Source of the DNA: Limnohabitans sp. MMS-10A-178
GTDB lineage: Bacteria > Pseudomonadota > Gammaproteobacteria > Burkholderiales > Burkholderiaceae_C
Reading direction: 5' to 3'
Assembly: GCF_003063375.1 (NCBI RefSeq)
Contig: NZ_NERY01000003.1
Location: 186,001 to 250,000 of the forward strand
Length of the DNA: 64,000 nt
In this document: positions 1-64,000 of the stretch, piece after piece
Layout of the letters: the number at the start of each line of letters is the position of its first letter
Numbering within the stretch: position 1 is the first letter of the stretch
Translations under genes and position numbers: made by a program
The notes under the pieces: model-generated
The model's database searches: none
Told to the model about the DNA's origin: nothing
Seen by the model: the letters and a program-made list of their open reading frames with translations, nothing else

Positions 1-2013
1 GGCCCAGTACATCGCCAAATAGAACTGACTGCCACGGTTGTCCAGTTCGCCAGTTTTGGAAGATGGGTTTTTGTTGTTGGCCAACAAACTGCCAGTGGCG
101 GCATCCAATGTTTTAGCCAGAACTTTGGCCTTGCTGTTGCCAGTTTTGATGCCCAAATCTTCGAGGGAAACGGCCAAGGCCAAGAATTCACCCAGTGAGT
201 CCCAACGCAGGTGATTTTCTTCAACCAATTGTTTGACGTGCTTGGGTGCTGAGCCGCCTGCGCCTGTTTCATACATGCCGCCACCAGCCATAAGTGGCAC
301 GATGGACAACATTTTGGCGCTGGTACCCAGCTCCATGATGGGGAACAAGTCGGTTAGGTAGTCACGCAGAATATTGCCGGTGACGGAGATGGTGTCCAAA
401 CCGCGAACCACACGCTCAAGCGTATAACGCATCGCACGAACTTGCGACATGATTTGAATGTCCAAGCCCTTGGTGTCGTGCTCTTTCAAATACTTTTCGA
501 CTTTTTTGATCATCTCCGCTTCGTGAGGGCGGTAGGGGTCAAGCCAGAAAAGGGTGGTCATGCCAGAGTTGCGTGCACGGGTGACGGCCAACTTGACCCA
601 GTCGCGAATAGGTGCATCTTTAACTTGGCACATGCGCCAGATATCGCCAGTTTCGACGTTTTGCGACAACAAGACTTCGCCAGTGGCATTGTCCACAATG
701 TTGGCGACGCCATCTTCTGAAATTTCAAATGTTTTGTCGTGTGAGCCGTACTCTTCTGCCTGTTGCGCCATCAAACCAACGTTGGGCACAGTACCCATGG
801 TGCGTGGATCGAAGTTGCCATTGGTCTTGCAGAAGTTGATGACTTCTTGGTAGATGCGGGCAAAGGTTGATTCAGGAATAACCGCTTTGGTGTCTTTGGG
901 TTTGCCGTCTGCGCCCCACATTTTGCCGCCAATGCGAATCATGGCTGGCATGGAGGCATCGACAATTACGTCATTGGGTGCATGTAAGTTGGTAATGCCT
1001 TTGGCGGAGTCCACCATGGCCAAGTCGGGGCGATGCTCGTGGCAAGCATGCAAATCACGGATGATTTCGTCGTGCAAAGAGTGCGGCAAAGACTCAATCT
1101 TTTCATACAGATTGACCATGCCATTGTTGACATTGACACCCAACTCATCAAACAACTTTCCGTGCTTTTTGAATGCCTCTTTGTAGAAAATGCGAACAGC
1201 ATGACCAAACACAATGGGGTGCGAGACCTTCATCATGGTGGCTTTGACGTGCAAAGAGAACATCACACCAGATTTGCGAGCATCTTCCATCTGCTCTTCG
1301 TAAAACTCACAAAGTGCTTTCTTGCTCATGAACATGCTGTCAACGATCTCGCCAGCCTGCAAGGTAACTTTGGGTTTCAAAACCACGGTTTTGCCCGATG
1401 TGGTGGTGAGCTCCATGCGGACCTCACAGGCCTTGTCCATCGTCATGGATTTTTCGCCATGATAAAAGTCGCCATGTTTCATGTGCGCCACGTGAGTGCG
1501 TGAAGCCATGCTCCATTCGCCCATGCTGTGCGGATTTTTTCTGGCGTAGTTCTTCACAGCCAAGGGTGCACGGCGATCGGAGTTGCCTTCACGCAAAACG
1601 GGATTGACAGCGCTACCTAAACATTTGGAGTAGCGAGCGCGGATGGCTTTTTCAGCATCGGTTTTGGGGTCTTCTGGGTAATCGGGAATGTGGTATCCCT
1701 TGGACTGCAGTTCTTTGATGGCACTGACCAACTGGTAGACCGGCGCGCTGATGTTGGGCAGCTTGATGATGTTGGTTTCTGGAAGTAGAGTGCGCTTGCC
1801 CAAGTCTGAGAGGTTGTCGGGTACTTTTTGCTGGGGGGTGAGGTAGTCTGGGAATTCGCCCAAAATGCGACCAGCCACAGAGATGTCACTGGTTTCAACT
1901 TCAATGTCCGCGGGCTGAGTGAAGGTCTGAATGACTGGTAAAAAGGCCGCGGTAGCCAGATATGGCGCTTCGTCGGTCAGGGTATAAATGATTTTGGATT
2001 TTTGCTTAGCCAT
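1..2013 (-). CDS. icd: NADP-dependent isocitrate dehydrogenase, monomeric type (3' end outside the window)
   Basis: Oxidative decarboxylation of isocitrate to 2-oxoglutarate in the TCA cycle, cytosolic. The reverse frame is open from an ATG at 2013 down to base 1 (671 codons); the family is about 740 residues, so roughly the last 70 residues lie outside. The N-terminus ([17 protein letters not shown]) and internal stretches such as [11 protein letters not shown] and [20 protein letters not shown] are hallmark monomeric-IDH sequence, unlike the dimeric E. coli-type enzyme. It stands alone; the 221 bp upstream separate it from a divergently read Rieske gene. The several plus-strand open frames inside it are antisense shadows. 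Confidence 0.93.
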
Positions 2014-2234
2014 TTGCGTCCTCTTTTTTTATAACTGCATGAGAAATTGGTTCAACCCGTATTAGATCTTAAAAGTTGCCCCTGACACCCTGATGAAAGT
2101 CCTGATTTCATAAAAAATGGGATGAAATTTTGTATTGTGAAAATGGCGCAAAGGAAAGACATTTTGGTCCAAGGACGAAAGCTAAAATTTACCGCTTGAG
2201 TTTGCAACTTCCCCTTCTTTGAAACCATCTAATC

Positions 2235-2555
2235 ATGAGCAACTGGATTGACGTAGCGGCTGAGGCCGATTTGTTTGAGGGTGCTGGTATTGCAGTAACC
2301 CCCCTCAACTTGGATATCGCTGTGTTCAAAGTAGACGATGGCGTGTTCGCCATCAACAATGAATGTAGCCATGGCAATGCCAAGCTGTGTGATGGTTTTG
2401 TGGAAGGCAACTTTGTAGAGTGTCCCTTTCACCAGGCCATGTTTGACGTGCGTGATGGCTCCATAGCCTGCGGTCCCGCAACAGAGCCAGCCAAAGCCTG
2501 GCCCGTCAAAATTGAGAATGGGCGTGTCTTCCTAGACGTGTCAGCCAATGGCTGA
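2235..2555 (+). CDS. Rieske [2Fe-2S] ferredoxin, oxygenase-associated type
   Basis: A 106-residue soluble electron carrier of the type that feeds aromatic-ring or other Rieske non-heme iron oxygenases (BphF/NirD-like fold). The cluster ligands are visible as C44-x-H46 and C63-xx-H66, with NECSHGNAKLCDG and ECPFHQ around them. There is no signal peptide or membrane segment, so it is cytosolic. It is solitary here: no oxygenase alpha subunit and no ferredoxin reductase are adjacent, so its partner must be encoded elsewhere. No clear Shine-Dalgarno precedes the ATG. The family assignment is firm; the partner and substrate are unknown. Confidence 0.85.
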   Translation: MSNWIDVAAEADLFEGAGIAVTPLNLDIAVFKVDDGVFAINNECSHGNAKLCDGFVEGNFVECPFHQAMFDVRDGSIACGPATEPAKAWPVKIENGRVFLDVSANG

Positions 2556-2578
2556 TGGTCAGCTTGATCAGACAAAAA

Positions 2579-3373
2579 TCAATTATTTGATGGCCAATTG
2601 GGCTTTCGTTTTTCGATGAAAGCTTGCACACCTTCTAGGGCAGCGTTGTCCATCATGTTGCACGCCATGGTTTGGGATGCGTATTCGTAGGCTTTTTCGA
2701 TGCCAGTTTCGAGTTGCATGTAAAACAACTCTTTGCCCATGGCTAAGGCAACTTGGGGCTTTGAAAGAATCTTGACAAGCAAGGCCTCTACACAAGCATC
2801 GAGCTGATCTGGCTCGGCTATTTGGTTGATCAAGCCTTGCTTCAAAGCATCTTGAGCACTTAAGAAGTCGCCGGTGACCAGCATTTCAAATGCGGCTTTG
2901 CGCGATAAGTTGCGCGACAAGGCAACACTGGGCGTTGCGCAAAACAATCCCAAATTGACACCGCTGACAGCAAACTTGGCTTCCGAAGAAGCTACCGCCA
3001 AATCACATTGAGCAACCAGTTGGCAACCCGCAGCAGTGGCAATGCCTTGCACCTTGGCAATGACGGGCACTTGCAGTTTTTGGATGCTCATCATCATTTG
3101 ACCGCACTGTGAGAAGAGCTTCTGGTAGTAATCCATAGAGGGCTCGGCGCGCATTTGTCGAAGGTCATGCCCCGCACAAAAGGCTTTGCCTGCCGCAGCA
3201 ATTACGAGAACTCGGAGCTTCTGGTTTTGCGATAAATGATCGAGTTCTGTTTGCAGGGCAGTGAGCAGTTCTTCACTCAATGCATTGAAAGCGGCTGGCC
3301 GATTGAGGGTGAGGGTGCACACGCCTCGATCGTCGTCGTGCCTGAGAATCAAGGGAGCGTCTGGTGTTGTCAT
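2579..3373 (-). CDS. Crotonase-fold protein, ECHDC3-like, lacking both hydratase glutamates
   Basis: 264 residues, full-length enoyl-CoA hydratase/isomerase fold (CoA-site motif around AFCAGHDLRQM, residues 65-74, and oxyanion region around GIATAAGCQL, 110-119). Aligned by eye with mitochondrial enoyl-CoA hydratase, the two catalytic glutamates are replaced by Gln118 and Gly138. The stretch GVNLGLFCATPSVALSR is typical of the ECHDC3 branch, whose reaction is not established. Last gene of a minus operon: its ATG lies 18 nt after the acyl-CoA ligase stop. General annotation pipelines would call it enoyl-CoA hydratase; classical hydration is doubtful given the missing acids. Confidence 0.85.
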   Translation of the reverse strand: MTTPDAPLILRHDDDRGVCTLTLNRPAAFNALSEELLTALQTELDHLSQNQKLRVLVIAAAGKAFCAGHDLRQMRAEPSMDYYQKLFSQCGQMMMSIQKLQVPVIAKVQGIATAAGCQLVAQCDLAVASSEAKFAVSGVNLGLFCATPSVALSRNLSRKAAFEMLVTGDFLSAQDALKQGLINQIAEPDQLDACVEALLVKILSKPQVALAMGKELFYMQLETGIEKAYEYASQTMACNMMDNAALEGVQAFIEKRKPNWPSNN

Positions 3374-3391
3374 TGGGTGGACCTTTTCAAT

Positions 3392-5032
3392 TCAGTTGAC
3401 AAGTTTGGCGCGTTCACGCAATTGGAATTTTTGTATTTTGCCTGTAGAGGTTTTTGGAATTTCCTCAAAGCGAATTTCTTTGGGCACTTTGTAGCTGGCC
3501 AACAAGTTTTTGCAATGCGCAATCAGGTCTGCCTGCGACACGGAAGCGCCCGATTTGAGTTCCACAAATGCCAAGGGTGACTCGCCCCACTTGGGGTCTG
3601 GCTTGGCAACCACTGCACACGCCAAGACAGAAGGGTGGCGATAGAGCGCGTCTTCTACTTCGAGGGAGCTGATGTTTTCACCGCCCGAGATGATGATGTC
3701 TTTGCTTCTGTCTTTGATTTTCACGTAGCGGTCGGGTTCCATGACGGCCAAGTCGCCGGTGTGAAACCAACCCTCTGCAAATGCTTCTTGTGTGGCGCGT
3801 GGGTTTTTCAAATAACCCTTCATCACAATGTTGCCCTTGAACATGATCTCACCCATGGTGGCGCCATCGGCTGGACATTCCTGCATGGTTGCCGGGTCCA
3901 TGACGGTCATGCCTTCTTGCAGCACATACCGCACGCCCTGTCTGCCGTTCAAGCGGGTTTGTTCAGACAAGCTTTCGCCCGCCCAAGACTCGCGTTTGAC
4001 TGCCACACTAGCGGGGCCATAGACCTCTGTGAGGCCATAAACATGCGTGATATCAAATCCAATTTTGGCCATGCCTTCAATCATGGCGGCGGGTGGTGCT
4101 GCGCCTGCCACCATGCCCCTAACTTGCTGGTCAATGCCAGCCCGCATGCTTTCGGGGGCGTTGTAGATCAGGCTGTGAACAATGGGCGCCGCGCAGTAGT
4201 GATTGACGCCGTGATCGCGCATGGCATCTAAGATAGGTTTGGCTTCAACTCGGCGCAAGCACACATGTGTGCCAGCCTGCATGGCCACTGTCCAAGGAAA
4301 GCACCAGCCGTTGCAATGAAACATGGGCAGGGTCCACAAATAGATGGGAAAGTGCGGCATGGTCCAAGTGGCCACATTGCTCACAGCGTTTAAGTAAGCG
4401 CCGCGGTGGTGCGTGACAACACCTTTGGGGTCGCCCGTGGTGCCGCTGGTGTAACTGACGGCAATGGCATCCCACTCGTTTTGAGGACCTTCTAATTTGG
4501 ACAATGGTTCGTGCGATGCCAGCCATGCCTCATATTCAAATTGACCCAGCTGTTCACCAGGACCTGTGTATTCAGAGTCGCAAACGTCGACCACCACAAT
4601 GGAGCGGCCAAATTGGGTTTTTAAAATGTCCAAGGCTTTGGCCATTACAGTGGCAAACTCGCGATCTGTAATGAGCACAGCGCACTCGCAGTGGTTGAGC
4701 TGCCATGCAATGAGGGCGGCATCAAGGCGGGTATTGAGAGGGTTGAGCACTGCATTGAGGGCAGGCACTGCATAGTGAATTTCTACCATCTCTGGGATGT
4801 TGGGCAACATGGCGCTGACCGTGGTGCCGCGTTTAACGCCCAGTGATTGAAGTGCAGCAGCAAGCCTTGCAGATCTGTCTCGTGTTTGAGCCCATGTGTA
4901 TTTTCTGGCGCCATGGACAACGGCACAGAGATCACCAAAAATTTCAGCACTTCGCTCCACAAAACTCACTGGCGAAAGTGCAGTGAAATTGGCTGAATTT
5001 GGATCTAGGTCTTGATCAAAAATGTTGGTCAT
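3392..5032 (-). CDS. AMP-forming acyl-CoA synthetase
   Basis: 546-residue ANL-superfamily ligase: carboxylic acid + ATP + CoA to acyl-CoA + AMP. Visible motifs are the phosphate loop YTSGTTGDPKGV, HVYGLTEVYGP, the hinge-region GWFHTGDLAV and KDRSKDIIISGGENIS, and the C-terminal catalytic lysine in PKTSTGKIQKF. The start at 5032 (MTNIFDQ) is preferred to an in-frame upstream one because a GGAG lies about 9 nt before it and its ATG overlaps the metY stop in an ATGA junction, implying translational coupling. Resembles medium-chain and plant AAE/AlkK-type ligases; a methylthiopropionate ligase (DmdB-like) role is possible given the MetY neighbour but unproven. Confidence 0.9.
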   Translation of the reverse strand: MTNIFDQDLDPNSANFTALSPVSFVERSAEIFGDLCAVVHGARKYTWAQTRDRSARLAAALQSLGVKRGTTVSAMLPNIPEMVEIHYAVPALNAVLNPLNTRLDAALIAWQLNHCECAVLITDREFATVMAKALDILKTQFGRSIVVVDVCDSEYTGPGEQLGQFEYEAWLASHEPLSKLEGPQNEWDAIAVSYTSGTTGDPKGVVTHHRGAYLNAVSNVATWTMPHFPIYLWTLPMFHCNGWCFPWTVAMQAGTHVCLRRVEAKPILDAMRDHGVNHYCAAPIVHSLIYNAPESMRAGIDQQVRGMVAGAAPPAAMIEGMAKIGFDITHVYGLTEVYGPASVAVKRESWAGESLSEQTRLNGRQGVRYVLQEGMTVMDPATMQECPADGATMGEIMFKGNIVMKGYLKNPRATQEAFAEGWFHTGDLAVMEPDRYVKIKDRSKDIIISGGENISSLEVEDALYRHPSVLACAVVAKPDPKWGESPLAFVELKSGASVSQADLIAHCKNLLASYKVPKEIRFEEIPKTSTGKIQKFQLRERAKLVN

Positions 5033-6336
5033 TTGGAAACTCCATGAACTGACGTTTGGCTGGCTGTATTCAAGGCTTGATCGATGTCCCACAAAATATC
5101 ATCAATGTGCTCTAAGCCAACCGAAATTCGAATCATGTCGGGTCCCACGCCAGCGGCCAATTGTTGTTCTGTATTGAGTTGGCGGTGGGTGGTGCTAGCG
5201 GGATGGCTAATGAGTGTTCGAGTATCACCAATGTTTACCAGATGGCTCATGAAGCGCGCAGCTTCAATGAACTTCACGCCTTGCTCCAAGCCACCTTTAA
5301 CCCCAAATGCAAGCAAACCCGATGCGCCGCGCATTTGTTTTTGGACCAAGGCATGTTGTGGGTGGTCTGATAAACCTGGGTAATTGACCCAAGCCACACG
5401 TGGATCATTTTGCAAAAATTGCGCCACAGCCAAAGCGTTACTGCAATGCCTTTCCATGCGCAAGGGGAGGGTTTCAACCCCCTGCAAAATTTGCCAAGCA
5501 TTCATGGGGCTGAGGGATGCACCATAGACCCTGAGGCACTCCATGCGGCAGCGCATGGTGAAACCAAAGTCGCCAAAGGTTTCGTAAAACTTCACACCAT
5601 GGTAGCCCGGTGAGGGCTCGGTCATGCCTGGAAACTTGCCATTGTCCCAAGGGAACTTGCCGCTTTCTACAACGACGCCGCCCAAGGTGGTGCCATGGCC
5701 TGCCAAATACTTGGTAGCCGAGTGCACCACCACATCAGCGCCAAATGCAATCGGATTGCACAAAAACGGACTCGGCACCGTGTTGTCAATGATGAGTGGC
5801 AAGCCATGTGCATGGGCCACATCGGCAATGGCTGCAATGTCTAGAACCAACATGCTCGGATTGCCCAAGCTTTCTGCATAAATAGCGCGTGTGTTGGGCT
5901 GAATGGCAGCGGCAAAGGCTTCGGGCTTGCTGGCGTCTACAAAGGTGGTTTGAATGCCAAACTTGGCCAAGCTAACAGCCAGTAAAGTAACAGAGCCCCC
6001 ATACAAAGCACTGGCTGCCACCACATGATCGCCCGATTGCAAAATGGTCATGAGGGCCATCGATTCGGCAGCCATGCCTGATGCAGAAGCTACGCCCGCT
6101 CTGCCGCCTTCAAGCGCAGCAACACGCTCTTCCAGCACGGCCACCGTGGGGTTGCTCAGTCTGGAGTAGACATTGCCAAAGGTTTGCAGATTGAACAAAG
6201 AGGCGGCATGGTCGGCACTGTCAAAAACAAAGCTGCTGGTTTGGTAAATGGGCAAAGCGCGTGCGCCTGTGGCAGCATCTGGAATTTGTCCAGCGTGAAT
6301 GGCCATTGTTTCGGGGCGAAATTTGTGGTCGCTCAT
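5029..6336 (-). CDS. metY: O-acetylhomoserine aminocarboxypropyltransferase (sulfhydrylase)
   Basis: PLP enzyme of the Cys/Met metabolism family, making homocysteine from O-acetylhomoserine and sulfide, or methionine directly when methanethiol is the thiol. 435 residues from the ATG at 6336; a longer frame from a TTG at 6348 would overlap the upstream gene and is less likely. Key features are the SASGMAAE cofactor loop, the IIDNTVPSP segment and the Schiff-base lysine in VVHSATKYLAGHGTTLGG. It follows the CoA-binding gene by 8 nt and overlaps the ligase gene by 4 nt (ATGA), so it sits mid-operon. No SAM riboswitch was recognised upstream. Confidence 0.92.
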   Translation of the reverse strand: MSDHKFRPETMAIHAGQIPDAATGARALPIYQTSSFVFDSADHAASLFNLQTFGNVYSRLSNPTVAVLEERVAALEGGRAGVASASGMAAESMALMTILQSGDHVVAASALYGGSVTLLAVSLAKFGIQTTFVDASKPEAFAAAIQPNTRAIYAESLGNPSMLVLDIAAIADVAHAHGLPLIIDNTVPSPFLCNPIAFGADVVVHSATKYLAGHGTTLGGVVVESGKFPWDNGKFPGMTEPSPGYHGVKFYETFGDFGFTMRCRMECLRVYGASLSPMNAWQILQGVETLPLRMERHCSNALAVAQFLQNDPRVAWVNYPGLSDHPQHALVQKQMRGASGLLAFGVKGGLEQGVKFIEAARFMSHLVNIGDTRTLISHPASTTHRQLNTEQQLAAGVGPDMIRISVGLEHIDDILWDIDQALNTASQTSVHGVSK

Positions 6337-6344
6337 GCTTAGGC

Positions 6345-6833
6345 TCAATTGATGGGACGTTTTGCAGAGATGATGCCGGTATTGACCCCAACCCAGTTGA
6401 GTCCGCCAAAAATTCGGGCATGTTCAATTTTGACGCAGCGGTTTGTCACTGATCGCCTGCCTTGACTTAGAAACAAATTGCTGGCTTCTTGATTTTCTAC
6501 GCCAAGCTGTTGCCATAAGCAGGAAGCGCCAATTTGCAGAGCTTCTTGGGCAATTGGCAAAACATCTTCGGTTTTGCGAAAAACATCGACCATGTCGACA
6601 GACTCAGGAATGTCGAGCAGGCTGGCATAGCACTTTTGTCCCAAAATATCTTCTGCAGGAAATTGCCCCAGACCTGCATACCGAGGGTTGACCGGGATAA
6701 TTTTGTAACCATGCTCTTGCATGTACTTGGCTGCAAAATAGCTAGGCCGATTCCACTGAGCGGACAGGCCTACCACAGCGATGGTTTTGGCAGATTTCAA
6801 AATGGCTCGAAGCGCTTGGATGTCGTTGTGCAT
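6345..6833 (-). CDS. CoA-binding domain protein (YccU/CoA_binding_2 family)
   Basis: 162 residues, a single Rossmann-like CoA-binding domain: IAVVGLSAQWNRPSYFAAKYMQ near the N-terminus and PVNPRYAGLG after it match the nucleotide-binding half of succinyl-CoA-synthetase-type CoA_binding_2 proteins. Members bind CoA but their role is not settled. It is the first gene of the minus operon with metY, the acyl-CoA ligase and the crotonase, and is divergent from the radical SAM gene across 141 bp that should hold both promoters. The C-terminal CVKIEHARIFGG stretch is also a conserved feature of the family as I recall it. Confidence 0.85.
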   Translation of the reverse strand: MHNDIQALRAILKSAKTIAVVGLSAQWNRPSYFAAKYMQEHGYKIIPVNPRYAGLGQFPAEDILGQKCYASLLDIPESVDMVDVFRKTEDVLPIAQEALQIGASCLWQQLGVENQEASNLFLSQGRRSVTNRCVKIEHARIFGGLNWVGVNTGIISAKRPIN

Positions 6834-6974
6834 GGTGTGTAAGTAAGTCTTGCCCTGACGCGGATCAGTTCACTGCCTGAAAATCATACTCTTTTATCTG
6901 CTATTGCACTTCAAGCCTTGAGGGGCAAGAAACCAAGGTGAAATTGAAGTTTATAGCCATAAGATAATGGCGGC

Positions 6975-8594
6975 ATGCCCCAAATTGTGACGTCTGCACC
7001 CGCCATCATTCTGTGTACTTTGAATGCGAAGTACATTCACGCTTCATTGGGATTGCGCTACCTCATGGCCAACATGGCGCGACACGGGAGCCCCCAATTG
7101 GCCCAGCGCACCGTCGTCACTGAATTTACATTGGCTCGAAAAACGCCAGACATGGTGCACGAACTGCTCGAGCAACTCGGCCCAAAGCAGCCAGGCCAAG
7201 TGCAAATCATTGGCTTTGGTGTGTACATTTGGAATGTGACTCAAACTACTGAATTGGTGCGAGCACTCAAGAGCCAAAGACCTGAGCTGAAAATTGTTTT
7301 GGGAGGGCCTGAAGTCAGTCATGAAACCGAGTCGCAAGAAATTGTGCAATTGTCAGACTTCGTCATTTCTGGTTGGGGCGACGTCAGTTTTCCAAAGCTG
7401 TGTCTTGCTTTGATCGAAGGCCCCATGCCTTTGATGAAAATGATTCAGGGCGAGCAACCCCCTTTGAGCGACATTGAGCTGCCTTACCGCGAATTTTCAG
7501 ACGCAGATTTGGCCCACAGAGTGCTGTATGTAGAAGCCTCAAGAGGATGTCCCTTTAAATGCGAGTTTTGTTTGAGCGCCTTGGACAAAACCGCTTGGGC
7601 TTTTGACTTGCATCCCTTTTTGAAAGAACTGGATATCTTGTACCAACGCGGTGCTCGAAATTTCAAGTTTGTCGATCGCACCTTCAATTTGAAAATTGAA
7701 GCATCTGCACAAATTCTGCAATTTTTTCTGGATCGTCTTCAGCAGGCTTCCTCGCAAGGATTATTGGTTCACTTTGAAGTGGTGCCCGACCATTTACCCG
7801 ATCGTCTCAAGGCCTTGATCTTGCAATTTCCCCCAGGGGTTTTGCAGTTTGAAGTGGGTATTCAGTCTTTCAACGAAGAAGTTCAGCAGCGTATTTCACG
7901 CCGTCAAGACAATGCCAAAACAGAGGCCAATTTACGCTGGCTTCTGACGGAGTCAAACGCTCATTTGCACACGGATTTGATTTTTGGATTGCCTGGCGAA
8001 ACACTGCAAAGCTTTGCCGAAGGCTTTGATCGCCTGTTGAGTATTGGGCCGCAAGAAATTCAATTGGGTATCTTGAAGCGCCTCAGAGGAACGCCCATTG
8101 CAAGACACACACAAGCCTTTGGCATGGTCTATGACAAACTGCCGCCCTATGTCATTCAAGAAAACAATGACATTGACACGGAGACGCTAAAACGATTTAC
8201 CAGATTGGCCAAGTATTGGGATTTGGTGGCCAATTCAGGTCGATTCAAACTCACACTGCCTTTTTTGTTGCAGCCGTATGCGCCCCATCATTCGCCATTT
8301 TGGGCCTTCATGGCATTCGCCGATGATTTGTGGCAACAAACTCAAAAAACCTATGGCCTCACACCCGAAGCTTTGGTCGATGTCGTGTTCACATATCTAA
8401 CGACCAAGCGATTGTTTGACGTAAGCTTGATTCGTGAATCTTTGTTGAAAGATTACTTGGCCAGCGGCGCAAGAGGACGCCCAAGGTGCCTGGCCCATGA
8501 AAATTTGCCACTGGGTGGTGACAGGTCAGTCGACAAGCAGAATTTGCGAGAGCGCCAAGACAGACACATGGTTGCCGATGCAGGCAGCCACTGA
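6975..8594 (+). CDS. Radical SAM protein with N-terminal B12-binding-type domain (DUF4080-like)
   Basis: 539 residues. The N-terminal 150 residues have a cobalamin-binding-like Rossmann layout (IILCTLNAKYIHASLGLRY, then IVLGGPEVSHE). The radical SAM core follows, with the 4Fe-4S motif CPFKCEFC at about residues 192-199 inside YVEASRGCPFKCEFCLSAL. A helical C-terminal region resembles DUF4080. The reaction is unknown; such proteins are often annotated as B12-binding radical SAM. The last ~40 residues (after DYLASGARGRPRC) are low in recognisable family sequence and end 4 nt from the convergent soxZ stop, so the tail may be variable. Confidence 0.85.
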   Translation: MPQIVTSAPAIILCTLNAKYIHASLGLRYLMANMARHGSPQLAQRTVVTEFTLARKTPDMVHELLEQLGPKQPGQVQIIGFGVYIWNVTQTTELVRALKSQRPELKIVLGGPEVSHETESQEIVQLSDFVISGWGDVSFPKLCLALIEGPMPLMKMIQGEQPPLSDIELPYREFSDADLAHRVLYVEASRGCPFKCEFCLSALDKTAWAFDLHPFLKELDILYQRGARNFKFVDRTFNLKIEASAQILQFFLDRLQQASSQGLLVHFEVVPDHLPDRLKALILQFPPGVLQFEVGIQSFNEEVQQRISRRQDNAKTEANLRWLLTESNAHLHTDLIFGLPGETLQSFAEGFDRLLSIGPQEIQLGILKRLRGTPIARHTQAFGMVYDKLPPYVIQENNDIDTETLKRFTRLAKYWDLVANSGRFKLTLPFLLQPYAPHHSPFWAFMAFADDLWQQTQKTYGLTPEALVDVVFTYLTTKRLFDVSLIRESLLKDYLASGARGRPRCLAHENLPLGGDRSVDKQNLRERQDRHMVADAGSH

Positions 8595-8598
8595 ATTT

Positions 8599-8910
8599 CT
8601 ATGTCACGCTGGCTTCGTCGGTGCGAGTCTGGCCTTTGTTGTCTTTCCAAGAAAGGGACAGCTTATCGCCCGCTTTGCCGCCTTTGATGACAAATTGCAA
8701 ATAAGGATTTTTGGACACAGAAGGGCCAAAATCGATGTCCAAGATGACTTTGCCATTGAGTGAAATAGTCACTTCTTGAATGAACCAACTGGGAACGGTT
8801 TTTCCCGAGCCATCTTTGCGGTGGCCAGATTCCATTTCGTGACTCATCAGAACTCGAACAGTGGTTTTGCCTGCCTGAGCTTGTGCGCGAATGCGTGTAG
8901 GTTCTGCCAT
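8599..8910 (-). CDS. soxZ: Thiosulfate oxidation carrier complex protein SoxZ
   Basis: 103 residues from the ATG at 8910, chosen because GGAAG lies just upstream and MAEPTRIRAQ is the usual SoxZ start. SoxZ pairs with SoxY to form the periplasmic carrier that holds sulfur intermediates. The motif VLMSHEMESGHRKDGSGKTVPSWFIQE and the C-terminal LSWKDNKGQTRTDEA are standard. It has no signal peptide, as expected for a partner exported together with the Tat-targeted SoxY. It begins 4 nt after the soxY stop and is the last gene of the operon. Confidence 0.93.
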   Translation of the reverse strand: MAEPTRIRAQAQAGKTTVRVLMSHEMESGHRKDGSGKTVPSWFIQEVTISLNGKVILDIDFGPSVSKNPYLQFVIKGGKAGDKLSLSWKDNKGQTRTDEASVT

Positions 8911-8914
8911 GTGT

Positions 8915-9391
8915 TTAGCTTCCACAACTGCCAACGGTTACTTTGACTTCTTTTTTGGAGAACAAAGCACGACCGTCTGCCATGACCGCAACTGCATAGA
9001 CGTCAGACGTTTGGCTCATTTTGATGCGAGTTGAAAAGTTGGCTTCAATCGATTCGCTGACTTCAAATGAAGCAGCCAAGCTTGCAGGATTTTTTTCTAC
9101 CAATATCAGTATTTTGCGCACACCCGCTAAAGCCGTGCTGACGCTCAATGCAACCGCGGCGCCATTTTCAGAATAGTCTGGTGCATTGAGCAGAACATCT
9201 TTGCTTTCTGAGATGTTGCCGGCGCCTTGAAACTTAATGGCTTCATTGACAGATTTGGAATCAAACGCAGCCTTGTTGTAGGCGGCTTCAGCAAGCGACG
9301 AATAGCCAACGCCAGCAAGCAATCCTGCAACGCAGGCGATCTGCTTTAAAGAATCTCTGCGGTGGGTGTTGTGGTTTAAGCTTGTTTTCAT
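8915..9391 (-). CDS. soxY: Thiosulfate oxidation carrier protein SoxY, variant C-terminus
   Basis: 158 residues with a Tat-type leader (THRRDSLKQIACVAGLLAGVG) that would export the SoxYZ complex to the periplasm. In SoxY the substrate is held on the cysteine of a C-terminal GGCGG swinging arm; here the last residues are VGSCGS, so the cysteine is kept but both flanking glycine pairs read GS. The start ATG overlaps the upstream cytochrome stop as ATGA. No soxA, soxX, soxB or soxCD is present in the window, so a full thiosulfate-oxidising set would need genes elsewhere. Confidence 0.92.
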   Translation of the reverse strand: MKTSLNHNTHRRDSLKQIACVAGLLAGVGYSSLAEAAYNKAAFDSKSVNEAIKFQGAGNISESKDVLLNAPDYSENGAAVALSVSTALAGVRKILILVEKNPASLAASFEVSESIEANFSTRIKMSQTSDVYAVAVMADGRALFSKKEVKVTVGSCGS

Positions 9392-9705
9392 TTGGCACCT
9401 TCAAGAATCCAAACGGCCAGCTTGTTGGCATCAGCGTCACTCAAAGAAGTTGGTGGGGGCATGGGAACGGGGCCCCATTTGCCAGCCCCACCTGCTTTGA
9501 TGCTCAATGCTAATTTTTTGGGTGCATCAGGAACACCTGCATATCTTTTTGCAACATCTTTGAAGGCAGGGCCTACCAACTTTCTTTCATTGTTGTGACA
9601 AGACATGCAAGCATTCTTTTTGGCAATTTCAGTGCTGGCCCATGCAGAGCCCATGCTGAATTGAATTGCGAGCAGGGCCAAGGCCATCAAAATGGGAAGT
9701 TTCAT
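9388..9705 (-). CDS. Small periplasmic c-type cytochrome (c551/c552-like)
   Basis: 105 residues with a cleavable Sec signal peptide (MKLPILMALALLAIQFSMGSAWAS) and one haem site CMSCH near residue 33, followed by KLVGPAFKDVAKRY and the axial-methionine region PVPMPPPTSLSDADANKLAVWIL, all typical class I cytochrome c. It lies between the SoxF-like flavoprotein and soxY and overlaps soxY by 4 nt, so it probably passes electrons from sulfur-compound oxidation to the respiratory chain. It is shorter than classical SoxX and carries the c551-type layout, so a soxX symbol is not given. Confidence 0.88.
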   Translation of the reverse strand: MKLPILMALALLAIQFSMGSAWASTEIAKKNACMSCHNNERKLVGPAFKDVAKRYAGVPDAPKKLALSIKAGGAGKWGPVPMPPPTSLSDADANKLAVWILEGAK

Positions 9706-9717
9706 ACAACAGACGCT

Positions 9718-11001
9718 TTAGGCCAGGCTGTCGGCCCAAATGTTGCGAGCCCAAGCCATGGCATAGACGCCTTCGAGCGCACTTGCCTCACTCGATACGC
9801 CACCTGATCCTGGCACGGTCAACATGGTTTTCTTTTCAGCGTCGTAGGTATGAACGCTGGCAACGTGAACCACATCCGTGGCACTCACGAAACTGTAGCA
9901 AGTGTTGTTGTAGATGGGCAATGAATTGGGCTCTTTGCCAGACAACAAGGCCACCACTGCCGCAGCACATGTTTTGCCATGCTGGTTGGCCATGTGGCCT
10001 GATTTGGGCATGGCTGGGGCAATTTGAATGGCATCGCCTAAAACGTGAATGTTTTTGGCAGCTTTGCTTTCAAATGTGAGAAAGTCAACTTCGCACCAGC
10101 GTTTGTTGGAGGTGGCCAAGCCAGTTTTGACAGCAATGTCACCCGCGCGCATTGGTGGAATGACGTTCAAAACAGCGGCTTTGACATCGTTTTGAAATTC
10201 AAACTTCAGCGTGTTGGTTGCCGCATCGACATCGATGGCATTGTGCTTGCCTTGGTACTCAATGATGCCTTTGTATCGATCAGACCATGCTTTTTTGAAC
10301 AATGCGCCTTTCGATAAGACGTCGTCGTTGGCATCAAAAATGAGAACCTTGCTTTTGGGTTTGGCCTTGCTGAAATAGCTGGCCACTTGGCAAGCACGCT
10401 CGTAGGGGCCAGGGGGGCAGCGGTAGGGGGCCAATGGAATTGAAATGGCATAAACGCCACCATCTGGCATGGCTTCAAGTTGCTTGCGCAATGCCACCGT
10501 TTGAGCACCAGCTTTCCAAGCATGCAACACTTTGTCTTGCGCGCCTGTCTTGCTCATGCCTGGCAAGGTTTCCATCATGAAGTCTACGCCAGGCGACAGA
10601 ATGAGACGGTCGTAGGAAATTTCAGAACCGCCCGCTAATTTCACCAGGCGCTTTTCTGGGTCAATTTGAGTGACAAAGTCTTTGACCAATTTAACGCCAT
10701 GGCGTTTGACCAAATTGTCATAGCTCATGGTGACGTCGGCCATGGTTTTGCTGCCGCCAATGACAAGATTTGAAATGGGGCAAGAAATGAAGCTAGGGTT
10801 GGGCTCAATGAGCGTCACGTCAATGCCATAGTTGGACCACATGCGCACGTATTTGGCGGCTGTTGCACCGCCATAGCCACCACCGACCACCACCACTTTG
10901 GCTTTATTGCCATAGCCGATAGAGGCGCAACCAGACATCAAGCCTAGGGCGCCCAGTGCTGAGCCTGTGCCAGCACCTTGAATAAATTGACGACGTTTCA
11001 T
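9718..11001 (-). CDS. soxF: Sulfide dehydrogenase flavoprotein (FccB/SoxF-like)
   Basis: 427 residues, FAD-dependent pyridine-nucleotide-disulfide oxidoreductase fold: Tat leader KRRQFIQGAG, FAD motif VVVVGGGYGGATAAKYVR, later FAD contact HVLGDAI. The redox-active cysteine pair of flavocytochrome c sulfide dehydrogenase is represented by the cysteines in YRCPPGPYERA and NNTCYSF. A good AGGAG precedes the ATG, inside the junction with the upstream cytochrome gene whose TAA is just 9 nt before it. Together with the adjacent cytochrome it should form a periplasmic flavocytochrome c oxidising sulfide or a SoxYZ-bound sulfane. Confidence 0.9.
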   Translation of the reverse strand: MKRRQFIQGAGTGSALGALGLMSGCASIGYGNKAKVVVVGGGYGGATAAKYVRMWSNYGIDVTLIEPNPSFISCPISNLVIGGSKTMADVTMSYDNLVKRHGVKLVKDFVTQIDPEKRLVKLAGGSEISYDRLILSPGVDFMMETLPGMSKTGAQDKVLHAWKAGAQTVALRKQLEAMPDGGVYAISIPLAPYRCPPGPYERACQVASYFSKAKPKSKVLIFDANDDVLSKGALFKKAWSDRYKGIIEYQGKHNAIDVDAATNTLKFEFQNDVKAAVLNVIPPMRAGDIAVKTGLATSNKRWCEVDFLTFESKAAKNIHVLGDAIQIAPAMPKSGHMANQHGKTCAAAVVALLSGKEPNSLPIYNNTCYSFVSATDVVHVASVHTYDAEKKTMLTVPGSGGVSSEASALEGVYAMAWARNIWADSLA

Positions 11002-11010
11002 GACTGCTCC

Positions 11011-11322
11011 TTATTTTTTTTGTGCTGCAAAGTAGCCAGCGATGGCCACAATTTGGGCATCGCTATAGCCTTTTGCGAGTTGGTGCATCACGGTGGCGCT
11101 TACTCGGCCCGTTTTATAGTCCAGCATTTTCTTCACAAGATCGTCTTTGTTGGTGCCTGCCAAGGAAATCATGCCGGGCTCAGCGCGGCCATCGGTGCCA
11201 TGGCAACCAGAGCAGCCAGCGGCCCAACTGCGAACTTGCAAGGGGTCTGGTGATTGAGTTTGTGCATTGGCTGAAGCGACAGCACACAAAAGGCTTAAAG
11301 CCAAGGCAATAGCATTTTTCAT
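11011..11322 (-). CDS. c-type cytochrome, FccA/SoxE-like haem subunit
   Basis: 103 residues from MKNAIALALSLLCAV, a Sec signal peptide ending near ANAQ; an in-frame ATG four codons upstream (11334) is an alternative start. One haem site CSGCH with the downstream GTDGRAEPGMISLAG and AIAGYFAAQKK of class I cytochromes from sulfide dehydrogenases. It is the first gene of the sox operon and its stop lies 9 nt ahead of the flavoprotein start, the normal order for flavocytochrome c subunits. Confidence 0.87.
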   Translation of the reverse strand: MKNAIALALSLLCAVASANAQTQSPDPLQVRSWAAGCSGCHGTDGRAEPGMISLAGTNKDDLVKKMLDYKTGRVSATVMHQLAKGYSDAQIVAIAGYFAAQKK

Positions 11323-11391
11323 GGTAATTGGCATGTGAACAAATGAAAGATTTGCTCAGTGAATGAAGTTGAGGGGGGTATTATTTCAGAC

Positions 11392-12174
11392 ATGACGAGT
11401 TTATTACAACGATCGTTTCTTCATATCCTTATGCTCCACACGTTATGTGCGGGCATTTTCCTATGCGGGCATGTGTCTGTGCTGGCGGCAGAGACCACAG
11501 TGGCCGTGGCCTCTAATTTCACATTGCCCATGCGCAAAATTGTGCAAAGCTTTGAAGCGGAGACAGGGCACAAAGTCAAGATTTCATTGGGTTCTACGGG
11601 TGGGTTTTATGCCCAAATTAAAAATGGCGGGCCCTTTCACATCCTTTTGTCAGCCGACCGAGAAACGCCATCCAAACTGGAAAAAGAGGCGCTCGGTGTG
11701 CCCGGAACTCGCTTTACCTATGCCACTGGCCAATTGGTGCTTTGGAGCAGACAGCCCGATTTGGTCGATCAGCAAGGCGATATTTTGAAACTTGGAAAAT
11801 TCCAAAAATTGGCCATTGCCAATCCCAAACTGGCACCCTACGGAGCCGCGGCCGTAGAGACCCTGAACAAACTGGGTCTTTTCAATGAGCTGCGACCCAA
11901 GTTTGTACAAGGGGAAAACATCAACCAAGTGTTTCAATTTGTCCAAACTGAAAACGCTCAAGTTGGCTTTGTGGCCATGTCGCAGGTTTTTGAACAAGGT
12001 CAACTGACTCGCGGCTCGGCTTGGGTGGTGCCTGCCAATTTGTACTCGCCCATTCAACAAGATGCCATTTTGCTTTTACCAGGGCAAGGCAATGCAGCGG
12101 CCTTGGCTTTGATGAAATTTTTTAAAAGTCCTAAAGCCAAGTCAATCATGCGGGAATATGGATACACGCATTAG
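11392..12174 (+). CDS. modA: Molybdate-binding periplasmic protein ModA-like (orphan)
   Basis: 260 residues from the ATG at 11392; a longer GTG-started frame from 11359 lacks support. A signal peptide ends near VLAAE, followed by TTVAVASNFTLPMRKI, GSTGGFYAQIKNGGPFHILLSAD and later GENINQVFQFVQTENAQVGFVA, the standard ModA order of oxyanion-contact loops. It would deliver molybdate to an ABC importer, but no modB or modC lies beside it: the next gene, fbpB, is convergent and overlaps its stop by 4 nt. Mo demand is high locally, since two xanthine-dehydrogenase-family enzymes are encoded in this window. Confidence 0.85.
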   Translation: MTSLLQRSFLHILMLHTLCAGIFLCGHVSVLAAETTVAVASNFTLPMRKIVQSFEAETGHKVKISLGSTGGFYAQIKNGGPFHILLSADRETPSKLEKEALGVPGTRFTYATGQLVLWSRQPDLVDQQGDILKLGKFQKLAIANPKLAPYGAAAVETLNKLGLFNELRPKFVQGENINQVFQFVQTENAQVGFVAMSQVFEQGQLTRGSAWVVPANLYSPIQQDAILLLPGQGNAAALALMKFFKSPKAKSIMREYGYTH

Positions 12175-13793
12175 GCGTGAGATGTTTTTTGCCGCATCGC
12201 TCGGCTCAACAGAAGCACGGGTATCAAACCCACCGCCACCAAAGCCAGACTGGGCAGGGCTGCTTCGCCCAGTCTTTCGTCTCGGGCCAATTGAAAAGCC
12301 ACCACAGCCAAGGTATCGGTATCGAAGGGCCGAAGCACCAAAGTGGCTGGCAGCTCTTTCATCACATCCACAAAAACCAGCAGGGCAGCAGCAAAAACAG
12401 AGCGCTTTAGAAGGGGTGCATGAACACTGCTCAACAAAGCCATGCCCGTGACCCCTAGGGTGCGCGCTGAGTCATCGAGGCTGGTGGGAATACGGGCATA
12501 ACCACTTTGAATCGATTGCAAGGCAACCGCGCAAAAACGCACCAAGTAAGCCCAAATGAGACCCAACACAGATGCTGTGATCCAGAAACCCACTGGCGAA
12601 TCGGGCCACTGCTTTTGAAGCCAAGTGACCGGCAGCAGCAAGCCAACCACGACCACTGCGCCGGGAATGGCGTAGCCCAATCCCACCAGTTGAGAAATGA
12701 AACGCGCAAAGAAGTCGGCCTGGCTGCGCAAGCTAAAGGCGATGAGCAAGGAGAAGCCAACCGCCAAGAAAGCAGTGATGGCACCCAAACGAAGGCTGTT
12801 GAAAGACCATTCAAAAAACCGCCCCCATGGAATGAGCATGTCAGACACCAGCAAGGGCTTGAGCATGAGCAAGATGGGCAAGGCAAATCCCAAAAAGACC
12901 AACATGCCGCACCAAGCGGTGAGTGCCAGTCCCTTGGCTTGGCTGAGATTGGCGGGTTGAGCTTCGCGAGAACTTGCAGCATTGGTGTTGCTGGCTGTAA
13001 ACCGCATTCGTGCTTGGGCTTGCTTTTCCAGATGAAGCAGCAGCAGCACCATGGCCAGCAGAAGGGTGGCCAGTTGCGCAGCTGCAATGCGGTTGTCCAT
13101 GATGAGCCAAGCTTTGTAAACACCAGCTGTGAAGGTTTGAATACCAAAATAGCTCGACACGCCAAAATCTGCCAATGTTTCCATGAGCGCAAGCGCTACT
13201 CCCGCGGCAACAGCAGGTCTTGCCAATGGCAAAGCCACTTCAGCAATGCGTCTATGGAGTGGGGCGCCCAGCATGCGCGCAGCTTCCATAAGATTGGCCG
13301 CGCGTTCACTCAGTGCGGTTCTGGCCAACAAATAAACATACGGATAAAGCGTGAGCGAGAACACAAAAACAGCGCCGCCCAAACTTCTGATTTCGGGAAA
13401 CACACGGCCTTCTAGAGACCATGTAGATCGAATGAACGTTTGAAGCAATCCACTGAATTGAAAGAAATCGGTGTAGGCATATGCCACCACATAAGCAGGC
13501 ATGGCCATGGGCAACAACAAAGCCCATTCGAAAAACTTCTGGCCTGGAAACTTGAACAAAGTGACAGCGGCCGCAGCGCTCAAGCCTAAGACGGTTACGC
13601 CCACCGCAACGCCAACGCACAACAGCAGGCTGGTGAGCATGTAATCGGGCAAAACGGTTTGAGCAAGCTCGCTCAATACCTGGCCAGACGCGGCATTCCA
13701 CTCAAGCCATGAACTCAGCAGGGCCAAAATTGGCAAGCTGATTAGGAGGGCTGTGAAAATAAAAACAACCGAACGAATTCGGAAAGCGTGCAT
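12171..13793 (-). CDS. fbpB: Iron(III) ABC transporter permease, fused two-domain (FbpB-like)
   Basis: 540 residues from the ATG at 13793, a tandem binding-protein-dependent permease with about 12 membrane segments. Each half shows an EAA-type loop: EAARMLGAPLHRRIAEVALP in the first and DDSARTLGVTGMALLSSVHAP in the second, which contact the ATPase FbpC. The first membrane span begins eight residues after this start. An in-frame ATG at 13859 would add 22 residues and is embedded in the 13-bp inverted repeat shared with the fbpC start, so the true start is uncertain. It is divergent from fbpC-fbpA and convergent with modA. Confidence 0.88.
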   Translation of the reverse strand: MHAFRIRSVVFIFTALLISLPILALLSSWLEWNAASGQVLSELAQTVLPDYMLTSLLLCVGVAVGVTVLGLSAAAAVTLFKFPGQKFFEWALLLPMAMPAYVVAYAYTDFFQFSGLLQTFIRSTWSLEGRVFPEIRSLGGAVFVFSLTLYPYVYLLARTALSERAANLMEAARMLGAPLHRRIAEVALPLARPAVAAGVALALMETLADFGVSSYFGIQTFTAGVYKAWLIMDNRIAAAQLATLLLAMVLLLLHLEKQAQARMRFTASNTNAASSREAQPANLSQAKGLALTAWCGMLVFLGFALPILLMLKPLLVSDMLIPWGRFFEWSFNSLRLGAITAFLAVGFSLLIAFSLRSQADFFARFISQLVGLGYAIPGAVVVVGLLLPVTWLQKQWPDSPVGFWITASVLGLIWAYLVRFCAVALQSIQSGYARIPTSLDDSARTLGVTGMALLSSVHAPLLKRSVFAAALLVFVDVMKELPATLVLRPFDTDTLAVVAFQLARDERLGEAALPSLALVAVGLIPVLLLSRAMRQKTSHA

Positions 13794-13854
13794 TTGTCTG
13801 AACAATTGAATAAAGGTTTTAAGGCGGTAAGGGTTTTGCAAACGCCGCAACCCC

Positions 13855-13916
13855 TGCATTGTAAGGAGCCACAACTGACTTCAAATCAAAGGGTTTTGAT
13901 CTGTCCTTACAATGCA
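13855..13916. repeat. Perfect 13-bp inverted repeat around the fbpB/fbpC divergent starts
   Basis: TGCATTGTAAGGA at 13855-13867 is the exact reverse complement of TCCTTACAATGCA at 13904-13916. The 36-nt spacer holds a second palindrome, ATCAAA (13885-13890) and TTTGAT (13895-13900). The fbpC ATG (13912) lies inside the right arm, and an in-frame fbpB ATG (13859) lies symmetrically inside the left arm. It could be an operator or fold in mRNA and hide start codons. Confidence 0.8.
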
Positions 13917-15006
13917 AATGATGTATCTCACTGTTTCCAATGTTGATGTTTGCTATTCGGGCAGTTCCAAGCCTGCAGTGAATGGCGTGTCGCTGCAGTT
14001 GCAAGCGGGGCAAATTGGTGTGCTCATTGGGCCATCGGGTTGCGGCAAAACCAGTTTGCTCAGAGCCATTGCGGGTTTGGAGCCTGTTTCTGCGGGTCGC
14101 GTTCAGTTGTCCGATCGGGTTGTGAGCCAGCCAGGTACTACGGCCCCCCCTGAAAAACGTCGAATGGGCATGGTCTTTCAAGACTACGCCTTGTTTCCCC
14201 ATCTTTCAGTGGCAGGCAACATTGCATTTGGCCTGCACGGACAGGCAGCTTCAGACAAAGCGAAGCGCATTGCCGAAGTACTACACTTGGTGGGCTTGGA
14301 TGATGTTCAAGACCGATTTCCCCACGAACTCTCGGGTGGTCAGCAGCAGCGCGTTGCTTTGGCCAGAGCCTTGGCACCCAAACCCGAGCTCTTACTGTTA
14401 GACGAGCCCTTTTCCAATCTTGATGTCGATTTGCGCGAGCGTTTGGCCATCGAAATTCGTCAAATTTTGAAGGCAGCCAACGCCACCGCACTGTTTGTGA
14501 CCCACGACCAAATGGAGGCCTTTGCCATTGGCGATGTCATTGGCGTGATCGAGCAGGGGCATCTGCACCAATGGGACGATGCCTATCACCTGTATCACCG
14601 TCCTGCTTCACGGTTTGTGGCTGAGTTCATTGGTCACGGCGTATTCATTGAAGGCACTCGCTCTTTAAACCAAGGGCACATTCATGTGCAAACTGTTTTA
14701 GGCGACCTGGTTGACGCCGATCTTGTTTCAAGTCAAACGGGCGAGGAGGCTCAAGCTTGTGATGTGTTGCTTAGAGCGGATGACATCGTTCATGACGATG
14801 CAGCACCTGTGAAAGCCGAAATTTTGAGAAAAGCCTTTAGAGGGTCAGAGTTTTTGTACACCCTGCGTTTGCGATCGGGTGAAACCGTCATGGCCCACGT
14901 CCCCAGCCATCACGACCACACGGTGGGTGAGTGGATTGGCATTCGGGCTGAAGTTGATCACGTGGTGACTTTTGAGCGGCAATCCGTACCAACTGTCCAC
15001 TCATAA
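13912..15006 (+). CDS. fbpC: Iron(III) ABC transporter ATPase (FbpC-like)
   Basis: 364 residues. Walker A GPSGCGKT, Q-loop VFQDYALFPHL, signature LSGGQQQRVALARAL, Walker B LLLLDEPFSNLD and H-loop FVTHDQMEA are intact, followed by a TOBE-type C-terminal region (about residues 240-355). It powers the FbpB permease for ferric iron. Alternative ATGs at 13918 and 13921 follow within nine bases; 13912 is used because it is the first. The region before it is the inverted repeat shared with fbpB. fbpA follows after 91 nt that carry their own regulatory site. Confidence 0.92.
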   Translation: MQMMYLTVSNVDVCYSGSSKPAVNGVSLQLQAGQIGVLIGPSGCGKTSLLRAIAGLEPVSAGRVQLSDRVVSQPGTTAPPEKRRMGMVFQDYALFPHLSVAGNIAFGLHGQAASDKAKRIAEVLHLVGLDDVQDRFPHELSGGQQQRVALARALAPKPELLLLDEPFSNLDVDLRERLAIEIRQILKAANATALFVTHDQMEAFAIGDVIGVIEQGHLHQWDDAYHLYHRPASRFVAEFIGHGVFIEGTRSLNQGHIHVQTVLGDLVDADLVSSQTGEEAQACDVLLRADDIVHDDAAPVKAEILRKAFRGSEFLYTLRLRSGETVMAHVPSHHDHTVGEWIGIRAEVDHVVTFERQSVPTVHS

Positions 15007-15036
15007 AGAACTTTTAGGCCATCATGACTCTTTTGC

Positions 15037-15057
15037 AAATGCGAATCATTCTTATTT
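15037..15057 (+). promoter_or_regulatory. Fur-box-like operator upstream of fbpA
   Basis: AATGCGAATCATTCTTATT (15038-15056) keeps the AATCATT core; the aligned 19-mer at 15035-15053 matches 13 of 19 positions of the classic GATAATGATAATCATTATC Fur consensus. A -10-like TAGAAT follows at 15062-15067, so a bound repressor would cover the -35 region. It lies about 40 nt before the fbpA start, the expected place for iron repression. Confidence 0.7.
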
Positions 15058-15097
15058 GATGTAGAATCGGCTCATTCGGAAGTTAAATCTTTTCAAA

Positions 15098-16162
15098 ATG
15101 AGTCAAAAAATATTCAAACTTGTCAGGTTTTGCTTGATGGCCATTGGTGCCTTAGGCAGCCAGATTGCACAAGCGCAAACAGCTGCAGCTTCCATCAATG
15201 TCTATTCAGCTCGGCATTACCCCACCGATGAGGCCTTGTATGCCGACTTCACCAAAAGCACCGGCATCAAAGTAAACCGGGTTGATTCCGATGATGCGGG
15301 TATCTTGTCCCGATTGAGCGCTGAGGGTTCAGCGTCGCCGGCCGATGTCATATTGTTGGTCGATGCGGCACGTTTGTGGCGTGCTGAAGTGCAGGGCTTG
15401 TTTTTGCCTGTCAAATCTAAATTGCTGGAAGAGGCCATACCCGAAAACCTGCGAGCCAAGCGATCAGACAATGGCGGCATAGCTTGGTTTGGATTGTCCA
15501 CACGAGCCCGAGTCATTGTGTATGACAAGCTCAAAGTTCAAAAATCGGATGTAGATGCTTACGAAAAATTGGCTGACCCAAAGTTCAAAGGCAAGCTCTG
15601 CATTCGCTCGGGCTCTCACCCTTACAACCTCAGCCTGTTTGGTGCTATGACGGAGCACATTGGCCCTCAACAAACGGAGGTTTGGTTGAAGGGGTTGGTC
15701 AACAACATGGCCAGAAATCCAGCTGGTGGCGACACGGATCAAATTAAAGGCGTGGCCTCGGGAGAGTGCGCTGTGGCCGTCACCAACACCTACTATTTGG
15801 CGCGTCTGATGCGTTCAACAAATGCTGCCGACAAAGCCTTGATTGAAAAAGTAGGTGTGGTGTTCCCTAACCAATCAAGCTGGGGGACGCATCTGAACAT
15901 TGCTGGCGGGGCCATTGCCAAAAATTCAAAAAATCAGGGCAATGCTTTGAAGTTTTTGGAATATTTGGCCAGTGCATCGGCACAAAATCATTTTGCCAAT
16001 GGCAACAATGAATGGCCTGCAGCCAAAGGCATGAGCTTTGACAATCCTGCTTTGAAAGCCATGTCGGGCGGCAACTTCAAAAGTGAAGTGTTGCCAGTGA
16101 GTGCTGTGGGCATGAACCAAATCAAGGTCCAACAGATGTTGGACCGTGTTGGGTTCCGCTAA
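15098..16162 (+). CDS. fbpA: Iron(III)-binding periplasmic protein (FbpA/FutA-like)
   Basis: 354 residues with a signal peptide ending near IAQAQ. The mature protein begins ASINVYSARHYPTDEALYADF, typical of FbpA/FutA ferric-iron receptors; the paired tyrosines that coordinate Fe(III) are seen in TNTYYLARL (around residue 230). It docks on FbpB and is powered by FbpC. It should have its own promoter because the Fur-like site and a -10 element lie in the 91-nt gap after fbpC. Three small convergent frames on the other strand are shadows. Confidence 0.92.
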   Translation: MSQKIFKLVRFCLMAIGALGSQIAQAQTAAASINVYSARHYPTDEALYADFTKSTGIKVNRVDSDDAGILSRLSAEGSASPADVILLVDAARLWRAEVQGLFLPVKSKLLEEAIPENLRAKRSDNGGIAWFGLSTRARVIVYDKLKVQKSDVDAYEKLADPKFKGKLCIRSGSHPYNLSLFGAMTEHIGPQQTEVWLKGLVNNMARNPAGGDTDQIKGVASGECAVAVTNTYYLARLMRSTNAADKALIEKVGVVFPNQSSWGTHLNIAGGAIAKNSKNQGNALKFLEYLASASAQNHFANGNNEWPAAKGMSFDNPALKAMSGGNFKSEVLPVSAVGMNQIKVQQMLDRVGFR

Positions 16163-16213
16163 TTAGGAACTCAGCAGTTTGCTGACTGGGATGCCAGCTT
16201 ACTGCTGCTTGCT

Positions 16214-17191
16214 TTAGTCGGCTGAAATTTTTCTTTCACGCACCAGCTTGCCCCATTTTTCCGATTCTTTCTGCATGAACGTTGTGAGCTCAGCACGGGT
16301 GGAGGGAGCGCCGGACAGCCCCAACTTGGTCAGTGCATCTTTGGTGCTTTGATCGTTGAGGACTTTCACAATTTCTGCGTTCCACTTGTCCAAAATGGCT
16401 GATGGCACTTTGGCTGAGGCAAGGAAGGCATACCAATTGAGCGCTTCAAAGCCGGGATAGCCAGACTCAGCCACAGTGGGCACATTCGACAGGTAGCTTG
16501 GCCTGGTTAGGCCCGTTGTGGCAATGGCCACCAATTTGCCCGACTCTACGTGCGGAATGGAAGTGGGCGGTGCAGAGAAATAACCCGTGAAGCGATTGGC
16601 CAGCAGGTCTTGCATGGCAGGAGCGCCGCCCTTGTAAGGCACGTGCAGCATGTCTGTGTTGGTGCGAATGGCAAACAGCTCACCCGTGAGGTGCGAGGCT
16701 GAACCAGCACCGGTTGAAGCAAAAGAAACCGCATCGGGCGCTTTTTTGGCCATTGCAACGAAGTCGGCCAGATTTTTGATGCCCGACTCTTTGTTGACGA
16801 CCAGCATGTTGGGAAAGTTCACGCCGCCTGAGATGGGGGCCAAGTCTTTGAAGGGCTCGTAGCCCACTTTCATCATGTGCGGGGCAATGGTCATGGGGCC
16901 AATAGAACCCAGCAAAATAACGGTGCCATCGGCCACACCATTGGCCACTTGCTGGTGCACGATGTTGCCGCCAGCACCTGCCCTGTTTTCCACTATGACG
17001 TTTTGACCCATATTTTCAGTGAGTTTTTTGGCGATCAAGCGGGCCGCTGCATCGGCTGCACCGCCTGGAGCAAAGCCAACGAACAGGGTGACGGGCCGCT
17101 TGGGAGGGAAATCTTGAGCGCTGGCAACACCATTCATGAGCAAGGTCGTGGCGGCTATGGCAATGGCGCTGAGCAAGTGGCGTTTGTTCAT
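16214..17191 (-). CDS. Bug/TctC-family tripartite tricarboxylate transporter receptor (orphan, copy 1)
   Basis: 325 residues from MNKRHLLSAIAIAATTLL, signal peptide ending at VASAQ; an upstream in-frame start at 17254 would put a long tail before the leader. Mature sequence RPVTLFVGFAPGGAADAAARLIA, ENRAGAGGNIV and DMLHVPYKGGAPAMQDLLANR are the Bug hallmark motifs for binding carboxylates or related small acids. No tctA/tctB membrane genes are in the window, so it must work with a distant permease or as a sensor. It stands alone on the minus strand between fbpA and yedK. Confidence 0.9.
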   Translation of the reverse strand: MNKRHLLSAIAIAATTLLMNGVASAQDFPPKRPVTLFVGFAPGGAADAAARLIAKKLTENMGQNVIVENRAGAGGNIVHQQVANGVADGTVILLGSIGPMTIAPHMMKVGYEPFKDLAPISGGVNFPNMLVVNKESGIKNLADFVAMAKKAPDAVSFASTGAGSASHLTGELFAIRTNTDMLHVPYKGGAPAMQDLLANRFTGYFSAPPTSIPHVESGKLVAIATTGLTRPSYLSNVPTVAESGYPGFEALNWYAFLASAKVPSAILDKWNAEIVKVLNDQSTKDALTKLGLSGAPSTRAELTTFMQKESEKWGKLVRERKISAD

Positions 17192-17280
17192 GTTTGAGCT
17201 CGGTAATTGGTGACTCAGATGGTCAACAGTATTTGTTAAAGGCGGGATAAACATCGGGATGAATATCGGAAGAGGGTAGT

Positions 17281-17910
17281 TTAACTTCTTTGACTAATGA
17301 GCTCGGGCATAGAGTCTCCACGCATCATGGCCATGGCTTGTTTTTCGTCAGCACCAAGCCACTGATGAAATTGACTCTCACTCAAAATCACGGGTGTTCG
17401 CTTTTCGTCACCCGGTCTGTGAAATTGCTTCATGACGGGGTGATGGTCTGCATTGACAGTGAGCATGGTGAAGCTGGTCACAAGTTCGCCACTGCTTGGG
17501 TCGGTCCAGGTATCCCACAAACTCGCAATGCCAAAAGGCTCATGGCTTGCCAGCTCTATTTTCCAACGCTCAGCTTTGCCAGATGCATAGCTTGGCTCGT
17601 AAAAATTGTCGAGCAGCGCGATGGCATATCTTCGCTGTTTCCAAGATTTTTTGTAGCTTGGCTTGCCGCTCACGGTTTCACTTCTGGCGTTGTAGGTGTA
17701 TCGGCTGATCTTGTCTTCTTTGGCCCAAGAAGGAATGAGGCCAAATCTTGCCAACCCACAGGCTGTTCGGCCAGATTGGTGGCTCTTCACTACGATGGGC
17801 GCCACATAGCCTGGATAGGCCTCCAACGGGTACTCCGTTGATGGCAACTCAATGCCAAAGTTCATCTTGACCCAGGCAGCTTTTCGAGTAGGGGTGAAAT
17901 TGATACACAT
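17281..17910 (-). CDS. yedK: SOS response-associated peptidase / abasic-site DNA cross-link protein (YedK/HMCES)
   Basis: 209 residues. After removal of Met1 the catalytic Cys2 (MCINFTPTR) forms a thiazolidine link with abasic sites in single-stranded DNA, shielding them. The conserved asparagine-arginine-glutamate segment YNARSETV, the LIPSWAK patch and the HPVMKQFHRPGDEKRTPVIL histidine region are present. Two spots differ from the most common sequence: FYEP where GFYEW is usual, and FHRPGDEKRTPVIL where a shorter HxRMPVIL is usual. It is a single gene; the start at 17910 is fixed by the need for Cys2. Confidence 0.9.
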   Translation of the reverse strand: MCINFTPTRKAAWVKMNFGIELPSTEYPLEAYPGYVAPIVVKSHQSGRTACGLARFGLIPSWAKEDKISRYTYNARSETVSGKPSYKKSWKQRRYAIALLDNFYEPSYASGKAERWKIELASHEPFGIASLWDTWTDPSSGELVTSFTMLTVNADHHPVMKQFHRPGDEKRTPVILSESQFHQWLGADEKQAMAMMRGDSMPELISQRS

Positions 17911-18035
17911 GGTTTGGCCATTATCTCTTGAGCAAATGCATCACGGCTAGGTAAGTGCTGAACAACATAAGATGTATCTAGAAACGCGGGTGTTCCCTGA
18001 TTTGCAAGGGTTCAATCTCACATAGCATCGTGCCC

Positions 18036-19214
18036 ATGCTTCAAACTACGGGACTTATTCTTTCGGGCGGCGGCGCCCGTGCTGCTTATCAAGTTGGCGT
18101 ATTGGCTGCCATCAGTCGCATGCGACGCGAAGCTGGGGCCCCTGATGTCAACCCTTTCCCCGTTATTTCAGGCACATCTGCAGGCGCTATCAATGCCGCC
18201 TTCTTGGCCAGTAACGCAGACCGCTTTGACGCAGCGCTCGATGACTTGGTCCATATTTGGAAAAACTTTAAAGTTGAACAGGTCTATCGGTCTGACGTTT
18301 TAGGCATGATTCGTTCGGGAGCAAGATGGCTCTCGTTGCTGTCTTTAGGTTGGCTCATCGCGCAGAAAAAACTTCGGCCCAAATCGCTTCTAAACAACGA
18401 TCCTTTGAGTGAACTGTTAGCGCAGCACATTCACTTTGAACGCTTGCCTGCTCACTTGGAACAAGGTCATTTGCGTGCGTTGGCCATTACGGCGTCGAGT
18501 TACAGCACGGGCGAACACGTGACCTTTTACGACAGTCGCCATCCCGTCACGCCTTGGATTCGCAATCAGCGTTTGGCACAGCACTGCAATTTATCCAATG
18601 AACATCTTTTGGCCAGCTCGGCCATCCCCTTTATTTTTCCAGCCATGCGCTTGAATGGTCCACAAGGGACTGCTTATTTTGGAGATGGCGCCATGCGGCA
18701 AACCGCCCCAATCTCTCCCGCCATTCATTTGGGTGCCAGCAAAATTTTGGTAATAGGAGCTGGCCGAATGCTTGAGCCGCCAAAGAAAAGTACTGATCAG
18801 CCTACTTACCCCTCTTTGGCGCACATTGCAGGCCATGCTTTGTCCAGCATCTTTTTGGACTCACTGGCTGTGGATGTGGAGCGCATGCAGCGCATCAATC
18901 AAACGCTAGAACTCATCCCAGAAGAAAAAAGACAAGCAACTCACTTAAGGCCGATTCAATTGCTTCTCATTGCCCCCTCTCAGCGTTTGGATGCCATCGC
19001 TGAGAAGCATGCAGATGCGCTGCCCAAAACGGTCAAAAGTTTGTTGCGCACCTTGGGTGCTAATCCTAGCATGGGCCTGGGGCAAGGCAATGCGTTGGTG
19101 AGTTATTTGCTGTTTGAATCGGCTTATACCCAAGAGCTGATAGCGCTGGGCGAGGCCGACGCACAGGCGCAAGAGCAAGAGATCTACAAATTCTTTGGTT
19201 GGACAGCTAACTAA
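18036..19214 (+). CDS. Patatin-like phospholipase
   Basis: 392 residues. The N-terminus has the oxyanion loop LSGGGARAAYQ and the nucleophile elbow GTSAG (serine near residue 48), and the catalytic aspartate is in YFGDGAMRQ, making the Ser-Asp dyad of patatins that hydrolyse lipid acyl esters. No signal peptide is visible; it is likely cytosolic or peripheral to the membrane. The ATG at 18036 is used; an in-frame GTG two codons upstream is an alternative. A palindromic repeat element begins right after its stop. Confidence 0.9.
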   Translation: MLQTTGLILSGGGARAAYQVGVLAAISRMRREAGAPDVNPFPVISGTSAGAINAAFLASNADRFDAALDDLVHIWKNFKVEQVYRSDVLGMIRSGARWLSLLSLGWLIAQKKLRPKSLLNNDPLSELLAQHIHFERLPAHLEQGHLRALAITASSYSTGEHVTFYDSRHPVTPWIRNQRLAQHCNLSNEHLLASSAIPFIFPAMRLNGPQGTAYFGDGAMRQTAPISPAIHLGASKILVIGAGRMLEPPKKSTDQPTYPSLAHIAGHALSSIFLDSLAVDVERMQRINQTLELIPEEKRQATHLRPIQLLLIAPSQRLDAIAEKHADALPKTVKSLLRTLGANPSMGLGQGNALVSYLLFESAYTQELIALGEADAQAQEQEIYKFFGWTAN

Positions 19215-19330
19215 TTGGGGTCAAAAATAATTGGGGTCAGATCAACATTAATTTTTTTGGCTCAAAGTTCTCTGTGAATTACAGAAAATTAATGTTGATC
19301 TGACCCCAATTATTTGCCCCCAATTATTTA
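19213..19330. repeat. Palindromic element with 31-bp perfect inverted arms (REP/MITE-like)
   Basis: The arm 19225-19255 is the exact reverse complement of 19285-19315; each contains AATTGGGGTCAGATCAACAT or its complement, with a 29-bp spacer at 19256-19284. Shorter imperfect outer copies (AATTGGGGTC at 19213-19222 and GCCCCCAATTATT at 19316-19328) flank both ends. The GGGGTCAG core looks like repeats mobilised by REP-associated transposases, but no transposase gene is present. It lies between two convergent transcription units and would also fold as a bidirectional terminator. Confidence 0.8.
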
Positions 19331-19338
19331 GCCAAACG

Positions 19339-19731
19339 CTAGTTGACTGGGATATGAAGGGTCAGGCCAATGTAGTTTTTTTGAACCAGTGGCACCAACA
19401 CATACTTATCGGTGTACCACGCTCCCAATGCTGATCCCAAAGCGTGTGCAACCATATCAAGTTGTTGGCTGGAACGATTGCCTGATTTTGAAATCTCATA
19501 ATTTTGCGCAACAACACCGATGGCTGTGCTCAATCCAAAGCCAATCCAAGAGCAGTGCTCAGAATCTGAATATTTGTAGGTGATGTAGGACGCCATGGCA
19601 GCGCCGCCGATAGCGTGACTCATTTCGCTATAGAAGCCATCGCTTGCATGGCAAAGTGGGCTGGCAAGTAGAGTCAAAAAAACAAAGAACACACCATAAA
19701 GATTTTTAACCCAAGATAAAAAATAGCTCAT
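19339..19731 (-). CDS. Small exported protein of unknown function, weakly YfiM-like
   Basis: 130 residues with a signal peptide (hydrophobic VFFVFLTLLASPLCHA then SDGF). The mature part has two hydrophobic glycine/alanine-rich stretches, HAIGGAAMASYITYKYS and IGFGLSTAIGVVAQNYEIS, and a later QLDMVAHALGSALGAWY. The order of a histidine-containing hydrophobic patch, a serine-rich loop and a DxxAxxxGxxxG motif recalls YfiM/DUF2279 envelope proteins, but similarity is only by eye. The ATG overlaps the stop of the next upstream gene as ATGA, so the two are co-translated. Confidence 0.6.
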   Translation of the reverse strand: MSYFLSWVKNLYGVFFVFLTLLASPLCHASDGFYSEMSHAIGGAAMASYITYKYSDSEHCSWIGFGLSTAIGVVAQNYEISKSGNRSSQQLDMVAHALGSALGAWYTDKYVLVPLVQKNYIGLTLHIPVN

Positions 19732-20189
19732 GGTTGTTTCTTTGATTCGGTCATCTCATCTCTGATTTCTCGAAGTTGTGCATTGAAATCAAAATTTTCA
19801 TTTTGATCAAACGCAAGTTTGCGCCATTGATGCTGCAGATCTTTTTGTTTTTTCCCTCGATGCTTGATAGGGCAGAAATAGGCTTCAGTGGCCGCAATGA
19901 CGGCATGGGCAAAGCCAATCACCCCAACGCCGTAAGCGCAATACGTGCAATGAAATTTTGAAATCCAATCGAGATACTTGAGTTCTTGGCGATCAAAGAT
20001 GATGAACTGGCTTCTTGAAATTTTTGGAATGCCATAAATTGGAAAACAGCTAAATTGGTAAAAAGACACGCAGGCATCTAGCAGCGCAATGGGTAACACC
20101 ATGCTGTAAATGATGGGGCCAGTGAGCAAATTTAGGGGCCTTGAACGCTTGATCAACGCCAATAAGCCAATTTGATGGTTGGTTTTCAC
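19728..20189 (-). CDS. Conserved hypothetical protein with CxxC...CPIKH motif
   Basis: 153 residues, function not recognised. One membrane-like stretch lies at residues 21-40 (LLTGPIIYSMVLPIALLDAC). Cysteines and a histidine form a pattern C81-xx-C84 ... C106-PIK-H110 (KFHCTYCAYGVGV then AYFCPIKH) that could bind iron or zinc. I believe similar proteins are scattered in Proteobacteria as unnamed families, but the role is unknown. It is translationally coupled (ATGA) to the small exported protein downstream. Confidence 0.65.
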   Translation of the reverse strand: MKTNHQIGLLALIKRSRPLNLLTGPIIYSMVLPIALLDACVSFYQFSCFPIYGIPKISRSQFIIFDRQELKYLDWISKFHCTYCAYGVGVIGFAHAVIAATEAYFCPIKHRGKKQKDLQHQWRKLAFDQNENFDFNAQLREIRDEMTESKKQP

Positions 20190-20304
20190 AGGTGCCTTGT
20201 GAAGTCAAAATGTCAGGCCAATGAATGGGAAGAGGTCCCATTAAACAGGCTTGTATTCAAATTGACTTGATGTGAATCAACCAATATCTGATTGATTGAT
20301 CTCG

Positions 20305-21045
20305 TCAGGCACTAAGCTTCAGTGTTCGTTCAAATAAATTAAAAAGACGTTCCCAATGTCTTTCTGCGGCCTTGGCGTTGTACATGCCAGCCCTTTGGGG
20401 GAAAACAAAGCCATGCTCAACTTTTGGGTACCACTCAATGCGGTAGTTGGTATTGGCCTGCTTCAAAGCAAGTTCTAGTTTTTGAATGTCGGCAGGGGGT
20501 GCCCATTTGTCAATTTCTGCGCACGCGAAATAACTTTCGCATTTAATTTGGGGTGCCATCAGGTGGGGTGAATCGGGCTCGTTTGTGACCATGTTGGCGC
20601 CATGAATAGACGCAATGCTCTTGAATCGATTGGGAAATTGCGCTGCAATCCACATCACAATGGGACCACTCATGCAGTAGCCCACTGCACCAACGCGAGA
20701 TTGATCCGCCATGGCGTGGTTGTCGACAAATTTCAGCATGGCTTGCGTGTCAATTTGGCTAGTTTGCGCATTGAGCGAGGCCATGTGCGCAAACATCACA
20801 TCCATGGCTTCTGGGGTTCGCTCTTTGAGATAGAAATCTCGACTGCGGCGGTAATACAAATTGGGCAGCACTACAAAGTAGCCAACGCTGGCCAAGCGAC
20901 GAGCCATGTCATGAAGCTCTTCTCGCTTGCCAGGAGCATCCATGTAGAAAAAGACCACTGGATGGGGGCCATTCTCTTCAGGAAACACCACAAAGGTGTT
21001 CATGGCACCATTTGGCGTTTGAATATCAATGTTTTCTTCGATCAT
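20305..21045 (-). CDS. Dienelactone hydrolase family protein
   Basis: 246 residues from the ATG at 21045, just downstream of the Bug gene stop; a TTG at 21054 is the other possible start. Alpha/beta-hydrolase with the Cys-Asp-His triad of dienelactone hydrolases: C124 in GYCMSG, D179 in AEIDKWAPP, H211 in VEHGFVFPQ. The reaction is hydrolysis of an enol-lactone or ester formed after ring cleavage. It is the last gene of a five-gene minus operon beginning at 24827. Confidence 0.88.
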   Translation of the reverse strand: MIEENIDIQTPNGAMNTFVVFPEENGPHPVVFFYMDAPGKREELHDMARRLASVGYFVVLPNLYYRRSRDFYLKERTPEAMDVMFAHMASLNAQTSQIDTQAMLKFVDNHAMADQSRVGAVGYCMSGPIVMWIAAQFPNRFKSIASIHGANMVTNEPDSPHLMAPQIKCESYFACAEIDKWAPPADIQKLELALKQANTNYRIEWYPKVEHGFVFPQRAGMYNAKAAERHWERLFNLFERTLKLSA

Positions 21046-21046
21046 G

Positions 21047-22027
21047 TTACTCAATGGTGATGTTGGCGTCCTTGATCAACTTGGTCCATTTGGTTTGTTC
21101 CTGTTGAATGAATTTGTTGAATTCAACTGGTGTCAAATTGCCTGGCTCTGCACCTTTTTCATTCATAGCCTTGCGAACCTCCGGCATGCTCATGACTTTC
21201 TGAATGTCGTCGTGTAATTTTTTGACAATGTCAGGCGGGGTATTGGCATGCGCCAATAAACCAAACCACCCAATAGCGTCATAGCCACTCAATCCCGAGG
21301 TGTTGACTGGTGGAACGTTTGGCAAAGCTTCGATAGGTTTGAGGCCTGTCACCCCAATGGCTTTGACTCTTCCATTTTGAATTTGTGACATCGCAGTTTG
21401 AGTTGGCGCAAACATCAATTGAATGTGATTGGCCAATAGGTCGTTCAATGCGGGGCCCGTTCCTTTGTAAGGCACGTGAAGCATGTCAATGCCGGCTCGT
21501 GCTTTAAAGAGTTCGCCAGACAGATGCGAGGCCGCTCCAATGCCCGACGATCCGAAGGTTAGTTTTTTGGGATTTGCTTTGGCATAGGCAATGAGGTCAG
21601 CTGCATTTTTAACTGGCAGACTTGGATGGACCACCAATACATAGGCGTCGGCCGATACCAAAGAAATGCCCACAAATTTCGAAACATTTTTGTCATTGAT
21701 GACAGCCGTGGTTGCCATCATCAGTGTGTAACCATCTGGATTGGCTTTCGATACATAGTCTGCGCCAATTTGACCGCTTGCACCAGCCCTGTATTCCACA
21801 ATGACACTTTGGCCCCAAAGTGAGTTAAGTCTTGGTACTAAGATGCGCGCCAAATTGTCAGCACCACCCCCTGGTGTGAATGGCACAACGATGGTGACTG
21901 GCTTACTTGGAAATGTTTGCGCGTTGGCCAATTGGCAAAGCGACATAGTGCCGCCGAGAACAAAGATACCGATTGTTTTAAGCAAATTGCGAGTGCTTGA
22001 TGAGCCAATGTGATTTGACAATTTCAT
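21047..22027 (-). CDS. Bug/TctC-family receptor (orphan, copy 2)
   Basis: 326 residues with a long leader ending near LANAQ. Motifs FPSKPVTIVVPFTPGGGADNLARIL, EYRAGASGQIGADYV, GAASHLSGELFKARAGIDMLHVPYKG mark the Bug fold. As the fourth gene of the catabolic operon it is expected to bind the substrate or an intermediate of this pathway for import. No TctA or TctB genes are near. Spacing to the FAH gene (36 nt) and to the dienelactone hydrolase (1 nt between stop and ATG) shows one transcription unit. Confidence 0.9.
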   Translation of the reverse strand: MKLSNHIGSSSTRNLLKTIGIFVLGGTMSLCQLANAQTFPSKPVTIVVPFTPGGGADNLARILVPRLNSLWGQSVIVEYRAGASGQIGADYVSKANPDGYTLMMATTAVINDKNVSKFVGISLVSADAYVLVVHPSLPVKNAADLIAYAKANPKKLTFGSSGIGAASHLSGELFKARAGIDMLHVPYKGTGPALNDLLANHIQLMFAPTQTAMSQIQNGRVKAIGVTGLKPIEALPNVPPVNTSGLSGYDAIGWFGLLAHANTPPDIVKKLHDDIQKVMSMPEVRKAMNEKGAEPGNLTPVEFNKFIQQEQTKWTKLIKDANITIE

Positions 22028-22063
22028 AGGAGGTCTCTTTTGGGTAATGGGTGAATAAATACT

Positions 22064-22987
22064 TTAGACAATGGTTGTGCTCAAAGTGGCAATGCCTTCG
22101 ATGGCACATTCAACAACATCGCCAGGCTTTAAAAAGAGCGCAGCTGCATTGGGTTTGCCAACGGCAACACCGCCGGGAGCCCCTGTAGAAAACATATCGC
22201 CTGCCTCAATGGGAATGTATTGTGAGAAGTGTTCCACAATGTCGGGCAGTTTCCAAATTTGGTCACTGGTGTTCACTCGCATGCGCTCTTCACCATTCAC
22301 AGAGCATGTCATCCACAAATTGTAGGGATCGGGTATTTCGTCCATTGTGATAATTTCTGGACCAAGAGGGCCAAAGCCTGGGATATTTTTGGCAGTCCAA
22401 AATCTTGAGCCTGAGGCAACTTCGCGCTGCTGAAGATCTCTGCAAGTGAGGTCATTCAAAATGGTGACGCCGGCAATGTAGTTGAATGCATCCGCTTTTT
22501 TGACTCCCAAAGCACGTTTGCCCATCACAAACACAAGCTCTGGCTCGTAGTCGAGGCGCACAATGCCATCAGGCTTTTTAACATGCGCCTCATGGCCCAC
22601 CAAGCAAGAATTCAATTTGATGAATCCTGTGGGTTCTTGGGGAATTTCTTTGATCAAATTGGTTTGTTGCAGCTCTTCTAAGTGCTTCCGATAGTTTTTT
22701 CCAACACACAAAAATTTGTCTGCATCAACAATAGGTGGCAAATAGGTAATAGACGCTTTGTCAAGCCATGCAGATTGAAATGTCGTCGCATCGCTCAATG
22801 CTTTTGAATTTAAATGTCGAACGCGTGCCATGCCTTCAGTGCCAGCGGCAAGCAAGGACTTCATGTTGGAGGGCATGCCGATTTCGCCAGCAATTTTGGC
22901 TGCTTCTTTCAAGTTGAGAATTTTTTCGTTGGTACGGATACCAATCAAGGGCTCTGAATGATTCAGAGTGAATGTGAGAAGACGCAT
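22064..22987 (-). CDS. Fumarylacetoacetate hydrolase (FAH) family protein
   Basis: 307 residues. The C-terminal FAH domain (about 90-300) shows the divalent-metal acids in RLDYEPELVFVMGKRA and the ILNDLTCRDLQ and GDMFSTGAPGGVAVGK signature segments. Members cleave C-C bonds of acylpyruvates or diketones or act as hydratases and decarboxylases. Operon neighbours (a diketone-hydrolase-like crotonase upstream, dienelactone hydrolase downstream) suggest a step after ring opening. The exact substrate cannot be deduced. Confidence 0.88.
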   Translation of the reverse strand: MRLLTFTLNHSEPLIGIRTNEKILNLKEAAKIAGEIGMPSNMKSLLAAGTEGMARVRHLNSKALSDATTFQSAWLDKASITYLPPIVDADKFLCVGKNYRKHLEELQQTNLIKEIPQEPTGFIKLNSCLVGHEAHVKKPDGIVRLDYEPELVFVMGKRALGVKKADAFNYIAGVTILNDLTCRDLQQREVASGSRFWTAKNIPGFGPLGPEIITMDEIPDPYNLWMTCSVNGEERMRVNTSDQIWKLPDIVEHFSQYIPIEAGDMFSTGAPGGVAVGKPNAAALFLKPGDVVECAIEGIATLSTTIV

Positions 22988-23046
22988 GAAAGAAAGCCTT
23001 TGGTTATAAAAAAAGGGAAAGCAAATGAATAAGCAAATGACGTAGC

Positions 23047-23826
23047 TTATTTGTGACTGCTTGAGTTCGAATTGTGCGTGGCAGCCAATCCTTCAAGCGC
23101 AAGACCGTAGCCATGCATGTCAAGAATTTTCTTTTTCAATTCTTGAGTAGCCAAAACGCGTGAATAGCGCCGTAGGAGAGGGCTACGCAGTTTGATATAA
23201 CGCGCCAGCTCCCATGCCCTGGGCAACAATTGATCCAAAGGCAACACTTCATTGACCAAGCCTACATCTTTGGCTTCTTGCGCATTGATAGTTTGACCCG
23301 TCAAAAGAAAATATCGGCCTCGGTTGGTGCCCATCAAGTGGGGAAACACAACATGCACGCCGTCACCGGGTACCAGGCCACCCCAAAAATGGGCTGAGTC
23401 TTGAAAGGTGGCTGTGTCTGCCGCCAAAACGATGTCAGACAGCAATGGAATTTCGGCATGGCGAAGCGTGGGGCCATTGATAGCAGCAATGATGGGAACT
23501 TCAATGTTCAAAAGATTCAGCAGCAGGTGCTTGCCTTCGAAATAAATTTTGTCCCACTCCATGGCGGTCACTGGATGGCTCACGTGATTGTGGCCATTGG
23601 GGCCCAAAGCTGGCCCACTGAATGCCGCGCCTGTGCCGGTCAGGATGATGACTTCATTGTCATAATCTTGTCCGATCTCATGGAAGGCGCGAGTGAGTTC
23701 GCCGTGCGGCAATAAACTCCAGTGAAGGGGCCCGCCATTGGTATGCAACTTGACTTCAAGGATACCGTCGGTTCGGCTCATTTGAATAGTCTGATATTTG
23801 TTGGCGTAGTTTTCTAATTTCAGCAT
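23047..23826 (-). CDS. Crotonase-superfamily C-C hydrolase, 6-oxocamphor-hydrolase-like
   Basis: 259 residues, crotonase fold. Instead of hydratase glutamates it has H123 (LRHAEIP), H146 (SAHFWGG) and D155 (VPGDGVH) spaced 23 and 9 residues apart, exactly as His122, His145 and Asp154 of 6-oxocamphor hydrolase; E245 would align with Glu244 of that enzyme. The segment VPGDGVHVVFPHLMGTNRGRYFLLTGQ is also of that branch. The family performs retro-Claisen cleavage of cyclic beta-diketones. It is the second gene of the operon, between a Bug receptor and the FAH hydrolase. Automatic annotation would say enoyl-CoA hydratase. Confidence 0.8.
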   Translation of the reverse strand: MLKLENYANKYQTIQMSRTDGILEVKLHTNGGPLHWSLLPHGELTRAFHEIGQDYDNEVIILTGTGAAFSGPALGPNGHNHVSHPVTAMEWDKIYFEGKHLLLNLLNIEVPIIAAINGPTLRHAEIPLLSDIVLAADTATFQDSAHFWGGLVPGDGVHVVFPHLMGTNRGRYFLLTGQTINAQEAKDVGLVNEVLPLDQLLPRAWELARYIKLRSPLLRRYSRVLATQELKKKILDMHGYGLALEGLAATHNSNSSSHK

Positions 23827-23867
23827 GGATTCCTTGTTGCAAATTGATATTTATTCTTGCCAAACAA

Positions 23868-24827
23868 TCAGTCCATCTTTGCGCCAGATTTCACGATCAC
23901 CTGTTCCCATTTGTCAATTTCAGACTTAACAAATGATCTGAACTCTTCAGGGCTGTTGCCAACAGGCTCTGCACCCTGTGCTTCCATTTTTTCTTTGATG
24001 TCTGCAGATTGAAGCGCTTTGATTGAGGCGTTGTAAAGCGCTGCCACGATGTGTGGGGGTGTTTTGGCGGGGGCAAATAAGCCGTTCCAGCTTGACACTT
24101 CAAAATCGGACAAGCCTGCCTCAGCCATGGTAGGTACATTGGGCATTGTGGCCATGCGTTTTTTGCTGGCGACAGCCAACACGTTCAGTTTGCCGCTTTT
24201 CAAATGCGGAATGGCAGACAAAGCCGTTTGAAAACTCATTTGAACTTGCCCCCCCAACAGGTCGGAAATGGCCGGTGCGGCACCCTTGTAGGGCACATGG
24301 ATCAAATCAATGTTGGCGCGCATTTTTAAAAGCTCGCCCGCCAGATGGGGTGATCCACCATTGCCGCTTGAAGAAAAAGCAAACTTGCCAGGATTCTGTT
24401 TGGCGACCGCAATGAATTCTCTGAGATTCTTGGCGGGCACGGAGGGGTGCAATGTGAGCACCGAAGGTGCCGTCATAAATTGTGTGATGTGCACAAAGTC
24501 ACGCATGGTGTCGTAGCCCAGATTTTTGAAGGCCGTCATGTTGGTGGCGTTGGCGATGGTGCCCAAAAGCAGGGTGTAACCATCGGGTGCGCTTTTCGCT
24601 ACAAATTCTGATGCAATGTTGCTGCTGGCTCCCGCACGATTTTCAACCACCACCGGTTGGCCCAAAGTCTCTTGCAGCTTGATGGCAATGCTTCGCGCCA
24701 CGATGTCAGTAGCGCCACCTGGTGCATAACCCACCAACAAGCGGATGGGTTTCACAGGATAGGCCTGATCTTGCGCATAACTTGTGAGGGATATTAGGGA
24801 AAGAAAGACAGCCAAAATTCGTTTCAT
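23868..24827 (-). CDS. Bug/TctC-family receptor (orphan, copy 3)
   Basis: 319 residues from MKRILAVFLSLISLTSYAQ, a compact signal peptide; an upstream start at 24899 would add a tail overlapping the divergent promoter. Mature motifs VKPIRLLVGYAPGGATDIVARS, ENRAGASSNIASEFVAK and GSPHLAGELLKMRANIDLIHVPYKGA identify the Bug fold. It heads the five-gene catabolic operon and is divergent from the TauD-like gene, a layout that suggests it captures the pathway's starting compound. No permease subunits are nearby. Confidence 0.9.
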   Translation of the reverse strand: MKRILAVFLSLISLTSYAQDQAYPVKPIRLLVGYAPGGATDIVARSIAIKLQETLGQPVVVENRAGASSNIASEFVAKSAPDGYTLLLGTIANATNMTAFKNLGYDTMRDFVHITQFMTAPSVLTLHPSVPAKNLREFIAVAKQNPGKFAFSSSGNGGSPHLAGELLKMRANIDLIHVPYKGAAPAISDLLGGQVQMSFQTALSAIPHLKSGKLNVLAVASKKRMATMPNVPTMAEAGLSDFEVSSWNGLFAPAKTPPHIVAALYNASIKALQSADIKEKMEAQGAEPVGNSPEEFRSFVKSEIDKWEQVIVKSGAKMD

Positions 24828-25032
24828 AAGAAGCCTGTGTTTGTCGATACAAAAGAAGCCTGAAGTGTAGGGACAGATGGTGCTCTCAAGCAAGGTCAAA
24901 TCATTGGTGTTGTCCCTATGTGAGAAATTGGCACGTCTTTATTCAGTAAGATGGCTTTTGAAGCGTCGAAACTCAGCAGGTATTTGGCTTCTGTGGTTTC
25001 TGCCTCAGGCTATTGGAGTAAAGCAAAGTGTT

Positions 25033-26136
25033 ATGAGTTCCTTCATTCAAACCAATCTAGAGAAACCGCGTGCATGGTTTCCAAAAGAGCTTCGTCAAGA
25101 TTTCTCATGGATTCACCATCTTAGCCGTGAGGCCGTGATTGAAATTGAGCAAGCGCTGCAGCACGCCAAGGCCACTCAAAAGTCGTGGCTTCAAATGACA
25201 GCTAACGATTTCCCACTTCAACGCCATGCCAAGCAAGCCATTGATCAAGCATTTGCCGTCACACAAACGGCTTATGGCATGTGTCTTTTAAAAGGCTTTC
25301 CCGTAGAGCGTTGGTCAGTCGAGGATGCGCGCTTGGCGCACTGGGGCATTGGATTGAATGTAGGCGTAGCCAGAACTCAAAATCGGGCCAGTCAGGTGAT
25401 GAACGATGTGCGTGACGAAGGCGGAAGCTACAAAGTAAAAAACGGGCGAGGGTACAACACCAATGCTGGTTTGGATTTTCATGTTGACTCCTGCGACGTT
25501 GTGGCCTTGCTTTGTTTGCAAACCGCCAAAACAGGTGGTACCAGCAAAGTAACCAGCTCCATCGCAATTGTGGACGAAATCAAACGCCTGCGGCCTGACT
25601 TGATTCCTGTGATGCAGCAGCCTTTTTATTACAGCTATCAGGGCACCAACGATGCTACACAGCCCCCTTTTTACAAATGCCCCATTTTGGGCAACGAGCC
25701 TGATTTCTTTGCATTGCGTGCAAACCGAAAAAATGTCACGGCGGCCCAAGTCGATTTCCCTGAAGTGCCACGCTTAACTCCAAAGCAAATTGAGTTGTTA
25801 GATCTTTTGGACGAACTGCTGCCCGATGACAAATTTTGCTATTCGATGCAACTCGATCGCGGCGATATGCAGTTGCTCAACAACTACGTGGTCATTCATT
25901 CAAGGACCAACTTTGAAGACCACGAAGCGCCAGAGCTAAAGCGCCATTTGTTGCGGCTTTGGTTGAGCATTCCACAAGGGCAGCGCTTGCCGTCCTTGTG
26001 GAAAGAGTATTTTGGCGAGATTGAAGCTGGCTCAGTGCGAGGCGGCGTGAGGGGTAACCAAATTACCGAAGAGTTTTTGGCTTATGAGCGTCGCCAAGCT
26101 GCCAATTTGGGAATGAAGCTTTTGCAGAAGGTTTGA
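25033..26136 (+). CDS. TauD/TfdA-family Fe(II)/2-oxoglutarate-type dioxygenase
   Basis: 367 residues from the ATG at 25033; the in-frame region upstream (from 24877) has no family resemblance and overlaps the divergent promoter. The HxD iron ligands are H150 and D152 (LDFHVDSCD), with the distal histidine H289 in VVIHSRTNF and the 2-oxoglutarate-type arginine further on in HLLRLWLS. Such enzymes hydroxylate or dealkylate substrates, decarboxylating 2-oxoglutarate. Divergent from the Bug/diketone-hydrolase operon, so a first oxygenation step in the same pathway is plausible. A 12-bp stem hairpin overlaps its stop codon. Confidence 0.87.
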   Translation: MSSFIQTNLEKPRAWFPKELRQDFSWIHHLSREAVIEIEQALQHAKATQKSWLQMTANDFPLQRHAKQAIDQAFAVTQTAYGMCLLKGFPVERWSVEDARLAHWGIGLNVGVARTQNRASQVMNDVRDEGGSYKVKNGRGYNTNAGLDFHVDSCDVVALLCLQTAKTGGTSKVTSSIAIVDEIKRLRPDLIPVMQQPFYYSYQGTNDATQPPFYKCPILGNEPDFFALRANRKNVTAAQVDFPEVPRLTPKQIELLDLLDELLPDDKFCYSMQLDRGDMQLLNNYVVIHSRTNFEDHEAPELKRHLLRLWLSIPQGQRLPSLWKEYFGEIEAGSVRGGVRGNQITEEFLAYERRQAANLGMKLLQKV

Positions 26137-26157
26137 AGCATTGACGCTTCAAACCTT
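26128..26157. terminator. Hairpin at the 3' end of the TauD-like gene
   Basis: AAGGTTTGAAGC (26128-26139) pairs perfectly with GCTTCAAACCTT (26146-26157) over a 6-nt loop; it spans the stop codon. No U-tract follows on either strand, so intrinsic termination is uncertain, but it sits between two convergent genes. Confidence 0.55.
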
Positions 26158-26176
26158 GATTGGCGTGAGATGTGGC

Positions 26177-26200
26177 TAGAAATAGGCCTAGAAATAGGCC
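26177..26200. repeat. Two tandem copies of a 12-bp unit
   Basis: TAGAAATAGGCC occurs at 26177-26188 and again at 26189-26200, in the 75-bp gap between convergent genes. Each copy contains GGCC. No function is apparent; slippage duplication is the simplest explanation. Confidence 0.7.
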
Positions 26201-26211
26201 CAGAGGCCTGC

Positions 26212-26637
26212 TTAGTCGGTTATCAAGCCGCAGGCCTTGACGCCAGCTTTGCAAATGATTTCGTCTTCATCGCCCGTGCCGCCACTGGCACCCACGGCTC
26301 CCAGCACATTGCCATTGGCATCTTTGATCAAGACGGCACCAGGTTGAGGTAAAAATTTTCCTTCTGCTGTAGCCGAAAGGGTAATGAAAAAGTTAGGGTT
26401 GTCTTTGGCTCGTTCGGCCAACGCACGGCTGGAAATGCCCATGCCAACAGCACCCCATGCTTTGCCGCGAGCAATGTCAAAGCGAAACATGCTTGCACCG
26501 TCTTCGCGGCCAAAAGCCACCAACTGGCCGGAAGCATCCAATACGGCTATGCCCATGGGCTTGTAATTGGCTGCGCGAGCCGCAGCACGAGCGCCCTGAA
26601 TAATGTGATTGGCTTGATCGAGAGTAAGTTGGTTCAA
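26212..26637 (-). CDS. GlcG/HbpS heme-binding-like family protein
   Basis: 141 residues covering the whole GlcG/HbpS domain (MGIAVLDASGQLVAFGREDGAS, FITLSATAEGKFLPQPGAVLI, GAVGASGGTGDEDE). Members bind haem or cobalamin-like ligands or occur as accessory proteins in glycolate and aromatic catabolic operons. No signal peptide, so cytosolic here. It is divergent from the carboxymuconolactone-decarboxylase-family gene, across 102 bp, and ends toward the TauD-like gene. Its role in this cluster is unclear. Confidence 0.87.
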   Translation of the reverse strand: MNQLTLDQANHIIQGARAAARAANYKPMGIAVLDASGQLVAFGREDGASMFRFDIARGKAWGAVGMGISSRALAERAKDNPNFFITLSATAEGKFLPQPGAVLIKDANGNVLGAVGASGGTGDEDEIICKAGVKACGLITD

Positions 26638-26739
26638 AGTAGTCTCCAGTTGAGTGTGTATTGGGGGATCAGTGTGTCTTAGAATAACTTTTAAGAGCCG
26701 GTTTATGCGGTGCTTACTTTAACAGCTTGATTTTATTGA

Positions 26740-27345
26740 ATGACAAAGATGAATGATTTGAAATTAGGAACCCCTGCGCTTGACCGCATGCCTCCCATAC
26801 CCGATGACCAAATGTCGGGTGAGCAAAAAAGAATTATGGATGAAATTGCAGCAGGACCGCGAGGCCGAATTGGAGGTCCCTTCATTCCGCTGATGCGAAG
26901 CCCTGAGTTGATGGACCGATTGCAAAAAGTGGGTGAGTACCTGCGTTTTCAAAATACAGTGGGCTATCGCAATTCTGAATTTGCAGTTCTGATTGTGGCC
27001 AGACATTTTTCTCAGCCCGTCGAATGGGCCATCCACCGGCCTATTGCCGAAAAGGAAGGGATCTTGCCTGCCACATGCGATGCCATCGCTGAAGGCCGTC
27101 GCCCCGATGGCATGACGGATGACGAAACGCTTATTTACAACGTGCTCGAAGAGCTTCACACAAACCGCAGCTTGAGCGATGTCACCTATCAGCAACTTCT
27201 CAAACGTTTTGGTGAGCAAGGGGTAATCGATTTGGTAGCGCATTATGGTTATTACAGTTTGCTGGCCATGACCATGAATGTGGCTCGTACGGCGGTACCT
27301 GCAAATGCCATTTCTGTTTCCGAGTTGAAATCTATTCCCGGTTAA
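26740..27345 (+). CDS. Carboxymuconolactone decarboxylase family protein
   Basis: 201 residues, longer than PcaC (about 130). The core has the AhpD-like fold signature HFSQPVEWAIHRPIAEKEGI, with the EWxxH motif but without the CxxC of peroxidase members. It ends with VARTAVPANAISVSELKSIPG. In pathway operons these act as decarboxylases or of unknown function. It is first of three genes: the CoA-transferase A subunit starts 5 nt after its stop. A second in-frame ATG at 26749 could be the start. Confidence 0.85.
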   Translation: MTKMNDLKLGTPALDRMPPIPDDQMSGEQKRIMDEIAAGPRGRIGGPFIPLMRSPELMDRLQKVGEYLRFQNTVGYRNSEFAVLIVARHFSQPVEWAIHRPIAEKEGILPATCDAIAEGRRPDGMTDDETLIYNVLEELHTNRSLSDVTYQQLLKRFGEQGVIDLVAHYGYYSLLAMTMNVARTAVPANAISVSELKSIPG

Positions 27346-27350
27346 GCAGC

Positions 27351-28061
27351 ATGATCAATAAGTTTGTGGACAGCGTGGCAGATGCCTTGGCCGATACACC
27401 CGATGGTGCAACGGTTTTGATTGGAGGCTTCGGCACTGCTGGCATTCCCGATGAATTGATTGAAGGGCTTTTGCTTCAAGGCGCCAAAAATTTAACGCTG
27501 GTGAACAACAACGCAGGCAATGGTGAGCATGGCTTGGCCGCATTGCTTAAGGCGGGGCGTGTTCGCAAAATCATTTGCAGTTTTCCAAGACAAGTCGACT
27601 CGTATGTCTTTGACAGCTTGTACCGTTCCGGTCAGGTTGAATTGGAGCTCGTTCCACAAGGCAACTTGGCCGAGCGCATTCGTGCTGCAGGGGCCGGCAT
27701 TGGCGGCTTTTTTGCAGCCACAGGCTATGGCACAGATCTGGCCAAAAATCCCGATGGCACATTGAAGGAAACCCGTGAAATCAATGGCCGAATGTATGTT
27801 TATGAAACCCCTATTCATGGCGACTTGGCGCTCATTCGGGCCGAACGTGGCGACCGCTGGGGAAATCTCACATTTCGCAAAGCTGCCCGAAATTTTGGTC
27901 CCATCATGGCCATGGCCGCACGCAAAACGGTTGCCACTGTTTTTGAAAAAGCGGAGTTGGGCGAAATGGATCCAGAAACTGTCATCACGCCTGGCATCTT
28001 CGTGCAAGCTGTCGTTCACGTTGAACGTGTGGCCACTCAAGCTGGAGGCATCAAAGCATGA
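27351..28061 (+). CDS. pcaI: 3-oxoacid CoA-transferase subunit A (PcaI-like)
   Basis: 236 residues. The N-terminal GGFGTAGIPDELIEGL and NNNAGNGEHGLAALLKAGRVRKI, then PQGNLAERIRAAGAGIGGFF, are the family A-subunit hallmarks of 3-oxoadipate and succinyl-CoA:3-oxoacid transferases. With subunit B it moves CoA from succinyl-CoA to a 3-oxoacid such as 3-oxoadipate, preparing it for thiolysis. It overlaps subunit B by 4 nt (ATGA) so the two are made together. The nearby Bug, dioxygenase and hydrolase genes support a catabolic role. Confidence 0.9.
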   Translation: MINKFVDSVADALADTPDGATVLIGGFGTAGIPDELIEGLLLQGAKNLTLVNNNAGNGEHGLAALLKAGRVRKIICSFPRQVDSYVFDSLYRSGQVELELVPQGNLAERIRAAGAGIGGFFAATGYGTDLAKNPDGTLKETREINGRMYVYETPIHGDLALIRAERGDRWGNLTFRKAARNFGPIMAMAARKTVATVFEKAELGEMDPETVITPGIFVQAVVHVERVATQAGGIKA

Positions 28062-28717
28062 CTTATGCACGCCGAACCAAAGATGAACTGGCTGCCCGTG
28101 TTGCACAAGATATTCCGGAAGGAGCCACCGTCAATTTAGGCATTGGTCAACCTACTTTGGTTGCCAACCATATTCCTTCTCACCTTGAAATTTTGTTGCA
28201 CAGCGAGAATGGTATTTTGGGAATGGGTCCTGCGCCTGCAGCCGGCCAAGAAGACTACGACCTGATCAACGCCGGCAAGCAGCCCGTTTCGCTGCTGCCA
28301 GGGGGTTCTTATTTTCATCATGCCGACAGCTTTGCCATGATGCGAGGTGGTCATCTGGACATTTGTGTGCTGGGCGCTTTTCAAGTCAGTGCCACTGGCG
28401 ATTTGGCCAATTGGCATACGGGAGAAGTCGACGCTATTCCTGCCGTAGGTGGTGCCATGGATTTGGCCATCGGTGCCAAGCAGACATGGGTCATGATGGA
28501 CCTGCTGACCAAGCAAGGTCAGAGTAAACTGGTTGACAAATGCAGCTACCCCTTGACGGGTATTGGCTGCGTGAAAAGGGTCTATACCGATTTGGCCACG
28601 CTGGCTTGTTCGCCTTCGGGCTTAAGGGTGATTGATATGGTGCCAGGCTTGAGTTTGGAAGATTTGTCGCAACTTATTGGTTTGCCACTGGCTTTACAGG
28701 CTTCGTCGCCAAAATAA
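28058..28717 (+). CDS. pcaJ: 3-oxoacid CoA-transferase subunit B (PcaJ-like)
   Basis: 219 residues with the B-subunit signature LGIGQPTLVANHIP and the catalytic glutamate in HSENGILGMGP, which forms the enzyme-CoA thioester. It continues SLLPGGSYFHHADSFAMMRGGHLDICVLGAFQV as usual. Its 3' end overlaps the convergent MFS gene by 44 nt, a long antisense overlap. The A subunit precedes it in an ATGA junction. Confidence 0.9.
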   Translation: MTYARRTKDELAARVAQDIPEGATVNLGIGQPTLVANHIPSHLEILLHSENGILGMGPAPAAGQEDYDLINAGKQPVSLLPGGSYFHHADSFAMMRGGHLDICVLGAFQVSATGDLANWHTGEVDAIPAVGGAMDLAIGAKQTWVMMDLLTKQGQSKLVDKCSYPLTGIGCVKRVYTDLATLACSPSGLRVIDMVPGLSLEDLSQLIGLPLALQASSPK

Positions 28718-29912
28718 AACACAGCGAGCCTAAGGCCGAAAGCAAAGCAAGTAGGCTGAATCCCAATTGGTAATTGCCAGTGAGGTCGGCCAACACACCT
28801 GCCACCATCGGTCCGGCAATTTGCCCCAAAGCAATGATGGCCGCAGACAAGCCCAATATAAGGCCAATGGCGTTGCGACCAAAATAATCTGCCCGAATGG
28901 CTTGCATGAACGGGCCGCGCAAGCCCCAAGCAACACCGTGAAAAAGACCAAATGCCATGAGCATGGTCATGTCGTTGGCAAAGGTGAGGCAAACCATGCC
29001 AAGGGCATGCGCTAGCATGCACAGGGCGGCAACTTTTCTTTTGTCAAACATATCGCCCAAAGTGGCCCCCATGAGGATGCCCACCAGTTGCGCAAAGGTC
29101 ATGATCAAGATCACCCAACTGGCGGTGGCCACCGAATAACCCAAGCCTTCTTTCATGTGGGTAATGGCATGGACATTGACAGCCGACACAACAAGAAGTG
29201 CAAGACCATGGCCAATGGCAAGCATCCAAAATGCCCTTGTTTTGACGGCTTCTGCCGCAGTGAATTCAACTTGAGGAACTGCTGGCACATCGCCTGATTC
29301 AACCGTTTTGAGTGCGGGATCAATGCCATCAACATGCTCGCCATGGTCTTCGGGCCGCCTCAAAATCATGCCCGCCATGGGGAGGCCAAATAGCAAGACC
29401 AGCAAGCCCGTGCCACCTGCGGTGTAGCGCCACCCCCAGGTTTGAATAGACCAAGCCATGAGGGGGACAACCAAGCCGCCCAAGGCCAAGCCCAAACTCA
29501 TGATGGAAAGAGCCCGTGCTCTGAATTTTTCAAACCATTGAACCAAGGCAACCGACAGCGGGAAGTAACCGCTGAGGCTAGCCCCGATGGCCATCAAAAT
29601 TGCACTGGTATAAAAAGTAGCAACGGCATTCACCTGACTTAGCATGAGCAAGCCAGCACTGAATAGGACCATCCCTAAGCGGATCATTTTTTGAGGACCC
29701 ACACGGTCCATGATCCAGCCCAAGACGGGGCCAATGATGGCGGCTTCGACGGACTGTAGTGCAGCGGCACCCGACAAAGTGGTTTTACTCCAACCCATTT
29801 CATCTGAGAGCACGGCAATGTAAAGGCCAAGTGCTTGTGTCAGAAAGGCAGCTAGCAAAAACTGAATACCACAGGCTGCGCCCACCATGCGCCAACCGTA
29901 AAAAATTTTCAT
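28674..29912 (-). CDS. MFS transporter (monocarboxylate/oxalate:formate-antiporter-like)
   Basis: 412 residues, 12 predicted membrane helices. MVGAACGIQFLLAAFLTQALGLY at the N-terminus and the loop motif GWIMDRVGPQKMIRLG between helices 2 and 3, together with a mid-loop RRPEDHGEHVDGID, fit the monocarboxylate-porter-like MFS branch. It is probably a carboxylate importer of the pathway to its left. It ends over the last 44 nt of pcaJ on the opposite strand. Confidence 0.87.
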   Translation of the reverse strand: MKIFYGWRMVGAACGIQFLLAAFLTQALGLYIAVLSDEMGWSKTTLSGAAALQSVEAAIIGPVLGWIMDRVGPQKMIRLGMVLFSAGLLMLSQVNAVATFYTSAILMAIGASLSGYFPLSVALVQWFEKFRARALSIMSLGLALGGLVVPLMAWSIQTWGWRYTAGGTGLLVLLFGLPMAGMILRRPEDHGEHVDGIDPALKTVESGDVPAVPQVEFTAAEAVKTRAFWMLAIGHGLALLVVSAVNVHAITHMKEGLGYSVATASWVILIMTFAQLVGILMGATLGDMFDKRKVAALCMLAHALGMVCLTFANDMTMLMAFGLFHGVAWGLRGPFMQAIRADYFGRNAIGLILGLSAAIIALGQIAGPMVAGVLADLTGNYQLGFSLLALLSALGSLCFILATKPVKPVANQ

Positions 29913-30073
29913 GAATCAGAACAGCCAGGTTTGCGTTGAGTGTGAGGATTTGCCGAATGAGTTTAGCATTCAGCAAGAGGCGATTTAAGCCATTGACGGG
30001 CCTGTGACTAAATGTCTCAAGGGGTCGAACTTCTGGGTGCTACTTTTCACGCAACTGATGGCGCACAAAGTGA

Positions 30074-30121
30074 GATGCCCCGAGTAAAGCAAGCCGTAGG
30101 GCTTGTTTCACTCGGGGCATC
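30074..30121. terminator. Long hairpin 73 nt beyond the Bug copy 4 stop
   Basis: A 22-nt arm at 30074-30095 (starting GATGCCCCGAGTAAAGC) pairs with 30100-30121 over a 4-nt loop with two mismatches that are wobble pairs in RNA. No clear U-tract follows on either strand. It lies between two minus-strand genes and probably ends the Bug transcript. The rest of the 29913-30193 gap shows no gene or other element I could recognise. Confidence 0.55.
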
Positions 30122-30193
30122 AATTCAATCGCTGCTTGGTTTTAACTAGGCAGCGTTTGCAAACTTAGCAAACTATGTCAACCTACCAAGCTG

Positions 30194-31231
30194 TTATTCA
30201 GCTTTGATGTTGTTGTCTGCCACCAGTTTGGCATATTTGCTTTTCTCGTCGGCCAAGAAGGCTCTGAATTCATCTTGGGTGCTTGCCATGGCTTCAACGC
30301 CCAATCCTGCAAAGCGTTCTTTCAGGTCTTGATTGGCCATGATTTTGACCAAGGCGCTTTGATAGGCATCCACAATGGGCTTGGGCGTTCCGGCGGGCAA
30401 GAAAACACCCCACCAGTTAACGGCAACCAAACCATTCAAGCCACCCTCAGCAAATGTGGGAATTTCTGGTGACAAAGGTGAGCGCTTTCCGCTGGTAATG
30501 GCCAATGCACGCAGACGACCCGATTTGATGTGTTGGTTGACGGGCAAGGCGTCAGAAACCATGAGGTCAATTTGACCGGCCAACAAATCATTGACGGCCA
30601 AGCCACCACCTTTGTAGGGCACACCGACCATTTTGATGCCAGCCTGTCGCATGATGAGTTCACCAGCCAAGTGTGACATGCTGCCAGGACCACTGGTGCC
30701 GAAGTTAAGCGAATTGGGTTTGCTTTTACCTGCGGCCAAGAGCTCATTTAAATTCTTGTAGGGAGAGGCGCTAGGCACGACCAAGATATTTGGACCTGTT
30801 GCCGTAAGAGAGACAGGAATGAAGTCCTTGTCCATGTTGTAAGGCACTTTGGAAATGAGTGGGTTCACAGATGCAGGGCCTAAATTGCCCACCACAAAGG
30901 TGTATCCATCGGCCGGTTGACGAGCGGCAAACTCCATGCCGATAGAGCCAGCAGCACCGGGTTTACTTTCGATGATGACGGGTTGGCCCCACACTTCGCT
31001 GAGTTTTTGGCCCATGATGCGCGCCATGAGATCTGAGCTTCCACCTGGCGGATAGGTCACTATCAGTTTGACTGGTTTGTTGGGGAAGGCTTGGGCTTGC
31101 GCTTGGGTATGAAACAAGCCACAAGCGCTTAGCACAACAAGTGAAGCTTGAAAAAAATTCTTCCACCGAGGGGCCTTGAGAAAATTCACAGTGTGTCTCC
31201 TTGTGAGGTTTATAGAAAATCTTGACTTCAT
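30194..31231 (-). CDS. Bug/TctC-family receptor (orphan, copy 4)
   Basis: 345 residues with an extended leader (basic start, hydrophobic SLVVLSACGLF, cleavage near QAQAQ). Mature motifs FPNKPVKLIVTYPPGGSSDLMARIM, ESKPGAAGSIGMEFAA and GSMSHLAGELIMRQAGIKMVGVPYKGG mark the Bug fold. It is divergent from the flavin reductase operon across 137 bp, so it may import the substrate of that oxygenase set. No TctAB partner is nearby. A long hairpin follows its stop. Confidence 0.9.
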   Translation of the reverse strand: MKSRFSINLTRRHTVNFLKAPRWKNFFQASLVVLSACGLFHTQAQAQAFPNKPVKLIVTYPPGGSSDLMARIMGQKLSEVWGQPVIIESKPGAAGSIGMEFAARQPADGYTFVVGNLGPASVNPLISKVPYNMDKDFIPVSLTATGPNILVVPSASPYKNLNELLAAGKSKPNSLNFGTSGPGSMSHLAGELIMRQAGIKMVGVPYKGGGLAVNDLLAGQIDLMVSDALPVNQHIKSGRLRALAITSGKRSPLSPEIPTFAEGGLNGLVAVNWWGVFLPAGTPKPIVDAYQSALVKIMANQDLKERFAGLGVEAMASTQDEFRAFLADEKSKYAKLVADNNIKAE

Positions 31232-31368
31232 TTGATTTCCTTGACGCTATGTTACAGATTCACCCAAATTTTTGATGAGTATTTACCCACGAAAAAGTGT
31301 CGATAAATGCCTGTTACTTAGGGAAAATACCAACCTGTTGAGTCCGTTCAGCACTTTAAAGTAATCAA

Positions 31369-31878
31369 ATGAACACCAAGATCAACACAGTATGGGATAA
31401 ACGCGATTTGCGCAAGGCTTTAGGTAGCTTTGGCACTGGCGTCACAGTGGTTACTTCAGGCAACTCGCAGTCGCGATGGGTGGGGGTCACAGCCAACTCT
31501 TTCAGCTCGGTGTCCTTAGAGCCACCCATTGTGCTGTGGAGCTTGGTTTCAACGTCACCCAATTTGGAAGTGTTTGATCAAACCGAACGCTTCGTTATCA
31601 ATGTGCTTGCGCTAGAGCAAGTCGAACTTTCCAAGCAATTTTCAAAACCCCTCACTGACAAGTTTGCAGGGGTTGAATGCGTCGAGGGACTGGGCGGTGT
31701 GCCCGTGATCCAAAACTGTGTGGCCACCTTTGAATGCAAAACCGTCCAGAGAATCTTGGTGGGCGATCATGTTTTGTTTTTGGGCCAAGTTGAAAATTAT
31801 GTATATGAAGGCAAAACACCATTGCTGTTTTGTCAGGGGCAGTATGTGCAGGTTGCAGAGGCCTTGCAGAGCAATTAA
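31369..31878 (+). CDS. Flavin reductase family protein (short-chain, HpaC-like)
   Basis: 169 residues, the FMN-binding split-barrel: FGTGVTVVTSGNSQSRWVGVTANSFSSVSLEPPIVLWSL is the standard flavin-site sequence, followed by HVLFLGQVENYVYEGKTPLLF. It makes reduced FMN/FAD with NAD(P)H for a partner monooxygenase. Directly downstream is a luciferase-like oxygenase, and the convergent operon encodes an HsaA-like oxygenase that would also need reduced flavin; no other flavin reductase was found in the window. Confidence 0.9.
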   Translation: MNTKINTVWDKRDLRKALGSFGTGVTVVTSGNSQSRWVGVTANSFSSVSLEPPIVLWSLVSTSPNLEVFDQTERFVINVLALEQVELSKQFSKPLTDKFAGVECVEGLGGVPVIQNCVATFECKTVQRILVGDHVLFLGQVENYVYEGKTPLLFCQGQYVQVAEALQSN

Positions 31879-31905
31879 CCACCATTCAATTTATTCGGAG
31901 TACTT

Positions 31906-32994
31906 ATGAAATACAGCACCTTTATGATGCCTTTGCATCCCCCAGGACGCAATGTGGGAGAAACCATTGCAGAGGACAGAGAAGCGATTATTTTGGCCGA
32001 TCGTTTGGGGTTTAGCGAAGCCTATGTTGGTGAGCATGTGACAGACGCCGCAGAGACGGTAACGTCTTCCATGATGTTTTTGGCAAGTCTGGTTTCAGAA
32101 ACGAAAAACATCATGTTGGGCACAGGTACCATCAATGTGCCCAACTCACATCCAGCAGCCATCGCTGCCCAAGCGGCCATGTTGGATCACATGCTTCAAG
32201 GCCGATTCATCATGGGTGTTAGCCCAGGTGGCTTGATGTCGGATGCAGAGGTCTTTGGCAACTTCGGTAAAGATCGCAATGCCATGTTTGTTGAAGGCAT
32301 CAACATGGTGTTGAAGATTTGGGAATCTGAGCCGCCCTACGACTTAGAAGGAGAGTTTTTCAAGGTCTCAGTGGGCAGAACTATGATTCCAGAAATTGGA
32401 CAAGGCTACATCATGAAGCCTTTCCAAAAGCCTCATCCCCTCATTGTGGGAACCGCAGTCGCTCCTTTTTCCAAGGGCGTGACAGAAATGGCCAAGCGTG
32501 GCTGGCAACCCATTTCCGCCAACTTCCTCATGCCCGAGTGGGTGAACTCACATTGGCCAAAATATGTTGAGGGTCGTGCTGAGATTGGAGCCGTGGCGCA
32601 CCCCAATGAATGGCGAGTTGCCAAGAGTATTTTTGTGGCTGATGATGAAGCCACAGCCAAAAGATATGCATTGGAAGAGGGTGGTCCCTATCACTTCTAT
32701 TTCAAGCAATTGGTGCGAAAACTGTTGAACGGTGGACGCAGCAATTTGTTCAAAACCGATCCCAATATGGACGATGCATTGATCACGCCTCAATATGTCA
32801 CCAACAGATTGGTCTTGGCTGGAACGGTCAACTCAGTCGTCGACCAAATATTGGCCTTCCGCGATGAAGTGGGCGATTTTGGCAACTTGCTGTATGCCTG
32901 CCACGACTGGATGGACCCAGCGCTGGCCAAGCGCTCTATGGAACTTTTTGCCACTGAAGTGATGCCTAGGGTGAACGCCGCCATTGGCCGATAA
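31906..32994 (+). CDS. Luciferase-like (LLM) flavin-dependent monooxygenase
   Basis: 362 residues, TIM-barrel LLM fold. FMMPLHPPGRNVGETIAED, IILADRLGFSEAYVGEHVTDAAET, NIMLGTGTINVPNSHPAAIAAQAAMLDHMLQGRFIMGVSPGG identify the family. With the flavin reductase just upstream (27-nt gap, good GGAG before the ATG at 31906) it should form a two-component monooxygenase that oxidises an unactivated or heterocyclic substrate. The third gene is a metal hydrolase. Substrate unknown. Confidence 0.9.
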   Translation: MKYSTFMMPLHPPGRNVGETIAEDREAIILADRLGFSEAYVGEHVTDAAETVTSSMMFLASLVSETKNIMLGTGTINVPNSHPAAIAAQAAMLDHMLQGRFIMGVSPGGLMSDAEVFGNFGKDRNAMFVEGINMVLKIWESEPPYDLEGEFFKVSVGRTMIPEIGQGYIMKPFQKPHPLIVGTAVAPFSKGVTEMAKRGWQPISANFLMPEWVNSHWPKYVEGRAEIGAVAHPNEWRVAKSIFVADDEATAKRYALEEGGPYHFYFKQLVRKLLNGGRSNLFKTDPNMDDALITPQYVTNRLVLAGTVNSVVDQILAFRDEVGDFGNLLYACHDWMDPALAKRSMELFATEVMPRVNAAIGR

Positions 32995-33034
32995 TCCCGT
33001 TGCATGACCCCCCATTTTTTTTGAAGGAACATTC

Positions 33035-34156
33035 ATGATTTTCACTTGTGCCCCAACTTGCAAGCACCCTTATCACAACCATGGCAAAGAAGCCAAGGGT
33101 GCGAAAGGCATGTTTACCTCCTTGGCCACCAAAAAATTGGCGAAACGCAAAGACGGGCATCTGAATGTGGATGTGCATTGCCATTATTTCAACCCGACTG
33201 TCGGACAAAAAGCGGCAGTCATGAAGCCTATCGAACAGGAAGTTGGGCACATTTATGCCAACCAATTGACGCGCGATACCAACGCCAAACAAATGCGTGA
33301 CCGGGCTCCCATGTTGTCAGATGTGTCGGTGCGAATTCAAGACATGGATCGCATGGGCATTGACATTCAAGCAGTGTCACCCGCACCCTTTCAGTACTAT
33401 TATTTTGCGGAGCCAGCGTTTGGCGCAGAACTGGCACGAGATGTCAATGAAGGCATGGCCAAGTTGGTTGCTCAGCATCCCGACCGACTCATTGGCTTGG
33501 GCACAGTGCCTTTGCAAAACGCTGATCTGGCTGTTAAAGAACTCAAACACGCCATCAAGAACTTGGGTTTGCGTGGCATTGAAATCAACACGCATGTCAA
33601 TGGCAAAAATTTAACCGATCCTTCTTTGAAGCTTGAAAAGTTTTTTGCAACCGTCAGTGAACTGGGCGTTCCCTTGTTCATTCACCCCAATGGTTTTACC
33701 GAAGCCAGCCGACTTGAAAATCACTACTTCAACAACGTCATTGGCAACCCTCTAGACACCACCATCGCTGTCAGTCATTTGATTTTTGATGGCGTCATGG
33801 AGCGCAACCCTAAGTTGAAAGTGTTGCTGGCACACGCTGGAGGCTACTTGGCGCACTACTGGGCTCGCATGGACCATGTGTACGGCGCACGCCCTGATGG
33901 CAGAACGGTGATCAAGCGCAAACCTTCCACCTATCTGGAGCGGTTTTACTTTGACACTATCACCTTTGACCCAGGCATGTTGCGCAACATGATTGATCGT
34001 TTTGGACCAGACCACGTCATGTTGGGTACAGACTACCCATATGACATGGCCGAGGTTGATCCGCTGGGCTTGGTTTCTGCAGTGAAGCGCTTGCCCAAAA
34101 GTGATCGCGATTTGATCACTGGTGGCAACGCCAAGAAACTGTTTAAATTAAAGTAA
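33035..34156 (+). CDS. Metal-dependent amidohydrolase, ACMSD-like
   Basis: 373 residues, ACMSD/amidohydrolase_2 fold. Metal ligands are seen as HxH in NVDVHCHYF, H in LFIHPNG, H in LLAHAGGYLAHYW and D in MLGTDYPYDM. Such enzymes decarboxylate or hydrolyse ring-cleavage products. A clear GAAGGAA precedes the ATG at 33035, so the unusual N-terminal extension (about 45 residues, containing C5, C9, H11, H14, H16) is probably real. Its 3' end overlaps the convergent HsaA-like gene by 9 nt. Confidence 0.87.
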   Translation: MIFTCAPTCKHPYHNHGKEAKGAKGMFTSLATKKLAKRKDGHLNVDVHCHYFNPTVGQKAAVMKPIEQEVGHIYANQLTRDTNAKQMRDRAPMLSDVSVRIQDMDRMGIDIQAVSPAPFQYYYFAEPAFGAELARDVNEGMAKLVAQHPDRLIGLGTVPLQNADLAVKELKHAIKNLGLRGIEINTHVNGKNLTDPSLKLEKFFATVSELGVPLFIHPNGFTEASRLENHYFNNVIGNPLDTTIAVSHLIFDGVMERNPKLKVLLAHAGGYLAHYWARMDHVYGARPDGRTVIKRKPSTYLERFYFDTITFDPGMLRNMIDRFGPDHVMLGTDYPYDMAEVDPLGLVSAVKRLPKSDRDLITGGNAKKLFKLK

Positions 34157-35374
34157 CAGTCCACCTTGTGGCTGCAGACCTAAGGCGCTTTGTCCATAGG
34201 CTGCAGCATGAATGTCCCATGTGAGCGCAATGTGAGTGGAAGATGCGTGGATGTCTCTGAATTGCCTCTGTAGGGGGGAGTTAAGTGACAATCCGCCTCC
34301 ACCAGCAGCAGGCATAAGTGCATCAATGCTGCGAACTGCCAAATTGGTGGCAAATGCCGCATTGCGTTTCCACCGCAATTTGGTTTCCATGCTTGGAAAC
34401 TCGTTTTTCTCTACGGCGTTTTCAAGATCGGTCCAATCGCGCCGAATAACTGATTCTGCAAATTCAACGCAGGCCGCTGCTTCAGCAATGCGCGCTTGAA
34501 CAGGTGCCAATTCAGCAATGCGAGCTCCTGTGTAGGTGCCGGCTCGGTTGCGCATGTTGGCAGTAAATTGTTCGACAGCTGCTTTCGCAGTACCCAAAGG
34601 CACAATTGACAAAACATAGGCATAGGCTGCAAAGGTGGGCATTTGAAACAGCTTGTTGCTGTAAAGCTTGGCACCTGGCAAGTTTTGGCCAGCAGCAAAG
34701 ATTTCTGCAGACACACTGAGGTGATCGGGCACAAATGCATCAGAAATCACCACTTCGTGGCTGCCTGTGCCGCTCAAGCCGTAGGTTTCCCAATTGTCTA
34801 GGCTTTTGTAATTGGCCTGTGGTACTAAAAAGAATCGTCTTTGAGGCGCACCACCATTTTGCTCTGTCATGGCACCCACCAAGATCCAGGTGCAGGCATC
34901 AATGCCGCTGCAGAATGGCCATTTGCCTGTGAGTTTGTAGCCACCTTCAACAGGCACCGCTTTGCCGCATGGGAAGGCCAGGGCGGTAGCCGCCAATGCA
35001 AATGGATCGTCTCCCCACACATCTTCTTGGGCGCGCATTTCAAATTGGCCAACGTTCCATGAGTGTGAAGCCAAGTTGGAATAGACCCAGGCCGTTGATG
35101 CGCAGCCCTTGCAGATTTCTAAAGTTACGTCCATCAAAACCCCAAGACCTAATTCGGATCCACCAAATTGTTTGGGTTGCATTAACCTCATCAAACCGCT
35201 CGCATTGAGTTCCTCAATGGATTCGTCGGGAACGCGTCGAATTTTTTCGGCATGGGCTGCACGTTCGGCAAACAAAGGGGCTAGTTTTCTGGCAATGCCA
35301 ATGGCTTCTTCGGCAGTAAGCACGGGAGTAGTCTGAATGGCCTGAGCGTGTGAAGAGATAACGCGTAGATTCAT
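34148..35374 (-). CDS. Flavin-dependent monooxygenase of the HsaA/acyl-CoA-dehydrogenase fold
   Basis: 408 residues. The acyl-CoA-dehydrogenase-like fold carries a group D oxygenase signature: LMQPKQFGGSELGLGV, GKWPFCSGIDACTWILVGAM and AGGGGLSLNSPLQRQFRDIHA, as in HsaA and related two-component hydroxylases that use externally supplied reduced flavin rather than CoA esters. It is the last gene of the minus operon after the lactonase. The flavin reductase of the convergent operon may serve it. Annotation pipelines often call it acyl-CoA dehydrogenase. Confidence 0.82.
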   Translation of the reverse strand: MNLRVISSHAQAIQTTPVLTAEEAIGIARKLAPLFAERAAHAEKIRRVPDESIEELNASGLMRLMQPKQFGGSELGLGVLMDVTLEICKGCASTAWVYSNLASHSWNVGQFEMRAQEDVWGDDPFALAATALAFPCGKAVPVEGGYKLTGKWPFCSGIDACTWILVGAMTEQNGGAPQRRFFLVPQANYKSLDNWETYGLSGTGSHEVVISDAFVPDHLSVSAEIFAAGQNLPGAKLYSNKLFQMPTFAAYAYVLSIVPLGTAKAAVEQFTANMRNRAGTYTGARIAELAPVQARIAEAAACVEFAESVIRRDWTDLENAVEKNEFPSMETKLRWKRNAAFATNLAVRSIDALMPAAGGGGLSLNSPLQRQFRDIHASSTHIALTWDIHAAAYGQSALGLQPQGGLLL

Positions 35375-35383
35375 GATTGTCCT

Positions 35384-36304
35384 TTAGCCGTTGACTTTGA
35401 GATAAACCGAATAAAGCGATGTGGTTCCGCAAATGAAAAGTCGATTGCGTTGCACGCCGCCAAAGGTGAGGTTAGCCACCATCTCTGGTATTTTTATTTT
35501 ACCAATCAGTTGTCCATCTTGTCTGTAGCAAATAACCCCTTCCGCAGAACTGGCCCACAGTCGATCTTGTTGATCGATTCGGAAGCCATCAAAGAAACCA
35601 GAGGGGCATTCTGCGAAGACGATGGAGGAGCCTAGCGTTTTGCCTGAGGCATCTACATCAAAGCGGCGAATGTGTTTGGGCCGATTGTGACCCTCAGTGC
35701 CACCGCTGTCGGCAATGAACAAATGTTTTTCATCGTTGGAAAAGGCCAAGCCATTGGGGTGGTCAAAGTCATTGGCGACTTGCGCCACTTCCAAGGTGTG
35801 AGGATCGATGCGGTAGACATGGCAACCATCTTGTTCCATGCGGTCAATTTTGCCTTCGTAATCGGCGATGATGCCGTAGTCGGGGTCGGTGAACCAAATG
35901 GAATGGTCTGACTTGATCACCACATCGTTGGGGGAGTTCAAGCGCTTGCCATTGAATTTGTCAGCCAGCACCGTGATGCTGCCGTTGTGCTCAGTCCGGG
36001 TAACGCGTCGGTTGTAATGCTCGCATGTGACCAATCGACCTTGCTGGTCTACTGTGTTGCCGTTGGCATAACCTGAAGGGTGGCGGAACACAGAAACAGA
36101 ACCATCGGTGTCGTCGTATCGCATGATTCGGTTGTTGGGTAAATCAGACCACAACAAATAGCGCCCACCACCAAACCATGCGGGACCTTCTGACCAACGG
36201 CCACCCGTCCATAGCCTTTCAACTCGCGCATGGCCTACGAAACAGCTTGCAAATTCTGCTTCGATGACCTGGAACCCACTGCCTTCAATTTCGCCGTAAA
36301 ACAT
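35384..36304 (-). CDS. SMP-30/gluconolactonase family protein
   Basis: 306 residues, six-bladed beta-propeller of SMP-30/LRE type. Metal-site acids and amides are visible in WSEGPAWF, NSPNDVVIKSD and HPNGLAFSNDEKH. These hydrolyse lactones. It lies between the molybdenum hydroxylase large subunit (19 nt) and the HsaA-like oxygenase (9 nt) in the minus operon, suggesting it opens a lactone formed in this pathway. No signal peptide is evident. Confidence 0.88.
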   Translation of the reverse strand: MFYGEIEGSGFQVIEAEFASCFVGHARVERLWTGGRWSEGPAWFGGGRYLLWSDLPNNRIMRYDDTDGSVSVFRHPSGYANGNTVDQQGRLVTCEHYNRRVTRTEHNGSITVLADKFNGKRLNSPNDVVIKSDHSIWFTDPDYGIIADYEGKIDRMEQDGCHVYRIDPHTLEVAQVANDFDHPNGLAFSNDEKHLFIADSGGTEGHNRPKHIRRFDVDASGKTLGSSIVFAECPSGFFDGFRIDQQDRLWASSAEGVICYRQDGQLIGKIKIPEMVANLTFGGVQRNRLFICGTTSLYSVYLKVNG

Positions 36305-36322
36305 GGATTTCCTAAGGTGTAC

Positions 36323-38713
36323 TTAAATTTTGCCGAGTGCTGCCAATACACGCTGCGGTGTGAAAGGCTGCACACTCACGTTGGCATTGAGGGGCGCCAG
36401 AGCATCATTGATTGCATTCATCACTGCGCCGGGCGCTCCCGCAGTGCCTGCTTCGCCCACACCTTTAGCGCCTAGCTCTGATGTTTTGGTTGGCGTTTGC
36501 ACATGGGCAATGATCATGTCAGGCATCTCGCCCGCCATTGGCACCAAATAGTCTGCCATGGAGCCATTCAGCAATTGGCCATCGTCGCTGTAAATGCATT
36601 CTTCAAACATGGCGCCGCCAATGCCTTGCACAATGCCACCGCGAATTTGCTCATCTACCAGCATGGGGTTGATGACGGTACCGCAGTCTTCCACGCACCA
36701 GTGCTTGAGCAGTTTGACAAAACCTGTTTCAGGGTCGACTTCGACGTAGGAAGCTTGGATGCCGTTGGTGAATGTAAAACCATATTCACGCGGCGTGTAG
36801 TGCCTTGTCACAGTAAGCTCTGATTGAAAATTCATGGGCAAAGTATCAGGCCTGAAGTAGGCAACTCGGCCCACCTCGCTCAATGGCATCTGCACTTGTC
36901 CGCTGAGCTTGTCTAACACCATGCCGTTGACCAAATCCAAGGTGGCAGATTCCACTTTCAAAATGACCGCGGCCACATCCAAAATGTGTTTGCGAAGTTC
37001 TTTGCCCGCCTGCAAAACCGCTTCACCGCCAATGCCTGCACCCCTTGATGCCCAAGTACCACCGCCATAAGGTGTGACGGCGGTGTCTCCTGTAATGACA
37101 CGAACGTTTTCCACCTTCACGCCCACTGCGGAGGCTGCAATTTGAGTGAACACGGCCTCTGTGCCTTGACCTTGCTCAGTGACACTGACCAAAACATAGA
37201 TCATGCCAGCAGGGTCGAGTCGAAGGGTGGCGCCATCCTGTGCTGAGATTCGCGCTCCCCCCACACCATAAAAAGCGGGCGAGGGATTGGTCACTTCAAT
37301 CATGGCAGCCAGTCCAATGCCGCGGTAGATGCCTTGAGCACGCAATGACTCTTGTTCTGCGCGCAATCCTTTGTAGTCCATCAAGGTCATTAATTTCTCT
37401 AGACATTGGTGGTGTGAAAGCTTTTCAAATTTGACACCAGAAGGCGCCGTGTAAGGATAGGCGTCGTCGGCAATCAAATTTCTCCGCCTAAATTCTGCGG
37501 GGTCCATGCCAATTTTTCTGGCCGCTTCATCGACAATGCCTTCCGTAACAGCCATGGCAATGGGGTGACCCACTGCTCGGTACTGACATGTGACATTTTT
37601 GTTGGTGAAAACCACGTCCAACTTGGCTTTGTATTGCTTGTGTTTGTAGGGGCCGCCAGTGAGGTTGACCACTTGGTTGCCTTCAATGCCGCTGGTGCGC
37701 GGGTAGACAGAGTAGGGGCCAATGCCTGTTAAGTCAGACATGTCAAATGCAATGATCTCGCCTTGCTGTGTGCAGGCCAGCTTGATTTTTACTTTGTGCT
37801 CGCGCGCGTGAATGTCAGTTAAAAAAGACTCAATTCGGTCGGCAGAAAATTTGACGGGTCTCTTGAGCATGACCGCAATGGCAGCTGTAGCCATTTCGTC
37901 GGCATAGACATGGACCTTGATGCCAAACGAGCCACCCACATCTTTGCAAATGACGCGCACGTTGGATTCAGGGATGTTCAGATGACGCGAGAAAATATCT
38001 TGCATCATGTTGGGCGCTTGCGTGCCTTGATAGACGGTGAGCAAATTCTCTGCGGGGTTGTAGTCTGCCAAGATGCCGCGCGGTTCATTGGTGACTCCAG
38101 TGTGCCGGCTGAATTCATAGACTTTTTCAACCACCACATCGGCCTTGGAAAAGGCGTCATCAAAGCCCTCGGTCACAAGCTCTCGGTTGAAGCATTTGTT
38201 GTCACCCAAATCGGGATGAATGACCACATCGCCAGCAAGCGAGGCTTCCATGTCAGTGACGGCGGGTAGCAGCTCCCAATCAACCAGCACATGGTCGAGA
38301 GCATCTTCTGCTTGCCGTCTGGTTTGGGCCACAATGGCCGCAACGGCCTCACCTTGCCAGCACGCTCTTTCAGGCGCAATGGCATATTGAGGGGCAGATC
38401 GTATGCCTTTGAGATGGCCCAAAACACCGACCCAAGGCGTGCAATATTCAGCGACCTCGCGGCCATCAAAGACAGCCACAACGCCTTTTTGTTTGCGTGC
38501 CTGCGAAAGATCCAAATGCTTGATGCGAGCGTGTGCATGAGGGCTTCTCAAATACACCACATGCACCAATCGGGGCAGTCGCAAATCGTCTAAGTAGGTA
38601 CCGCGTCCTTCGAGTAATTTTTTGGCACCTGCGCGCGGCACACTTTGTCCAACGTAGTTTTCTTGGGTGTCAACACCCTCAGCTTGAAGAGGCAGTTCGT
38701 GAGGGGCATTCAT
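36323..38713 (-). CDS. Xanthine-dehydrogenase-family molybdopterin subunit (CoxL-like)
   Basis: 796 residues, the catalytic large subunit of a molybdenum hydroxylase. The N-terminal Ald_Xan_dh_C domain is followed by Mo-cofactor-binding domains: VCKD-like IICKDVGGSFGIKVHVYADE, the active-site loop QYRAVGHPIAM (~390) and the catalytic glutamate in GVGEAGTAGAPG (~760). The loop is neither the form I CO-dehydrogenase nor the common GAGRP loop, so the substrate is probably not CO. Overlaps the iron-sulfur subunit gene as ATGA; it is the third gene of the minus operon. Confidence 0.9.
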   Translation of the reverse strand: MNAPHELPLQAEGVDTQENYVGQSVPRAGAKKLLEGRGTYLDDLRLPRLVHVVYLRSPHAHARIKHLDLSQARKQKGVVAVFDGREVAEYCTPWVGVLGHLKGIRSAPQYAIAPERACWQGEAVAAIVAQTRRQAEDALDHVLVDWELLPAVTDMEASLAGDVVIHPDLGDNKCFNRELVTEGFDDAFSKADVVVEKVYEFSRHTGVTNEPRGILADYNPAENLLTVYQGTQAPNMMQDIFSRHLNIPESNVRVICKDVGGSFGIKVHVYADEMATAAIAVMLKRPVKFSADRIESFLTDIHAREHKVKIKLACTQQGEIIAFDMSDLTGIGPYSVYPRTSGIEGNQVVNLTGGPYKHKQYKAKLDVVFTNKNVTCQYRAVGHPIAMAVTEGIVDEAARKIGMDPAEFRRRNLIADDAYPYTAPSGVKFEKLSHHQCLEKLMTLMDYKGLRAEQESLRAQGIYRGIGLAAMIEVTNPSPAFYGVGGARISAQDGATLRLDPAGMIYVLVSVTEQGQGTEAVFTQIAASAVGVKVENVRVITGDTAVTPYGGGTWASRGAGIGGEAVLQAGKELRKHILDVAAVILKVESATLDLVNGMVLDKLSGQVQMPLSEVGRVAYFRPDTLPMNFQSELTVTRHYTPREYGFTFTNGIQASYVEVDPETGFVKLLKHWCVEDCGTVINPMLVDEQIRGGIVQGIGGAMFEECIYSDDGQLLNGSMADYLVPMAGEMPDMIIAHVQTPTKTSELGAKGVGEAGTAGAPGAVMNAINDALAPLNANVSVQPFTPQRVLAALGKI

Positions 38714-39207
38714 ACCTTGACTCCTGATTCAGAAGAAGATTTGACCAAGACAGATTCGATGGCATTGACGATGGCCTGATAGCCTGTGCATCTGCAGTAG
38801 TTGCCAGAAATTAATTCGCGAATTTCATCGCGTGTAGCCTGCTTGTGATGCTTGGTAATTTCCAGCGCAGTGAGCAGCATGCCTGATGAGCAGAAACCGC
38901 ACTGAAATGCATTGTGTTCTAAAAATGCAGCTTGTAACTGTTGCAATTCCCGGCTTTCAGTTAAGCCTTCAATGGTTTGTACATTTTTACCATCTGCTTG
39001 AATGGCCAAAGTGAGGCAACCGCGAACAACTTGTCCGTCAACCATGACTTGGCAAGCGCCGCAAACGCCATGCTCACAACCTAAGTGTGAGCCTGTGAGG
39101 CCCATTTCCTCACGCAAGTAATCAACCAGGTGCATTCGCACTGGCACGTGGGCATCAACATTTTCTCCGTTGACCGTGAATTGTGCATGCATGCAATTTT
39201 CAGACAT
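38710..39207 (-). CDS. Two-[2Fe-2S] subunit of the molybdenum hydroxylase (CoxS-like)
   Basis: 165 residues. The N-terminal plant-ferredoxin cluster ligands are in CEHGVCGACQV with the later CLTLAIQ, and the C-terminal cluster in QCGFCSSGM and NYCRCTGYQ. It passes electrons from the Mo site to the FAD subunit. It overlaps the FAD-subunit gene by 8 nt upstream and the Mo-subunit gene by 4 nt (ATGA) downstream. Confidence 0.92.
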   Translation of the reverse strand: MSENCMHAQFTVNGENVDAHVPVRMHLVDYLREEMGLTGSHLGCEHGVCGACQVMVDGQVVRGCLTLAIQADGKNVQTIEGLTESRELQQLQAAFLEHNAFQCGFCSSGMLLTALEITKHHKQATRDEIRELISGNYCRCTGYQAIVNAIESVLVKSSSESGVKV

Positions 39208-40063
39208 GTGTTGCTCCCGCTTGTATCAAAGCTCTTGACAATAGAACCCGCGATAAATGTTTTTTGGTGGCCGCGTTGGCCGATAAATCGCCAGCCGGCT
39301 GAAGGTCTTCATCTAGCGCAGCTTGGGCTTGTGAAATGGTTTGCGAGTTGATGGATTGCCCAGTCAGGGCCTTCATGGCACGTGGCGCCAAAATGGGTTT
39401 GTCGTCCATGGCCATGAAGGCCAAGGCGACATCCTGAATGGTTTGTCCCTCTAAGCTCAAAGCCAAGGCCATGCCAGCCATGGCGTAATCGCCTTTGCGG
39501 CGGGCCAGTTCTGAAAACACAAAACGTTGGTTTGGCTTGGCAATGGGAAACTCCACCCCGATCAGTATTTCATCTGCTTGTACGGCTGTTCGGTAAAGGC
39601 TGATGAAAAATTCGCTGGCTTTGACACGCCGCTCGCCTTTAGCACTTTGAATGATGAGCGTGGCATTCAAGGCCAGTGCCACTGCGGGGTACTCAGCTGC
39701 CGGATCGCCCAAAGCCAAACTTCCACCAATGGTGCCTTTGTTGCGAATGGCCAAATGAGCCACATATGGCACTGCTTGCGCAAGCAGAGGAATGTGCTCT
39801 TTTACGATGTGAGAAGAGTCAATTTCATGGTGGGTGGTTAGTGCGCCAATGCGAATCACATTGCCATTTTGTTGTATGCCCTTGAGTGAATCAAGACCAC
39901 TGATGTCGATCAATATGCTTGGGTTGGCCATGCGCAAGTTGAGCATGGCCAAAAGGCTTTGTCCGCCTGCCAACAATTGCGCGGCGTCACCATGTGTTTT
40001 AAGCGCTGAAAAAACATCAGCCATGGTTTGGGCTTTGAGGTACGAAAACTCTGGCGACTTCAT
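39200..40063 (-). CDS. FAD-binding subunit of the molybdenum hydroxylase (CoxM-like)
   Basis: 287 residues from the ATG at 40063 (MKSPEFSYLKAQT); the frame continues 16 codons upstream without family similarity. FAD-site motifs LLAGGQSLLAMLNLRMANP and AIRNKGTIGGSLALGDPAAEYPAVALAL are typical, followed by a CO_deh_flav_C-type end. It is the first gene of the five-gene minus operon (FAD, Fe-S, Mo subunits, lactonase, HsaA-like oxygenase). Confidence 0.92.
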   Translation of the reverse strand: MKSPEFSYLKAQTMADVFSALKTHGDAAQLLAGGQSLLAMLNLRMANPSILIDISGLDSLKGIQQNGNVIRIGALTTHHEIDSSHIVKEHIPLLAQAVPYVAHLAIRNKGTIGGSLALGDPAAEYPAVALALNATLIIQSAKGERRVKASEFFISLYRTAVQADEILIGVEFPIAKPNQRFVFSELARRKGDYAMAGMALALSLEGQTIQDVALAFMAMDDKPILAPRAMKALTGQSINSQTISQAQAALDEDLQPAGDLSANAATKKHLSRVLLSRALIQAGATHV

Positions 40064-40237
40064 TGAAAAATCCTCTTCAACATAATTGATTGAAGCATTG
40101 CTATAAAACAATGACTTTTCAATACTATGAGAGAGGCATTGAAATCACATCCGCTAATACCCTAATTGATACAAAGATTCACAAACCAAAAGGGGTGATG
40201 GCTGAATAGGAACCTTGCATTCGCAACGACCTGTCAG

Positions 40238-41173
40238 TTATTGGGTGTCTGACTTGCGTTGAAACAATTGCTTGAGATTGAAATTGGGCGTGAGTACCAC
40301 CGCCATGGCAATCAAGATCAAAATCAGTGCTGAAATATCCGCTAGGGCAACAGACTCCCCAAGCACCAAAGCCCCCCCTGTGACCCCAAAGACGGGTACC
40401 AACATGATGGAGAGTCCGCTTGAGACAGCCGACAGTTTTCTAGCAACATGGAACCAGGCAACATAACTGATGGCAAATGTGATGACGCCGCCATACAAAA
40501 TGGCCAGCCATTGCAAAAAGTTGGGCCATGCCCACTGATCTCTTTCAAATGCAATGGTGAGGAAAACGAAGAAGACAAAAGCGATGAACAAAGCCCAGAA
40601 GGTGAGGGCCACGCCATGAAGCGCCAGTACCGTATTTTTGACCATGGCATTGCCAATACCCCATGTGACCGCGGCAACCAGCATGACCCCAACACCCAGC
40701 GGGTGATTGCCCCATTGCTCATGGCTTCCCCAGGCCAGTATCAGAGCCGCCGTCATGGCCAAAACAATGCTCACAATTGACCGACCATTTATTTTTTCTC
40801 GATAAAGCAAAGCGCTGGCCAACAAGGCCCAAACTGGCATGGTGTACCCAATGATGGCGGCGCGCCCTGAGTTGAGCATGCTGACACCATAGATCATGGG
40901 CAGGTGCCAACCCACCATGTTGAACATGCTTAACTTGAAGACTGGCCATTTTTCTTTGCTGATGACAGACAAAGAAATACCTTTGAAATGCGCGTAAATT
41001 CCGATGGAGACAAAACCGACAATGAAGGTAAAAGCCCTGAACGCAGAAGGCGGGTAACTGTTGACCACAAACTTCATGACGGGGTAGTTCATGCCCCACG
41101 AAACCGTCACAATGAGAACCATGAGCAAATCTTTGGCGCTGACTTTGGCCGGTTCTGAAGCTTGACTGGTCAT
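40238..41173 (-). CDS. EamA/DMT-family inner-membrane transporter
   Basis: 311 residues from the ATG at 41173; an upstream TTG at 41206 is less likely. About ten hydrophobic helices in two EamA repeats (VTVSWGMNYPVMKFV and TWGIGNAMVKNTVL open the two halves). Typically an exporter of small metabolites. Its gene is the neighbour upstream of the molybdenum hydroxylase operon in the same direction, with a 174-nt gap, and might be separately promoted. Confidence 0.88.
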   Translation of the reverse strand: MTSQASEPAKVSAKDLLMVLIVTVSWGMNYPVMKFVVNSYPPSAFRAFTFIVGFVSIGIYAHFKGISLSVISKEKWPVFKLSMFNMVGWHLPMIYGVSMLNSGRAAIIGYTMPVWALLASALLYREKINGRSIVSIVLAMTAALILAWGSHEQWGNHPLGVGVMLVAAVTWGIGNAMVKNTVLALHGVALTFWALFIAFVFFVFLTIAFERDQWAWPNFLQWLAILYGGVITFAISYVAWFHVARKLSAVSSGLSIMLVPVFGVTGGALVLGESVALADISALILILIAMAVVLTPNFNLKQLFQRKSDTQ

Positions 41174-41266
41174 CTTTGAGGCAATTGAACTCGTTTGAGA
41201 ATTCAACTACTTTAATCGGAATTCCACGTATTGGGAAATGATGGCTTTTTAAGCCAACCCGTGAAA

Positions 41267-42280
41267 CTAGTGTTTTTCGTACAAAGCGTCTAGAAGCGCT
41301 TGACCGTTTTCATATTGAGCTGCAGTGCGTTTTTCCTCTTGTCGCATCCGCCATTTGCGCATGGGTTGACCATCTTTCAATTGCTGCAACAGGTAGGGCG
41401 CCCATTGACGCGCATTTTGCGCCGATACCAGTGGGTGAGTGGCATCGCTGCCGTGATTCATGTTGTGCGAATGAACATACTGAGCCACCACATTCAAATT
41501 GTCTGAGCCGTCGTGGTTGTGGGACACAATTTTGAAACCAGATTTTTCCAGCAAGTTGCGCAAGGTTTGGCCGGTGAAGTAAAGGGTGTGGGCTCTGAAA
41601 AACATGTAATGGGGTGAACACAAGCGCAAAGCGTTGGGTACCTCGATGTAGAGCAAACCCTCTGGCTTGAGTTTTTCGCCAATGTTGCGCAAGGCTGCAA
41701 TGGGCTCGGGCAAATGCTCAAGCACATGGAACATGGAAACCAAGTCCAAAGAACGCGGCAATTCGCTGGCCAAACAATGTTGCAGTGTTCCGTTGTTGAC
41801 ATCGATGCCCAGCCTGTTGCGCGCATAGGTGGCATAGCCTTCATGCGGCTCAATGCCTTTGGCTTTGAATCCCAGGGTGTGCAACAAATAAACAAACTCG
41901 CCACTGCTTGAGCCAATGTCTAAACTTTGTTTTGAATGGGCAAGTTTGTCGTTTAATAAACCATCGCTGTTTTGTAGCAGCCATTGCCAGCGCTGTTGGG
42001 CATTGCGACCGGCCCTCAAAACATGTCGCAGGGCTGGCTGCACCGCAGATTTGTAAGCTTGGCGATACTGTTTTGCATACCATTCAGCCAATTCTTGATC
42101 TGTGGGCAAAGGGTCAATGCGGCCCAAGCCACAATCGCTGCAGGAAACAGTGATCAAAGTTTCATTGGTTTTGCCATCTCGATTGGCAATGATTTGAGCA
42201 GAGATACCGCCACAACTGGGGCAGGGGGTGTCGGCATTCAACTGCGTGCCAGAATCTTTTTTGAGTGAGATAGAGGTCAT
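41267..42280 (-). CDS. Class I SAM-dependent methyltransferase with N-terminal zinc ribbon
   Basis: 337 residues. Two CxxC knuckles (CPSCGG and CSDCGL) form an N-terminal zinc ribbon, then the AdoMet motif I QSLDIGSSSGEFVYLL and motif IV/post I MFHVLEHLPEPIAALRNIG. A methyltransferase_11/23-type core is clear, with a C-terminal tail. The target is unknown; family members often modify sugars or lipid-linked compounds. It stands alone with 254 bp upstream, in which I see no other gene. Confidence 0.88.
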   Translation of the reverse strand: MTSISLKKDSGTQLNADTPCPSCGGISAQIIANRDGKTNETLITVSCSDCGLGRIDPLPTDQELAEWYAKQYRQAYKSAVQPALRHVLRAGRNAQQRWQWLLQNSDGLLNDKLAHSKQSLDIGSSSGEFVYLLHTLGFKAKGIEPHEGYATYARNRLGIDVNNGTLQHCLASELPRSLDLVSMFHVLEHLPEPIAALRNIGEKLKPEGLLYIEVPNALRLCSPHYMFFRAHTLYFTGQTLRNLLEKSGFKIVSHNHDGSDNLNVVAQYVHSHNMNHGSDATHPLVSAQNARQWAPYLLQQLKDGQPMRKWRMRQEEKRTAAQYENGQALLDALYEKH

Positions 42281-42534
42281 GGGTGGCAATTTTAGGAAAG
42301 AAACGGTACTTTATTTGTCACACGCTTTTTTAAATCCACAATTAAATTGCCCTATTTATTGTCCAATCGGGTCTTGATTTTATTGACTCATTCACTTAAA
42401 TTAGCCTCCCTCACTGCCTAAAAGTGATCGCATGATCAAGTTTTTTTGCATTCTTTGCCTAATTCTTTGATGATTGTGTCGGGATTTTCTTGCGCATCAT
42501 TCCGGGCGCCACGACTCGGATGAAGGGACATTGA

Positions 42535-43233
42535 ATGATTGAGCTTTATTACTGGACAACTCCCAATGGTCACAAGATCACCATGTTCATGGAGGAGTCC
42601 GGGATCGATTACGAGATGAAGTTGGTCGACATCCGTAAGGGCGAGCAGTTCAATCCGGAATTTTTGTCGATTGCCCCGAACAACAGAATTCCAGCACTGG
42701 TTGATAATAATCCTGCCGGTCAGGGTGAAAAAATCAATCTATTTGAATCTGGTGCCATCTTGCTTTATCTGGCGGAGAAAACAGGACAATTCATTCCGCA
42801 AGACTTGAAAGGGCGAGTTGAGTGTTTGAAGTGGCTTTTTTGGCAAATGGGTGGCTTGGGGCCCATGGCGGGACAAAACCATCACTTTGTTCAATATGCG
42901 CCAGAGCCTGTGCCCTATGCCATTGACCGCTATGTGAGGGAAACCTCACGCCTGTATGGCGTATTGAATAAACATCTTTCTCAGGCGGGCCCCTACATTT
43001 GTGGCGAATACTCTATTGCCGATATGTCTATCTACCCGTGGATCGTGCCGCATGAAAAACAACGTCAAAATTTGGCTGAATTCCCAGCTTTGAAATTGTG
43101 GTTTGAGCGAGTTCAGGACCGCCCAGCCACACAACGTGCCTATGCCCTGGCAAGATCGATCAATACTGAACCCAATGTGAACGAAGCTTCAAGGCATCTG
43201 TTGTTCAGTCAAGATGCGAAAACAGTCAAGTAA
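42535..43233 (+). CDS. Glutathione S-transferase family protein (YfcG/YghU-like)
   Basis: 232 residues, full GST fold. The N-terminal thioredoxin-like domain has LYYWTTPNGHKITMFMEE and ESGAILLYLAEKTG (glutathione-site), and the helical C-terminal domain starts near residue 92. TTPNGHK resembles the YfcG/YghU branch, which reduces disulfides using GSH or GSSG bound in the site. It is the first gene of a plus operon; its stop overlaps the next gene's ATG (TAATG). Confidence 0.88.
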   Translation: MIELYYWTTPNGHKITMFMEESGIDYEMKLVDIRKGEQFNPEFLSIAPNNRIPALVDNNPAGQGEKINLFESGAILLYLAEKTGQFIPQDLKGRVECLKWLFWQMGGLGPMAGQNHHFVQYAPEPVPYAIDRYVRETSRLYGVLNKHLSQAGPYICGEYSIADMSIYPWIVPHEKQRQNLAEFPALKLWFERVQDRPATQRAYALARSINTEPNVNEASRHLLFSQDAKTVK

Positions 43234-43991
43234 TGCAAATTGACACCACCTATTTTTTCTACGCAGCATTGGGCTCTGTATTGATTGGCCTTTCAAAAGG
43301 CGGCTTACCGTCTACAGGCATGCTGGCGGTGCCAGTCCTTTCTTTGGCAATTTCGCCCATTCATGCAACCACCTTGTTGTTGCCCATTTACATTATTTCA
43401 GACGTGGTGGGTGTATGGCTTTATCGCAAGAATTTCAGCTCTTTCAATGTCAAAGTTCTCATACAAGGCGGACTTTTTGGGGTCTTTGTGGGCTGGCTCA
43501 CTGCTTCGGTGATCTCTGAAGAGCTGGTTACTTTTTTGATTGGCTTGATAGGCGTTTTGTTTTGTTTGAATGCTTGGTTTAGAAAAGTCAACGATGACCC
43601 ACCCAAACCACCCCAAACTTTGCCCGGAATTTTCTGGGGTTCTTTGGCGGGCTTTACAAGCTTCATCTCCCATGCGGGAGCGCCGCCTTTTCAGGTCTAT
43701 GTGCTGCCTCAAAAACTTTCAAAGGCCGATTTTGCTGGAACGGCAACTTTGGTTTTTGCAGCGATCAACCTCGCCAAAATATGGCCCTATCAAGACTTGA
43801 GACCCTACCAGTGGGGCGATCTGATGGAAGCTGCTTACTTGGTGCCTTTTGCCATTGCAGGCACCTTTGCAGGCGCAATTTTGACCAAGAAAATTCCTGA
43901 CAAACTTTTTTTCCTGTGGGTGCAAATTGGCTTGTTTGCAATTTCACTCAAGTTGATTTGGTCCTCATTGGGGAGTCGAATCATTTTTTAA
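43233..43991 (+). CDS. TauE/SafE (TSUP) family permease
   Basis: 252 residues, about eight membrane helices. ALGSVLIGLSKGGLPSTGMLAVPVLSLAISPIHATTLLLPIYIISDV and the second half GFTSFISHAGAPPFQVYVLPQK are the two TSUP repeat motifs. These permeases export or import sulfonates, sulfite or small organic acids. It is linked by a one-base stop-start overlap to the GST-like gene and followed by the deacetylase after 19 nt. Confidence 0.9.
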   Translation: MQIDTTYFFYAALGSVLIGLSKGGLPSTGMLAVPVLSLAISPIHATTLLLPIYIISDVVGVWLYRKNFSSFNVKVLIQGGLFGVFVGWLTASVISEELVTFLIGLIGVLFCLNAWFRKVNDDPPKPPQTLPGIFWGSLAGFTSFISHAGAPPFQVYVLPQKLSKADFAGTATLVFAAINLAKIWPYQDLRPYQWGDLMEAAYLVPFAIAGTFAGAILTKKIPDKLFFLWVQIGLFAISLKLIWSSLGSRIIF

Positions 43992-44010
43992 CTCTGACGA
44001 AGGAGCCTTT

Positions 44011-44892
44011 ATGACCGATTTACTCAGCGCACGATCTCCTTATTCGGCGATCGTCGACCGACCAGTGTTGAAGTTGCCAAACCAAGGCCGATTGTTGGTT
44101 TGGATCATTGTCAATGTTGAGCACTGGAGCATTGAGCGCGCCATGCCGCGCATGGTTTTAAGCCCGCCTATGGGTCAACCCATGCTGCCTGATTTGCCCA
44201 ATTGGGCATGGCACGAATACGGCATGAGGGTTGGTTTTTGGCGCCTTTATGATGCGCTCAACCAGCGCGGTATTGTTCCCACCATGGCCACCAATGGCAT
44301 TGTTTGCGACAGTTACCCGCGCATTGTGGAGGCAGCGCTGAAGGAAAACTGGGAAATCATGGGGCATGGTTTTGTGCAAGGCCCGATGCACAAATTACCC
44401 AACCAAGCTGAATCCATCATGGCCACGGTTGAGACCATCCAGCGCATGGCTGGCAAGCCACCTGTGGGTTGGGAGAGTCCCGGCCTCACTGAGGACGACA
44501 ACACGCTCGATTGCCTGTCGCAAGCGGGCATTGAGTATGTGGCAGATTGGGTCTTGGACGATCAACCCGTCTGGTTGAATGCCAAACCCCAACCTGTTTT
44601 GTCTGTTCCTTACACCGTTGAAATCAATGACATTCCCATGATGTTGTTGCAGCAGCATCGCTCCGAAGAATTGCTCTTGCGAGGCATCGATCAATTTGAG
44701 CGCCTGTGGCAAGAAAGTGAAACAATTCCTCGCGTGATGTCTATCAGTGTGCATCCCTACATCACCGGTGTGCCCCACCGAATTGGATATTTTGAAAAAT
44801 TGCTAGATCACATTCAGTCTAAGGCCGGCGTTGTGATCCAAACAGGCGAACAAATTTCAAACTGGTACCGCGAACAAGTACCTTTTAAATAA
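44011..44892 (+). CDS. Polysaccharide deacetylase-family protein, PuuE-like
   Basis: 293 residues, NodB-type (beta/alpha) barrel with VNVEHWSIERAM near residue 35, ATNGIVCDSYP, GHGFVQGPMHKLP, VGWESPGL and SVHPYITG as candidate metal or catalytic segments. The layout with an EHW near the N-terminus resembles allantoinase PuuE-type hydrolases and not cell-wall deacetylases; there is no signal peptide. It could act on an amide or ureide. AAGGAG precedes the ATG. Third gene of the operon. Confidence 0.83.
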   Translation: MTDLLSARSPYSAIVDRPVLKLPNQGRLLVWIIVNVEHWSIERAMPRMVLSPPMGQPMLPDLPNWAWHEYGMRVGFWRLYDALNQRGIVPTMATNGIVCDSYPRIVEAALKENWEIMGHGFVQGPMHKLPNQAESIMATVETIQRMAGKPPVGWESPGLTEDDNTLDCLSQAGIEYVADWVLDDQPVWLNAKPQPVLSVPYTVEINDIPMMLLQQHRSEELLLRGIDQFERLWQESETIPRVMSISVHPYITGVPHRIGYFEKLLDHIQSKAGVVIQTGEQISNWYREQVPFK

Positions 44893-44910
44893 TTTTTCAA
44901 GGAGACAGAC

Positions 44911-45465
44911 ATGACCATGACCGTGATCAAACCAGAGAAAAGCAGCGTGCTCAGTTGCGTGGCCCGTTACAGTGAGTTAGAGCCTGTTACCACAGGTTTG
45001 CCAGACATGCATTTGGAACAGTGCAAGCGCACATTCCTCAGTGTGCTGGGATTTGAGCAGCCCAAAGGTGAAACACAGCACTCTCCTTTTGGCAACCAAG
45101 TGGCATCGAGTATGTCGAGTCAAACGACGGGTTATGGCGCAGCTTTTGTGAGGGCTCGCGCGGGCTGCGGCGTACTCATGCACAACCACGACACGTCCGA
45201 ATGCTTTATGCCCATCGAAGGACGCTGGATGATTGAGTGGGAGGGCGACAAGGGCAATGACCATGTGATCTTGAATCCGATGGATTTCATTGCTGTGCCC
45301 ATCGGCGTTCAACGACGTTTCGAATGCATCGATGTGCCAGAAGGCAAAGAAGAAGGCATTTTGTTTGCCATCATCAGTGGTCACTCTCCCGCTGTGGAGT
45401 GGTCTCCAGAGGCCATCAAGCTCATGAGCGAAAGCGGTCAGTCTGTGACCCGCGTGACGGGTTGA
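44911..45465 (+). CDS. Cupin domain protein
   Basis: 184 residues. One cupin domain with the HNHDTSECFMPIEGRWMIEW motif 1 (HxH with E) and a less clear second motif; a strong AAGGAGACAGAC precedes the ATG at 44911. Cupins serve as dioxygenases, isomerases or small sensors in catabolic operons. It is translated 18 nt after the deacetylase gene and precedes an MFS gene. Confidence 0.83.
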   Translation: MTMTVIKPEKSSVLSCVARYSELEPVTTGLPDMHLEQCKRTFLSVLGFEQPKGETQHSPFGNQVASSMSSQTTGYGAAFVRARAGCGVLMHNHDTSECFMPIEGRWMIEWEGDKGNDHVILNPMDFIAVPIGVQRRFECIDVPEGKEEGILFAIISGHSPAVEWSPEAIKLMSESGQSVTRVTG

Positions 45466-45473
45466 AACTCAGG

Positions 45474-46682
45474 ATGCCATTGAACTCAGACTCGAAGTCT
45501 GCTTCAGTTGGAGTCAATGGCTGGATGTACGGTGCAGCATTTTTTGCACTGCTTGCGGCACTGGCACCATTTGGGGTCAATGTTGCGGTTGGTTTGTCGC
45601 CGGTTTTTGCCAACAACGTGAACATGGACGCAGACGCCCGCGCGGCGACTGTGGCCTTGTTTGTGTTGGGCTTGGGTTTGGGGCAACCCTTCATGGGAGG
45701 TGCCGCAGACCATTGGGGTCGTCGCCCAGCCATGATGGGCGGCTTGCTCCTAGGACTACTGGGGGCCATTGCCGCGGCATTTGCCAACAACGATACCCAA
45801 TTGCTTTGGGCACGGTTCATTTCAGGCTTGGGTTTTTCGGCCTGCATGGTGGTGCCGCGCGTTTGCCTTCGCGACTTGCACCAAGGGCCAGTGCTTCAAC
45901 GCAACATGGCCACCTTGTCAAACATTTTTGCAGTCACGCCTGTGATTACCCAGCCCTTGGCTTGGGCCCTTGGTCATTGGTTCACGTGGCGTGTGCCTTT
46001 GTTGGCCCTCGTAGCATTTGTGTTGGTGGTCATTTTTGTGTCTTGGCGTTGGCAACCCGAGACACGTTCTGCCGGCACATTGGCGCCTAAGTGGGGCGTG
46101 TGGTTAGAAGTGGCAAGTGATGCCCTCATCTTGCGAACCTGTCTTACTTTCGCTTTTGCCAATGCGCCATTTTTTGTAGTGGCTGCCATCGGGCCTGTCG
46201 CAATCAAACAGTCCACAGGTGTTTCTGGTGGCGTGATTGCTGCTATTTTGGGGGGCACCTACCTTGGCTTTGCGGTGGGCAACTTTTGGGTCAGAAGAAA
46301 CGCATCTTGGTCTAGCACCTTGTTGATCAACCAAGGCTTGTGCCTCATTGGTGCCAGCATGCTGACGTTCATTTGCACCCTTTGGTGGCCTTCCCTGTGG
46401 TTGTGGTCTTTGGCTTTGACACTTTACGCAGTGGGGCAGGGCATTGTGTTTCCGGCAGGGTTTTCTCAGGTGCTTGAAGGCAGAGCCTTGCAAGCGGGCG
46501 TAGCTTCCGCAGTCATCGGAACCATTCACATGACTACTGGGGGCCTGGTTGCTTGGATTGCGGGTTCATTGTCATTGGCGCAAGATGTTTCTTTGGTTCT
46601 TGTCTGCTCGTTGGTGAGTGGGGCTGCCGTACTTGTCTGGCTATGGATGAAGCCTGCTGTTGTGCACATAGGCATGAAATGA
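45474..46682 (+). CDS. MFS transporter (Bcr/CflA-like)
   Basis: 402 residues from the ATG at 45474 just after the cupin stop; the frame runs further upstream inside the cupin gene but that part is nonsense sequence. Twelve helices; the loop-2 motif GGAADHWGRRPAMMGG and RFISGLGFSACMVVPRVCLRDL are typical of drug:H+ or metabolite exporters of the Bcr/CflA group. End of the GST-to-MFS operon. Confidence 0.87.
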   Translation: MPLNSDSKSASVGVNGWMYGAAFFALLAALAPFGVNVAVGLSPVFANNVNMDADARAATVALFVLGLGLGQPFMGGAADHWGRRPAMMGGLLLGLLGAIAAAFANNDTQLLWARFISGLGFSACMVVPRVCLRDLHQGPVLQRNMATLSNIFAVTPVITQPLAWALGHWFTWRVPLLALVAFVLVVIFVSWRWQPETRSAGTLAPKWGVWLEVASDALILRTCLTFAFANAPFFVVAAIGPVAIKQSTGVSGGVIAAILGGTYLGFAVGNFWVRRNASWSSTLLINQGLCLIGASMLTFICTLWWPSLWLWSLALTLYAVGQGIVFPAGFSQVLEGRALQAGVASAVIGTIHMTTGGLVAWIAGSLSLAQDVSLVLVCSLVSGAAVLVWLWMKPAVVHIGMK

Positions 46683-47022
46683 ACCCCGAAAAAGTCTTTT
46701 AGAAATAGGGTTTTTAGGGATGCGCAGACCTAGTGCTTTCCCTAGATAGAAATGAGGAGGGCGAAAAAAAAGTCGGTCTCATTGAGCGTCGAACTTGGTT
46801 TTTCATGATCGGTTAAAAAAGGGTTTTTCTCTCTGAAAAAGCCTCATTCATGGGTAAATTGGAATTGCATATTCATCTTATTGCTAGCACATTGAATGGT
46901 GCATTGGATGAGGTCAATCCCTGATGCATTTTCCTTTTTTGTTTTTTGGCACCAAAGAAGTGTTTGACGGTGATCGCTTGATGAATTAAATTGTCGTTGC
47001 TTTTAACAACCAGGAGACTTTG
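46683..47022. promoter_or_regulatory. 340-bp gap with the TRAP operon promoter
   Basis: No gene is visible. A sigma-70-like promoter is TTGACG (46963-46968), 17-bp spacer and TTAAAT (46986-46991), followed by the AGGAG (47012-47016) ribosome site. A short stem near 46682-46712 (AACCC/GGGTT followed by Ts) may end the MFS transcript, and a weak hairpin lies at 46821-46843. These are by-eye calls. Confidence 0.5.
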
Positions 47023-48090
47023 ATGATGAAGAAATTCAAACCAGCACTGCTGGTAGCTTTGCTAGGACTGTTTGGTGCATCAGCTGCCAACGCAGAAAAC
47101 ATCAGACTGCGCATTGCCTCTGGCCACGCCGCTGTCAACACGTATGTCAACTTGATGCAAAACTTTTTTGTGCCTGAGGTCACCAAGCGAGTGGCTGCGC
47201 GAACTCAGCACAAAGTTGAGTTTGTGGAGGGTTATGGTGGCTCTATGGTCAAGTTGGCCGACACCCTTGAAGGTGTGCAGTCGGGCTTGATTGACATTGG
47301 CGGTCTCTGCTTCTGCTTTGAGGCTTCAAACCTTCCCTTGAATGCTTTCCAAGTGATGTTGCCGTTTGGCACCATGAACTCGGAAACCAGCGTCAAATTG
47401 GCCCGCGCCGTTTACGACAAAGTTCCAGCCTTGTCGAAAGTTTTTGAAGACAAATTCAACCAACAGTTGATCGCCTTGATTTCTGACAATGGCTACAACA
47501 TTGGTACCACTTTTGAGTGGAACAACATCAGTGAACTGAAGGGCAAGAAAATTGCCGGCGCAGGCTTGAACCTGAAGTGGTTGGAGTATGCAGGCGTCAC
47601 GCCAGTGCAATCAACCCTCCAAGACGGTTACACGTCCCTTCAAACTGGCGTTTACAGCGGTTGGGTGATGTTCCCTTCAGCTTGGGTGAACTTCAAGTTT
47701 CATGAAGTGGCCAAGAATTACACCGAAGTTGGTTTTGGTGCCATTACATGGCACGGTTTGACCATCAACAAGAACCGCATGGCCAGATTGCCTAAAGATG
47801 TTCAGGCCATCATCATCGAAGTTGCCAAAGAGTATGAAGCCAAAACTGGCACGGTTAACCAAGAGAACTACGCCAAGCAAATTGCTCAGCTCAAAACTTT
47901 GGGTGTGAACGTCAAGTCGGTGCCTGAGTCTGTCAAGCTTGAGTGGGCCAACTCACTCAAAGATTGGCCGCAAGCCATGGCCTCTGATTTGGATGCCCGA
48001 GGCATGCCAGGTTCCTTGGTCTTGAAAACCACACTTGAAGAAGCCGAAAAAATGGGCCACAAGTGGCCTGTGCGTTATGTGATCAAGTAA
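47023..48090 (+). CDS. TRAP transporter solute receptor (DctP family)
   Basis: 355 residues from the ATG at 47023 (MMKKFKPALLVALLGLFG, signal peptide to NAENI). The DctP signature RIASGHAAVNTYVNLMQNFFVPEVTKRVA and VQSTLQDGYTSLQTGVYSGWVMFPSAW, with the usual arginine-bearing carboxylate site not mapped. Periplasmic receptor of a sodium-driven importer; it probably binds an organic acid. AGGAG precedes the ATG by 6 nt. It forms one operon with the DctQ and DctM genes. Confidence 0.9.
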   Translation: MMKKFKPALLVALLGLFGASAANAENIRLRIASGHAAVNTYVNLMQNFFVPEVTKRVAARTQHKVEFVEGYGGSMVKLADTLEGVQSGLIDIGGLCFCFEASNLPLNAFQVMLPFGTMNSETSVKLARAVYDKVPALSKVFEDKFNQQLIALISDNGYNIGTTFEWNNISELKGKKIAGAGLNLKWLEYAGVTPVQSTLQDGYTSLQTGVYSGWVMFPSAWVNFKFHEVAKNYTEVGFGAITWHGLTINKNRMARLPKDVQAIIIEVAKEYEAKTGTVNQENYAKQIAQLKTLGVNVKSVPESVKLEWANSLKDWPQAMASDLDARGMPGSLVLKTTLEEAEKMGHKWPVRYVIK

Positions 48091-48103
48091 AGAGAACGCC
48101 CCT

Positions 48104-48619
48104 ATGACAACACTTATCGACTGGGTCAGCAAGGCCCTCATGGTTATAGCAGCCATCTTGGCTTTCTTGTTGTGCTTTCTTGTCGTTGGCGATGTCAGTG
48201 GGCGCGTGTTCTTCGGTAGTCCCATCAAGGGGACTACCGAGGTGATCTCCTTGGCCATTGTGACCATCTGCTTTCTCCAGGCTGGGTATGCCATTCGTTC
48301 GGGTGGCATGCTCAATGTCGATACGGTGGTCATCAAGTTTTCGCCTAGGTGGCAAAGCATCTTTGGCGTTTTGGGTGCTTTTGCAGGGATGTTCTTTTTT
48401 GCATTTCTTTGCTATGGAACATTTGAGGGCGCTGTGCATGCTTGGGCGTCCAACGAGTTTGAAGGGGAAGGGGCCATGCGTGTTCCCGTTTGGCCAGCCA
48501 GGTTCGTCATTGTGCTAGGCACAGGTTTGGCGGCACTTTGCTACTTGATTTTGATGGTTCAAAATTTTGAACGTGCGATCAAGGGCGAGCTTCCTGTTGT
48601 ATCTTCTTCTCAACACTGA
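48104..48619 (+). CDS. TRAP transporter small permease (DctQ)
   Basis: 171 residues, four hydrophobic spans as in DctQ (e.g. KALMVIAAILAFLLCFLVVGDVSGRVFFG and VISLAIVTICFLQAGYAIRSGG). It stabilises the receptor-facing side of the large permease. It begins 13 nt after the receptor stop and ends 11 nt before dctM. Confidence 0.9.
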   Translation: MTTLIDWVSKALMVIAAILAFLLCFLVVGDVSGRVFFGSPIKGTTEVISLAIVTICFLQAGYAIRSGGMLNVDTVVIKFSPRWQSIFGVLGAFAGMFFFAFLCYGTFEGAVHAWASNEFEGEGAMRVPVWPARFVIVLGTGLAALCYLILMVQNFERAIKGELPVVSSSQH

Positions 48620-48630
48620 TCAGGGTATAT

Positions 48631-49995
48631 ATGTTCGATTCATTTCAAATGATTACCTTGGTCAGCGTGTTGCTGATCTTGGTTTTTAGTGGTGTGCACA
48701 TTGCTGTGTCGCTGGGTATAACCAGCATGCTGGGCATTTACCTCATGACCGGACAGGTCGATACCGTGTTGAGTTTTGCCTCTAACACTGCTTATGAGGC
48801 TTTGCGTGACTACATTTTTGCTGTCATTCCATTGTTCATGCTCATGGGTGAATTTTTAGCCAAATCAGGCGCAGCAACAGACTTGTTTGCACTGATCAAC
48901 AGAGGTCTTAAACGCATTCCGGGCCGGTTGGGTGTTGCCACTGTGCTGGCAAACGCCGTTTTTGCCTTCATTACTGGTGTGTCGATTGCTGCTGCCGCGG
49001 CGTTCTCAAAAATTGCCTACCCAGAAATGCGTCGCCATGGTTACGAAAGAAAGTTTTCTTTGGGTTGTATTGCCGGTAGTGCTTGCCTGGGTATGCTCAT
49101 CCCTCCCTCGGTGCTGATGATCGTTTGGGGCGTGATTACGGAGATGTCCATTGGCAGTTTGTTCATTGCCGGCATCATTCCTGGGTTTGTGGTTGTTGCT
49201 CTTTTCATTGGCTATATCTTGTGGGTGGCCATTCGCCATCCTGAGCGTGTGGGCGAGGGCAAGGTGCTGCCAACTGCTCAACAAGAAGCCAGAGATGCCA
49301 ACGATTTGGTTGCCGAAAAAGACATGGCAGCCATTTTTAGAAGCACTTTGGGTTTGCTGGTTTTGATTGTGTTGGTGTTGGGTGGTATTTGGTTGGGCTT
49401 TTTCACACCCACTGAAGGTGCTGGTGTTGGCGCAACCCTGGCTTTGATTTTGGCCATCATGCGTGGCATGACCTTGGCTGAAATGAAGGATGCTATTTTG
49501 TCGGTTGGCCGAACCTCTGCGCCATTGCTGCTGTTGCTGGTGGCCGCGCAGTTGTATTCAAGGGTTTTGGCCATGACGGGCGTCACCGGTGCAACCAAGG
49601 AATTTTTCCTTGATTCGGGTTTGTCGCCCTACATGATTTTGGGTTTTATGGTGTTGGTCTGGTTTATTTTGGGCTGCATCATCGACTCCATCTCGATCAT
49701 TTTGCTAACGGTTCCCGTCTTCGCGCCATTGGCCATTGCACTCGGATTTGATCCGCTGGCATTTGCCATCATTGGTATTTTGGCAATTGAAACGGGGTTG
49801 CTCACACCGCCCTTTGGAATATTGGTGTTCACGGTGAAAGCCGCGGTGACGGATGAAAAAGATTTAACAACGGGTGAAATTTTCAGAGGTTCAATCCCCT
49901 TCTGGATTGTTCTGCTCGTCACCATCGTATTGATTGTGATCTTCCCTGAAATCGCCAATTGGCTGCCCAATGTGGGCAATGAGTTAGCCCGTTAA
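48631..49995 (+). CDS. TRAP transporter large permease (DctM)
   Basis: 454 residues, 12-helix DctM permease. LVFSGVHIAVSLGITSMLGIYLM at the start, GVSIAAAAAFSKIAYPEMRRHGY and PPSVLMIVWGVITEMSIGSLFIAGIIPG in the middle, and the second repeat IDSISIILLTVPVFAPLAIALGFDPL are the family's conserved segments for the sodium- and substrate-binding halves. The complete TRAP set implies an independently regulated carboxylate uptake system. Confidence 0.93.
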   Translation: MFDSFQMITLVSVLLILVFSGVHIAVSLGITSMLGIYLMTGQVDTVLSFASNTAYEALRDYIFAVIPLFMLMGEFLAKSGAATDLFALINRGLKRIPGRLGVATVLANAVFAFITGVSIAAAAAFSKIAYPEMRRHGYERKFSLGCIAGSACLGMLIPPSVLMIVWGVITEMSIGSLFIAGIIPGFVVVALFIGYILWVAIRHPERVGEGKVLPTAQQEARDANDLVAEKDMAAIFRSTLGLLVLIVLVLGGIWLGFFTPTEGAGVGATLALILAIMRGMTLAEMKDAILSVGRTSAPLLLLLVAAQLYSRVLAMTGVTGATKEFFLDSGLSPYMILGFMVLVWFILGCIIDSISIILLTVPVFAPLAIALGFDPLAFAIIGILAIETGLLTPPFGILVFTVKAAVTDEKDLTTGEIFRGSIPFWIVLLVTIVLIVIFPEIANWLPNVGNELAR

Positions 49996-50019
49996 TTTGG
50001 ATGATTTTGAAAGGTTGAC

Positions 50020-50322
50020 ATGGCTGCTTATTGGTTAGCACGCTCCCGCATCACCGATCCGGTTGAGTATAAAAAGTACACCGACTTGGTGCCTGGTATT
50101 TTGGCCAGACATGGCGGCAAGGTATTGGCCCGTGGCGGCAAATACCAAATCATGGAAGGCCCTGAGGACTTTCATCGGTTTGTAGTCATCGAGTTTCCCA
50201 CGCATGCTCAAGCAGTGGCTTGCTTTGAGTCTGAGGAATACAAAGCGGCTGCAGCCTACCGCAGGGCTGGAGCAGGCGTGGTTGAAAACGTCATCGTCGA
50301 GGGCGGCGAGTTTACAGTCTAA
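50020..50322 (+). CDS. DUF1330 family protein
   Basis: 100 residues, ferredoxin-like dimeric alpha/beta-barrel fold of DUF1330: AYWLARSRITDPVEYKKYTDLVPGILARHGGKVLARGG and FHRFVVIEFPTHAQAVACFESEEYKAAAAYRR. Function not known. It follows dctM by 24 nt and its transcript ends at the strong terminator 3 nt later, so it is the last gene of the TRAP operon. Confidence 0.88.
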   Translation: MAAYWLARSRITDPVEYKKYTDLVPGILARHGGKVLARGGKYQIMEGPEDFHRFVVIEFPTHAQAVACFESEEYKAAAAYRRAGAGVVENVIVEGGEFTV

Positions 50323-50324
50323 AA

Positions 50325-50351
50325 AAAAGCGCACTGAGTAAGTGCGCTTTT
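50325..50351. terminator. Bidirectional intrinsic terminator
   Basis: AAAAGCGCACT (50325-50335) pairs perfectly with AGTGCGCTTTT (50341-50351) over a 5-nt loop; T-rich sequence follows on the plus strand and A-rich on the minus. It separates the TRAP operon from the convergent quinone oxidoreductase operon. Confidence 0.88.
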
Positions 50352-50389
50352 GTCTTTATCACTCATTTAGTGAGTGACATGCAGAGTGT

Positions 50390-51364
50390 TTAGGGAATAA
50401 AAACACTCGAGCCGCTGGTTTTGCCAGACTCCAATTCGGCATGCGCCTTGGCAACATCTTCCAATGCATAGCGCTGGTTGATGGTGATCTTGAGGGCTCC
50501 TTTGGCAAACATATTGAAAACAGTAGAAGCTGAATGGCGCAAATCTTCTGTAGACGCTGTGTAGGTGACCAAAGTGGGGCGCGTGAAGTACAGCGATCCC
50601 ATTTTCTGCAGGGTACTGGCAGCCACAGGTGCAGGGGCTCCCGTGGTGGTTCCGAAGGAAACAAAGTAACCCCTGGGCGCCAAGCTGTTGAGCGATTGGT
50701 CAAACGAGTTTTTACCCACTGAGTCGTAAACCACAGGCACGCCTACGCCACCAGTGATTTCTTTCACCCGCGCAGGAATGTCGTCTTTCAGTCGGTCAAG
50801 ACAGAATTCATAGCCGTTGGCCAAGGCGAGCTTCACTTTCTCTTCGCCGGCAGCCACACCAATCATGCGGGCGCCTAAATGACGTCCCCATTGGCCAGCC
50901 AGTAAGCCAACGCCGCCAGCCGCTGCATGCATCAACACAAATTGGCCTTTTTGAACTGGATAGCAACGCTCCATGAGGTACTCAACGGTCATGCCTTTGA
51001 GCAAGGATGCTGCAATTTCTTCATCTTTCATGTGCGCGGGCGCATGCAGCAAACGCGCTACGGGATAATTGCGATGGGTGGCACAAGCTGCCAGCACGGG
51101 GCCGCTGGCGTAGCACACACGGTCGCCCACTTTGAAGTCTGTGACATCAGGGCCAAGGGCTTCAACAATGCCAACAGCCTCAGTGCCCAAACCCGTGGGC
51201 AGGGGGGCCGCATATTGGCCAGAGCGTGTGTAAATGTCTTGAAAATTAAAGCCAATGGCTGTGTGGCGAATTCGAACTTCACCTTTTTGGGGGTCGGGCA
51301 GCTGGAGTTCTTCAATTTTGAGAACTTCAGGGCTGCCTGTTTCGTAAATACGGATGGCTTTCAT
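50390..51364 (-). CDS. NAD(P)H:quinone oxidoreductase, zinc-independent (Qor-like)
   Basis: 324 residues, medium-chain dehydrogenase fold. N-terminal GroES-like half with FNFQDIYTRSGQY and the NADPH-binding LMHAAAGGVGLLAGQWGRHLGARMIGVA; no zinc-ligand cysteine pattern, matching quinone oxidoreductases that reduce enones or quinones. Its stop is 38 nt from the terminator; the gene is the last of the long minus operon. Confidence 0.9.
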   Translation of the reverse strand: MKAIRIYETGSPEVLKIEELQLPDPQKGEVRIRHTAIGFNFQDIYTRSGQYAAPLPTGLGTEAVGIVEALGPDVTDFKVGDRVCYASGPVLAACATHRNYPVARLLHAPAHMKDEEIAASLLKGMTVEYLMERCYPVQKGQFVLMHAAAGGVGLLAGQWGRHLGARMIGVAAGEEKVKLALANGYEFCLDRLKDDIPARVKEITGGVGVPVVYDSVGKNSFDQSLNSLAPRGYFVSFGTTTGAPAPVAASTLQKMGSLYFTRPTLVTYTASTEDLRHSASTVFNMFAKGALKITINQRYALEDVAKAHAELESGKTSGSSVFIP

Positions 51365-51377
51365 GTTTTCCTTGCGA

Positions 51378-51878
51378 TTATGTGACTGAATTGGTAACTG
51401 GACCGTTGTCGTGATATTGAGCGACGCGTCCCATGCGAACAGCTTCTTCCCACGAAAAGTTCAATTCAACTTTGATGCCATTGATGGGTTCACGCATGAA
51501 CAGTTGGTACAAGTTGGAGTTGTGGGCTTTGCGTTCACTGAACTCCACCCCGCGTTGATTCAATCGGTCGATAAATTCTTCCATGCCTTCGCAATTGAGA
51601 CAAATATGGTCAATGCGGCCAGAACCCAAAGCACCCGCTGCTGAATAGTCTGCACCTTCAACATCCGACGGCGTTTTGAGGTAAGTGTCTTGGTGCACAG
51701 AGTGCCTTGCCTTGCCAATGTGCAAGACATCTTGATCGCCGATGTAGAGCCAGTAAACAGGAAAACCAAACTCAGGGTGATATCCGTTTGTGAAACCCAA
51801 GTTGTCGCAGAACCAATCGCGAGTGGCTTCTGGATCGTGCGTCAGAATGAGTACGTGTTCAAGAAATCGAAGTCCCAT
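51378..51878 (-). CDS. VOC (glyoxalase/extradiol-dioxygenase-fold) protein, copy 1
   Basis: 166 residues. Two paired beta-alpha-beta-beta-beta units; likely metal ligands are the histidine in FLEHVLILTHD, the histidine in RIDHICLN, and the glutamate in IKVELNFSW. Such proteins include metal-dependent lyases, isomerases and resistance proteins; the substrate is unknown. It is read 13 nt before qor and after the PcaD-like gene. It has a paralogue at 58254-58715. Confidence 0.87.
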   Translation of the reverse strand: MGLRFLEHVLILTHDPEATRDWFCDNLGFTNGYHPEFGFPVYWLYIGDQDVLHIGKARHSVHQDTYLKTPSDVEGADYSAAGALGSGRIDHICLNCEGMEEFIDRLNQRGVEFSERKAHNSNLYQLFMREPINGIKVELNFSWEEAVRMGRVAQYHDNGPVTNSVT

Positions 51879-51929
51879 GGTGTATTCCTTTTGCTTTATT
51901 GACTCGGTTTGGAGTATAGATATTTGTTA

Positions 51930-52709
51930 TCAGTGCGGCAAGAATTTCATCACGGCATCCGTGAAGGCTTGGGCCTGTTCAATGTTAGAAATGTGAGCAG
52001 CATTTTGAAGCACCACATAGCTTGAAGCTGGCCAGTGTTGGTGAATGAGCTCCGACATGGCGGGAGGTGTGCCCATGTCTTGCTCTCCTACCATCACAAG
52101 GCAAGGGGAGCGCAAATCTCGCAATTGATCAAGGGTATTGAGGCCAGAAATTGCACCGCAACATCCCGCATAACCTTCTGGGGGGGTGCTGGCAATCATC
52201 TGACCAATTTGAGCCATGACAGCTGGATTCTTTTCGCGGTAGTCTTGCGTGAACCAGCGCTGCAAAGTGGGCTCCACAAGCGGCGACATGCCTTGGCTGA
52301 GGGCCAATTTGGCACGGTCACCCCACATGCTGGCTGCATTGGGAGCACCTCTGCCTGAGCTGTCAGCAATGACGGCATGCCCCAACATTTCTGGATGCCG
52401 AATGGCAAAAGTTTGCCCAATCATGCCGCCAAGAGACAAGCCAATCCAGTGGGTTGACTGAACGCCCAGGTGCACCAGCAAAGCATGCACGTCATCGCTC
52501 AATTGATTCAGTGTGTAGGGCCCCGGCGTTGCCTGAGTTTGGCCATGCCCTCGAATGTCATAGCGTAAAACTGTGAAGTGCTGATTGAGTGCTTGCATTT
52601 GGGCATCCCACATGGCTGTGTTAGCAGCCAAAGAATGAGACAGTGTCAGCCAGGGGCCGCTGCCAGAAACTTCATAATGCATCTCAATGCCGTTGATGTG
52701 TGCTTTCAT
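51930..52709 (-). CDS. 3-oxoadipate enol-lactonase-like alpha/beta hydrolase (PcaD-like)
   Basis: 259 residues. The triad is S92 (GLSLGGMIGQ), D211 (GEQDMGTPP) and H239 (NAAHISN), as in PcaD, with the SSGRGAPNAASMW cap region also similar. It would hydrolyse an enol-lactone. It lies 17 nt after the molybdenum hydroxylase large-subunit gene in the minus operon; whether its substrate is 3-oxoadipate enol-lactone is uncertain because no pcaB/pcaC set is present. Confidence 0.85.
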   Translation of the reverse strand: MKAHINGIEMHYEVSGSGPWLTLSHSLAANTAMWDAQMQALNQHFTVLRYDIRGHGQTQATPGPYTLNQLSDDVHALLVHLGVQSTHWIGLSLGGMIGQTFAIRHPEMLGHAVIADSSGRGAPNAASMWGDRAKLALSQGMSPLVEPTLQRWFTQDYREKNPAVMAQIGQMIASTPPEGYAGCCGAISGLNTLDQLRDLRSPCLVMVGEQDMGTPPAMSELIHQHWPASSYVVLQNAAHISNIEQAQAFTDAVMKFLPH

Positions 52710-52726
52710 CGGAAACTTTCTATCAA

Positions 52727-54871
52727 TTAAGAGGTCACAGGTTCATGGCTCTGGTCCATGGCCAAAATTAAGTTTTCAGGTGTCAAAGGCAAGTGCCGTG
52801 CACGCACGCCCAGTGCATGTGCCACTGCATTGCCCAGTGCGCCGGCGCATGGCCCTGTTACCACTTCGCCGCTTCCCAAGCTGGGGTTGTTGGGCTCGTC
52901 AACAATGTGAATATCAAGCTCTGGAACATCTAGGAATGACAAGATGGGGTAGTTTTCCCACTCATTGCTGCTGATGCCTTGTTCAGTCCAGAGTACCGAC
53001 TCATGCAAGCTCCAACTGATGGCCTGCAAAATGCCGCCTTCTATTTGATTGCGCAAACCATCAAGATGCACCACCTTGCCTGCGTCTACACAGGACCATA
53101 CCTGGAGCACTTTCACGCGCTCACTGACTTCCACTTTAGCAACTAATGCGCAATAGCCGGCTTTGTTTTTGTAACGTCCATAAGCCATGCCATAACCGAT
53201 GCCAGATCCAGCATGGCCGCGTGCATGCCAATTCGACATTTCAGCCACCTTTTGAACCACATGCCGAGCACGCGGGTCTGTGAGGTGTTTGAGTCGAAAG
53301 GCCACGGGGTCTTGACCGCTGACTTCGCTCAACTCATCCATCAGGCACTCAATTGCGAATGTATTGGCATGCGCTCCGAGTGAGCGCAATGCAGAAACCC
53401 GCACTGGAGATTTTTCTAAAAAGTGGTGCTCTACGGTCAATTCACCAACTTCATAAGCCGGTACTGCGTTTCGCAAACCACCGCCGGCAGGCAGAGGCAT
53501 GTCTTTGGGCTCAGGTATTTGTTCATCAGGAAATGCTTGCCAGGCTCCCAGCAGTTGGAGGCCGTTGCCCCAGCCAGGCCGATTTACATGGGCGTGCGAC
53601 CAAACCTGAACATGCCAATTTTGAATGAAACCTTCTGCACTCAAGCCAGCTTGTATTTCCACTGAACTTGCTGAACCCATGGGTGAGACTGTTAGCTCAT
53701 CCTCACGGCTCCATTGCACACGTACATTCAGACCCCATGTGTGTGCAATGAATGCCGCATCAAACGCCACATCATCTGCGCCATTGTGGCCATAACAGCC
53801 CGCACCAGGTTCATGGACCACTTGCACTTGTTGTTTAGACAACTTGAGTGCTCGCGCCACTTGATCGCGAAGAGTGAACACGCCTTGTGAATGTGACCAT
53901 ACCTGAACGCCGCCGTTTTCTGTGGGGCACGCTAAGCCACAGGACGGGCCAATAGAGGCATGCGCTATGTAGGGGCGTGAGTATTGGCGGCGTAAGCGAT
54001 GCTTGTCATTGCCTGGTGATTTGCTTGGGGTTGACTGGCCTGTTTCATGCAATGCAATACTCGATTTTGAATCCATGCTTGGCAACAAAACGTGTGCAGC
54101 TTGTTGCGCAGGAATGTTGGGAACAATCCAACTCACCAATTGTCTCGCTTGTGCGTGAGCTTTGATCAATGCGCCTTCATCTCGTCCGACGAGTGCCACA
54201 AAAGAGTTTTGAATCAATACCTTTTCTACGCCCTTCAACTTTTTGAGTTGCTCGACTGGCCACTCTGTGGCGCTGCTGAAGGGGTGGGGCCCACGCAAAA
54301 TTCGCGCGTGCCACATGTCGGGTAAACGGCGGTCATGGATAAAACCGTCGCTCGTGAACTTTCGCCACAAATCACTTCGAGTGACGGTCTCTAACTGTGT
54401 GGTAATTGTTAAAAGCGTTGGGTCTTCAACATCGACACGGATATCCTCCCAAGCCAGCGTATTTTCTTGAGCCAGTTGGTGGTAGGTGGTTTGTTGACCG
54501 GATGGACCCTGAAATGCGCCATCGCGCAGGGTCAAATCGGAAACTTCACAGGACAATTGTTCAGCCGCTGCGAGCGCAAAGTGACTCCTGACAATGTCGC
54601 CCACTCTTTGCCAAGCTTGGCCACCCACTTCAATCGATTGACTGCCTGCTGTAAAGCCTTCGTCGGGTGAATACCGCGTATCTCCAGCCAACCAAATAAT
54701 TTGCGTGGCTTTGATGCCTAAAGCATTGCAGGCAATTTGCGTCAATGCTGCAGAAATACCTTGACCCAGTTCGACCTTGCCTGAACGCAATTCGAAAAGG
54801 CCCTCAGGGCTAAAGCGCAACCAATCTTTGGCAAGCGGCGCTGTGCTCAAACTAGGGGAGGGTAGTGACAT
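52727..54871 (-). CDS. Molybdenum hydroxylase large subunit, isoquinoline 1-oxidoreductase/nicotinate-dehydrogenase-like (IorB-type)
   Basis: 714 residues from MSLPSPSLST (54871); a longer frame to 54979 overlaps the iron-sulfur gene without family sequence. Mo-cofactor segments are LELRSGKVELGQGISAALTQIA at the start, CGPSCGLACPTENG-type loops mid-protein, VSALRSLGAHANTFAIECLMDEL and GSGEVVTGPCAGALGNA near the C-terminus. This split two-subunit arrangement (no FAD subunit) is the IorAB/NicAB type that hydroxylates N-heterocyclic rings with electrons going to cytochromes. Its substrate is unknown. Confidence 0.85.
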   Translation of the reverse strand: MSLPSPSLSTAPLAKDWLRFSPEGLFELRSGKVELGQGISAALTQIACNALGIKATQIIWLAGDTRYSPDEGFTAGSQSIEVGGQAWQRVGDIVRSHFALAAAEQLSCEVSDLTLRDGAFQGPSGQQTTYHQLAQENTLAWEDIRVDVEDPTLLTITTQLETVTRSDLWRKFTSDGFIHDRRLPDMWHARILRGPHPFSSATEWPVEQLKKLKGVEKVLIQNSFVALVGRDEGALIKAHAQARQLVSWIVPNIPAQQAAHVLLPSMDSKSSIALHETGQSTPSKSPGNDKHRLRRQYSRPYIAHASIGPSCGLACPTENGGVQVWSHSQGVFTLRDQVARALKLSKQQVQVVHEPGAGCYGHNGADDVAFDAAFIAHTWGLNVRVQWSREDELTVSPMGSASSVEIQAGLSAEGFIQNWHVQVWSHAHVNRPGWGNGLQLLGAWQAFPDEQIPEPKDMPLPAGGGLRNAVPAYEVGELTVEHHFLEKSPVRVSALRSLGAHANTFAIECLMDELSEVSGQDPVAFRLKHLTDPRARHVVQKVAEMSNWHARGHAGSGIGYGMAYGRYKNKAGYCALVAKVEVSERVKVLQVWSCVDAGKVVHLDGLRNQIEGGILQAISWSLHESVLWTEQGISSNEWENYPILSFLDVPELDIHIVDEPNNPSLGSGEVVTGPCAGALGNAVAHALGVRARHLPLTPENLILAMDQSHEPVTS

Positions 54872-55328
54872 GCTGAATGTTCTTTTGTGCCAAAAGCACG
54901 GCGCGCATGATGCGTGCGTGGGCGCCACAACGGCAAAGGTGCCTGGATAAACTGTCCTTAATTTCGGCCACAGAGGCATTAGGCTGATTTTTCAGTAGCC
55001 CCGTGATGCGGACCAAAATGCCGCTGATGCAATAAGCGCATTGAGCCGCTTGCTCTTCGACAAAAGCAGCCAAAACAATCCGTCCCACCTCGTCTTCGGG
55101 CAAGCCTTTGGCTGTTTGAATGTGCTTGCCTTCGCCAGCCCAAACGGGCGTTGTACAAGCATTTTGAGCTTGACCATCGATGAGGACGGTGCAGGCGCCG
55201 CAATGCCCACTCCCACAACCAAACCTGACGGAGGCATCTGAGCACTGTTCGCGCAAAAAATGCAACAAATCACTCTGAGGGTCTTGAGTCGAGCTGACTT
55301 GGTCCCGATTGTGCTGAAGCTTGATCAT
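54852..55328 (-). CDS. [2Fe-2S] subunit of the IorAB-type molybdenum hydroxylase
   Basis: 158 residues. The first cluster is in GCGSGHCGACTVL with NAC, the second in QCAYCISGIL and HLCRCGAHAR. It forms the electron route from the Mo subunit. Its stop overlaps the large-subunit start by 20 nt, so the two are co-translated. First structural gene after the TetR regulator, separated by 141 bp. No FAD subunit follows, which distinguishes it from the CoxMSL set at 36.3-40.1 kb. Confidence 0.9.
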   Translation of the reverse strand: MIKLQHNRDQVSSTQDPQSDLLHFLREQCSDASVRFGCGSGHCGACTVLIDGQAQNACTTPVWAGEGKHIQTAKGLPEDEVGRIVLAAFVEEQAAQCAYCISGILVRITGLLKNQPNASVAEIKDSLSRHLCRCGAHARIMRAVLLAQKNIQHVTTLP

Positions 55329-55469
55329 GGTGAATTCGTTTGTTCAAACCAACTTATTGAACAATTGAAGAAGGGGTACTCATGTGATCACTTTATCGTG
55401 ATCCCTGAAGCGCAATGACTGGTGTTTACCCTATGCTGGGTGATTGGGGAGGTGCCGAGCCAGGCGACA

Positions 55470-56174
55470 TCACTCTGAGCGCTTCTTGGTTTTTTTGGGT
55501 GCAGCGGGTGTGTTCAAAATTTGCGGCAGTACCACGCGAGCACCGGCAATGAAGTGCTGTATGGTGATGCTGATCAAGTCAGTCAGATCGTCTTCGATGG
55601 GCACATTGAAAATCCATTTTCGTTGCCCAAAGTAAAACAAGCGGGCATTGATGCTCCACACCAGTTCAATTTCACTGGTTTTCAAAGGCATCTGTTCAAT
55701 GCCAGGGAGTCCGAACTCATGGCGAAGTTCAATGGCAATGGGTTCTAAAATTCGCTCACGCAAAATTTGCAGGTATTTGTGATTGATGTCTTCACCGCGC
55801 AGGCCTGAAAACATGAAAATTCGCACCCAATCTCGTGTGAGCGCTGCTTTGGCGTACTCAATGTAATGTCTGGTGAGGCGGTCTTGCAAGGGAATGCTGC
55901 GGTCTTTCACCACAGACTCCCAAAACGGATTCCAACGACCAAGATAAACCTCTTCATACACTCGGTTGATGAGGGCTTCTTTGCTTGGGAAATATTTGTA
56001 CAGCAGCGATTGTGTGACCCCAAGACGTTGGGCCAATTCTCGAGTATCCCCAACAAAACCAACCTCGGCGAAATAACGCACGGCCTCTTGGGCAATGTGT
56101 TTTTCTCGCTCAGGCCCAGTGAGGCGAGTGGTGCTGGCCTTGACGGTTGAACGAACGGTGCGCTTGGTGACCAT
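55470..56174 (-). CDS. TetR/AcrR-family transcriptional regulator
   Basis: 234 residues. N-terminal helix-turn-helix VGDTRELAQRLGVTQSLLYKYFPSKEALINRVYEEVYLG, then a ligand domain. Likely local repressor of the oxidoreductase operon it precedes on the same strand, although it could also be transcribed from the Gfo/Idh gene 19 nt upstream. The C-terminus ends in lysine/arginine-rich PKKTKKRSE. Confidence 0.9.
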   Translation of the reverse strand: MVTKRTVRSTVKASTTRLTGPEREKHIAQEAVRYFAEVGFVGDTRELAQRLGVTQSLLYKYFPSKEALINRVYEEVYLGRWNPFWESVVKDRSIPLQDRLTRHYIEYAKAALTRDWVRIFMFSGLRGEDINHKYLQILRERILEPIAIELRHEFGLPGIEQMPLKTSEIELVWSINARLFYFGQRKWIFNVPIEDDLTDLISITIQHFIAGARVVLPQILNTPAAPKKTKKRSE

Positions 56175-56193
56175 GACGTTGAATGGTGTTTGG

Positions 56194-57240
56194 TTAGGCT
56201 GCGATCACTGCTTGCAATCCTTTTGATTGTACCGACTTCATGATGGCTTCCAGTGCTGCAACATTGGCCAACATTTCTTGGGTGCTAACAGGGTACGGTG
56301 CAACTTGTCGCACTGCTTTTGCAAAGGCTTCGAGGTTGGCCAGCACAGTTGGATGCGGTGCTGCAAATCGCTTTTGTGGTTCTTTGCCGCGCAGCACGGT
56401 GGTGATGTCCCAACCCGTAGGGTTTTCAGGGTGCGTGCGATCGCGAACTTCAATCCAGCCGTGCGAGCCGTAAACTGCAAAGCGTCCCTCAAATGGCGTG
56501 GCCAATACGGCACTGATCATGGCGTTGGCACCATTTGGAAATCCCATCATGATGGCCAGGGTGTCACCATTTTCAAAATCGGAACCCAAGGTGGCAAGAC
56601 GTGCCCAAACGGATTCACAAGGACCCAACAAAGCGATGCTCAGGTCAACCAAATGAATGCCTGTTGCAGTGAGGGGTCCTACGGGTGCAAAAGTGTTGGA
56701 CAAACGCCAGTTGTCTTTGGGCAAGGCAAAAAATTTATCCTGGCTAAAGTTGGCTTCAATTTGCAAAATTTTGCCGAGGCCGCCATCGGCAATCAATTGA
56801 CGCATGGCCATGATTTCGGGTTCAAACCTGCGCTCATGCCCAATGCCTAGTACAAGGTTGCGAGCTTTGAATTGCGCAATGGATTTTTGAGCATCGTCCA
56901 AGGTCAGGCACAAGGGTTTCTCGCAAAACACATGCAAACCGGCTTGTGCTGCCAACAGCATTTGTTGCGCGTGTTGTTGGTGGGGGGTGCACAAAATAAC
57001 GGCATCCAGAGTGCCGTGTGCCATCAGTTTTTCGGGCGATTCATACACCGCTATGTTGGCCAATGCGGGATCGCTCTGCATGGCTGTTCTGGCTTGGTTA
57101 TCTATTTCTGCTACCGCACAAAGTTGCAGCCACTGTGAGTTGGCAATTTGTCTAGCGATTGTTTTTCCCCACCAACCATAGCCAACCAAGCCCACTTTGA
57201 CGGGTGTGTGATTCGCTGAAGAATTTGCTGCGTTTGTCAC
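56194..57240 (-). CDS. Gfo/Idh/MocA-family NAD(P)-dependent dehydrogenase
   Basis: 348 residues. Rossmann motif VGLVGYGWWGKTIARQIA and the family lysine in FCEKPLCLTLDDAQ, followed by the Gfo/Idh C-terminal alpha/beta domain. It starts at a GTG (57240) supported by AGGAG 8 nt upstream. Acts on sugar-like or cyclic hydroxy substrates. Divergent from the 3-hydroxyisobutyrate-dehydrogenase-like gene; probably the first gene of the long minus operon. Confidence 0.88.
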   Translation of the reverse strand: MTNAANSSANHTPVKVGLVGYGWWGKTIARQIANSQWLQLCAVAEIDNQARTAMQSDPALANIAVYESPEKLMAHGTLDAVILCTPHQQHAQQMLLAAQAGLHVFCEKPLCLTLDDAQKSIAQFKARNLVLGIGHERRFEPEIMAMRQLIADGGLGKILQIEANFSQDKFFALPKDNWRLSNTFAPVGPLTATGIHLVDLSIALLGPCESVWARLATLGSDFENGDTLAIMMGFPNGANAMISAVLATPFEGRFAVYGSHGWIEVRDRTHPENPTGWDITTVLRGKEPQKRFAAPHPTVLANLEAFAKAVRQVAPYPVSTQEMLANVAALEAIMKSVQSKGLQAVIAA

Positions 57241-57307
57241 GGTTAAGTCTCCTGTTGTTGACGGTTCTTGACAAATAGTTTAGCGTATCGTGAATTTAGG
57301 AGATCAA

Positions 57308-58249
57308 ATGAACACTCAAAAAATCAAAAAAGTTTCAACACCCAAAGTGGCTTTGGAGCGAATCGGCTTTTTGGGCCTAGGCATCATGGGCTCTGCCATG
57401 GCAGAGAACTTGATTCGGGCTGGATTTCAAGTCTCAGGATTTGACCCAAGTGCGAAGGCGCGCCAACAACTCAAAGCGGCCGGGGGAAAACCCTGCCGTG
57501 ATGCCGCCGAACTGGTGGGTTCTGTTCAGGTGGTCATCAGCTCTTTGCCCAATGCAGCAGCCTTGAAAGACAGCGCAGAAGTTCTGGCCACTGCGGGTCA
57601 GAAAGGCTTGTTGGTCATTGAAACCAGCACCCTTGACCCCCGCGACAAGGAAGCAGCTCGCGCGAAAGTAGCCAAGAGCGGTGTTGTGTTGCTCGATTGC
57701 CCCTTGTCCGGTACGGGCGCACAAGCCAAGCGCAAGGACCTCACGGTTTATGCCAGCGGCTCCAAGGCAGACATTCGTCGGCTGGTGCCCGTGTTTGAAG
57801 GTTTTTCCAAAGCGCATTTCGACTTAGGCGCATTTGGCAATGGCATGAAAATGAAATTGATGGCCAATTTGCTCGTGGCCATTCACAACGTCTCTACGGC
57901 TGAAGCACTTTTGTTGGGCCAACGCTGGGGCATCTCGCCTCGCAAAGCTGTGGAGGTGCTCAGTGATGGTGCGGGTGGGTCCAGAATGCTGCAGGTACGC
58001 GGCCCCTTCATGGAAGATGAAGGCTGGAAAGAGGTCACCATGAAAATCTCTGTCTGGCAAAAGGACATGTATCTCATTTCACAGGCATTGGCCGAAACTC
58101 AGGTAGCAGCGCCCTTGTTTGCTGCCACGGTGCCCATTTACAACGCGGCCATGGGTATGGGACACGCAAGTCATGACACCGCGGCAGTATTTGATGTGTT
58201 GTCGCGCATGTGTTCGGAGCCTACCAAGAGTGCTTCCAAAAAAAGGTGA
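57308..58249 (+). CDS. 3-hydroxyisobutyrate-dehydrogenase-like NAD(P)-dependent oxidoreductase
   Basis: 313 residues from the ATG at 57308, supported by AGGAG at 57298-57302; an upstream in-frame GTG at 57290 is less likely. Rossmann IGFLGLGIMGSAMAENLIRAGF, the substrate loop DCPLSGTG and the catalytic-lysine region GNGMKMKLMANLLVAIHN are all present. It oxidises a beta-hydroxy acid. It is the first gene of a three-gene plus operon with the VOC protein and FAD monooxygenase. Confidence 0.9.
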   Translation: MNTQKIKKVSTPKVALERIGFLGLGIMGSAMAENLIRAGFQVSGFDPSAKARQQLKAAGGKPCRDAAELVGSVQVVISSLPNAAALKDSAEVLATAGQKGLLVIETSTLDPRDKEAARAKVAKSGVVLLDCPLSGTGAQAKRKDLTVYASGSKADIRRLVPVFEGFSKAHFDLGAFGNGMKMKLMANLLVAIHNVSTAEALLLGQRWGISPRKAVEVLSDGAGGSRMLQVRGPFMEDEGWKEVTMKISVWQKDMYLISQALAETQVAAPLFAATVPIYNAAMGMGHASHDTAAVFDVLSRMCSEPTKSASKKR

Positions 58250-58253
58250 TCTC

Positions 58254-58715
58254 ATGAAACTGTCGCTGAATCATTTTTCAATTCGCACCCTTGATCTGGC
58301 TGCAACCAAAAATTTTTATGTTTCTTTGCTAGGTCTGGTTGATGGGCCGAGACCAGAGTTTCCTTTTCCAGGTCATTGGCTTTATCAAGGACCTACGGAT
58401 GTTTACACCAATGCTGCGGTGCACATCATTGGCATTGATCGAAACGACGCATCTGGTTTGAAGCAGTACTTAGGCGATCGGGAAGAGAGCCAACTGACAG
58501 GCAGTGGCGCATTGGACCACGTTGCTTTTTTTGCCACCGATCTGGCAGGCATGCTCGATCGTTTGACAAAGATGGGCATAGAAGCTAGGCGTCGGGACGT
58601 TCCTGGGCTTGGTTTGCACCAATTGTTTTTGGACGATCCCAACGGCATTGTGGTGGAACTTAACTACTCATTTGCAGAAAAGCAAGCCTTAGGCACAATG
58701 TCAGCCGGCGCTTAA
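58254..58715 (+). CDS. VOC protein, copy 2
   Basis: 153 residues from the ATG at 58254, just after AAAAGGTG; the frame extends to 58119 inside the previous gene but that part is unrelated. Likely metal ligands: the histidine in LNHFSIRT, the histidine in ALDHVAFFA, and the glutamate in VVELNYSF. Paralogue of the VOC gene at 51378, with the shared PEFPFPGHWLY-type segment. Second gene of the plus operon. Confidence 0.87.
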   Translation: MKLSLNHFSIRTLDLAATKNFYVSLLGLVDGPRPEFPFPGHWLYQGPTDVYTNAAVHIIGIDRNDASGLKQYLGDREESQLTGSGALDHVAFFATDLAGMLDRLTKMGIEARRRDVPGLGLHQLFLDDPNGIVVELNYSFAEKQALGTMSAGA

Positions 58716-58718
58716 GTC

Positions 58719-59960
58719 ATGGCACGTATTCTGGTTGCCGGTGGTTCGCTCGGTGGTTTGTTCGTGGCCAATATGTTGCTGCGTGACGGTCATGATGTTC
58801 GAGTGCTTGAGAAAGTCAAAGGCTCCATGAATGGTCGCGGGGCCGGCATTGTGTCGCACGATGCGCTTGTCAACGCCCTAGAGCTTTTGGACCTCGATGT
58901 GCAATCGACCCTTGGCGTCTTGGTCCCGGGCCGAGTATTGCTTGATGGTTCTGGCAATGCTTCACAAAAACTGGAAATGCCCCAAGTGCTTACATCTTGG
59001 AGTCGTCTGTATCAAATTTTGCTCGATTCTTTCCCGACTGACCGATACCTTCAAGGTGTGGCTGTCCAACGGGTTGAGCAAGATGAAAGCGAGGTACGTG
59101 TTTTTGCCTTAAAAGAAAATGTTGAGTTGACATTTGAGGCTGATCTGTTGATCGCAAGCGACGGAATTCGCTCGAGCATTCGCCAACAGGTGTTTCCAAA
59201 TACTCAACCCAATTACGCTGGCTATATTGCTTGGCGTGGGGTTTGCGAAGAGTCCTTGCTGTCCGACTTCACCTTGAACTCTTTGTTTGACTACTTTGGT
59301 TTTTGTGTGCCTGCTGATGAGCAAATCATTGGTTATCCGGTTGCTGGCCCCAATAACGATACCCGAAGGGGTCAACGTGCTTACAACTTTGTTTGGTATC
59401 GCCCAATGCCTTATGGCGATCAACTTGGCAATATTCTGACAGACGCCGATGGCAATCATTACCCTCAGGGTATTCCACCTAACAAAGTATCTTGGCGGCA
59501 GATAGCCAAGGCGCGCGAGGATGCGCGCCATTTGTTATCACCTCAGTTTGCTGAAATTCTAGAGAAAACAGCTCAACCATTTTTGCAGCCCATCTACGAT
59601 CTGGCCTCAGACCAAGTTGTTTCGGGCCGCATCGCCATCATGGGAGATGCAGCATTTGTAGCGCGCCCTCACATTGGCATGGGCGTTACCAAAGCAGCAG
59701 AGGATGCAGCGGCCATCTCGGATTCAATTCGCTTGCATGGTGCCTCTTCGCAGGCACTGCTTGCTTATTCGGATCAACGCTTGCGTGCTGGCCAGTTAGC
59801 CATTCAGCGGGCTCGTTGGCTTGGTGATTACATCAAGTCGGCCGACTCTTCGAGTCAGGCCATTTCACATCGGCAGCATTTGATGGTGAGCGAAACGGCC
59901 ATTGACTTGGGCCGTTATGGACATCTGTCTACCTTCAAAGAAATTCAGCTATCACTTTGA
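58719..59960 (+). CDS. FAD-dependent aromatic monooxygenase (2,6-dihydroxypyridine-hydroxylase-like)
   Basis: 413 residues. FAD motif ILVAGGSLGGLFVANMLLRDGHDV, the DG motif LIASDGIRSSIRQQV and the GD motif IAIMGDAAFVARPHIGMGVTKAAEDA are complete. YAGYIAWRGV, ..NFVWYRPMPYG and GYPVAGPNNDTRRGQRAYN recall the DhpH-type single-component hydroxylases of dihydroxypyridines. It could hydroxylate the product of the neighbouring molybdenum hydroxylase. The 3' end overlaps the convergent LysR gene by 9 nt. Confidence 0.8.
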   Translation: MARILVAGGSLGGLFVANMLLRDGHDVRVLEKVKGSMNGRGAGIVSHDALVNALELLDLDVQSTLGVLVPGRVLLDGSGNASQKLEMPQVLTSWSRLYQILLDSFPTDRYLQGVAVQRVEQDESEVRVFALKENVELTFEADLLIASDGIRSSIRQQVFPNTQPNYAGYIAWRGVCEESLLSDFTLNSLFDYFGFCVPADEQIIGYPVAGPNNDTRRGQRAYNFVWYRPMPYGDQLGNILTDADGNHYPQGIPPNKVSWRQIAKAREDARHLLSPQFAEILEKTAQPFLQPIYDLASDQVVSGRIAIMGDAAFVARPHIGMGVTKAAEDAAAISDSIRLHGASSQALLAYSDQRLRAGQLAIQRARWLGDYIKSADSSSQAISHRQHLMVSETAIDLGRYGHLSTFKEIQLSL

Positions 59961-60875
59961 TGGTGAATGCAGACCAGACAAACTGAAAACATCTTCCGCA
60001 ATGAGTCGACGGAATTGTTGCTCGACCATTTCCCTTACCAAAACAGCTGACTGATTGTGGTTTTTATCTTTTCGCGAGGCTAGAACAAGCAAGCGGTTGA
60101 GCTGAACGCCAGTGATTTCAGACATGACAACATCCGTGCTGAGGCCAATTTCCTTAAATGCAGAGACTGGCATGATGGTTGCCCATTTTCCCCTCAAGAC
60201 CAACTCACGGATAGAGTCTACCGAATCAATCAGGGCTGTGACCGACAACTTTTTGCCGATGGGAAAAAGTTGCTTCTCTACAAGTTCATAGTGCAATGTG
60301 GTCATCAGCAAGGGGATTCGTTCAAGTTGCTGTATCGAAACTGTTGCTCGCATCTTCATGCGTGAATGAGATACCAAAGCAAAAGGCTCACCCAGTAGGG
60401 GGGTGAAGTTTAAGCTTCTGTTTGTTTCAGGATTGGTGACCACGGCCATTTCAATCATCCCGCGCTCCAACCAATCAAGCAATGTTGGCGTGAAGGCTTC
60501 ACGAGTTTTGAGTTCAAGATTAGGAAGAGTCTCCAGGCATTGCTCAAAGAGACGGGGTAACATGATCCGCGACAGGGTTGGTGGCATTCCCAAGAAAACC
60601 GTTGAGCGTTTGTCTGTTAACTTAAAAGCTAATTTTTCTCGTACTCTTTCCACTTCTTTAATGATCAGATTGGCTGATTCATAGAGGGTGACACCTGCCT
60701 GAGTGAGCCTTACTCCCCGAGGTAGTCGCAACAACAACGAGACCCCCAAATCGGCCTCTAAGTCACGAATTTGGCGTGTCAGCGCTGGTTGGGCAATTGG
60801 TATAGCTAACGCGGCAGCCGTAAAACTACCAGCGTCGGCGATAGCCACGAAATAGCGGAGTGCTTTGAGGTTCAT
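59952..60875 (-). CDS. LysR-family transcriptional regulator
   Basis: 307 residues. N-terminal winged HTH (FVAIADAGSFTAAALAIPIAQPALTRQIRDLEADLGVSLLLR), then a co-inducer domain. It is divergent from the Ldh-family gene across 172 bp, the classical arrangement in which LysR controls the neighbouring operon, and it converges on the FAD-monooxygenase gene. The inducer is unknown. Confidence 0.92.
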   Translation of the reverse strand: MNLKALRYFVAIADAGSFTAAALAIPIAQPALTRQIRDLEADLGVSLLLRLPRGVRLTQAGVTLYESANLIIKEVERVREKLAFKLTDKRSTVFLGMPPTLSRIMLPRLFEQCLETLPNLELKTREAFTPTLLDWLERGMIEMAVVTNPETNRSLNFTPLLGEPFALVSHSRMKMRATVSIQQLERIPLLMTTLHYELVEKQLFPIGKKLSVTALIDSVDSIRELVLRGKWATIMPVSAFKEIGLSTDVVMSEITGVQLNRLLVLASRKDKNHNQSAVLVREMVEQQFRRLIAEDVFSLSGLHSPSK

Positions 60876-61047
60876 AGAGCTTTGAGTTTCAATTATCCAT
60901 ACCGTAATGATATGGCATAGGGGGAATTTGGTATTGGATCGAAGGGTTTTCCGTTTCTATAATAAATTTGAAATGCCTTATCGACACTCGGTTTGACAAG
61001 GCAAAAGACACCCTTCATTCCAATGAATTTTTAAGTTTTTTGACCTT

Positions 61048-62121
61048 ATGGCTACCAACACATCCAATATTTCAGTTTCGTATTCGAACTTGCGAGACTT
61101 CATTCACTCAGCCATGCTCAGCCAAGGCTTGCCTGATGGCGATGCCTTGAAGGTCGCTAGCCTCATGGCGGAGGCCGATATGCAAGGTTCTGACGGTCAT
61201 GGTGTGATCAGACTGCCGCAATACATCAAACGAATTCGTGCTGGCGGTATTAACAAGAATCCAAATATTCGAGTTGTCAATGAAATGCCTGGCTCAGCGG
61301 TTGTTGACGGCGACAATGCCATGGGTCATCTGGTTGTCTCGCATGCCGTCGATTTGGCCATCGAAAAGGCACGTCACTGTGGCGTGGCTTGGGTGAGTAC
61401 GCGCATGAGCAATCATGCTGGCCCTGCATCGCTTTATTCGCGCAAAACACTCCAACACGATATGTTGGGTTTGTATTTTGCGGTCGGCAACGCCAACCAC
61501 TTACCTCCGTGGGGTGGCTCTGACATGCTGTTGTCGACCAATCCAATTTCTGCAGCCATTCCTGGCGCGGAAGAACCGCCGGTTGTTCTTGACATGGCCA
61601 CAACTGTGGCTGCATATGGAAAAGTCAAGGCCAAAGCCAAGCGCGGTGAACAGATGCCCGTGGGATGGATGATTGATCGACAAGGCCAACCCTTGACAGA
61701 TCCCAATCGAGCAAACGAGGGCTTCTTGTTGCCGATTGGTGATTACAAAGGCTATGGATTGGCCCTCATTGTGGGCATGCTGGCTGGCACCTTAGGCGGC
61801 GCAGCCATGGGTCGAGATGTGGTTGACTTCAATGCCGACCATGTCACGACCACCAACACGGGACAGGCCATTCTCGTGATCAACCTCGCCGCATTTGGTG
61901 ACCCTGCTGTGTTCAAACACGCCGTAGACAAACTGGTGCGTGAAATTCGCGAAAGTGAAAGACTGCCCGGGGTTGAGCGCATTTGGTTGCCTGGAGAGCA
62001 AAGCCATGAAAAACGCCAAGCCTACGAGACTCAGGGTATTCCTGTTGCCCCATTTTTAATTGATGAGTTGAATCTTTTGGCTGCAGAGATGAAAATTAAG
62101 CCTATCGTCACGATGGCGTAG
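61048..62121 (+). CDS. Ldh-family (malate/ureidoglycolate/L-lactate-type) NAD(P)-dependent dehydrogenase
   Basis: 357 residues, the Ldh_2 fold: EADMQGSDGHGVIRLPQYIKRI at the start, VSTRMSNHAGPASLYSRKTL, ANHLPPWGGSDMLLSTNPISAAIPG and DYKGYGLALIVGMLAGTLGGAAMG. Members oxidise small 2-hydroxy acids. It is the first gene of an operon with a cupin, a solute-binding-type protein and an SDR, controlled probably by the divergent LysR. No clear ribosome site is visible before the ATG. Confidence 0.88.
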   Translation: MATNTSNISVSYSNLRDFIHSAMLSQGLPDGDALKVASLMAEADMQGSDGHGVIRLPQYIKRIRAGGINKNPNIRVVNEMPGSAVVDGDNAMGHLVVSHAVDLAIEKARHCGVAWVSTRMSNHAGPASLYSRKTLQHDMLGLYFAVGNANHLPPWGGSDMLLSTNPISAAIPGAEEPPVVLDMATTVAAYGKVKAKAKRGEQMPVGWMIDRQGQPLTDPNRANEGFLLPIGDYKGYGLALIVGMLAGTLGGAAMGRDVVDFNADHVTTTNTGQAILVINLAAFGDPAVFKHAVDKLVREIRESERLPGVERIWLPGEQSHEKRQAYETQGIPVAPFLIDELNLLAAEMKIKPIVTMA

Positions 62122-62175
62122 ACAAATTCTATTCGCACCTAAAATGAACCTATTACATTTTGAAAGGAAATCACA

Positions 62176-62595
62176 ATGACAACTTCCACAGAATACCGTC
62201 CTATTGTTTTGAAACCCGACCAACTCAAAAGCCATGACCGTGGTGGTGGTGCCAAAACAATACCGCTCGTTTCTCCAGCCATTGGCGCCTCAACTTTCAT
62301 CAATGGCATTACCGAATTCGGACCCAGCGCAGCCATCGCTTTTCACAGCCACAACTGTGAAGAGAGTGTCATGCTGCTGGAAGGCAATGCAGTGCTAGAG
62401 ATGGAAGGTCATGAATCAGTCGTTCTTAAAAAACACGACACAACGTGGCTTCCTGCCAACCTCTCACATCGTTTTCGCAATCTCTCAGACACTGAATCGA
62501 TGAAGATCCTTTGGATTTATGCCAATGCGCAGGCCACCCGCAAGCTCACAGAGACTGGTGAGACGCGTTTTGTATACGCTGAGCACAAAAGCTAA
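62176..62595 (+). CDS. Cupin domain protein
   Basis: 139 residues, single cupin domain with the motif AIAFHSHNCEESVMLLEGNAVLEMEG, in which the two histidines and a glutamate bind metal, and motif 2 HDTTWLPANLSHRFRNLS. AAAGGAAATCACA precedes the ATG. Likely a small enzyme or metabolite-binding protein of the operon. The function is unknown. Confidence 0.86.
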   Translation: MTTSTEYRPIVLKPDQLKSHDRGGGAKTIPLVSPAIGASTFINGITEFGPSAAIAFHSHNCEESVMLLEGNAVLEMEGHESVVLKKHDTTWLPANLSHRFRNLSDTESMKILWIYANAQATRKLTETGETRFVYAEHKS

Positions 62596-62663
62596 GGAGT
62601 GTCTCCAGTTTAGGCTGGGTGTCAGCTTTACTTAAACTCAATCACCCAGTACAAGGAATTGCG

Positions 62664-63389
62664 ATGAATGCTCAACAGGCTTTAGCGCCAACTGGAAAGT
62701 TGCGCGCTGGTATGAATATCGGCAACACCCTTTTTACCCGCCAAAATGAAGCGGGTGAATTGTTTGGCGTGAGTGTCGACCTGATGCAAGAACTGGCCAA
62801 GAGTCTGGATGTTCCACTTGAGTTGCTTGTTTACCAGCAACCGGGTCAGGTGGCTGATGATGCTCTCAATGACAAATGGGACGTTGCTATTTTGGCCATT
62901 GAAAAAACCAGAGCCAAAACTATTATTTTTTCGCCTGGCATGACCGAAATCGAAGCTGGTTATGTTGTCCAACAAAACTCAAGTTTTGAGTTGGCGGATC
63001 AAGTTGATTCAATTGGAATCAAAATTGCAGCACCTGAAAAAGCAGGCTATGAACGTTATTTGATGACCACATTGAAAAATGCGTCAATTGTTCACACTCA
63101 AAACTTTGCAGGTTCTCTTGAGTTATTTAACCAAAATCAAGTTGATGCAGTGGCAGGGCTGAAGCCGAATCTGATTGAATCAATGCATCTATTGCCCACG
63201 GGCAAGTTGTTGCAGGGCAACTTCATGACTGTCAATCATGGATTTTCAGTTCCACTTGGAAGAGTTGAAGCAGCTGCTTATTTAGAAAAGTTTGTCAAGC
63301 AGTTGATAGAAAAAAGCTTTGTTGACAGCTCTATCAAAAAGCATCAGATCATCGGTTTGACAGCCATCAAACCATTGCACAATCCTTGA
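62664..63389 (+). CDS. Solute-binding (SBP_bac_3)-type protein without a signal peptide
   Basis: 241 residues from the ATG at 62664, which has AAGGA 8 nt upstream; the frame extends to 62619 but that tail is also not a signal peptide. The sequence KLRAGMNIGNTLFTRQNEAGELFGVSVDLMQELAKSLDVPLEL and DDALNDKWDVAILAIEKTRAKTIIFSPGMTEIEAGYVV are typical of the amino-acid-type periplasmic solute-binding domain. With no leader and no ABC permease or ATPase gene beside it, it is predicted to be cytosolic, perhaps as a sensor or a cyclohexadienyl-dehydratase-like enzyme. Confidence 0.78.
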   Translation: MNAQQALAPTGKLRAGMNIGNTLFTRQNEAGELFGVSVDLMQELAKSLDVPLELLVYQQPGQVADDALNDKWDVAILAIEKTRAKTIIFSPGMTEIEAGYVVQQNSSFELADQVDSIGIKIAAPEKAGYERYLMTTLKNASIVHTQNFAGSLELFNQNQVDAVAGLKPNLIESMHLLPTGKLLQGNFMTVNHGFSVPLGRVEAAAYLEKFVKQLIEKSFVDSSIKKHQIIGLTAIKPLHNP

Positions 63390-63463
63390 GCATCATTGGC
63401 TCTGCTGCTTAAGCGTTAACTCCACACTCAAGCATAACAATATTCCAAAAAGGTATTTCGCGC

Positions 63464-64000
63464 ATGAGTCAAATTTCATACGGTCTGGGGGGTAAGGTTT
63501 GCCTCATCACGGGAGGAGCGCAAGGCATTGGTGAAGCGTGTGTGCGTCTCTTTGTAGAAGATGGTGCGCGTGTTGTCTTTGTGGATATTCACAAGGCAAA
63601 GGGTGAAGCCCTTCAAGCACAGTTGCAGCAACAAGGACACGACGTTTTGTTTATGGCCTGTGACATTGGCAGCAAAGCTGAAGTCGAATCTCTGTTGAGC
63701 AAAGTGATAGAAAGGCTGGGCCAAATCGACGTCTTGATCAGCAATGCAGGCATCTTCAAAGCAGCTCCTTTTTTGGAAGTGACAGAAGCCGATTTTGATG
63801 AGGTTTTGAGGGTTAATTTAAAGGGTGCATTTTTAATTGGCCAAGCAGTTGCGCGCGTCATGAAGACGCAAGGCGGAGGCGCCATTGTTCACATGAGCTC
63901 AGTCAACGGCGTATTGGCCATCCCTGAAATTGCTTCTTACAACGTTAGCAAGGGTGGCCTCAACCAGCTCACCAGGGCAATGGCCTTGGCATTGGTCGAC
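63464..64000 (+). CDS. Short-chain dehydrogenase/reductase (3' end outside the window)
   Basis: 179 codons from the ATG at 63464 to the window end. TGGAQGIGEA cofactor site, NAGIFK, catalytic Ser in IVHMSSVNGV, and YNVSK with the catalytic Tyr and Lys all precede the cut. It reduces or oxidises an alcohol or ketone and probably completes the Ldh-cupin operon. An SDR is about 250 residues, so roughly 70 residues are missing. Confidence 0.9.
   Translation, partial: MSQISYGLGGKVCLITGGAQGIGEACVRLFVEDGARVVFVDIHKAKGEALQAQLQQQGHDVLFMACDIGSKAEVESLLSKVIERLGQIDVLISNAGIFKAAPFLEVTEADFDEVLRVNLKGAFLIGQAVARVMKTQGGGAIVHMSSVNGVLAIPEIASYNVSKGGLNQLTRAMALALVD

Follow-up and report, generated by a model that had tools for sequence, protein, structure and literature searches.

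A crotonase-superfamily gene in the window, which here denotes the whole 64,000-nucleotide stretch of Limnohabitans sp. MMS-10A-178 DNA that was analyzed, encodes a relative of 6-oxocamphor hydrolase (OCH) and of the Anabaena enzyme ABDH (alr4455), and its product is probably a CoA-independent retro-Claisen beta-diketone hydrolase of the OCH/ABDH branch. The open frame runs on the minus strand from 23826 to 23047, frame 1 of the plus strand being interrupted by stops, and it forms the second gene of a same-strand run composed of Bug3, the OCH-like gene, FAH, Bug2, and DLH, from which a dioxygenase gene diverges:

23868..24899, minus strand, Bug/TctC periplasmic binding protein (Bug3), 41 bp upstream of the OCH-like gene
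23047..23826, minus strand, gene for the putative OCH-like beta-diketone hydrolase, 259 aa, ATG start
22064..22987, minus strand, hydrolase of the FAH family, 307 aa, beginning 59 bp after the OCH-like gene, PF01557 match at 9e-61
21047..22027, minus strand, Bug/TctC periplasmic binding protein (Bug2), 36 bp after FAH, in the same order in the congeneric loci L009-L012
20305..21054, minus strand, dienelactone-hydrolase (DLH) family protein, overlapping Bug2 by 8 bp, mechanical TTG start
24877..26136, plus strand, TauD/TfdA-family 2-oxoglutarate dioxygenase, divergent from the operon

The TTG start of Bug3 likely lies too early (a signal-peptide-like start was recognized by eye 24 codons in). 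Because silent codon changes in the OCH-like gene far outnumber replacement changes relative to two congeneric orthologues (67 versus 9 against L009, 123 versus 19 against L012), the codon comparison indicates that purifying selection acts on it.

The relationship to OCH and ABDH is supported by sequence, profile, and tree comparisons, and weakly by a fold search. Searching PDB sequences with phmmer yielded 119 distinct sequences at 1e-5; among the best 60 of these, which were viewed, ranks 1-4 (4e-76 to 4e-67) are occupied by four distinct OCH or ABDH sequences, namely OCH 1o8u at the top (3.8e-76), OCH 1szo (9.4e-75), and two distinct ABDH sequences (approximately 4e-67), with 259 and 255 bits for OCH and 230 for ABDH. 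The first chain thereafter is annotated as a hydratase and reaches 76 bits (3.8e-20). Judged from these scores, the match to OCH and ABDH exceeds chance by far, and the two enzymes were the only solved structures of the OCH branch found among the matches listed. Chains annotated as enoyl-CoA hydratase appear in the PDB search only from 4e-20 onward. Over aligned positions, the window protein is approximately 52% identical to OCH (1o8u, 1szo) and approximately 46% identical to ABDH (2j5g, 2j5s). Likewise, a profile built from the OCH branch with the window gene and its four orthologues left out scored the protein at 363 bits, compared with at most 127 bits for nine other crotonases of the same genome; both this profile and the PDB search place it nearer to OCH and ABDH than to other solved crotonases. 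OCH or ABDH chains also fill the first 12 Foldseek rows for the predicted model, although the model itself is weak at the active-site positions.

The first-pass annotation had proposed that the gene carries the His-His-Asp set of OCH at spacings of 23 and 9 residues. H123, H146, D155, and E245 are present in the protein at these spacings, and the phmmer alignment to 1o8u places H123, H146, and D155 on H122, H145, and D154 of OCH; E245 falls on Glu244 as had been claimed. W36 and H41 correspond to W40 and H45, and altogether W40, H45, H122, E124, D130, D142, H145, D154, H157, and E244 of OCH have identical counterparts. All five members of the set H45, H122, H145, D154, and E244, which we take to constitute the OCH active site with the roles assigned there, are thus identical in the window protein. 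The catalytic residues reported for ABDH, which section 8 of PMC3584854 gives as H43, H144, D153, and E243, are all present as H41, H146, D155, and E245 (numbered by hand from the phmmer alignment). ABDH has F where the window protein has W36, OCH has W160 where the latter has F161, and the oxyanion loop reads C-N-E-I in OCH and S-G-P-A in the window protein, the loop that follows being shorter in OCH.

Comparison with enoyl-CoA hydratases bears on whether the protein might instead be a CoA-dependent hydratase or hydrolase that has merely lost one glutamate. Its Pfam match is ECH_1, the generic family label that the first-pass annotation had foreseen, and the fold resembles that of hydratases of the rat 1ey3 type. 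The structural alignment published in PMC3584854 places Glu144 six residues ahead of Asp150 and shows H146 of M. avium 3q1t in place of Glu164. E125 of the window protein lies in the Glu144 register because it stands six residues before D131, as Glu144 stands before Asp150, and in this respect the protein agrees with the 1ey3 type. At the Glu164 position, however, it has H146, so that the pair of hydratase glutamates is incomplete, and the segment corresponding to the hydratase GGG loop reads R-H-A. None of the best 25 of 64 matched NCBIfam models reached its cut-off (the top score being 111 of 354 bits), and the OCH score exceeds that of the best hydratase-annotated chain by 183 bits. The CoA-dependent reading is therefore improbable despite the ECH_1 match and E125, and a CoA-independent C-C hydrolase is preferred.

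The genome itself contains 12 other crotonase places, nine of which were compared by residue. The combination of H123, H146, and D155 occurs in none of these nine. Glu is found at the 125 column in four, and the same four bear Glu at the column of H146; none of these two-glutamate proteins has Asp at the column of D155. Eight of the nine carry Glu at the 245 column, and E245 therefore cannot serve as a marker of the branch, contrary to the use made of it in the first-pass annotation. The accompanying statement that the hydratase glutamates are absent is right for Glu164, which is replaced by H146, and wrong for Glu144, whose register is still occupied by E125. The observation of OCH-type residues in a crotonase gene is hence confirmed by alignment, and the re-annotation as an OCH relative is correct and useful, although the argument that supported it was partly flawed and the interpretation as a whole is partly supported. 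In its exact form, with both glutamates lost, E245 as a catalytic marker, and a cyclic diketone as substrate, it is very hard to sustain: the His-His-Asp residues and the operon speak for it, but the states of E125 and of the 245 column contradict it.

A His-Asp dyad alone is not peculiar to the branch. One paralogue outside it (L002, 423-2298), approximately 28% identical to the window protein, has counterparts of H146, D155, D143, and H41, yet Ala stands where the window protein has H123, and the Glu144 position lacks Glu. The same four counterparts occur in M. avium 3q1t, which also lies outside the branch and has Val126 at the position of E125; it is presented as a proposed beta-diketone hydrolase in PMC3584854. 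H123 together with the H146/D155 dyad, and the profile score, set the OCH-like gene apart from the nine paralogues compared. The L002 crotonase directly follows an FAH-family gene. Among 14 related loci searched with flanks of 1.5 kb, own genome included, FAH matches came from three: the own genome, where the two genes are adjacent, and two others with distances of 1.1 and 1.3 kb.

Within the OCH branch, H146, D155, and E245 are conserved in all 34 rows, H123 and D143 each in 33, E125 in 32, H41 in 29, and W36 in 22. A plasmid-borne member from Novosphingobium pentaromativorans (pLA3; L041, 7989-8759) retains the dyad but has Leu at the H123 position and Pro at that of E125. In a 37-row tree, the window protein falls inside a clade of 19 rows (support 96/96). 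A revised tree, from which nine rows were dropped (three crotonases of the own genome, five rows that were long or uncertain, and L047) and to which L075 was added, returned a clade of 17 rows with support of 99/97. With midpoint rooting applied for drawing only, the neighbours of this clade are two P450/GMC-linked rows, followed by OCH with a Rhodococcus row, ABDH being further out; neither OCH nor ABDH lies inside. Gly-Pro at positions 71-72 is found in 19/19 clade rows versus 0/15 other rows of the branch, and the window protein displays the typical S70-G71-P72 in its oxyanion loop, followed by a lengthened loop to approximately residue 86. To our knowledge, no member of this Gly-Pro clade has been characterized, and among the open-licence papers listed by literature searches, none dealt with the clade or the operon in its title or opening abstract.

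Relatives of the OCH-like protein are sparsely distributed. At 1e-40, with the own genome counted, they occur in 5/90 genomes of the genus, 2/299 of the family, 9/300 of the order, and 6/398 of the phylum. Plasmids contributed 36 records at 1e-30, all below 60% identity, and a pattern scan of viral contigs detected none. Of 20 clade loci, 13 have a Bug gene no further than 3 kb away, versus 0 of 13 OCH-bearing loci outside the clade, with related genomes counted separately and with one locus (L050) counted positive on partial matches only (160 and 69 aa on the opposite strand). Bug genes are common in Burkholderiales, and for these three reasons Bug proximity is regarded as a tendency of the Gly-Pro clade and not as a test for it.

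Gene neighbourhoods elsewhere in the branch are diverse. In L039 and L054, the OCH-like gene stands after genes for a cytochrome P450 and a GMC oxidoreductase and ahead of an EstA-like gene; this arrangement would fit a hydroxylation, an oxidation that yields a diketone, and opening of the ring. An SDR gene is near the OCH-like gene in all five of L037, L052, L053, L055, and L057, GST being labelled in all but L052, and an old-yellow-enzyme-type reductase is near in L037, L052, and L055. These SDR/GST-linked loci span several families of the phylum, with weaker or more distant counterparts in L042. Of the three rows grouped with ABDH, two (L053, L057) have GST and SDR genes as neighbours instead of Bug or FAH genes.

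Plasmids of Paraburkholderia, Pseudonocardia, Caballeronia, and Arthrobacter (L032-L036) bear OCH-like genes of the Gly-Pro clade in contexts that offer hints of oxidized heterocycle catabolism. Those of L033-L035 adjoin xanthine dehydrogenase-type Mo-hydroxylase gene sets; a 'cyclase' family hydrolase is near in L032 and L034, an SMP-30 lactonase in L033 and L035, and cytosine-deaminase-like and RraA genes in L036. The window itself contains, at 31369-40111, genes for a flavin reductase, a luciferase-like monooxygenase, an amidohydrolase, an HsaA-like flavin monooxygenase, an SMP-30 lactonase, and a Mo hydroxylase gene set (some labelled by eye). As xanthine-dehydrogenase-type genes adjoin the clade members of L033, L034, and L035, the corresponding cluster of the window (36323-40111) was considered as part of the OCH-like pathway. 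This was rejected because its large subunit is only approximately 31% identical to those of L033 and L034. These contexts are relevant to a further reading, in which the same dyad-activated water cleaves not a C-C bond but a beta-keto ester, a lactone, an amide, or a cyclic imide. The annotated Mo hydroxylases, 'cyclase', lactonase, and cytosine-deaminase-like genes would suit oxygenated heterocycles, and the clade-specific oxyanion loop also favours such a shift. Nevertheless, since the OCH-like relatives on these plasmids are 52-57% identical to the window protein and the Mo subunits differ to the extent given above, their pathways are probably not the same as that of the window, and both characterized members of the branch are C-C hydrolases. 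A different scissile group is accordingly considered unlikely, though less so than CoA dependence, and retro-Claisen C-C cleavage is retained.

With the residue roles taken over, as an assumption, from OCH and ABDH, the H146-D155 dyad would activate a water molecule, while H123 and W36, together with the loop around A73, would hold and polarize one carbonyl of a 1,3-dicarbonyl. Attack by the water would then split this carbonyl from the central carbon in a retro-Claisen reaction, giving a carboxylate and a ketone. By analogy with the two characterized relatives, at approximately 52 and 46% identity, the substrate may be a cyclic diketone.

The Bug/FAH/DLH operon described in the first-pass annotation is real in the window, although DLH is inconstant, being present also in L009, absent from L010 and L012, and beyond view in L011, where the contig stops 0.4 kb after Bug2. 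The order OCH-FAH-Bug2 was detected in 5/90 congeneric genomes (the window and L009-L012) and only there among the loci compared here. As the surrounding genes vary among these five and DLH is seen in two, OCH-FAH-Bug2 is taken as the operon core. FAH orthologues of 87-100% identity occur in exactly the five genomes with the OCH-like gene, adjacent to it every time. The TauD/TfdA gene is also near in L009, L010, and L012 and was not seen on the truncated L011 contig. In L009 (3440-5173) and L010 (1829-3562), a 577-aa ORF beside HbpS resembles a dihydroxy-acid or sugar-acid dehydratase by eye only; the matching gap in the window (26638-26739) is not long enough to contain it. One congener (L070, 9310-11235) carries an FAH gene (64-65%) followed by a Bug2-like gene (49%) with no OCH-like match at 1e-40, indicating by sequence comparison that the FAH-Bug pair exists without OCH.

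The FAH-family protein contains a FAA_hydrolase domain and the acidic motifs DYEPE and NDLTCRD, which align with 8sky and which we take to be the metal-site motifs of the family. Its nearest matches are the unnamed FAH-family protein 8sky and HpcE-type decarboxylases, with 2,4-diketo-3-deoxyrhamnonate hydrolase and acylpyruvases further down. Several of these relatives act on 1,3-dicarbonyl acids, which fits a module of two cleavages without proving it, and the FAH-family enzyme may make the cleavage that follows that of the OCH-like enzyme. No relatives of the FAH gene were found on plasmids at 1e-60. FAH pairing as a rule of the OCH branch was rejected: of 33 OCH-bearing loci, six have an FAH gene no more than 3 kb away, namely those of the window and its four orthologues plus L040 of Sphingobium TKS (distance 2,990 bp). 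The count used the window FAH and one L040 FAH as queries at 1e-10, a search that could miss remote FAH types.

As a speculative outline, the Bug proteins might capture a carboxylated cyclic or linear 1,3-dicarbonyl, the OCH-like enzyme might open it, the FAH-family enzyme might cut the product again, and the DLH and TauD genes might supply accessory steps. It is conceivable, though doubtful at present, that the Gly-Pro clade comprises biochemically distinct CoA-independent C-C hydrolases with a remodelled oxyanion loop, acting on carboxylated cyclic 1,3-dicarbonyls supplied via Bug and, in this genus, coupled to FAH as a two-step retro-Claisen, CoA-free ring-dismantling module. The operon partners of this gene help to narrow its candidate substrates. 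More generally, an enoyl-CoA hydratase annotation can hide a C-C hydrolase, and a simple sequence test is offered by H123 combined with the H146/D155 dyad for the branch and by the Gly-Pro loop for the clade.
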